The position numbers were made by a program, and so were the translations under genes. A DNA stretch of 34,569 nucleotides from Acidobacteriota bacterium (GTDB lineage Bacteria > Acidobacteriota > UBA4820 > DSQY01): assembly GCA_021813555.1 (NCBI GenBank), contig JAKAKG010000061.1:1-34569 (forward strand), in the 5' to 3' direction. Positions 1 through 34,569 of the stretch are shown one piece after another (position 1 is the first letter of the stretch; each line of letters starts with the position of its first letter). The notes under the pieces are model-generated. The model was not told the DNA's origin. It worked only from the letters and a program-made list of their open reading frames with translations, and made no database searches.

Positions 1-1
1 C

Positions 2-1072
2 TACATCGAGACCATCAAGCCCTACATCCCGGGCAAACCCATCGAAGAGGTGGAGCGCGAGTTGGGCCTGACCCACACCGTAAAAATGGCCTCCAACGAA
101 AACCCGCTGGGGCCCTCTCCGAGGGCCATCGAGGCTCTCAAGGGATTCCTGGACAAGATTCACATCTACCCCGACGGGGCGGGATTTTATCTCTGCCGGG
201 CCCTGGGCGCCCGGTACGGCGTGGATCCGGCGCGGATCATTCTGGGCAACGGCTCCGTGGAGATCGTGGAGATGTCGGCCCGGGCCTACCTGTGCCCCGG
301 CGTGAACGCGGTCTTCAGCCAAGGCGCCTTCGCCATGTACCCCATCGCCTGTCAGATCGTAAACGCCGAGGCCCGGCAGGCTCCCATGCGCGACCGGACC
401 CACGACCTCCACGCCATGCTGGACCTCATGGACGAGAAGACCCGCCTGGTCATCGTGGCCAACCCCAACAACCCCACGGGCACCTATAATGCCCTGAGGG
501 ACGTGGAGCGATTTCTGGAGCGCGTTCCTGAAACGGCCCTGGTGGTCATGGATGAGGCGTACAAAGAATTCGTGGACGCCCCGGACTACGGCTCCGCTTT
601 GCCGCTCCTGGACCGGTTCCCCAATCTTCTGGTCCTGGGAACCTTCAGCAAGGCTTACGGCCTCGCGGCCCTCAGAGTCGGGTACGGATTCGCCCAGCCC
701 GAGGTCATCACGACCCTCCACAAAGTCCGGTCCCCCTTCAACACGAGCGCTCCTGCCCAGGTGGCGGCCCTGGCGGCCCTCGACGACGAGGCCTTCGTCC
801 AAACCTATCTGGCCCTCAACCGCGTGGAGCTGGCCTACCTCACGGGCGAGCTGAAGGCCATGGGCCTCCAGGTGACCCCCTCCGTGACCAACTTCCTCAT
901 GGTAGACGTCCCCATGGACGCCGACGAATGTTTCCGCGCGCTGCTGCGCGAGGGGGTCATCGTACGGCCCCAGAAGAGCGGCGGGTTCCCCCGGTCCTTG
1001 CGCGTCACCGTGCACACCCGCGAGGGCAACGACCGGTTCCTCGCCGCCACCAAAAAGGTGCTGGGCAGGTAG
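2..1072 (+). CDS. hisC: Histidinol-phosphate aminotransferase, 5' end outside window
   Basis: PLP-dependent class I/II aminotransferase that converts imidazole acetol-phosphate and glutamate to histidinol-phosphate in histidine synthesis; cytoplasmic. 356 residues are visible and the frame is open to the first base. The opening residues YIETIKPYIPGKPIEEV match the usual HisC N-terminus, so the true start lies a few codons upstream and the GTG at 50 is only internal. Family motifs follow in order: KMASNENPLGPSP, a glycine-rich substrate loop, VANPNNPTGT, VVMDEAYKEF, and FSKAYGLAALRVGYG with the PLP-binding Lys at bases 650-652. The C-terminal domain ends with the substrate-binding Arg region (FPRSLRVTVHTREGN). 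No other his gene is visible. HisC-like enzymes can also act on aromatic amino acids, so substrate range is not certain. Confidence 0.93.
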   Translation, partial: YIETIKPYIPGKPIEEVERELGLTHTVKMASNENPLGPSPRAIEALKGFLDKIHIYPDGAGFYLCRALGARYGVDPARIILGNGSVEIVEMSARAYLCPGVNAVFSQGAFAMYPIACQIVNAEARQAPMRDRTHDLHAMLDLMDEKTRLVIVANPNNPTGTYNALRDVERFLERVPETALVVMDEAYKEFVDAPDYGSALPLLDRFPNLLVLGTFSKAYGLAALRVGYGFAQPEVITTLHKVRSPFNTSAPAQVAALAALDDEAFVQTYLALNRVELAYLTGELKAMGLQVTPSVTNFLMVDVPMDADECFRALLREGVIVRPQKSGGFPRSLRVTVHTREGNDRFLAATKKVLGR

Positions 1073-1173
1073 GAGACCACGAGGGGCGGACGGCTGGGGG
1101 CTAGGCGGAAGGAGGGGGGCCGGAGGAGGACGCGGCGGCCGGGTCGGGGCCCTGTCTTCAGGTTCGTGCTCCC

Positions 1174-3825
1174 GTGGCCATGATCGTCATCACGACGCAC
1201 ACCAACGCGGACTTTGACTCCCTGGCCAGCATGGTGGCCGCGCGCCTCCTCTACCCCGGGGCGGCCTTGGTCTTCTCGGGTGCCTCCGAGGCCCTCGTGC
1301 GGCACTACCTGGAGGATCACCGAGAGAAGGTCTCCGAATTTCTGCCCTTGAAAGACCTTGACCTGGGTGCGGTGGAGCGCTTGGTGTGCGTGGACGTGTC
1401 CTCGCGGGACCGGATCGGCCCCCTGGCTGAGCTCCTGGACCGCCAGCCCCCCGTGATCTTGGACGTCTTCAATCATCACGAGGGCCCGGGGGATCTCCGG
1501 GGCCAGACCCACGTCGTCTGCGAGGCGGGGGCCTGCACGAGCGTCCTGATTAAACACATCCAAGGCGCGGGCCTGGTCCCCTCACCCGCCGAGGCCTCCC
1601 TTTTCCTCCTGGGCATTTACGAGGACACGGGGTTTCTCACCTTCCCCACCACCCGGCCCGCGGATTTCGAGGCTGTCCTGGCCTGCCTGGGCTGGGGCGG
1701 AGACCTGAGCCAGGTATCCCGGACCCTCCGGCGAGGCCTCACGGAGGAGCAGCTCAGGCTCCTGCCTCCCCTGCTGGAGAACCTGGAGTCGGTTCTGGTG
1801 GGCGGCGCGCGCGTCCACCTGACGACCCTGAGCACCCCCGCCTACGTGCCCGACCTGAGCCTGCTCGCCCATGAGATCCTGGCCATCGAAGGGCTGGAAG
1901 CCCTCTTCCTCCTCGCCTCCATGGAGAGCCGCGTCCACATCATCGCGAGGTCGCGGACTCCCCTCGTGGACGTACGGCAGGTGCTGGCGGTCTTCGGCGG
2001 GGGCGGACACGCCTCGGCCGCCTCGGCCGTGGTCCGGGACCGGACCCCTGAGGAGGTCCGCCTTCTGCTGCTGGACGAGCTCACGTCAGCCCACCCCGTG
2101 GGCCTGAAGGCGACGGACGTCATGACGCGGGAATTCCGGCGCATCGAAGGCGCGGCCACCACGCGCGAGGCGTTCCGGGAGATGAACCGGTTCCGCGTCA
2201 ACGCCCTCCCCATGTTCACGGGAGGCCGCCTGGCGGGCGTCGTGACGCGCCAGGAGGTGGACGGGGCCCTGCAGCACGGCCTCGGCGATTCCCCCGTGGG
2301 GGACCTGGTGGTCTCCCAGCCTCCCCTCTTGCCGCCTGATACCCCCATGGAGGAGGTGCGGCGCCAGATGATGGAGCGCAATTGGCGCATCGCCCTCTTC
2401 GGTGAGTCTCCCGACCAGGTGGAAGGCCTCATCTCCCGGATGGCCCTCTTCAAGACCCTTTACCGGGAAACGGGCGACCGCCCCTTCCAACGCGGCGGAG
2501 GCCACCCTTCGGCCTGGGAGGTATCCCACTTGGTCAAGGCCTCCTTCACAGCCGAGGAAGGCGAACGGCTCATGGCCCTCGGCAGACTGGCCGCGGCCAG
2601 GGAGGTTTCTTGCTTGCTCGTGGGGGGTGCCGTGAGGGACCTCCTCCTCAGGCGCCCCGTCAAGGACGTGGACTTCGTCGTAGAAGGAGACGCGGCGGAC
2701 CTGGCCGAAGCCTGGGCCGCGGAGCAGGGCGGCCGCGTCCGGTCCCACCCCGCCTTCGGCACCGCCGTGTGGGTTCGGCAAGGGGGCGGGCACTGGGACT
2801 TCGCCACGGCCCGCGCGGAGTACTACGAAGCCCCGGCGGCGCTGCCCACGGTGGCCCACGCGGCCCTCTACCAGGACCTCTACCGGCGGGATTTCACCAT
2901 CAACGCCCTGGCCATGGCCATTACCCCGGACCGGTTTGGGGAAATCCTGGATCTCTTCGGGGGCGTGAGGGACCTCAAGGCGGGGCGCCTGAGGGTTCTC
3001 CACGGCCTCTCCTTCGTGGAAGACCCCACCCGCGCCTTTCGGGCCGTGCGTTTTGCCGTGCGCCTCGGGTTCACCCTCATGCCCGAGACCGAGAGGCTCA
3101 TCGCCGCGGCTCACCGGCAGGGCGTCTTCCGCCACCTGTCTCCCAAGCGCGTGCTGGCCGAGGTGGCCCAAGCCCTGTCGGGCTCCAACGCCGTGGAGGG
3201 CCTCAAGGCCATGGAGACCCACGGCCTCCTCCAGGTGTTCTGGCCCACCCTCAAACTCACCCCCAAAGTGGTGGAATCCCTTTACAGGGTCCAAAAGGCC
3301 GTGGATTTCTTCGAGACCCAGTTTCCAGACTCGCCCCTGGACCGCCCCTGCGTCTACTTCATGGCCCTCCTCGAGCGCCTGCCCACGAAGAACACGGCCG
3401 ATTTCCTGGCCCGCTACCCGTTCTCTCACAAGACCAAGGAGCTCCTGTCCCGGTACCGGAGCACCACGTGGCACGCCCTGCGGGAGGTGGGCGGAGAAGG
3501 CCTTGCTCCCCGCTCGCGGGCCTACCGTGCCCTGGCGGGCCAGCCCCTCGAGTGGGTTCTCTTCCTCCTGGCCAAGGTGGACGGCCCGGCGGGGCAGGCC
3601 CGGGTCCGCGATTTCCTCGTCCGGGACCGGTTCGTGGCCCTGGAGATCACGGGGCGCGATCTGACCAAGGCTGGGATTCCGCCCTCCAGCATCATCGCCC
3701 GTGCCCTGGACACCGTGCGCGCCGCCAAACTCGAGGGCCGCTGCGCGACCAAAGAGGACGAGCTTGCCCTCGCCCTTGAGGTGGCGCGGGCGAAGGAACC
3801 GGCCGGCAACGACAAGGAGCGCTGA
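1174..3825 (+). CDS. DHH-CBS-tRNA nucleotidyltransferase fusion (CCA/A-adding type)
   Basis: An 883-residue multidomain protein. Residues ~1-150 form a DHH phosphoesterase domain (HTNADFDSLAS, VDVSSRDR, FNHHEGP). Residues ~200-300 form a DHHA1 domain ending in FGGGGHASAAS. Two CBS domains occupy ~310-425. From ~480 there is a poly(A)polymerase/tRNA-nucleotidyltransferase head (LLVGGAVRDLLLRRP, catalytic DVD, RRDFTINALAMAI) and the RNA-binding part (EDPTRAFRAVRFAVRLGF). Proteins with this order include the long CC-adding or A-adding enzymes that finish the tRNA 3' CCA end in Aquifex- and deltaproteobacteria-like lineages. Whether this one adds CC, A or all three bases cannot be told from motifs. 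The start is GTG 1174 or ATG 1180; neither has a strong Shine-Dalgarno. The CBS pair suggests control by an adenine nucleotide (inference). Confidence 0.9.
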   Translation: MAMIVITTHTNADFDSLASMVAARLLYPGAALVFSGASEALVRHYLEDHREKVSEFLPLKDLDLGAVERLVCVDVSSRDRIGPLAELLDRQPPVILDVFNHHEGPGDLRGQTHVVCEAGACTSVLIKHIQGAGLVPSPAEASLFLLGIYEDTGFLTFPTTRPADFEAVLACLGWGGDLSQVSRTLRRGLTEEQLRLLPPLLENLESVLVGGARVHLTTLSTPAYVPDLSLLAHEILAIEGLEALFLLASMESRVHIIARSRTPLVDVRQVLAVFGGGGHASAASAVVRDRTPEEVRLLLLDELTSAHPVGLKATDVMTREFRRIEGAATTREAFREMNRFRVNALPMFTGGRLAGVVTRQEVDGALQHGLGDSPVGDLVVSQPPLLPPDTPMEEVRRQMMERNWRIALFGESPDQVEGLISRMALFKTLYRETGDRPFQRGGGHPSAWEVSHLVKASFTAEEGERLMALGRLAAAREVSCLLVGGAVRDLLLRRPVKDVDFVVEGDAADLAEAWAAEQGGRVRSHPAFGTAVWVRQGGGHWDFATARAEYYEAPAALPTVAHAALYQDLYRRDFTINALAMAITPDRFGEILDLFGGVRDLKAGRLRVLHGLSFVEDPTRAFRAVRFAVRLGFTLMPETERLIAAAHRQGVFRHLSPKRVLAEVAQALSGSNAVEGLKAMETHGLLQVFWPTLKLTPKVVESLYRVQKAVDFFETQFPDSPLDRPCVYFMALLERLPTKNTADFLARYPFSHKTKELLSRYRSTTWHALREVGGEGLAPRSRAYRALAGQPLEWVLFLLAKVDGPAGQARVRDFLVRDRFVALEITGRDLTKAGIPPSSIIARALDTVRAAKLEGRCATKEDELALALEVARAKEPAGNDKER

Positions 3826-3827
3826 AG

Positions 3828-5060
3828 ATGGCACGAAGATCGCGGACCAGTCCTGGGATCATGGCCTTGGGAACCCTCCTGGGGCTGGTGCTGATCCTTC
3901 TCCTCACGGGGGCGGCGCCCGCCCCACCTTTCAAGACGCCCCCCACCGTGGTCCTGATCAGCATGGACGGCGTACGATGGGACTACCCCGGCAGGGACCG
4001 GCTCCCCGCCTTCGCCGCCATGGCCCGGTCAGGCTGGACCGCCGCGCGCCTCACGCCCCCGTTCCCCTCCCTCACCTTCGCCAGCCACGCCACCCTCGCC
4101 ACGGGCGTGGGTCCTTCCCGCCACGGCATCGTGGCCAACTCCTTTCTGGACCGGACCCTGGACCGCCGCTTCTCCGACGAACCCGAGGCGGCGTGGCTGA
4201 AGGCCCCGCCCCTCTGGGTCCTGAGCGAGCGGGCCGGGCTCAAGGCGGCGGTGCGTTCGTGGCCCTGCTCCAGCGGCCCGTGGAACGGCACGTCGCCGAG
4301 CATCTTCGAGCCCTACGCCCGAGGCAACCACGACTCGGAGACCGCGGAATGGATTCTCGACCTCCTGCGCAGGCCCGCCGCCGAGCGCCCACGCCTCATC
4401 ATGGCCTGGACCTCGGGTGCCGACGGGGCCGGACACGGCGAGGGCCCAGACTCGGAAGGCGTGCACAGGGCCATGGCCGCCGCCGACGGGCTCCTGGGAC
4501 GGCTCCGGACGCGCATCGCCGCCCTGGGACCTTCCGTGCCCGTGGACCTCATCGTCGTGAGCGACCACGGCATGGCGGCGGTGAACCGGGTGGTGGACGT
4601 GGTGAAGGTCATCCCCAAGGAGGGCTATTTCCCGTTCATCGCCCCCTCGGGCCCCTTGTGCAACGTCTACGTCAAGAATGAGTCTCAGCGGCGGCAGGTG
4701 GCCTCTGGGCTGAGCCGCCTCCCCAGAGACGTGGCCGTCATGACCCGGGAGGAGGCTTCGCGGCGGTTCGCGTACAAGGACCCTTCCCGCACGGGAGATT
4801 TTGTCCTCTTGTGCCCGCCCGGCGCCATGTTCTCCAGCTTCAACCGAAAGGGCGACCGCGGCGTGCCCCGCGGCATGCACGGGTACGACCCCGCCCTGGC
4901 TGAGATGGGAGGCATATTCTACGCCGAGGGGCCGGACTTCGCCCAGGGCCGCGTGCTGAAGGAAGTCCGCGCCGTTGACGTGGCCCCCACCCTGTGCGCC
5001 TGCCTGGGCATACCGGCGCCGCCCAATTGTGAGGGCGTGAACCTCCTGCGGCGCCCCTGA
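3828..5060 (+). CDS. Exported type I phosphodiesterase / nucleotide pyrophosphatase family protein
   Basis: A 410-residue alkaline-phosphatase-superfamily protein of the ENPP (type I phosphodiesterase/nucleotide pyrophosphatase) branch. An N-terminal Arg-rich stretch and a hydrophobic segment at residues ~12-30 (LGTLLGLVLILLLTGAAPA) indicate a signal peptide or anchor, so the enzyme should work in the periplasm. Metal-site motifs are present: SMDGVRWDY with Asp47, the nucleophile Thr83 in PSLTFASHATLATG, a D...GHGEGP segment, VSDHGM, and MHGYDP near the end. The start ATG has AAGGAG inside the end of the upstream gene and lies 2 bases after its stop, so the two are probably co-transcribed. 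The substrate is unknown; family members cleave nucleotide phosphodiesters, phospholipid headgroups or phosphonates. Confidence 0.88.
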   Translation: MARRSRTSPGIMALGTLLGLVLILLLTGAAPAPPFKTPPTVVLISMDGVRWDYPGRDRLPAFAAMARSGWTAARLTPPFPSLTFASHATLATGVGPSRHGIVANSFLDRTLDRRFSDEPEAAWLKAPPLWVLSERAGLKAAVRSWPCSSGPWNGTSPSIFEPYARGNHDSETAEWILDLLRRPAAERPRLIMAWTSGADGAGHGEGPDSEGVHRAMAAADGLLGRLRTRIAALGPSVPVDLIVVSDHGMAAVNRVVDVVKVIPKEGYFPFIAPSGPLCNVYVKNESQRRQVASGLSRLPRDVAVMTREEASRRFAYKDPSRTGDFVLLCPPGAMFSSFNRKGDRGVPRGMHGYDPALAEMGGIFYAEGPDFAQGRVLKEVRAVDVAPTLCACLGIPAPPNCEGVNLLRRP

Positions 5061-5118
5061 GCCCCAGCGCGAAACCGTGTCCCTTCGGGTAGACTGGACC
5101 CGCGGGAGGAGACGGGAC

Positions 5119-6324
5119 ATGGCCATGGGGAATTCACAGGGGAAGCCCCCCCAGGGGGTGTGGCTCCTCCTCTCGGCGCAAATCGCCTCCCAGATGGGTG
5201 ACGCGGCCTTCGGGGTCCTTCTCCTCTGGTCCGTCCTGGGCATGACCGACAACAAGGCCCTGGTGGGCGTCGTGGCCACGCTCAACTACCTCCCCATCCT
5301 CCTCTTCGGCATGATCGGCGGCCTCGCCGCGGACCGCTTCCCCCGGCGCGGCCTGATGGTGGCTTCGGACGGCGCGCGCGCGGCCATTGCCCTCTGCGTG
5401 CCCCTCCTGGGCCATCTGCACCTTTTGAACCCCTGGGTCCTGGCGGCCGCGGGGTTCTGCCTCTTCACCGCCTCGGCCTTCTTCAACCCCGCGAGGGACG
5501 CCTACATCCCCGCCCTCGTGGCGAAGGAGGATCTGGTCCGGGCCAACGCCCTCATCCAGGTCAGCGTCCCCATGGGCTGGCTCTTCGGCCCAGCCCTGTG
5601 CTCCGTGTTTCTGGCGTGGGTCTCCCCCGAGAACCTGATGGGTGGCGTGGGCCTGTTGTTCCTCGTTTCCGTGGCGTTCCTCCTGGCCCTCCCACGCTTC
5701 CACGCGGAAAAACGCGAGGCGGCCCCGCCCGTGAAGGCCATCATGGAGGGCTTCACGGCGGCGTGGCGCGACGTGCGCCTCCGGTGGCTCCTCATCATCA
5801 CGGCGGTGGACAATCTTTTCATCATGGGGCCCGCCATCGTGGGCACACCCCTCCTCGTCAAGGGAAGGTACGGCGGCACGGGAACCGATTACGCTCTCAT
5901 GGAGGCGGCCCTGGCGGCGGGCGTCTTCCTGGGCCTGCCCCTCACGGCGTGGCTCAACCGGCGCATGGGCCAGGGCAAGGTCCTCACGGCGGGCATCTTC
6001 CTGGACGGCATCACGTACCTGCCCCTCTTGTGGATCGACCACCAATGGGCGGCGGGGCTGGCCATCGGCCTGCACGGGATCTCCATCCCCCTCATCACCG
6101 TGACGAGGTCCAGCCTCGTCCAGCGCATCGCCCCCCCCGAGCAGCTCGGCCGCATCTTCGCCCTAATCGGCATCACCGTCCTGGGCCTCACGGCTGCCTC
6201 CTCGGGCCTCACGGGCCTGGTGGCCACAGCGGTTCCGGTGAACGTCATCTTCGGGGTCATCGCCGTGGGGGCGGCGCTGTGCGCCCCTGCGGCGTGGATG
6301 AGCAAGGCGTTCCGGGAGGCGTAG
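5119..6324 (+). CDS. MFS transporter (MFS_3 / EntS-like exporter)
   Basis: A 401-residue polytopic membrane protein with about 12 hydrophobic segments. The loop after helix 2 reads MIGGLAADRFPRRGLMVASD, the A-type signature loop of the major facilitator superfamily, and the helix 4-5 region FFNPARDAYIPALVAKEDLVRANA is typical of the MFS_3 group, which includes siderophore and drug exporters. The ATG at 5119 is chosen over an upstream in-frame GTG (5077) because GGAGGAGA lies about 7 bases before it. The gene follows the phosphodiesterase by 58 bases and may be in the same transcript. The substrate cannot be deduced. Its stop codon is followed directly by a repeat-rich patch leading to a toxin-antitoxin pair. 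Confidence 0.88.
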   Translation: MAMGNSQGKPPQGVWLLLSAQIASQMGDAAFGVLLLWSVLGMTDNKALVGVVATLNYLPILLFGMIGGLAADRFPRRGLMVASDGARAAIALCVPLLGHLHLLNPWVLAAAGFCLFTASAFFNPARDAYIPALVAKEDLVRANALIQVSVPMGWLFGPALCSVFLAWVSPENLMGGVGLLFLVSVAFLLALPRFHAEKREAAPPVKAIMEGFTAAWRDVRLRWLLIITAVDNLFIMGPAIVGTPLLVKGRYGGTGTDYALMEAALAAGVFLGLPLTAWLNRRMGQGKVLTAGIFLDGITYLPLLWIDHQWAAGLAIGLHGISIPLITVTRSSLVQRIAPPEQLGRIFALIGITVLGLTAASSGLTGLVATAVPVNVIFGVIAVGAALCAPAAWMSKAFREA

Positions 6325-6349
6325 AGTGCGCCGCTGGGAAGTGCGCCGC
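6325..6349 (+). repeat. 10-base direct repeat after the MFS stop codon
   Basis: AGTGCGCCGC occurs at 6325-6334 and again at 6340-6349, the first copy starting immediately after the TAG stop. It borders the palindromic element to the right and may be part of the same insertion. The function is unknown. Confidence 0.6.
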
Positions 6350-6356
6350 CAGTCTC

Positions 6357-6452
6357 GGGCCTTGGGCGTTGTCAGACTGCGGCGGCCAACTCCTGCGACG
6401 TACCAGTAAGTACGCCTCGGAGTGGCCGCCTTGCCTTCCTGGCCCAAGGCCC
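6357..6452. repeat. Long imperfect palindrome (REP/MITE-like element)
   Basis: The outer arms GGGCCTTGGGC (6357-6367) and GCCCAAGGCCC (6442-6452) are perfect reverse complements. Inner arms GGCGGCCA (6381-6388) and TGGCCGCC (6423-6430) also pair perfectly. Around the centre, CTCC-TGCGACGTAC pairs imperfectly with GTACGCCTCGGAG, closing on a loop near 6403-6411. The whole can fold as one long interrupted hairpin. It lacks a T-run, so it is not a classical terminator. It lies between the MFS gene and a toxin-antitoxin pair, which suits a mobile palindromic repeat, but only one copy is in this window. Confidence 0.7.
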
Positions 6453-6471
6453 AATCCGGGCGGAACGCCGT

Positions 6472-6484
6472 CTCCCTTCGGGAG
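6472..6484 (+). other. Short hairpin CTCCC-TTC-GGGAG
   Basis: A five-base-pair stem with a three-base loop lies just right of the large palindrome. It has no following T-run, so a terminator role is weak. Confidence 0.4.
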
Positions 6485-6486
6485 CC

Positions 6487-6504
6487 GATAAACCAGATAA
6501 ACCA
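6487..6504 (+). repeat. Tandem 9-base repeat GATAAACCA x2
   Basis: Two perfect head-to-tail copies of GATAAACCA lie about 100 bases upstream of the antitoxin start. They are AT-richer than the surroundings and could be regulator half-sites or insertion debris. No known binding site is recognised. Confidence 0.65.
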
Positions 6505-6575
6505 ACCTGCTCCGTAAGCGTCATCCAGGGGCTTGCCGTTGCACGGCCAATGGAAAGATGTTACATTGCGCCATA

Positions 6576-6588
6576 GGCACACTGTGCC
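6576..6588. promoter_or_regulatory. Operator-like dyad upstream of the toxin-antitoxin pair
   Basis: The perfect dyad GGCACA-C-TGTGCC sits 17 bases before the antitoxin ATG, just ahead of the Shine-Dalgarno GGGAGG. Type II antitoxins, including AbrB/MazE-fold ones, usually bind palindromes in their own promoter, so this is a plausible autoregulation site. A weak promoter (TTGCAC at 6539-6544 with TTACAT at 6561-6566) would place the dyad at or just after the transcription start. Confidence 0.55.
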
Positions 6589-6604
6589 GTTAGGGAGGTG
6601 CATT

Positions 6605-6874
6605 ATGTTACAACTCTCGGATAACCGGAGGCGCTTCGTCATGCCGAAAGAGGCTCGGATAGGCCCCAACACCGCTGCGGATATCACGGTCCTTCCCGAC
6701 GGCCGGGTGCTCATCACGCCGCTTCGGATGATCCCCATCAACGAGGAGTGGGCCGTCTCTCCGGAGAGCCATGCTCAGACCGAGGAAGCGCTGCGAGATC
6801 ATCGCGAGGGCCGTGCGGTGAACGGGCTCAAAGCCCTTGATGCGGCCGTCGCCAAGCGCCAGAGGCGGAAGTGA
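6605..6874 (+). CDS. Probable type II antitoxin, AbrB/MazE-like
   Basis: An 89-residue protein starting MLQLSDNRRRFVMPKEARIG. The pattern 'sd.rrrfvmPKear' followed by 'ADITVLPDGRVLITPLR' resembles the AbrB/SpoVT swapped-hairpin DNA-binding fold of MazE/VapB-type antitoxins. The C-terminal half (EEWAVSPESHAQTEEALRD and on) is helical and charged, as expected for a toxin-binding tail. ATG 6605 is preferred over an upstream in-frame ATG because GGGAGG lies 7-8 bases before it and the extra N-terminal residues look non-coding. Its stop overlaps the downstream GTG start by 4 bases, the usual coupling of an antitoxin-toxin pair. The assignment rests on fold-like pattern and context, not a strong family match. 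Confidence 0.6.
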   Translation: MLQLSDNRRRFVMPKEARIGPNTAADITVLPDGRVLITPLRMIPINEEWAVSPESHAQTEEALRDHREGRAVNGLKALDAAVAKRQRRK

Positions 6875-7149
6875 TCCCCTCCTTTCCGGACGCCTTTGTC
6901 CGGAAGCTCATTGACCAGGAATCGTCGGTCATCAATGCTTTCCGCAGGCTCGTCGAAAAGGTCGAATCCCGAACGGAGGAGCAGTTGCGACAGGCTAAGG
7001 GGCTCCATCTCGAACCGATCAAGTCCGACCCGCCCTACCATTCCATCCGGCTCGACCGGGGGCCAAGAGCCAAAGTGCTCCTCGACGGGGAGACCATGAT
7101 TTTTCTTGATCTTGACGCGAGCCACGAACGATTCTACGGGAAGAAGTGA
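6871..7149 (+). CDS. Probable RelE/ParE-superfamily toxin
   Basis: A 92-residue protein starting at GTG inside the antitoxin stop (GTGA overlap), with GAGG five bases before the start. The sequence has two N-terminal helices (FPDAFVRKLIDQESSVINAF and on) and then a beta-rich end: YHSIRLDRGPRAKVLLDG, then ETMIFLDLDASHERFYGKK. That order, with Arg-rich strands and a closing H-x-x-[FY]-Y, resembles RelE/ParE toxins (R.....RV....dg..i.ll.....H...Y). If correct it would be an mRNA interferase or gyrase poison neutralised by the upstream protein. The next gene, gmhA, is convergent and ends 42 bases away. The call is moderate: no catalytic residue can be assigned with certainty. Confidence 0.55.
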   Translation: MIPSFPDAFVRKLIDQESSVINAFRRLVEKVESRTEEQLRQAKGLHLEPIKSDPPYHSIRLDRGPRAKVLLDGETMIFLDLDASHERFYGKK

Positions 7150-7191
7150 GCAGAGCGCTAACAGTAAAGACCCTTGCTCCCCTTGTCCTCG

Positions 7192-7770
7192 TTACGGTTC
7201 CGATTCGACGAGGGCGCAGAGCACGTGGCCGAGGACGGCGTGAAACTCCTGGATGCGCGGGGTTTCCTTGGCCCCATAGACGAGAGCCACGTCCACGAGC
7301 GGAGCGATGGAGCCCCCGTCCCGGCCCAGAACGGCCACCGTCTTGCACCCCTGGGCTTTGGCACGCTCCAGGGCCGCATGGACGTTGGGCGAGTTGCCGG
7401 AGGTGGAGATGCCCACGGCCGCGTCGCCGGGGCGGGCCAGAGCCTCTACCTGGCGGGCGAAGACCTGGCCGAAGCCATAGTCGTTGCCGATGGCCGTGAG
7501 GGCGGAGGTGTCCGTGGTGAGGGCGAGGGCCGCCATCCCAGGACGCTCGCGCAGGTACCGGCCCGTGAGTTCGGCGGCCCAGTGCTGGGCGTCGGCGGCG
7601 CTGCCGCCGTTGCCGAAGAAGAGGACCTTGCCGCCTGAAGAGAGACAGGCGCGCAGGACCTCCGCCGCCTCGAGGATGGAACCCTGGAGCGCCTCCAGGG
7701 CATCCTCCTGACGCCGCAGATTTTCCCGAATGGACCTGTGTTCGGCCTCAAACGCGCGCTCCAAGCTCAT
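7192..7770 (-). CDS. gmhA: Phosphoheptose isomerase (SIS domain)
   Basis: A 192-residue SIS-domain enzyme that isomerises sedoheptulose 7-phosphate to D-glycero-D-manno-heptose 7-phosphate, the first step of ADP-heptose synthesis for the LPS inner core. Its length equals that of E. coli GmhA. Diagnostic segments are [20 protein letters not shown] (catalytic Glu in AELTG), [31 protein letters not shown], and [11 protein letters not shown] near the end with the catalytic His. The start is ATG at 7770 with GGGAGAG about 6 bases upstream; longer in-frame starts overlap the divergent aroDE gene. The related DiaA proteins lack this GmhA-specific TGRY/GNDYGF pattern. It implies a Gram-negative envelope containing heptose. 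Confidence 0.93.
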
Positions 7771-7819
7771 GGGTCTCTCCCGTGCGGATGCCCCCGCGGT
7801 TTCTAGGCGGTGCAGGGAC

Positions 7820-7829
7820 AAGTATACTT
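7820..7829. promoter_or_regulatory. Symmetrical -10 element AAGTATACTT shared by gmhA and aroDE
   Basis: The palindrome AAGTATACTT contains TATACT on both strands: plus 7823-7828 and minus 7826-7821. On the plus strand a poor -35 (TTTCTA, 7800-7805) lies 17 bases upstream and the expected start falls at about 7834-7836, i.e. on the aroDE ATG. On the minus strand transcription would begin near 7814, giving gmhA a ~44-base leader that carries its Shine-Dalgarno. This is a candidate bidirectional promoter. Confidence 0.5.
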
Positions 7830-7834
7830 CAGCC

Positions 7835-9250
7835 ATGGAACGCCTGGGATCCGTCATCGCCACCGCCGCCTCCCCTACCGTTACCCAGGCCACCGCCGCG
7901 GCCAGGGCGGCCAGGGCTGCGGGGGCCGACCGCGTCGAGGTGCGCCTGGATCTCTTGGCCCCGGGGCAAGATCCCCACGCCCTGCTGTCCCTCGCCCAGG
8001 AGATGCCGCTGCTCGTCTCGGGCCACCGCGACGGGCTCAGGCCCCACGAAGGGCCCTTGCTCAAGCGGGCCCAGAGCCTGGGCGCATGGGTGGACGTGCC
8101 CTTCGGCGAGGCCGAGCCTGAACGGGCGGCGGGCCTTGACCCCTCCCGTCTCGTGGTCTCCTGGCACGATATGAACGGAACCCCGCCGGATCTCGGAGCC
8201 CTCCTCTCCCGCCTTCGCTCCCGCCGGGCGGCGGCTTACAAGCTCGTGCCCACGGCGAGCGACGTGTCCGCCACCCTCGCTGTACTGAGCCTGCTGGACC
8301 GGGAGCGCGGGCGCGGCGACCTCTGCGCCTTCGCCATGGGAACACCGGGATGCCCCTCGCGGATCCTGGCCCTCGCCTGGGGATCCATCGCCGCCTACGC
8401 CTCGGCCCCCGGGTGCGAGCCCGCCGCACCCGGCCAGATGGCGCTGGGGGACCTCCTGTCGGTGTACAGGCCCCGCGGCCTGCGCCGGACCGGCCCCCTC
8501 TACGCCCTGGCGGGCTGGCCACTCGGCTTCACCAGGACCCCCTCCTTCTTCAACCCGTGGCTGGAGCAGGCTCGTCTTCCCGGCCGCTATGTTCCCTTTC
8601 CGTGCACGAACCCGCGAGAGCTCCTGGACAGCGGCCTTCCCCTGGCGGGCGTGGCGCTCACGATCCCCCACAAGGGGACCGCCTCCTCCCTGGCCGCCCG
8701 CGCCTCACGACTGGTGCGGCGCGCGGGCGCCTGCAACACCCTCGTGGCGGAAAGGGAGGGCTGGATCGCCGCCAACACGGATGTTTACGGGGTGCGAAGG
8801 GCCCTTGCGGGGGTACCCCGTGGAATTCGGACCCTCGTCCTCGGCTGCGGAGGAGCCGCGGCGGCGGCGGCTCTGGCCATGGGGGCCAGGGGTCCCGTGG
8901 GGGTGGCGGGCCGGGACGACGCCAAAACAAAGGCCTTCGCGTTCCAGTTCGGCGCGGAGCCTGTTTCCTGGGACCAGAGGGGTTCGATCGCCTGGGATCT
9001 GCTCATCAACGCCACCCCCGTAGGCCGAGAGGGTGACGAAGCCCCCTATCCCCTGGATGCGCTTTCGGGCCGGTGGGTCCTGGACATGGTCGTTCGGGAG
9101 GGGAGCACGCCCCTGCTCCGTGCGGCGGCCGAACGGGGGCTGGAGGCCATCCCCGGCGAGGGCATGCTCGTACCGCAAGCGGCGCTGCAATTCAGGCTAT
9201 GGACCGGAAGGAGACCCTCAACGGGCGCCCCCATGGTCCCGCTCCCGTGA
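7835..9250 (+). CDS. aroDE: Bifunctional 3-dehydroquinate dehydratase (type I) / shikimate dehydrogenase
   Basis: A 471-residue fusion catalysing two consecutive shikimate-pathway steps: dehydration of 3-dehydroquinate, then NADPH reduction of 3-dehydroshikimate. The N-terminal ~220 residues are type I Aro[12 protein letters not shown], catalytic His in [11 protein letters not shown], Schiff-base Lys in [11 protein letters not shown], then [15 protein letters not shown]. The C-terminal part is Aro[13 protein letters not shown] with the catalytic Lys, [16 protein letters not shown], nucleotide loop [19 protein letters not shown], and [16 protein letters not shown]. The usual substrate motif HSxSPxxHN is changed to [12 protein letters not shown] 7835 follows a TATACT by only 6 bases and has no Shine-Dalgarno, so the mRNA may be leaderless. 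Similar fusions are known in plants, chlamydiae and planctomycetes. Confidence 0.92.
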
Positions 9251-9434
9251 CGCGGTGAAGGCGGCTGCTCCTGGAATAGCGCACCAGGGCACGCCGTTTC
9301 GCATTCAGAAGCTCTTTGTGTCGAGCACTTCGCCCGGGGGGGAAGAACGATGGCACGCAGCAGGCTCAGGCACAACCGTTCTACGCGGCCCTCGGAGCAA
9401 CCGCCCGCCCTCATCCCTTTTCCCGCAAACGACC

Positions 9435-9459
9435 GGGGGCCGGAATGCTTCCGGTCCCC
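9435..9459 (+). other. Strong hairpin in the 5' leader of the first SOD gene
   Basis: An 11-base-pair stem (GGGGGCCGGAA pairing with TTCCGGTCCCC, one G-T pair) closes on the loop TGC. It ends about 17 bases before the AAGGAGG of the SOD gene. There is no T-run. It could stabilise the mRNA or be a regulatory leader. In the rest of the 239-base interval 9251-9489 I see only a weak imperfect hairpin near 9309-9332 and no clear promoter. Confidence 0.5.
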
Positions 9460-9489
9460 TGTCCGCCCACACACTAAGGAGGAATGTCC

Positions 9490-10107
9490 ATGGCCTACGA
9501 AGTGAAAGTCCACCTCAAACCGTCCGGACTCAAAGGCATCTCGGAGAATCAAATCGCGCAGCACTGGAAGCTTTACGAAGGCTACGTGGCCAACACCAAC
9601 GGGCTCCTCGCCGAGCTGGAAGCCCTGCGCAAAGAGGGCAAGGGCGCGTCGCCGCTCTACGCCGACCGCCGGCGCCGCTTCGGGTTCGAGTACAACGGCA
9701 TGGTCCTGCACGAATACTACTTCGGCAACCTCAAGGCGGGCGTCGCCGAACCGGCCGGCACCTCGGCGCTCAAGACTGCCCTCGCCGCGCAGTTCGGCTC
9801 CTTCGACGCGTGGAAGGACGACTTCGCCAAGACGGGCGCTTCTCGCTCCATCGGCTGGGCCATCCTCTACCTCGACCCCGCCGCGGGGGTCCTAGCAAAC
9901 CATTTCGTCCAGCTCCACGAGGAGGGCAACGTGGCCGGGTTCGTGCCGATTCTGGTCATGGACGTATGGGAGCACGCCTACATGGTGGACCAGACCGCCA
10001 CGGGACGTCCCGACTACATCAAGGCCTTCGCCGAAAACATCAACTGGGACGCCGTGAGCCAGCGCTACGACGACGCTTCCGCCGGGAAGATCCCCGCGAG
10101 GTTCTAG
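9490..10107 (+). CDS. Superoxide dismutase, divergent Fe/Mn family
   Basis: A 205-residue Fe/Mn-superoxide-dismutase-family protein that would convert superoxide to peroxide and oxygen. It has no export signal. Metal ligands are recognisable as a His in QIAQHWKLYEGYVANTN, the His of VLHEYYFGNL, and Asp and His of MDVWEHAYMVD. Compared with the classical N-terminal motif of the second SOD in this window, the spacing from the first His to the gateway Tyr (YVAN) is one residue shorter and the second-sphere His30 position is not His. A glycine-rich ASRSIGWAILYLDP replaces the usual GSGWGWL. The ATG at 9490 is chosen because AAGGAGG (9476-9482) is 7 bases away; the ATG at 9484 is too close. It ends in a terminator shared with the convergent SET gene. 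Confidence 0.85.
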   Translation: MAYEVKVHLKPSGLKGISENQIAQHWKLYEGYVANTNGLLAELEALRKEGKGASPLYADRRRRFGFEYNGMVLHEYYFGNLKAGVAEPAGTSALKTALAAQFGSFDAWKDDFAKTGASRSIGWAILYLDPAAGVLANHFVQLHEEGNVAGFVPILVMDVWEHAYMVDQTATGRPDYIKAFAENINWDAVSQRYDDASAGKIPARF

Positions 10108-10147
10108 CCTTCAAGAGAACCCCTTGGGGCCGAGATGAGCCAACCAG

Positions 10148-10173
10148 AAAGGGCGGGCCCGGCCCGCCCTTTT
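10148..10173. terminator. Bidirectional intrinsic terminator between the SOD and SET genes
   Basis: A GC-rich inverted repeat (AAAGGGCGGG / CCCGCCCTTT around CCCGG) is flanked by an A-run on the left and a T-run (10170-10173) on the right. It can terminate the plus-strand SOD transcript and the minus-strand gene string ending at 10194. Confidence 0.85.
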
Positions 10174-10193
10174 CCCGTTCCGCTCGAGCCTTG

Positions 10194-10697
10194 CTAGCCT
10201 TTGCGGCTCCGGCCCTTGGGCGCCAGCAGGGTGCCCCGGCACTCGGGGGCGCCGCAGCGGCAAGGGTAGTGGGACTTCACGGCGCGCGTGTGGCGGCCCG
10301 GAAGCTCCAGGTGATAGTCGTACGTCAGCTCCTCACCCAGGGCGATGGTCCGAAGCGCCTCGATGAAAATGCGGCCCTCCTCCTCCACCGCCTGGCACGA
10401 GGGCTGGCACGAGTGATTAATGAATCGGGCTTCATTGCCTCCCCGTCCCCCATCGATAACCGTGCCGTCTTCAAGGGAAAAGAGGACCACGTGCGGCTGG
10501 CCCGAACCTTCGTCGCCGTAGCGCGCCGAGGCTTCATCTTCGCAGATGCGCTCCCCCGTGTATTCGATGATGCGGTCCCCCGCGGCGATGGCGCACCGGG
10601 CGAAGACCCCTTTGCCGTGAATGGGAGAGCTTCGAACGGCCCAGAGCCGGGGCGTCGCCCGGACGCCGGCGGTCACTTTCGCCTTACGGGGGGTCAT
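10194..10697 (-). CDS. SET-domain protein lysine methyltransferase
   Basis: A 167-residue compact SET protein. The N-terminal strand region reads SSPIHGKGVFARCAIAAGD followed by IIEYTGERI. The S-adenosylmethionine/pseudoknot core is NEARFINHSCQPSC and GEELTYDYHLE, with the catalytic Tyr in the second. A post-SET zinc-binding tail is present as CRCGAPECRGTL. Family members transfer methyl groups from SAM to lysine side chains of proteins, classically histones; chlamydial SET proteins act on histone H1-like proteins. Its ATG overlaps the upstream permease stop by 4 bases (ATGA), so it is the last gene of the long minus-strand string. A lysine-rich, histone-like protein is encoded in the same string and is a possible substrate (inference). 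Confidence 0.9.
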   Translation of the reverse strand: MTPRKAKVTAGVRATPRLWAVRSSPIHGKGVFARCAIAAGDRIIEYTGERICEDEASARYGDEGSGQPHVVLFSLEDGTVIDGGRGGNEARFINHSCQPSCQAVEEEGRIFIEALRTIALGEELTYDYHLELPGRHTRAVKSHYPCRCGAPECRGTLLAPKGRSRKG

Positions 10698-11494
10698 CCC
10701 TCTTCACGCTCCGCGGCGCTGGCTTCCATGCGCCTGATGAGAACGCACCCGAGGCCCAGAAAGAGGGCCGTGTAGACCAGGAGGAAGGCGAGGGCGATGA
10801 CGCGGGATTCGCTGGAGGCGAGCATTTGCTGGACGACGCCTTGGGGGGCGGCGCTGTGAGGCAGAAGCGTATGGAGGTGGAACAGGAGGGTCAAGCGCTT
10901 GAGGAAGCCCGGGAGCCATGCCACGAGGTTCTCCCAGCCGAAGCCGATGATGAGGCCCCAGAAGAGGGGCTTCTTCATGGCCAAGCCGAGAAAGGCGAAG
11001 AGCGCCCCGTAAGCCGCCACCGCCAGGGCCGTGGTAGCCAGATCTCCCAGGAGGGTTCCCGCTTCCCGTCCCAGCGCGCCGGCGCCGTCGATGGACATGG
11101 ACAGCAGGTAGGTGCCCAGAATGGAAAGCCAGCACCCCGCGGCGAGAACCGCCGTCATGGCGGCCACCTTGGCGAGGAAGATCTTCTCCCGCCGAAGGGG
11201 CCGGCCAAAGAGGTAGGGCAAGGTGCCGCCCTCCACCTCGTCGGCCACCAGAGAGGTGCCGAAGAAGAGGGTGGCGATGGGCACGAGAAACCCCGTGACA
11301 TAGGCCAGGACCAGGATGCCGTAGAGGGTCACTCCGCCCATGGGCACCTGGACGCCCTTCCAGATGAGCAGGCGCAGGAGGAGGGCCGCGGCCCAGGGCA
11401 GAACGAGGAGCAGGCCGAAGAGCCAGCCCTTGACGGAGCGGGTCATGCCCCGCGCCGTGAAGCCGAACACCGCCCGCACCGGTCCTTCCATCAT
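10694..11494 (-). CDS. ABC-2 type transporter permease (second pair)
   Basis: A 266-residue integral membrane protein with about six hydrophobic helices and the ABC-2 permease pattern TSLVADEVEGGTLPYLFGRP followed by LRREKIFLAKV, where a conserved 'E..gT..l....P.rr' coupling region follows the second helix. It starts at ATG 11494, whose A is shared with the stop of the upstream ATPase (TGATG), and a second ATG follows at once. With that ATPase it should form a membrane exporter or an ABC machine acting on membrane components. The substrate is unknown. It ends overlapping the SET gene by 4 bases. Confidence 0.85.
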   Translation of the reverse strand: MMEGPVRAVFGFTARGMTRSVKGWLFGLLLVLPWAAALLLRLLIWKGVQVPMGGVTLYGILVLAYVTGFLVPIATLFFGTSLVADEVEGGTLPYLFGRPLRREKIFLAKVAAMTAVLAAGCWLSILGTYLLSMSIDGAGALGREAGTLLGDLATTALAVAAYGALFAFLGLAMKKPLFWGLIIGFGWENLVAWLPGFLKRLTLLFHLHTLLPHSAAPQGVVQQMLASSESRVIALAFLLVYTALFLGLGCVLIRRMEASAAEREEG

Positions 11495-12408
11495 CACGCC
11501 ACCAGATATGAAAAGACGGCGGACAGGTTGTCGTCGAGGGGGTTGAGGATCTCCAAACCCAGCTCCCGGTCCGCCATGAGGTCGCCGAGCCTCAGGCGGA
11601 AGTCGCCCATGTCCGTCACCTCCGCGGTGAGGGCTTTGCCCTCCGCGCCGAAGGACACGGATTGGACGCAGGGCCAGGTGATGAGGGCCGCGGCCAGGTC
11701 TCTCGCGTCGGCGCACCGCACGAAGACGTTCATGGGCCTGGAGGCGATGGCCTGCCTCACCTGGGGCACCTCTCCCGAGGCCAGGAGTTTGCCGTGGTGA
11801 AGCAGGAGGATGCGGCTCGTCATGGCCTCCACTTCGTGCAGCATGTGGGAGGAGACCAGGACCGATTTGCCCTGCTCGCCCCACCGCCGGATGGCTTCGA
11901 TGGACTGGGCCCGGCTGGGCGGGTCCATGCCGTTGAGGGGTTCGTCCAGCAGGAGAACCGGCGGGTCGTGCACCAGGGCCTGGGCCATTTTCACTTTCTG
12001 CCGCATGCCCTTGCTCATGGCCCGGACCTTCTTGCCCGCCTCCTCCCCCAGGGCCACCTCGTGGCACGCCTCCGCGGCCCGCTCCCGGGCCCGCGCCGGG
12101 GAGAGCCCCGAGAGGCGGCCCATGTACGCCACGAACTCCAGCCCCGTCACGTCCTCGTAGAAGTGATCGGGGCTCGGACAGTAGCCCAGGGATTTCAAGG
12201 CCTCGGGGTTGGCGAACACGGGTTTGCCGTCCAATTCCACGGTGCCCGAGCTGGGCTTGAGGAGGCCCGCCATGAGGTTGAGGAGCGTGCTCTTGCCCGC
12301 GCCGTTGACCCCCAGCAGGCCCGTGACTCCGGGCTCCACGGACAGGGAGATCCGGTTCACGCCCACCACCAGCCCGTACCACTTGGAGACGCTCTGCACG
12401 CGGATCAC
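11494..12408 (-). CDS. ABC transporter ATP-binding protein (second pair)
   Basis: A 304-residue ABC ATPase starting IRVQSVSKWYGLVVGVNRIS. The nucleotide-binding motifs are complete: Walker A GVNGAGKST, signature MSKGMRQKVKMAQAL (in place of LSGGQ), Walker B VLLLDEPLNGMD, and the H-loop SSHMLHEVE. A ~75-residue C-terminal extension after GEVPQVRQ is typical of ABC-2 export ATPases. The GTG start at 12408 overlaps the upstream permease stop by 4 bases (GTGA). The gene is sandwiched between two permeases and its most likely partner is the downstream one, to which it is translationally coupled. Confidence 0.9.
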   Translation of the reverse strand: MIRVQSVSKWYGLVVGVNRISLSVEPGVTGLLGVNGAGKSTLLNLMAGLLKPSSGTVELDGKPVFANPEALKSLGYCPSPDHFYEDVTGLEFVAYMGRLSGLSPARARERAAEACHEVALGEEAGKKVRAMSKGMRQKVKMAQALVHDPPVLLLDEPLNGMDPPSRAQSIEAIRRWGEQGKSVLVSSHMLHEVEAMTSRILLLHHGKLLASGEVPQVRQAIASRPMNVFVRCADARDLAAALITWPCVQSVSFGAEGKALTAEVTDMGDFRLRLGDLMADRELGLEILNPLDDNLSAVFSYLVA

Positions 12409-13283
12409 CGCAGCACCCCGCGGCGCGAGAACCGCGCCCACAATACCGCCGCGCTGGCGGCGGCGAGGCCCGCGAAGAACAGGGCCACGAGGGCCGGGTG
12501 GAGATCCGCCGAGGCGAAGGGGGGCGGTGCCCCCAGGCACAGGCAGGCCAGGGCCGTGAGCTCCCGCGAAAGAGAGAAGAACCAGACCGCGCTCACCTTG
12601 GTGATGGCGTACACCACGCCGCAAGCCATGTCCCCGAAGAAGACGAGGGCGATGAAGGCCAGCCCCACCACGCGGGGCGAGCGTGCCATGGACGAGAGGG
12701 CGAGCATGAAGAGAACCAGGGTGCCCGGCCCGATGGCCGTATAGAGCAGGGTGCCCCACAGGACCCTGAGGTGTTCCGCGAGCCACCCCGCCTCCCCCGT
12801 GAGCCCCACCTGAAAGATGACCAAGATGAGGGTGGGAAGAAACGAGAAGAGGAGGAGGAAAACGCCGAGGGCGGCGCCTTTGGCCCAGAGGTACTGGACG
12901 GAGGTCACGGCCCGCCCCAGGAACACGTCCAGGGTCATGTCCTTCCGGTCCCGCGCCACGAGGCCCGACCCCACCCAGATGGCCACGATGAACAGAAGGA
13001 AGAGGTCATAGCCGTTGGTGAGCAGTTTGGCCACGAGCTTCTCGTCCACCACGGGGAGCTTGGTGACAAGGTCCTTGGCCCAGTCCGCGTCCCCGAGCTG
13101 GGTATGGAGGAACGTGAGGGCAACGCCGTACAGCCATGGCAGGAGGGCCAGCACGAGGAGGAAGACGAACCGCCTCTTCTTGAAATACGGCAGGATCTCT
13201 TCTCTGAAGAGGGGCTTCCACCGGCTCCCCAGGGGGTTCCGCCGCCCGTCGTAGGCCTCGTAGCCCTGCTCATAGACCGGCAT
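12405..13283 (-). CDS. ABC-2 type transporter permease (first pair)
   Basis: A 292-residue membrane protein with about six transmembrane segments. The N-terminal cytoplasmic part (MPVYEQGYEAYDGRR) is followed by PLFREEILPYFKKRRFVF and a first helix, then a periplasmic loop and VGSGLVARDRKDMTLDVFLG, which has the 'G...ia.Dr....l...l.rP' coupling pattern of ABC-2 permeases of the NosY/GldF kind. Its start lies 14 bases inside the upstream ATPase gene. Together they form the first of two adjacent ATPase/permease pairs. The cargo is unknown. Confidence 0.85.
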   Translation of the reverse strand: MPVYEQGYEAYDGRRNPLGSRWKPLFREEILPYFKKRRFVFLLVLALLPWLYGVALTFLHTQLGDADWAKDLVTKLPVVDEKLVAKLLTNGYDLFLLFIVAIWVGSGLVARDRKDMTLDVFLGRAVTSVQYLWAKGAALGVFLLLFSFLPTLILVIFQVGLTGEAGWLAEHLRVLWGTLLYTAIGPGTLVLFMLALSSMARSPRVVGLAFIALVFFGDMACGVVYAITKVSAVWFFSLSRELTALACLCLGAPPPFASADLHPALVALFFAGLAAASAAVLWARFSRRGVLR

Positions 13284-14208
13284 GGGTCTCCCCGTTCTTC
13301 TGGAGGGCCGAGAGGAAGAGCTCCTCCAGGGAGGTCTCCTCGCGCACGAACCGGTTCACGGCGCCCCCCGCCTCCCGCGCCACGCGAAAGACGCTCCGGG
13401 GGCCTTCACCCGCCGGCAAAACGAGCTTGAAGAGGCCGTCCTTCCTGGGTTCCGCAGTCCACCCCGCCCGGCCGCACGCGGCGGCAAAGGCCTCGCCCCG
13501 CCCCTCGCCCTCCCACTGGACCAGGAAGTGCTGGGCTTCGCTCCGGGTCCAATCCTCCACCGACACTCCTGCCTGCACTTGCCCCCGGTGGAGGATCACC
13601 ACCTGGGCGCACAGGGCTTCCACGTCCTTGAGGATGTGCGTGGAGAGGAGGACCGTCTTCCCCTGCCTGACGATGTCACGGCAGAGGCCGAGCATCTCCT
13701 CCCTGCCCACGGGATCCATGCCCGACGTGGGCTCATCCAGGAGCAGGAGGGCCGGGTCGTGCACGAGGGCACCGGCGAGCTTGAGGCGCTGGCGCATGCC
13801 CGTGGAAAAGGTCTCCACGTTCCGGTAGCGGCTCTCCTCCAGGCCCACGTACTGCAGGACTTCGTGGGCCCTCTCCACGGCCGCGCGCCGGGGAAGGCCC
13901 GAGAGTTCGCCCAGGAGGGCCACCCACGCCACACCGCTCGTTCCGGGCCGAAGGCCCTCCCGTTCAGGGACGTAGCCGACGCGGTCCCTCAGGGCCGGGC
14001 CCAGGGCGCGGCTGTCTTGTCCCATGAGGCTGAAGGCACCGGAGGCAAGCGGGACGAGGCCGAGGAGGGCCTTGATGAGGGTGGACTTGCCCGCCCCGTT
14101 GGGGCCCAGCAGGCCCACGGCCCCGCCCTGGACTTCGAAGGTGACCCCGCGCAGCGCTTCCGTGCTGCCGTACTTCACCCGGATGTCGTGAACCGAGAGG
14201 ACGCTCAT
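13270..14208 (-). CDS. ABC transporter ATP-binding protein (first pair)
   Basis: A 312-residue ABC ATPase with Walker A GPNGAGKST, signature FSTGMRQRLKLAGAL, Walker B LLLLDEPTSGMD and H-loop STHILKDVE. The central part resembles bacitracin/NatA/Gld-type export ATPases. After GVSVEDW a C-terminal domain of ~80 residues follows, ending SLEELFLSAL, a common close of this subfamily. ATG 14208 has AGGAA about 6 bases before it and begins 9 bases after the stop of the CYTH/CHAD gene, so it is likely in the same transcript. The two ATPases of this locus are distinct enough not to be a recent duplication. Confidence 0.9.
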   Translation of the reverse strand: MSVLSVHDIRVKYGSTEALRGVTFEVQGGAVGLLGPNGAGKSTLIKALLGLVPLASGAFSLMGQDSRALGPALRDRVGYVPEREGLRPGTSGVAWVALLGELSGLPRRAAVERAHEVLQYVGLEESRYRNVETFSTGMRQRLKLAGALVHDPALLLLDEPTSGMDPVGREEMLGLCRDIVRQGKTVLLSTHILKDVEALCAQVVILHRGQVQAGVSVEDWTRSEAQHFLVQWEGEGRGEAFAAACGRAGWTAEPRKDGLFKLVLPAGEGPRSVFRVAREAGGAVNRFVREETSLEELFLSALQKNGETHAGL

Positions 14209-14217
14209 GTCCGATTC

Positions 14218-15777
14218 CTACGAGGGGCCCGCAAGGGTAGTTTCACCAAGACACTTCCTGACGGAGGCCCGGTCGAATGCCCGCCAGAGGCCGGCCAGGC
14301 GCGCTCGCCGCTCGCGGGCCGTCTCGCGCTGAACCTGGATCAGGGCCCCCAAATCCAGCAGCGATTCTACGGGCAGGTCCCCCCGCGCTGCCAGTTCCTG
14401 GGCGAGGGCCTCGATCTTCCGGGCCGCCACCACCGCGTCCTGGTGCTCTCCCAGGCAGTCCTGGAACTTTACCATGGCCTTGATCATCGGTTCCAGACGG
14501 CCTCCAAGGGCCGGATCGAAAAACTCGCTGGTGTACCGGAGGCGCTTGAAGAGGATCCGAAGGCGGTGGAGGGCCGCCGGGTCCTGCGAGAGCACGGCGG
14601 CTCGGCCCTGTTTTACCACGCGCCGGTGGGCTCCTTTGATGAACACGGACGCGGCGAAGTCGGTGCGCTGGGCCGCCAGCCCGCGCGCCGACCTGGGCGG
14701 GGGGGAATCGGCCAGGGCCTGAATTCTTCGGAGGAGAGCCTCGTAGCGTCTCCCTTCCAGGGCCGCCGCCAGGGCCTCTCTCGCCGGGGACCTCCGGGCC
14801 AGCAATTCCGCCTTCAGGCGCAGGGCGATCCGTCCCGACTCTCCCAGCCTCACCGCTTGGGCCTCCAAGTTGGCGATAAAGACGTCCAGGTCCCGCACTT
14901 CGCCCAGGAGGGCAGCGATCCACGAGAGCTCCAGGCGCAAGGACTCGGCCCGCTTCGGACCCAGCGCCGGCCCCAGGAGTCGGAGGGCCGACCGGAGCCT
15001 GCGCGCTGCCACGCGCAGGTCGTGGAGGTATTCGGGATCAAGGTCGAGGCGCGTCCCCTCCGTGTTGGCCCGCATCTTGAGGGCTTGCTGTCCCACGATT
15101 TTCCTGGCCGCCACCACGAGTGCGTCCCCCGCCCTGGTTTCCAATGTGCCGGGGGCTTGTCCCCCGGGCTCCACCCGGCCCAGGAGGGCGAGGCCCAGAG
15201 CGCAGGCGTCTGCCGGTTCGGCGCTCAGCCCCAGACGGTCCCGCGCATAGACGGCGAGATGGGACAGTTCCGCCTCGCCGCCCTCGGCGGCCCGAATGGC
15301 CAGAAGAACCTGGGCCGTGGCGGTCCAGGGTCCGCCGTGGGGAGGGCCGGCGGCGCTCAAGGTCTCATGCACGTACCAGAGGGGCGTCCCGCCGGGAGCC
15401 TCCATGCGGCCCTGCGCGCAGACGCACCTGAGCCGAAGGATGGGAAAGAAGCCCTTCCCGCCGGCCGCTTCCTGGACGAGCGGGGGGAATGCTTCGGCCG
15501 GCATGGGCCAGGACGTCGGCGGGGAGGGGCCCGCTCCCCCCTGAACCGGTCCGGACGGGGGTTCGAAGTGCCAGAGCCAAGACCCGTTCACGCGGCGGAG
15601 GCTCAACCGTGCGTGCGCCCGGGCGAGGCGGCCCTCCTGGGTGTCCAGGATCAGGTCCTCCGCCCTCACGGGGGGGGCCGCCTCCACTCCGTAACCCGCG
15701 CGCCGCAGAGCCCCCAGGATTCCGCGCGGGGACTCGCCTCGGGGGATCAGGAACCTGATGATGGCGGGATCGTCCAC
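14218..15777 (-). CDS. CYTH-like/CHAD domain protein (polyphosphate-binding type)
   Basis: A 519-residue protein. Residues ~1-200 look like a degenerate CYTH (triphosphate tunnel) domain: LILDTQEGRLARAHARLSLR matches the 'yfDT....L...g..LR.R' strand pair, but the N-terminal ExExK metal motif is absent (AIIRFLIP). Residues ~215-510 form a CHAD domain with its two helical repeats, YLHDLRVAARRLRSALRLL and LHRLRILFKRLRYTSEFF, carrying the conserved His and Arg/Lys, and DCLGEHQDA. CHAD domains bind inorganic polyphosphate and locate to polyphosphate granules. An exopolyphosphatase heads the same gene string. The start is GTG 15777 with GGGAGAGG close upstream, 11 bases after the metallophosphoesterase stop. 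Confidence 0.88.
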   Translation of the reverse strand: MDDPAIIRFLIPRGESPRGILGALRRAGYGVEAAPPVRAEDLILDTQEGRLARAHARLSLRRVNGSWLWHFEPPSGPVQGGAGPSPPTSWPMPAEAFPPLVQEAAGGKGFFPILRLRCVCAQGRMEAPGGTPLWYVHETLSAAGPPHGGPWTATAQVLLAIRAAEGGEAELSHLAVYARDRLGLSAEPADACALGLALLGRVEPGGQAPGTLETRAGDALVVAARKIVGQQALKMRANTEGTRLDLDPEYLHDLRVAARRLRSALRLLGPALGPKRAESLRLELSWIAALLGEVRDLDVFIANLEAQAVRLGESGRIALRLKAELLARRSPAREALAAALEGRRYEALLRRIQALADSPPPRSARGLAAQRTDFAASVFIKGAHRRVVKQGRAAVLSQDPAALHRLRILFKRLRYTSEFFDPALGGRLEPMIKAMVKFQDCLGEHQDAVVAARKIEALAQELAARGDLPVESLLDLGALIQVQRETARERRARLAGLWRAFDRASVRKCLGETTLAGPS

Positions 15778-15788
15778 GGCCTCTCCCG

Positions 15789-16505
15789 TTACCCCCGGGT
15801 GCCGCGCCGGATCTCCTCGGGCGCCGCGCCGGGTACGTCGCGGCTCGCCAGATCGCCGGTCACGGCATCCAGGGCAAAGGCGAACCGCACCGTGCGCGCC
15901 GCGGCGCGGCCGCCGCCGAGGAAGTCACCCAGGGCGAAGGACCCCCGCGGGTCGCCGTCCACGGGCCGTCCCACGGACCCGCAGTTCACCACGAGCACAC
16001 CCGATACCCGCTTGGTGAAGGGAATGTGGGAGTGGCCGCACACGAGGACCGCCGGGCGGTCATCGCCGAGTTTGGCGGCCAGGGCCTCGGGCGTGAGGCT
16101 GGGATAGATGTAGTCCGTGTCCGAAAGGGGGCTGCCGTGCACGACGCGGACCGCGGCCGCGCCGAAGGCGAGGTGGAGCTCGGCGGGAAGGCCTTGAAGC
16201 CATCGCAGCTCGGGGCCGCCCAGCGCCTTGGCGGTCCAGGCCAGGGGCGCCCGCTTCCCCTTCATGGCCTCCTTGCGCTTTTTGGAGCTGGATGCCAGAC
16301 GGAGTACCTTCCTGTCCACGTTGCCGAGGATCGCGGGGATTCGCCGCTCCATGAGCAGGCGGATCACCTCCGTGGGATGGGGTCCGCCTCCCACCAGGTC
16401 TCCCGCGCACACCACGCCTTCTGCCCCGAGCCGCTCCGCACACTCCAGGGCGGCGCACAGAGCGGGAAAATTGGCGTGGATGTCGGACAGGAAAGCAATT
16501 TTCAT
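15789..16505 (-). CDS. Calcineurin-like metallophosphoesterase, YfcE/MJ0936 group
   Basis: A 238-residue two-metal phosphoesterase. All ligand motifs are present: SDIHAN (Asp8, His10), AGDLVGGGPHP, GNVDR, VVHGSP and CGHSHIPF, then VVNCGSVGRPVDGDPRGSFA, which is typical of the YfcE/MJ0936-like phosphodiesterases. It should be cytoplasmic. It differs from YfcE in length by a short lysine-rich insertion after GNVDRKVLRL (SSSKKRKEAMKGKR). It is separated from the upstream lysine-rich-protein gene by 105 bases, the largest gap in the string, and is followed by the CHAD gene after 11 bases. The natural substrate is unknown; a phosphodiester or a phosphoanhydride of the polyphosphate system are both possible. 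Confidence 0.87.
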   Translation of the reverse strand: MKIAFLSDIHANFPALCAALECAERLGAEGVVCAGDLVGGGPHPTEVIRLLMERRIPAILGNVDRKVLRLASSSKKRKEAMKGKRAPLAWTAKALGGPELRWLQGLPAELHLAFGAAAVRVVHGSPLSDTDYIYPSLTPEALAAKLGDDRPAVLVCGHSHIPFTKRVSGVLVVNCGSVGRPVDGDPRGSFALGDFLGGGRAAARTVRFAFALDAVTGDLASRDVPGAAPEEIRRGTRG

Positions 16506-16610
16506 GAACCCCCCGGCAGGCTGGACCCGAAGCGGCGAAGCCGCCCCGAATCGCCCGATTGAACGCGCCCGGGCTCGGCGCCTCCTAGCCTCCGGCCCGG
16601 CACACTCCGG

Positions 16611-17111
16611 TCACGCCCCCGGCGGGGTCTTGGCCGCCAGGCCCGAGAGGAGCGCTTCGATCCTCGCCAGGTCCTTCACGCGGCCTTTCTTGGGCTTCAC
16701 CTTGAGGGTTGCCAAGAGGGCCGCCATGGCCTTGAGCGCCCCGGCGCAGGGCAGAATGGGCCTCTCCCCGGGGAGGCGGTCCCCGTCCAGAAAGAGGGCC
16801 AGGGACGCGGCCTCCCCGTCCAGTCGGTCCACCACCGCCGAACCAACCTCCTTGAGGACGGCCCGAAGCTTGGACAGCTCCCGGGCCACCTGGCGCGCCG
16901 CGTCTTCCCGGGCGGGCTTGGCGAGCTTCTTGGGGCTGCTCTGGGCCTTTGCGGAGGCGGGCCTGGCCTTGGCGGGGCTCTTCTTGGCGGCGCCCTTGAG
17001 CTTGGCCTTGGGCTTTTTCTTGAGCCTGGGCTTGGAGGAAGGGGCCGGGGGGGATACCACAGGGGCAAGGGGAGCTTGGTTCGGGTTCGCGTCCATGGGC
17101 TGTGACCTCAC
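16611..17111 (-). CDS. Lysine/alanine/proline-rich histone-like protein
   Basis: A 166-residue protein with no enzyme motif. Residues ~1-70 are Pro/Ala/Lys-rich and surely disordered, with KPRLKKKPKAKLKGAAKKSP and KARPASAKAQSSPKKLAKPA, like histone H1, AlgP or PhaF tails that bind DNA or other polyanions. Residues ~70-166 are predicted helical (REDAARQVARELSKLRAVLK) with a second lysine cluster, KVKPKKGRVKDLAR. The start is GTG 17111, overlapping the upstream kinase stop by 4 bases with GGAG five bases before; ATG 17096 is the alternative. Context (exopolyphosphatase, CHAD) suggests binding to polyphosphate or to nucleoid DNA; this is inference. The gene is real by coupling and codon pattern, but the family is not recognised. 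Confidence 0.75.
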   Translation of the reverse strand: MRSQPMDANPNQAPLAPVVSPPAPSSKPRLKKKPKAKLKGAAKKSPAKARPASAKAQSSPKKLAKPAREDAARQVARELSKLRAVLKEVGSAVVDRLDGEAASLALFLDGDRLPGERPILPCAGALKAMAALLATLKVKPKKGRVKDLARIEALLSGLAAKTPPGA

Positions 17112-17809
17112 GTTTTCTCCGTCCGGGCCAGAACCTGCTGGATCCTGCCCTTTAGATCGGCGTCAAGGGCGGGGATCGACCGATTGGCGTTCACCACCTC
17201 GAAGCCGTACTTGCTTTGCATTCTAACAAATTCCTGGCGAATCTTCCGCTGGTAGCGCAGGAAGCTCTGAAACCAGTCCCGGCTGAGGCCGCAATCCATG
17301 CCCGACTCCCAGTAGTCAAGCTCGGCGTGGGCCTGGAACGTTCGGTCCACGAGGGTTTTGGAGGAAACCATGAGGTAGAACACGGCGTCCGGCACGGGGG
17401 CCATGGCGTAGACCGACTCCACCCACGCTGGCTCGGCGCCCCGGACGATATCCCTGGCCATGAGGGTGTAGATGTACCGGTCCGCCAGGACCACGAATCC
17501 GGCGCGGAGGGCGGGGATGATCTGATTTTCCAGTTGGTCGTAGAAGTCCGTGGCGTAAAAGAGGCTCAGGGTCCTGGGGCTGAGGATGTTCCCCTGTTTG
17601 GCTTTCTCAAGCTCCGCCGCCACGAGGTTGGAGCGCTTGAGCCCGACCTGGGCCACGGCGTACCCCTGCTCTTCGAGCCACTGGGTGAGGAGGCCGATGT
17701 GGGTGGAGCGGCCGGAGGAATCGGGCCCCTCGATGACGATGAGGGCCCCCGTGAGCTTGCTCGGATCTACACCGGGGGGCCAGATGTTGTAAAACCGCTG
17801 GGGGCTCAT
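17108..17809 (-). CDS. Thymidylate-kinase-like protein with altered Walker A (Arg34)
   Basis: A 233-residue P-loop protein of the thymidylate-kinase fold: IVIEGPDSSGRST, VLADRYIYTLMARD in the DRY position, and helical ends. In the Walker A motif the invariant Lys is Arg (G-P-D-S-S-G-R34-S-T; codon CGC at 17710-17708), which normally destroys or strongly lowers phosphoryl transfer. A ~20-residue N-terminal extension (MSPQRFYNIWPPGVDPSKLT) precedes the core. It overlaps the upstream paralogue by 4 bases (ATGA). Both share the unusual segments 'l.P.T.sL.yATDF.d..e.qi.P.Lr.G' and 'y.esGmD.gLs', so they form a distinct pair, perhaps a heterodimer of active and inactive subunits. It is unlikely to be the cell's housekeeping Tmk. 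Confidence 0.82.
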   Translation of the reverse strand: MSPQRFYNIWPPGVDPSKLTGALIVIEGPDSSGRSTHIGLLTQWLEEQGYAVAQVGLKRSNLVAAELEKAKQGNILSPRTLSLFYATDFYDQLENQIIPALRAGFVVLADRYIYTLMARDIVRGAEPAWVESVYAMAPVPDAVFYLMVSSKTLVDRTFQAHAELDYWESGMDCGLSRDWFQSFLRYQRKIRQEFVRMQSKYGFEVVNANRSIPALDADLKGRIQQVLARTEKT

Positions 17810-18489
17810 GGGAATACCCTCTTGTGGTAAAGGGCCAGATCGATCCGGTCCTGGATGACCCTGCGCACCAGTTTCTGCTGCGTGTGCACGGCGAGGGTGG
17901 CGTCCATCACCGTGAACCCGTACTCCTGCACCATGGCGAGGTATTGGTCCAGGACGCGCCCCTGAAAGATCCTGAAGCTTTCCGCAATGTCGGCACTCAG
18001 CCCCAGGTCCATGCCCGCCTCGAAGTATTTGAGCTGGGGGCGTCCTTCCAGAATGCGTCCCAGGGCCATTTCGAGAGGCAGCCGGAAGAAAAAGGTGATG
18101 TCGGGAACCCGGGCAAACCCGTACATGCGCCGGAGCCAGCCGGGGTCGCAGCCACGCACTCCGTCCCGGGCGAAGGACGTGAACATGTAGCGGTCGCACA
18201 GGACGATGTACCCGGCGCGCAGGAGGGGCAGCATCTGCCGCTCGTAGCGGTCGGCGAAGTCCGTGGCGTGGATGAGGCTGAAGGTCGTCGGCGTGAGGAG
18301 CTGGCGCTTCTTGCCCTTTCGGGTGGCCTCCTTCACCAGCGACGAAGAGTTCCACTCGGTGAAGAATACACGGTACCCCTTGCTCTTCAACCACTGGTGG
18401 ACAAGATGGATCTGGGTGGACTTGCCCGACCCGTCCAGCCCCTCCACGGCGATGAGTTTGCCCGGCAAATGTTCCTGGCCTGCCGTCAC
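17806..18489 (-). CDS. Thymidylate-kinase-like P-loop kinase
   Basis: A 227-residue kinase of the thymidylate-kinase fold with an intact Walker A (AVEGLDGSGKSTQ, Lys23), IVLCDRYMFTSFARDG at the DRX motif, and a LID region. The middle segment LLTPTTFSLIHATDFADRYE and the segment LKYFEAGMDLGLS are not typical of housekeeping thymidylate kinase but are shared with the paralogue downstream. PPK2-type polyphosphate kinases have the same fold, so a nucleotide or polyphosphate substrate fits the context; which one is unknown. The GTG start at 18489 overlaps the exopolyphosphatase stop by 4 bases (GTGA), with GGAGGA about 7 bases upstream. A possible alternative is a true dTMP kinase. Confidence 0.85.
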   Translation of the reverse strand: MTAGQEHLPGKLIAVEGLDGSGKSTQIHLVHQWLKSKGYRVFFTEWNSSSLVKEATRKGKKRQLLTPTTFSLIHATDFADRYERQMLPLLRAGYIVLCDRYMFTSFARDGVRGCDPGWLRRMYGFARVPDITFFFRLPLEMALGRILEGRPQLKYFEAGMDLGLSADIAESFRIFQGRVLDQYLAMVQEYGFTVMDATLAVHTQQKLVRRVIQDRIDLALYHKRVFP

Positions 18490-20078
18490 CGAGCTTCCTC
18501 CTTTCCGCCCCTGCCTGGGGCCACGATGACCTCAAGGCCATAGGCCTTCTTGAAAAGGTCCGACTTCCGCTTCAAGGCCCACCCCTCCAGGAGGAGATCG
18601 CCTTCTCCCTCCATGGCGAGGCGAAGGGCTCCGTCTGAAACCTTCACCTTCACAGCCCGCACCTTCTGCTGGTGCTCCCGGTCCATGGCGTCGGCCAGGC
18701 GCAGGAGGGCGGCGAGCTTGCTCACCGCCACCTGGTCCGCCGGGGCAAGGGCCGCGAAGTCCGCGTGTTGAGGTTTGGGCGGAGCCCGCCGGTGGTAGCG
18801 GGCCACGTTGGCCACGATCTGGAGCTGCCTGGGTCCCACGCCGGGCAGCTCGCTGTTGGCGATGAGATAGAGGCTGTGCTTGTGGTGGCTCTTGTAGCTC
18901 ACGAAGGCCCCGATGTCGTGGAGGAGTGCCGCCGCCTGGAGGGCTTCCCGCTCCTCTTCTCCGGAGCCGTGAAGCCGCTTGAGCTGGTCGAAGAGGGACA
19001 GAGACAACCGCGCCACGTGGAGGCCGTGGGCCTCATCGAAGCGGTACTTTCTCCCCACGGCCAGCGCGGCCTGAAGAACCTGCTTTTCGCGGCGGTCGCG
19101 GCGTTCCGTGCCGACGGAGAGGCCGTCCGCGAGGTCCAGGACCGTGCCCTCCCGGACGCCCACAAAGGGAACCACCACCTCGCCCGCGCCGCAGAGGCGG
19201 GCCAGGCGCTCGTAGACGATGGCTGCGGGCAGGATGACGTCGGCCCTGTCCTCCCTTAGCCCAAGTTGCTGCACCCGCTCTCTGTAGCCCAGACGTGCAA
19301 GCTGGCGGATGAGGCGCCGGAGGACGGCCACGGGGAAGCGGGCCACTCCCGCAGGATCCGGCTCGGCCGCGGCCATTTGGGCCAGGGTCTCGATGTTGCC
19401 CCCCGTGGCGATGAAGCCGGCTGGCCGGGTCCCTTCCAGGGCCGCCGGAACCCTCAAGGTCCGTGCGTACTCCTCCAATAGGCGGAGGAAGGCCCCGGGC
19501 GATTCATCGCCTCCCGCAAGCTGTTCTAACAATCGCACCGACCCCATGGTGTGCGATTCGCTCCACAGGACGCCCCCGGCGTTCGCCAGGGAGACCTCCA
19601 CGCTGCCACCGCCTAAATCCACCATGAGCCACGTACCATCCGAAAAATTCACCCGGCTGGACACGGCCCGGTGCACCAGGCGCGCCTCCTCGGAACCGCT
19701 GATGACCTCCAGCTTCAAGCCCGATTCCCGGTGAACGCGCTCCAGGAAGGCTTGGCCGTTGGCGCTCTCCCGCACGGCGCTCGTGGCCACGGCCCTGCAC
19801 GTCGTGATCTTCAGAGCCCGCATTTGGGCCGCGTAGCCCTTGAGCACCGCCACCGCCGCCGCCGCCTCCTTGGGCGATAGGCGGCCCGTCAGAAACACGC
19901 CGTGGCCCAAGCGCACGGCGCTTCGTTCTTCGCGCAGAACGGTGTAGGCCGAGGGGGCCGTGAACGACGCGGCCAGAAACCGCACGGCATTGGAGCCCAC
20001 ATCCACGGCGGCGCACCGAAAGGGAAAGGACCCCTTCCCTCCCCGGTGGGCCGCTCCCGAGCTGACACCTTGCCTCAT
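18486..20078 (-). CDS. ppx: Exopolyphosphatase / pppGpp phosphatase with HD domain
   Basis: A 530-residue Ppx/GppA phosphatase that removes terminal phosphate from inorganic polyphosphate and possibly hydrolyses pppGpp. The ASKHA-fold part (~20-310) shows CAAVDVGSNAVRFL, TCRAVATSAVRES, ISGSEEARL, MVDLGGGSVEVSL and FIATGGNIETLA. The C-terminal ~200 residues form an HD domain (AAALLHDIGAFVSYKSHHKH), giving the long E. coli Ppx/GppA architecture. ATG 20078 is preceded by GGAGGA; longer in-frame starts run back into the dnaA leader and are not supported. It heads the minus-strand string and has a good promoter 40-75 bases upstream. No ppk gene is in the window. Confidence 0.92.
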   Translation of the reverse strand: MRQGVSSGAAHRGGKGSFPFRCAAVDVGSNAVRFLAASFTAPSAYTVLREERSAVRLGHGVFLTGRLSPKEAAAAVAVLKGYAAQMRALKITTCRAVATSAVRESANGQAFLERVHRESGLKLEVISGSEEARLVHRAVSSRVNFSDGTWLMVDLGGGSVEVSLANAGGVLWSESHTMGSVRLLEQLAGGDESPGAFLRLLEEYARTLRVPAALEGTRPAGFIATGGNIETLAQMAAAEPDPAGVARFPVAVLRRLIRQLARLGYRERVQQLGLREDRADVILPAAIVYERLARLCGAGEVVVPFVGVREGTVLDLADGLSVGTERRDRREKQVLQAALAVGRKYRFDEAHGLHVARLSLSLFDQLKRLHGSGEEEREALQAAALLHDIGAFVSYKSHHKHSLYLIANSELPGVGPRQLQIVANVARYHRRAPPKPQHADFAALAPADQVAVSKLAALLRLADAMDREHQQKVRAVKVKVSDGALRLAMEGEGDLLLEGWALKRKSDLFKKAYGLEVIVAPGRGGKEEAR

Positions 20079-20123
20079 CCGGTCCTCCGCCCATGCGTCA
20101 TTTTGGCTCACATCCTCGCCTTG

Positions 20124-20152
20124 ATTATATCTATCAGGTTTCATTTGCGCAA
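20124..20152 (-). promoter_or_regulatory. Promoter of the ppx-to-SET gene string
   Basis: On the minus strand a perfect -10 TATAAT (20129-20124) lies 17 bases after TTGCGC (20152-20147). Transcription should begin near 20117, leaving a ~39-base leader with GGAGGA before the ppx ATG at 20078. Confidence 0.7.
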
Positions 20153-20212
20153 AGCCTTGACTTCTCTTGGCCTTAGCTTGCCCATGTGGGCCTGCTCGCC
20201 TGGCCGTCCCTA

Positions 20213-20221
20213 TGGTATACT
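20213..20221 (+). promoter_or_regulatory. dnaA: Extended -10 promoter of dnaA
   Basis: TGGTATACT has the TGn extension directly before TATACT (20216-20221). No good -35 is seen 17 bases upstream, which is tolerated by extended -10 promoters. The start would be near 20228, so all upstream DnaA boxes fall in the transcribed leader. Confidence 0.55.
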
Positions 20222-20243
20222 GCCTCGGTATCGGGGAGAAGGA

Positions 20244-20275
20244 TTTTCCACACCTGTGGAATAACCTGTGGATAA
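20244..20275. promoter_or_regulatory. DnaA-box cluster upstream of dnaA
   Basis: TTTTCCACA (20244-20252) is a one-mismatch DnaA box. The complement of 20267-20275 is TTATCCACA, the perfect consensus. Between them TGTGGAATA (20255-20263) is a weaker inverted site, making a TCCACA-CC-TGTGGA dyad. The octamer CCTGTGGA repeats every 12 bases. The cluster lies between the dnaA promoter and start codon and fits both autorepression and origin function. Confidence 0.8.
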
Positions 20276-20277
20276 TC

Positions 20278-21612
20278 ATGCCGGCTGACTTGTGGTCCAA
20301 AATCCTCAAGAGCATTAAGGGCAGAGTGCCTGAGGCCAACTTCACCACGTGGTTCTCGCCTCTGAGACCCCTGCGGGCAGCGGGCCACCAGATCCAGGTC
20401 CTGGCTCCCAATCCCGTGGCGAGGGAGTGGATTGAAAAACACTACCCGCGCCTGTTTCAAGAGGTGGGGGCGGAGCTCGGCTTGTCCGACTTGGCCGTGG
20501 AACTGGTGGACGCCGGAGGCGAAGAGCTCGTCCTGTCACCCCCGCCGCAGCCGAAAGAGACCAGGAATCCGGCCAAGCGGTCCTCTGAACCTGTGGGGCC
20601 CGAGTTCAACCCGCTGTACCGCTTCGAGGGCTTCGTGGAAGGCCCCTCCAACCGCTTTGCCTACGCCGCGTGCAAGGCCGTGGCGCAAAGCCCCTCCAAG
20701 GCGTACAACCCGCTGTACGTTTACGGCGGTGTGGGGCTGGGAAAGACCCACCTGATGCATTCCATCGGCCACTTCATCATGGAGAACTTCCCCCACCAGC
20801 GAATTTCCTACCTGTCCGCCGAGCGGTTCATGAACGAGATGATCTCCGCCATCACCCACAAATCCACCCCCGAATTTCGTAACCGGTACAGGATGGTGGA
20901 TGTTCTGCTTTTGGATGACGTGCAGTTCCTGGCGAACAAGGCGGGGACGCAGGAGGAGGTGTTTCACACCTTTAACGCCCTCCACGAGGCTCGCAAACAG
21001 ATCGTCCTGAGCAGCGACTGCCTGCCCCGAGACCTTCAGAGCATCGAGGAGCGGCTCCGCTCACGCTTCGAGTGGGGCCTCATCGCCGATATCCAGCCCC
21101 CCGAACTGGAGACCAAGGTGGCCATCCTGTACAAGAAGGCCGAGGCCTATCAGGTCCAGATCCCGGAGGACGTGGCGCTCTTCATCGCCAGCCGCATCAA
21201 GAGCAACATCAGAGAACTTGAGGGGTGCCTGCTCAGGCTCATCGCCTTCTCCTCTTTCAAACACTTGCCGATCAGCCTGGACTTGGCCCAGGAGACATTC
21301 CAGAGCCTCTTCAGGGAGGACGGCCGATCCATCACGGCGGAGGGAATTCAGAAACAGGTGGCCTCCTTTTATAAGCTGAAAGTACAAGATCTCAAGGGAA
21401 GCAGCCACAAGGCCCAGGTCGTTCTTCCCCGGCAGGTGGCCATGTATTTATGCAAGGAACTTACGGGAGCCTCTCTGCCCGAGATCGGCAGAAAGTTCGG
21501 CGGCAAGCACCACACGACGGTGCTCCATTCCATTCGGAAGGTGCACGAGCGGATGGCCGGAGATCCCCACTTTCAACAACAGATCCACACCTTCATGCGC
21601 TCCTTTTGTTGA
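20278..21612 (+). CDS. dnaA: Chromosomal replication initiator DnaA
   Basis: A 444-residue AAA+ initiator that binds DnaA boxes at oriC, melts the origin and loads DnaB. Domain I (~1-80) begins MPADLWSKILKSIKGRV. A short linker follows (~85-115). The AAA+ domain has Walker A VYGGVGLGKTHLMHS, Walker B LLLDDVQFLANK, sensor and arginine-finger segments (LSSDCLPRDL, ERLRSRFEWGL). Domain IV carries the DNA-binding signature near GASLPEIGRKFGGKHHTTVL. ATG 20278 is chosen by alignment to domain I. It has no Shine-Dalgarno; the purine-rich GGGGAGAAGGA lies 34 bases away, nearer an in-frame CTG at 20254. Start-codon use is therefore the one uncertain point. Confidence 0.96.
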   Translation: MPADLWSKILKSIKGRVPEANFTTWFSPLRPLRAAGHQIQVLAPNPVAREWIEKHYPRLFQEVGAELGLSDLAVELVDAGGEELVLSPPPQPKETRNPAKRSSEPVGPEFNPLYRFEGFVEGPSNRFAYAACKAVAQSPSKAYNPLYVYGGVGLGKTHLMHSIGHFIMENFPHQRISYLSAERFMNEMISAITHKSTPEFRNRYRMVDVLLLDDVQFLANKAGTQEEVFHTFNALHEARKQIVLSSDCLPRDLQSIEERLRSRFEWGLIADIQPPELETKVAILYKKAEAYQVQIPEDVALFIASRIKSNIRELEGCLLRLIAFSSFKHLPISLDLAQETFQSLFREDGRSITAEGIQKQVASFYKLKVQDLKGSSHKAQVVLPRQVAMYLCKELTGASLPEIGRKFGGKHHTTVLHSIRKVHERMAGDPHFQQQIHTFMRSFC

Positions 21613-21624
21613 GGTTGTGCCATG

Positions 21625-21780
21625 CCTGTGGAAAACATCCTGTGGAAACCCTGTGAAGGGTCACCCCCCTGGAGGAGCTCCCCCGTTGTGCACACGTCTT
21701 TGGATCGTTTTGCACAGTTATTCCGCCCGCGTTTTAGCCTTGGGGAACCGTGCCAACCGGCCCCTTTTCACAGATCCACA
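21625..21780. other. Putative oriC part between dnaA and dnaN (DnaA-box cluster)
   Basis: The 204-base dnaA-dnaN gap carries several DnaA-box-like 9-mers: complement of 21627-21635 is TTTTCCACA, complement of 21641-21649 is GTTTCCACA, TTGTGCACA at 21686-21694, TTTTGCACA at 21708-21716 and AGATCCACA at 21772-21780. CCTGTGGA repeats at 21625 and 21639, with CCTGTGAA at 21650. There is no long AT-rich tract, so the unwinding element is not evident. Gene orientation also switches around this region. Confidence 0.7.
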
Positions 21781-21816
21781 GGCCCTACTGGCTCTACTTG
21801 TGAAGGAGAGGCTTAA

Positions 21817-22944
21817 ATGAACATCCGTGTAGATGCAAAGGCACTGCAGACCGAGCTGAGCCTGGCCCTGGGCATCGTGGAGACCAAGGCCACCATTCCC
21901 ATCCTCTCCAACCTCCTGCTTCGGGCCGAAGGCGACCACCTCGAGCTGGCCGCCACGGATCTTGAAGTTACCCTCAAGACCCGATGCCCGGCGGAGGTGA
22001 CCCAGCCGGGGGCCATCACCGTTCCCGCCAAGACGTTCGGACCCATCGTCAAGGCCTTCTCCGGTCAAGACGCCCCCTTGGCCATCCGCTCTACCGCCGA
22101 AAACAAGCTTTTCATCCAGCCAGAAGGGGGCAAGCAGGAATATCTCCTGCACACCCTTCCCGAGGAGGACTACCCCACCCTCCTGCAAAGCGGCGACGCG
22201 GAGAGCCTCGTTCTTCCCTCCGACGTGCTCAGGCGCGGCGTCCAGGAGGCCCTCGTGTCCGTGGGGCTGGACGACAACCGGTATTCCATCCGCGGGGCCC
22301 TGATGATCCTCGATGCGGGCCAGCTCACCTTGGTTTCTACGGACTCCCATCGCCTCACCTTTACCCAGTGGTGCGGGCCCTTGGATGCGCCCAGCCCCCG
22401 CCGGGCCCTAGTGCCGCGCAAGACCCTGTTGGAGTTCATCAAACTGGAGAGCGGCGGTGATGTGAAGCTCTCCTTCAAGGACAACCATATCTTCATAGAG
22501 ATGGGATCCCGTTTCTTGTACAGCCGGCTCATGGATACAACCTTCCCCGCGTATGAACGCGTGGTACCCACGGATTCGGACAAGAAGGCCACGGTGAACC
22601 GGCTGGCCATCCTCGAGCGGCTCCGCCGAATGACCAGCGTGGCCGAAACCAAGACCCGGGCCGTGACCCTCATCTTCAGCCCGGGCGGTACCGCCGAGCT
22701 CGTGGTAAGGAACCAGGAGACGGGAGATGAAGGCCACGAATACCTCGTGTGCGACGGCTATGAGGGCGAAGCCGTGACCATCTGCTTCAACATGGATTTC
22801 CTGATCGATTTCCTGACGGTGGCGCCCACGGAGCAGGTGTATATCAGCATGAAGGACTCGGGGGCGCAGGCCATTTTTCAGCCGGTCCGGCCCGAGGCTG
22901 AGGGGGTCCATAAGTACGTGGTCATGCCCCTGAGGCTCGATTGA
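21817..22944 (+). CDS. dnaN: DNA polymerase III beta subunit (sliding clamp)
   Basis: A 375-residue beta clamp whose dimer encircles DNA and tethers polymerase III and other partners. It starts MNIRVDAKALQTELSLALGI and shows three clamp folds, with ATIPILSNLLLRAEG and LELAATDLEVTL in the first, VSVGLDDNRYSIRGALMILD in the second, and the terminal HKYVVMPLRLD. The C-terminal M-P-L/M-R motif forms the partner-binding groove. GGAGAGG precedes the ATG at good distance. The last codons overlap the recF start by 4 bases, so the two are translationally coupled. Confidence 0.97.
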   Translation: MNIRVDAKALQTELSLALGIVETKATIPILSNLLLRAEGDHLELAATDLEVTLKTRCPAEVTQPGAITVPAKTFGPIVKAFSGQDAPLAIRSTAENKLFIQPEGGKQEYLLHTLPEEDYPTLLQSGDAESLVLPSDVLRRGVQEALVSVGLDDNRYSIRGALMILDAGQLTLVSTDSHRLTFTQWCGPLDAPSPRRALVPRKTLLEFIKLESGGDVKLSFKDNHIFIEMGSRFLYSRLMDTTFPAYERVVPTDSDKKATVNRLAILERLRRMTSVAETKTRAVTLIFSPGGTAELVVRNQETGDEGHEYLVCDGYEGEAVTICFNMDFLIDFLTVAPTEQVYISMKDSGAQAIFQPVRPEAEGVHKYVVMPLRLD

Positions 22945-24002
22945 GGCTGAACGAGATCGCGGTGGAGAACTTCAGGAACCTGGCGGGCTCGCGCATTCAG
23001 TTCCGCGGGCCCGTAACCCTCTTCTATGGGCCCAACGCCCAGGGTAAGACGAACCTCCTCGAGGCCATTTACATGCTCGGAACGACCCGGTCCTTCAGGG
23101 AAAACAGGCTCAAATACCTCGTCCGGGAGGGGAGCGAAGCCACGTGCCTTCGCGGGGACGTGGTCCGGCACGGGGCCAGCCACGTCCTGAGCGTGGACCT
23201 GAACCTGAAAGGTAAGCAGTACCGCAGGGACGGGGCCACGGTGCCCCTTTCCGACTACCTTCAGACCTTGCCCGTCGTGGTATTGAGCGTGGAGGACCGG
23301 GGTTTGGTGGAGGGCGTGCCCAGGCACCGGCGGGATTTTATCGACGGCACGGCCGTGTGGCGGCGTCCCGGTTATCTTGATACCCTCATGGCCTTCGGCC
23401 GGGCCAGGGAGCAGCGCAACCACATCCTCAAATCCTACACGTCCAGGCGGCGGGACGAGTTGGACGCTTGGACCCACACCTTCGCGGTCCTGGCTGAGGA
23501 GATCCGCCAGGAGCGACTCAAGACGACGGCGACGGTGAACTCGACCCTGAGTGACCTTGCGGCAAACCTGGAGGTGGAGGAACGCCTTGCGGTGCGCTAT
23601 GAGCCCAGCGGCGGCGAGGATCTCAGGCGGGCCCTGGACCGGTCCCGCCAGGAGGAGATCCGCCGGGGAGGCTGCAGAGTTGGCCCCCAGAGGGACGCCG
23701 TGGAAATCCTCCTGAACGGGAGGCCCCTCGGCTCCTACGGCTCTTCGGGCCAAGTTCGGACGGCCCTGTGGCTCCTCAAACTTACGAGGGTTCAAATCCT
23801 CTCCGAGACGAACGCCCAGCCGCCCCTCTTTCTCCTTGACGATGTGGAGGCGGAGCTGGATGACCAAAGGATCGCGCAGATGATGCGCCTGACCCAGGGA
23901 AAGGCGCAGCTCGTGATGACCGCCACGCGGCCCCTGGACCCTTCATGGGGACCCCTGAGCCGCTTCCGCGTCGAGGACGGGACGGTCCGCGAAGAGCGGT
24001 AG
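22941..24002 (+). CDS. recF: DNA replication/repair protein RecF
   Basis: A 353-residue SMC-like ATPase that loads RecA at gaps with RecO and RecR. Walker A is FYGPNAQGKTNLLEAIYMLG, followed by TTRSFRENRLKYLVREG. The mid-region has VLSVEDRGLVEGVPRHRRDF, the signature region lies near SYGSSGQVRTALWLLKL, and Walker B is LFLLDDVEAELDD. The start appears to be TTG at 22941 within the dnaN stop (TTGA overlap), giving the standard N-terminus MRLNEIAVENFRNL. The length is typical. Confidence 0.95.
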   Translation: MRLNEIAVENFRNLAGSRIQFRGPVTLFYGPNAQGKTNLLEAIYMLGTTRSFRENRLKYLVREGSEATCLRGDVVRHGASHVLSVDLNLKGKQYRRDGATVPLSDYLQTLPVVVLSVEDRGLVEGVPRHRRDFIDGTAVWRRPGYLDTLMAFGRAREQRNHILKSYTSRRRDELDAWTHTFAVLAEEIRQERLKTTATVNSTLSDLAANLEVEERLAVRYEPSGGEDLRRALDRSRQEEIRRGGCRVGPQRDAVEILLNGRPLGSYGSSGQVRTALWLLKLTRVQILSETNAQPPLFLLDDVEAELDDQRIAQMMRLTQGKAQLVMTATRPLDPSWGPLSRFRVEDGTVREER

Positions 24003-24059
24003 ACCCGCCTCGCCCGACGCCAAAGAGCACGAAAGGCACCATGCCCCAAGGCATTTTAG

Positions 24060-26489
<2,430 letters not shown>

Positions 26490-26582
26490 CGGGAGCAGGT
26501 AGCAGGAAGCGGGGTCAGATCTTCAGCTCCCCACTCCCGCCTCCCGGCTCCCGAACAAAGGACAACCCGCAAAGGACGTGAA

Positions 26583-29108
<2,526 letters not shown>

Positions 29109-29166
29109 CGGCTACGGCAGGGGCCCCTGGTGAGCCCCGAGGCCGCGAGCGAAAGGAGACCATCGC

Positions 29167-29811
29167 ATGAAACTGTTTCTGGATACGGCCATCGTGGAGG
29201 AGATCCGGGCCGCCCACGCCTGGGGCGTGGTGGACGGCGTGACCACGAACCCGAGCCTCATCGCTCAGAGTGGACGCAAGTTTGAGGAGGTGGTCCGGGA
29301 GATCTGCTCCATCGTGGACGGCCCCGTCTCCGCGGAGGTCACGGCCCCCGAGGCTGCGGGCATGATCGACCAGGCTCGCCCGCTGGCGGCCATCCACAAG
29401 AACGTCGTCATCAAGGTGCCCATGACGGCCGAAGGCCTCAAGGCCGCGCACGCCCTCAAGGGCGAGGGTATCAGGACCAATGTGACCCTCATCTTCAGTC
29501 CCGCCCAGGCCCTCCTGGCGGCCAAGGCCGGCGCTTCGTTCGTCTCGCCCTTCGTGGGCCGCCTGGACGACGTGGGCCATGTGGGCATGGAGCTGGTGGA
29601 GCAGATCCGGGCCATCTTCGACAACTACGACTATGGCTGCGAGATCATCACCGCCTCCGTCCGAAGTCCGCTGCACGTCATCGATGCCGCGCTGGCCGGG
29701 GCCGACATCGCCACGGTTCCTTTCAAGGTCCTCGATCAGTGTCTCAAGCACCCCCTCACGGACCTGGGCATCGAGCGGTTCCTCAAGGACTGGGAGAAGG
29801 CCAAGAAATAG
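29167..29811 (+). CDS. tal: Small transaldolase / fructose-6-phosphate aldolase-like
   Basis: A 214-residue single-domain (beta/alpha)8 enzyme of the TalC/FSA group. It begins [16 protein letters not shown] and shows [15 protein letters not shown], the Schiff-base Lys in [43 protein letters not shown], and IITASVRSP. Members of this length are transaldolases of the pentose phosphate pathway (dihydroxyacetone transfer) or true fructose-6-phosphate aldolases; residues deciding between them cannot be read confidently here. AGGAGA precedes the ATG. Cytoplasmic. Confidence 0.92.
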
Positions 29812-29917
29812 CACGCTGGGGCGGTGAATTGCCCCACGCCGGGACGGCGGCTCCCCCGCCAGTGGTAAACAGGAACATTCGGGTGTATATTGGGTTCGCT
29901 AACACTGGAGTGAACCC

Positions 29918-30592
29918 ATGGCTGAAGGTCCCGCCGGTTCGGGCACATATCTCGTACGCTGCCACCGCTGCCTGGAGGAATTCAACGCTCTGGAAAGCTC
30001 GTGGTGTTCTTGCTTGGCCGTAACGCCGAGCCTCGTCTGCCCCCACTGCCTCCACTGCTTTTGTCAGGCACCCCACGCCTATAGGACGGCGTTTTGGGCC
30101 AGCGCGCCCCAGGAACTTTTCCGCAAGCGGCAGGAGCTGAAGGGGCGGAAGGCCGGTGCGTCTCACGACGCCGATTTGGCCAATCCTCCCGAACATCCCT
30201 TCGTGCTGGTGGTGGAGGATGAGGCGGACCTGCGGGACCTTGCGGCCAACCTTCTTCAGGAGCTGGGGTATCCCGTGGTGGTGGCGGCCAACGGCGAGCA
30301 AGGGTACCTTCTCGCCACGATGCTCAAGCCGGACCTGATCCTGGCCGATGCCGTCCTGCCCCGCATGGACGGCCGGGAGATGTGCTTGAGGATCAAGCAC
30401 AACCCTGACACGAAGGAGATCCCCGTGGTGATCATGTCGGGCATCTTCACGAGGGAGACGCACAAAACGGAAGCCTTAAGAACTTTCAAGGCCGACGCGT
30501 TTCTCCGCAAGCCCGTGAGCCTCAAGGAGCTGGGCGAGGTCTGCGTGCACACCATCGGTCCGGCCGCCAAGGCCCCAACGGCCCAGGGCTAA
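29918..30592 (+). CDS. Cys-rich (zinc-ribbon-like) response-regulator receiver protein
   Basis: A 224-residue protein. Residues ~11-50 hold eight Cys (C15-x2-C18, C30-x-C32, C41-PH-C44, C47, C49) plus His, which suggest one or two zinc sites. Residues ~95-215 form a CheY-like receiver: acidic pair Glu100/Asp101 in LVVEDEADLRDL, phospho-acceptor Asp144 in LILADAVLPRMDG, Ser in VVIMSG, and the Lys of FLRKP. There is no DNA-binding output domain after the receiver, so any output must come through the Cys-rich head or protein partners. No histidine kinase is nearby. TGGAG lies about 6 bases before the ATG. A similar layout occurs in gliding/predatory delta-group bacteria, but I do not recognise a named family. 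Confidence 0.8.
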   Translation: MAEGPAGSGTYLVRCHRCLEEFNALESSWCSCLAVTPSLVCPHCLHCFCQAPHAYRTAFWASAPQELFRKRQELKGRKAGASHDADLANPPEHPFVLVVEDEADLRDLAANLLQELGYPVVVAANGEQGYLLATMLKPDLILADAVLPRMDGREMCLRIKHNPDTKEIPVVIMSGIFTRETHKTEALRTFKADAFLRKPVSLKELGEVCVHTIGPAAKAPTAQG

Positions 30593-30639
30593 CTCGCCGC
30601 GCAAGGGTCGGGTTGGGCGGGGTCCGGACCGGGTTTCCG

Positions 30640-31248
30640 TCAGCCCAGCGCTTTCCTGTATTTCTCCGCCACCTTGTCCCAGCGCACCGTGTTCCACCAG
30701 GCCTTGAGGTAGTCGGCCCGGCGGTTTTGGTAGAGAAGATAGTACGCGTGCTCCCAGACGTCCACGCCGAGGATGGGGGTCTTCCCCTCCATGTACGGAC
30801 TGTCCTGGTTGGGCCGGGCAAAGATTTCCAGCTTGCCGTCATTCAGCACGAGCCAGCCCCATCCCGAGCCGAATTGCCCCGAGGCGACGCTGGAGAGCTT
30901 CTCCTGGAAGATGGTGAACGATCCGAAGGCCTTGTCCAGGGCCAGGGCCAGCTCGCCCGCGGGGAGGCCGCCCCCGCCCGGGCCCATGATCTCCCAGAAA
31001 AGGGAGTGGTTGGCGTGGCCCCCGCCGTGGTTGCGTACCGCGGTACGTATGGCCTCGGGAACCCGCTCAATGCCGCGCAGGAGATCCTCGACGGACTTGC
31101 CCGCCAGGTCCGAGGCTTGCTCCATCGCCTTGTTCAGGTTCGCCACGTAGGCTCCGTGGTGCTTGTCGTGGTGGATTTCCATGGTTCGCGCGTCGATGTG
31201 GGGTTCGAGCGCGCCGACGGCGTAGGGAAGTTTGGGCACTTCGTACAT
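30640..31248 (-). CDS. sodA: Superoxide dismutase, classical Mn/Fe type
   Basis: A 202-residue superoxide dismutase, cytoplasmic. It begins [20 protein letters not shown], and the four metal ligands are clear: His in [17 protein letters not shown] (with second-sphere His and gateway Tyr), His in [15 protein letters not shown], and Asp/His in [11 protein letters not shown]. The residues GPGGGGLP and GSGWGWLVL favour Mn over Fe in most schemes, but metal choice cannot be settled by sequence. ATG 31248 has GGAGGAAC at good distance. It ends 47 bases from the convergent receiver gene. It is the second superoxide dismutase family member in the window and lies near a manganese exporter. Confidence 0.95.
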
Positions 31249-31362
31249 GAGAGTTCCTCCATCTTGGCTCCCGAGGCTGTTCCCAGGAGGCGTTCCTCTG
31301 CCGGCTTCTTCAGAGGATGAGGAGAAACCCCTCGATGCAAACGATTATTGCGGGGGGCGCGG

Positions 31363-32139
31363 CTACCTGAAGATCTCGTTCAAAAAGTCTTGCATGGCCT
31401 GCCAGGATCGAGCATCGGCCTTGGCGTTGTACGCGGACCCCTTGCTGGCGTCGTTCCCAGCCCCGGGGTTGGTGAACGCGTGCACGGCGCCGCCGTAGTA
31501 AATCATCTGCCAGTCCACGCCGCCCCGCCGCATTTCCTCCTGGAAGGCAGCCACGTCCGCGGGAGGATTGAAGGGGTCGTCCGCGCCGTGCAGGACGAGG
31601 ACCTTGCAGGTGATGGCCTTGCCGTCATCCGGGTGCGGGCTGTCCAAGCCGCCGTGGAAGCTTACGGCCCCGCGGATGTTGGCGCCGCTCCGGGCGAGCT
31701 CCAGGACGCCCGTACCTCCGAAGCAATACCCGATGGCCGCCAGCTTCGCCACATCCACTCTGGGGTCCTTCCTGAGCTGGTCCAGCGCCAGGATGAGGCG
31801 GCTTCGGAACAGGCTCCGGTCGCCCTTGTATTTGCCCGCCAGGGCCGCCGCTTCCTGGGGGGTGGCGGGCCTGATGCCCTTTCCGTAGACATCCGCCGCG
31901 AAGGCCACGTAGCCCAGGGCCGCGAGCATGTCGCAGCGGCGCCTCGTCTCAGCGCTGATGCCCATCCAGTCGTGGACCACCAGAATACCCGGGCGCTTGC
32001 CGTGGATCCCGTCCTCGCAGGCGAGGTATCCCTCGAAGGCCTGGTTGCCATCGCGGTACTCCACCGTCCTGCCCACCACCTTTCCCTGGGCCGCCACCGC
32101 CACCACGAGGACCATCAGGGTCAAGAGCACCGCTTTCAT
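31363..32139 (-). CDS. Exported dienelactone hydrolase family protein
   Basis: A 258-residue alpha/beta hydrolase. The N-terminus MKAVLLTLMVLVVAVAAQG is a signal peptide, so the protein should be periplasmic. The catalytic triad is visible: Cys in the nucleophile elbow AAIGYCFGGTGV, Asp in LHGADDPFNPP, and His in GAVHAFTNPGAG. An early HDWMGISAE segment supplies the oxyanion region. ATG 32139 is chosen over an in-frame GTG (32145) because AGGAGG is 5 bases before it. Cys as nucleophile is typical of this family. The true substrate is unknown; many are general esterases rather than dienelactone hydrolases. Confidence 0.88.
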   Translation of the reverse strand: MKAVLLTLMVLVVAVAAQGKVVGRTVEYRDGNQAFEGYLACEDGIHGKRPGILVVHDWMGISAETRRRCDMLAALGYVAFAADVYGKGIRPATPQEAAALAGKYKGDRSLFRSRLILALDQLRKDPRVDVAKLAAIGYCFGGTGVLELARSGANIRGAVSFHGGLDSPHPDDGKAITCKVLVLHGADDPFNPPADVAAFQEEMRRGGVDWQMIYYGGAVHAFTNPGAGNDASKGSAYNAKADARSWQAMQDFLNEIFR

Positions 32140-32223
32140 GGCCACCTCCTGCCATCACGAACGCCTTCCGAGGTCCCCTTCATCCCGCCCTTGTACTAAA
32201 CTGCCCAACCTTGGGGAGGGCCG

Positions 32224-32793
32224 ATGGGAGCCTGGGAACTGGTGGCACTGGCCGTCTCGCTGGCCATGGACGCCTTCGCCGTGGCCGTGGCGACGGGCGT
32301 GGGGTTGAGGTCCGTTTCGGGCCGCCAGACCTTCCGCCTCGCCTACCACTTCGGCCTCTTCCAGGCCCTCATGCCGGTCCTGGGGTGGGGCGCCGGCCAC
32401 ACCTTCGCGGGGGCCATCCAAGCCTTCGACCACTGGGCTGCCTTCGGGCTCCTCGCCATCGTGGGAGGGCACATGGTCCTGGAAGCCACCAGGAAAGGGG
32501 ACGGCCGGCCTCGAAGAGACCCGACGCGGGGACTGACGCTCGTGGTCCTCTCGCTGGCCACCAGCATGGACGCCCTCGCCGTCGGGCTCAGTCTGGCGCT
32601 GCTGAACGTGTCCATCTGGTGGCCCGCCTTGATCATCGGGCTGGTGTGTGCCGCCTTCACCGCCGCGGGGCTCCACCTGGGCCGGCTGGCGAGCGCGGCC
32701 ACGCGGCTGGGACGGTGGGCGGAACTGTTGGGAGGACTTGTGCTGCTGGGCATCGGCCTCAAGCTCTTGTCCCAGCATGGGGCCTTGGGCTGA
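32224..32793 (+). CDS. mntP: Manganese efflux pump MntP-like
   Basis: A 189-residue membrane protein with six hydrophobic segments in two related halves. Each half carries the family's acidic motif: AVSLAMDAFAVAVATGVGLR in helix 1 and SLATSMDALAVGLSLAL in helix 4, where the Asp residues are needed for Mn(II) export in E. coli MntP. A charged cytoplasmic loop (ATRKGDGRPRRDPTRG) separates the halves. GGGGAGGG precedes the ATG at 32224. The upstream gap is only 84 bases, holds a possible -10 in GTACTAAACT, and is too short to show a yybP-ykoY Mn riboswitch. The neighbouring Mn/Fe superoxide dismutase suggests manganese homeostasis. Confidence 0.9.
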   Translation: MGAWELVALAVSLAMDAFAVAVATGVGLRSVSGRQTFRLAYHFGLFQALMPVLGWGAGHTFAGAIQAFDHWAAFGLLAIVGGHMVLEATRKGDGRPRRDPTRGLTLVVLSLATSMDALAVGLSLALLNVSIWWPALIIGLVCAAFTAAGLHLGRLASAATRLGRWAELLGGLVLLGIGLKLLSQHGALG

Positions 32794-32873
32794 GGATGTC
32801 CGCTAGGTGCAGGCGCCGCCGAGGACGGGCCCGCGGCCCCGTCCCCGCCCCTCCATCAGGGCCTGGCCAGGTT

Positions 32874-33209
32874 CTATCCCTTGCGCGGCCGGGGACTGGT
32901 CTTGAGGACGCGCAAGAGTTCGCCGGCCTCCTTCTGCAACGAGGCGGAGAGTTTGTCGCCCGGGTCCATGCCCAGGATGGTTTCCTGGAAGGCGGCGAGG
33001 CGGCAGGGATTTTGGAGGGGATGTCCGTCCCGAATGCCCCAGTTGCATGCGGCGCAGGTTTCGTCACACCCGATGGCGTGGAGGTCCGCCGGCAGGATTA
33101 TGCGGCGCATGTGGTCTTGAAGCGTGCCCAGGGACGAGAGCTTTTTGGTGCGCGCCACTTCTTCCAGCACCTTGGTCACTTGAGTCAGCCAGTTTTCAAT
33201 GGACGTCAC
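32874..33209 (-). CDS. Small hypothetical protein with CX3CX2C cysteine cluster
   Basis: A 111-residue protein of unknown family. An N-terminal helix (TSIENWLTQVTKVLEEVART) and a middle helix lead to GCDETCAACNWGIRDG, giving C48-x3-C52-x2-C55, with C69 in LQNPCRLAAF. The C-terminus is helical and basic. CX3CX2C is the spacing of the radical SAM iron-sulfur site, but the protein is far too short for that fold, so a small Fe-S or zinc site is more likely. The GTG start at 33209 is chosen because GGAGGA lies about 7 bases before it. It is divergent from a radical SAM gene 162 bases away and convergent with mntP. Confidence 0.6.
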   Translation of the reverse strand: MTSIENWLTQVTKVLEEVARTKKLSSLGTLQDHMRRIILPADLHAIGCDETCAACNWGIRDGHPLQNPCRLAAFQETILGMDPGDKLSASLQKEAGELLRVLKTSPRPRKG

Positions 33210-33371
33210 GGGGGAGTCCTCCCAGCAAGGCCAGCAGTGTGACCAAAGGCGCGCCACAAATCAAGCCCGGAGCGGATGGCTCCGGCGGCGGCGCGCCCGC
33301 GAGCAGAAACGGCGGGCCGATCCTTGACAGGCCGCCGTGGCGGCGATAGGGTCCGGGATGGAGGGGCAGCC

Positions 33372-34569
33372 ATGGGAGACGGGTCCCTGTCCCGGCGGCG
33401 GTTCATGGGCGCGGCAACCCGGTGGAGTGCGGCCCTGTGCGGAACCGGCGCGCTCCTCTCCTCGCGCGAACTTCTGGACCTCCTCGGCGCCGGAGCGCTG
33501 GACCCCGCCGCCCAGCCCCTCGACGACCTCATCCTTCGGGCTCCCGTGGCCCGCTACTGGACATCGCCCCGGGCGGCCAAGCCGGACTGCGCCGCGTGCC
33601 ACAGCCCCGCCGAACTGGCCAAGGGCGCCGAGCACATCCACACGTCCCGAACCGTGAAATGCCTCCTCTGCGCGCACCTGTGCCTCATCCCCGAGGGCGA
33701 GCGCGGGCGGTGCCGGGCGCGCATGAACGTTCACGGCGAGCTTCGGTCACTCGTGTACGGCCGCCCCATCGCCGAGCACGTGGACCCCATCGAGAAGAAG
33801 CCCTTTTTCCATTTTCTTCCTGGGTCTCAGGCTTACTCCCTGGCCACGTCGGGGTGCCCCCTGCGGTGCAAGTTCTGCCAGAACTGGACCATCTCCCAGG
33901 CCAGGCCCGAGGACTACGACGCGGCGTACTGCCCCGCCGAGGCCATGGCCAACCGGGCCAAGGGGCGGGGCGTCCCGGTGGTGGCCTTCACCTACGACGA
34001 ACCCACGGTCTTCACCGAGTACCTCACGGACATCGCCCGCTCCGCCCGGAAGCTGGGCCTCCGGTCCATACTCGTCTCGTGCGGATTCATGAACGAGGCG
34101 CCCCTGACGGAGATGATCGAGGTGCTGGACGGCATCAAAATTGACCTGAAGGGCTTCTCCCCCGCCTTCTACCGAGAGGTGAGCGGCGCGGAGCTGGCTC
34201 CCGTCCTTCGCAGCATCAAGCAGGTAGCTCGGTCGGGGCGCCACCTGGAGATCGTGAACCTTGTGGTGCCCACCCTCAACGATTCGCCCGCCATGCTCAC
34301 GGAGCTCGCCAAGTGGATCGCGGGAGAAGCGGGGCCCGACGTCCCCGTTCACTTCACGCGCTTCCACCCCGACTACCAGCTTCAGAATCTTCCTCCGACT
34401 CCCGTGGCCACCCTGGAGCGGGCCCGGGAGGCGGCCATGAAGGAGGGCATCCACTATGCCTACGTGGGCAACGTGCCCGGCCATCCCGGGAACAACACTT
34501 ACTGTCCCAAGTGCGGGAAGGTCTGCATCGCGCGAACGGGCCTCTTCGTCACCGAGATCAAGATGAAGA
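33372..34569 (+). CDS. Radical SAM protein, AmmeMemoRadiSam type, with Tat-like signal (3' end cut)
   Basis: A reading frame open to the window end, with 399 residues visible. The start ATG 33372 has GGAGGGG 5 bases before it. The N-terminus SLSRRRFMGAATRWSAALCG is a twin-arginine signal pattern (RR-x-F, then a hydrophobic stretch). A CAACH motif follows, then KCLLCAHLCLIPEGERGRC, the Cys-rich N-terminal region of this family. The radical SAM core is ATSGCPLRCKFCQNW (CX3CX2C), followed by FTYDEPTVF, GIKIDLKGF and HFTRFHPDYQ. A second Cys pair, YCPKCGKVC, lies near the window end. It resembles the pyruvate-formate-lyase-activase-like radical SAM partner of AMMECR1 and Memo proteins, which are not visible here. 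Export of a radical SAM enzyme would be unusual. Confidence 0.88.
   Translation, partial: MGDGSLSRRRFMGAATRWSAALCGTGALLSSRELLDLLGAGALDPAAQPLDDLILRAPVARYWTSPRAAKPDCAACHSPAELAKGAEHIHTSRTVKCLLCAHLCLIPEGERGRCRARMNVHGELRSLVYGRPIAEHVDPIEKKPFFHFLPGSQAYSLATSGCPLRCKFCQNWTISQARPEDYDAAYCPAEAMANRAKGRGVPVVAFTYDEPTVFTEYLTDIARSARKLGLRSILVSCGFMNEAPLTEMIEVLDGIKIDLKGFSPAFYREVSGAELAPVLRSIKQVARSGRHLEIVNLVVPTLNDSPAMLTELAKWIAGEAGPDVPVHFTRFHPDYQLQNLPPTPVATLERAREAAMKEGIHYAYVGNVPGHPGNNTYCPKCGKVCIARTGLFVTEIKMK

Follow-up and report, generated by a model that had tools for sequence, protein, structure and literature searches.

The window (the whole 34,569-nucleotide stretch of DNA that was analysed) is the end of contig C42 in a genome assembly of 3.3 Mb that is 98.6% complete and has Acidobacteria as its closest named relatives. 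The open reading frame that starts at position 33372 encodes the radical SAM enzyme of AmmeMemoRadiSam, scoring 323 bits with TIGR04337 against a cutoff of 220, and its frame stays open to the end of the window because the contig stops there. Its translation reads MGDGSLSRRRFMGAATRWSAALCGTGALLSS...KPDCAACH...HIHTSRTVKCLLCAHLC...GCPLRCKFCQNW. From the N-terminus, the protein presents SRRRF, a modest hydrophobic stretch, CAACH, the family CX2CX3CX9C site and the radical SAM CX3CX2C motif, in that order (Table 1). A GGAGG sequence seven bases 5' of the ATG at 33372 supports this start; the nearest in-frame ATG further upstream, at 33276, is preceded by a weaker site. Upstream of this gene, a gene for an MntP-type manganese efflux pump occupies 32224-32793, and between the two, on the opposite strand, there may be a gene for a small protein that contains Cys (32874-33257).

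The remainder of the locus was found on contig C76, which matches the last 279 bases of the window (34291-34569) with 274 identities (98%) and 5 mismatches, so that C42 and C76 are probably contiguous apart from differences between strains; such differences seem to have broken the assembly at this point. C76 supplies the C-terminus of the radical SAM protein, followed by genes for a 549-aa fusion of Memo and AMMECR1 and for a 716-aa membrane protein, and in L037, a relative with 97% identity, these three genes stand together on a single contig. Both domains of the fusion score above their NCBIfam cutoffs, and its N-terminus has a Sec-type signal. The Memo and AMMECR1 genes that the preliminary description had proposed to look for just beyond the window are thus present directly downstream, as one fused protein. 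The motifs PHAGY, NHT, EHSEEVQ and SSDLSHY are retained in the Memo domain, and an alignment with human MEMO1 matches several of them. A second radical SAM gene of the AmmeMemoRadiSam type is found elsewhere in this genome, on contig C59 (L007:3372-4412); it is signal-less and has no Memo or AMMECR1 gene beside it.

Table 1. Features of the radical SAM gene, its partners and its homologues. Positions without a prefix are those of the window; L numbers denote loci of the genomes compared.
Feature	Position or locus	Strand	Remarks
AmmeMemoRadiSam radical SAM gene (TIGR04337)	33372..34569	+	3' end cut by contig end; rest on contig C76 (L006)
Shine-Dalgarno GGAGG for ATG 33372	33360..33364	+	read in the sequence and by start scan
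Twin-arginine motif SRRRFM	33390..33407	+	RR in 26/26 and 12/12, clade alignment
Moderately hydrophobic region of Tat signal (GAATRWSAALCGTGALLSS)	33408..33464	+	translation, alignment
CAACH, haem c attachment pattern	33588..33602	+	C, C and H each 26/26 in insert-bearing members
HIH, candidate distal haem ligand(s)	33633..33641	+	11 and 13 residues after the CXXCH histidine
Family Cys-rich site CX2CX3CX9C	33660..33713	+	four Cys invariant in 84 sequences, exported or not
Radical SAM cluster motif CX3CX2C (CPLRCKFC)	33855..33878	+	invariant; aligned to pyruvate formate-lyase activating enzyme
716-aa membrane protein	L006:1170-3320	minus	7 TM, spermidine-synthase-like domain, 6-7 TM; adjoins exported genes across phyla
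DUF362 protein	L149:1343-2329	minus	Tat motif
DUF362 protein	L168:5309-6370		
DUF362 protein	L135:6066-6890		
Sec-type radical SAM homologues	L070, L073, L076, L079, L088, L091, L097, L105		genomes without TatC/TatA

Scanning 84,980 species genomes from a collection, and 60 relatives, for homologues yielded 106 comparable sequences. The window gene belongs to a clade of 39 sequences (SH-aLRT 100) whose hosts include Acidobacteria, Deltaproteobacteria, Eisenbacteria, Krumholzibacteria, Ignavibacteriales and others; the clade alignment took in 38 members, 26 with the CXXCH-bearing insert and 12 without. At the cluster cysteines, the Cys4 site and the other family-defining positions, no variation was seen in either exported or non-exported members. 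An AF2 model of a homologue (L038; pLDDT 93) has pyruvate formate-lyase activating enzyme as its closest solved fold. With the cluster cysteines and the Cys4 site unchanged throughout, there is no sign of a dead enzyme. The Cys4 site probably binds an auxiliary cluster or a metal.

The twin arginines are invariant across several phyla (38 of 38 aligned clade members), and most other relatives in the exported branch also have Tat-like N-termini. Both TatC and TatA are encoded in the source genome. A Sec-type N-terminus replaces the Tat signal in eight members, including Omnitrophota, which stand on three separate branches of the tree, and a search for TatC and TatA found neither in any of these eight genomes. 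TatC was present in 54 of 56 Tat-type genomes versus 0 of 8 Sec-type genomes (Fisher p 1e-8), a comparison in which L102 and L103, which have incomplete N-termini, were classed with their Tat-type neighbours, and in which some absences may be assembly gaps since many of the genomes are MAGs; the record of L091, a Sec-type genome, is titled as a chromosome. Of the two Tat-type genomes in which TatC is missing, L083 does have TatA and is perhaps just incomplete; in the other, L089, the motif has decayed to KR. L107 had been a further Sec-type candidate; it belongs to the non-exported clade, starts only 22 residues before the core and has TatC in its genome, and it was left out of the comparison. 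That the type of signal tracks the available export machinery argues for selection on export itself.

The insert of approximately 20 residues carries CXXCH in all 26 aligned bearers. A distal histidine follows 11-14 residues past CXXCH in 26/26, mostly seven residues before the Cys-rich site, and the remaining insert columns reach at most 14/26, except for His 88 (15/26) and His 90 (24/26). In 10 of the 12 aligned insert-less members, CXXCH and the distal histidine were lost together; the exceptions, L050 and L060, keep the distal histidine. On the tree, the distribution of CXXCH fits one gain and three losses within the clade. The combination of a Tat signal and CAACH on a radical SAM protein, first noticed in this single sequence, was thus confirmed by translation and by the clade alignment and is not due to chance. 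Judging by the alignment, the joint conservation of CXXCH and the distal histidine would be the constraint expected from a bis-His haem c, and covalent attachment of haem is likely. If the protein is exported, CXXCH would lie on the extracytoplasmic side of the membrane.

Enzyme export could also be combined with an insert that does not bind haem: CXXCH and the HxH pair might instead hold zinc, iron or copper, or form a disulfide. We consider this unlikely. A metal could be held by CX2C followed by histidines with C2H2-like spacing, and a Pfam search of the protein matched Radical_SAM only, with no cytochrome c family match. Tat moves folded proteins, and covalent attachment of haem to a folded Tat substrate is unusual. 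To a substrate that arrives folded, haem could be attached only at an exposed loop; at the insert, the confidence of the AF2 model for the L038 homologue is only moderate, which is compatible with such a loop. Human Memo binds Fe and Cu (PMC11918410), so that metal chemistry would suit the partner. Against a metal site or disulfide, the histidine directly after the second cysteine is invariant (26/26), as expected of haem c, whereas a CCHH metal site would not need it, and cytochrome c assembly genes are present in all of the bearers searched.

Those assembly genes were in fact found in all 38 genomes searched, including genomes without CXXCH; the idea that the motif was lost through loss of cytochrome c maturation was rejected on this ground. 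Because the assembly genes are also kept in genomes that lost the motif, the haem appears to be an optional addition. CXXCH is missing from most exported members. The preliminary description had envisaged an exported enzyme with the haem as a possible electron source or, alternatively, a signal that only anchors the folded protein. The exchange of Tat for Sec signals and the partners described below uphold the export, whereas the haem cannot supply electrons to exported members in general, because most of the others do not have the insert and three losses of it fall within the clade. In the branch that has it, the haem could relay electrons. Multihaem cytochrome neighbours were sought in the flanks as electron donors, and none were found there.

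The partners of the enzyme share its predicted destination. Memo-AMMECR1 lies directly downstream of the enzyme and has a signal peptide or lipobox. The membrane protein had no place in the preliminary description. Among loci with at least 4.5 kb of flank on both sides, a signal-bearing Memo adjoins 22 of 27 exported enzymes versus 2 of 35 signal-less ones, and the membrane protein adjoins 24 of 27 versus 2 of 35; because the tree implies only about three changes of export state, both associations characterize a single old lineage rather than many independent events, and the independent-pairs test of export against the membrane partner thus rests on few events. The two signal-less positives are L092 and L098, where the membrane protein is encoded close by but on the other strand. 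Genes for DUF362 proteins occur in some Tat-type lineages, either separating Memo-AMMECR1 from the radical SAM gene or immediately preceding that gene, which makes DUF362 a candidate for a further component.

If the N-terminus merely tethered the protein, or if translation started downstream of the signal, the enzyme could work in the cytoplasm, where radical SAM enzymes normally find the SAM and reductant that they need. Many members have no clear AxA cleavage site in the alignment, as a tether would predict, and in L075, L092 and L098 a signal-less radical SAM protein adjoins a signal-bearing Memo-AMMECR1 fusion. We nevertheless regard both possibilities as improbable. The good ribosome-binding site at 33372 speaks against the downstream start, which the preliminary description had named as one finding that would overturn its reading. 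In addition, the Tat signal is kept where Tat exists and swapped for a Sec-type signal where it does not, the positive charges of the Sec-type N-termini precede the hydrophobic stretch and so indicate an N-in, C-out orientation, and the partners are exported. Export of the radical SAM enzyme, as predicted from these sequences, is well supported, because the Tat motif is invariant, the partners carry export signals and the exchange of Tat for Sec occurs exactly in the genomes that lack Tat machinery.

In the AF2 model of the membrane partner (pLDDT 91), seven helices precede and six or seven follow a central domain with a spermidine-synthase fold, for which the best structure match is 1uir (TMt 0.75). 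Loops after even-numbered helices are richer in lysine and arginine, with 7.4 against 1.5 such residues in the first half and 9.0 against 1.9 in the second half. By the positive-inside pattern, the N-terminus is therefore predicted to be inside and the soluble domain outside. Two acidic residues, E301 and D333, which we take to be the nucleoside-binding positions of spermidine synthases, are kept in at least 90% of membrane-partner sequences. The catalytic Asp of IIDxTDP is not conserved, being replaced by ILSAMPEP in this clade and variable elsewhere, and scores with spermidine synthase models are far below the curated cutoffs. We infer that the membrane partner binds SAM or a product.

We know of no occurrence of SAM in the periplasm, and Tat can carry bound cofactors. 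The problem of SAM would vanish if the exported protein performed no radical SAM chemistry outside and served as an iron-sulfur electron carrier, or if it made one turnover with SAM loaded before export by Tat, but we give this very little weight, since the cluster and family-defining positions are as invariant in exported as in cytoplasmic members and the adjoining membrane protein has a SAM-type fold with its nucleoside-binding acidic residues retained.

The reading that we favor, and hold to be somewhat probable, is an exported variant of AmmeMemoRadiSam, with an enzyme moved by Tat, exported partners, a haem c relay in this branch, and a membrane partner that handles SAM or 5'-deoxyadenosine. 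As its signal sequence suggests, the enzyme would fold and take up its iron-sulfur cluster(s) in the cytoplasm and then cross the membrane via Tat. Outside, it would stand beside the Sec-exported Memo-AMMECR1 encoded in the same operon and beside the membrane protein, whose spermidine-synthase-like domain is predicted to face the same side. In this branch, the insert of approximately 20 residues, with CXXCH and the distal histidine, may bind a bis-His haem c, which would pass electrons from periplasmic carriers to the Cys4 site and on to the radical SAM cluster. In the weakest step, the handling of SAM, or of the 5'-deoxyadenosine formed when it breaks down, may fall to the membrane protein, outside the cytoplasm. 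A more far-reaching version is possible but doubtful: a complete radical SAM pathway outside the cytoplasmic membrane, in which the enzyme's own haem c provides the route for reductant, SAM arrives via the dedicated membrane protein and a substrate would be modified together with exported Memo-AMMECR1.

To our knowledge, radical SAM enzymes are regarded as cytoplasmic, since they need SAM and low-potential reductants. A widely conserved exported radical SAM enzyme raises the questions of where its SAM and its reductant come from. It appears that a whole radical-chemistry module sits outside the inner membrane. Memo and AMMECR1 have human counterparts, and the exported operon, which adds a new partner in the spermidine-synthase-like membrane protein, may reveal the function of AmmeMemoRadiSam. 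Genome contexts of Memo were reportedly treated by Burroughs et al. 2019. Our full-text literature searches returned no description of an exported radical SAM enzyme, although exported forms may have been noticed earlier.

As in AmmeMemoRadiSam (TIGR04335, TIGR04336, TIGR04337), the radical SAM, Memo and AMMECR1 proteins are encoded together, and all three models score above their cutoffs. In contrast to that system, all components here have export signals, Memo and AMMECR1 are fused, a spermidine-synthase-like membrane protein is encoded next to them and this branch has the CXXCH insert. Pyruvate formate-lyase activating enzyme (3cb8, 3c8f) is the closest solved fold, and its radical SAM core, including CX3CX2C, aligns with that of the window protein; however, it is cytoplasmic and has no Cys-rich N-terminal domain, signal or CXXCH. 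With c-type cytochromes, the protein shares CXXCH, a distal histidine and a genome that contains cytochrome c assembly genes, but it matches no cytochrome domain, and its motif lies in an insert within an enzyme that takes the Tat and not the Sec route. The central fold of the membrane partner and its nucleoside-binding acidic residues are those of spermidine synthase/polyamine aminopropyltransferase (PF01564; 1uir), whereas its domain is flanked by 7 and 6-7 helices, is predicted to lie outside and does not conserve the catalytic Asp. Score and context place the window protein in the AmmeMemoRadiSam family, of which it is a new variant with respect to its location, its partner gene and its haem motif.
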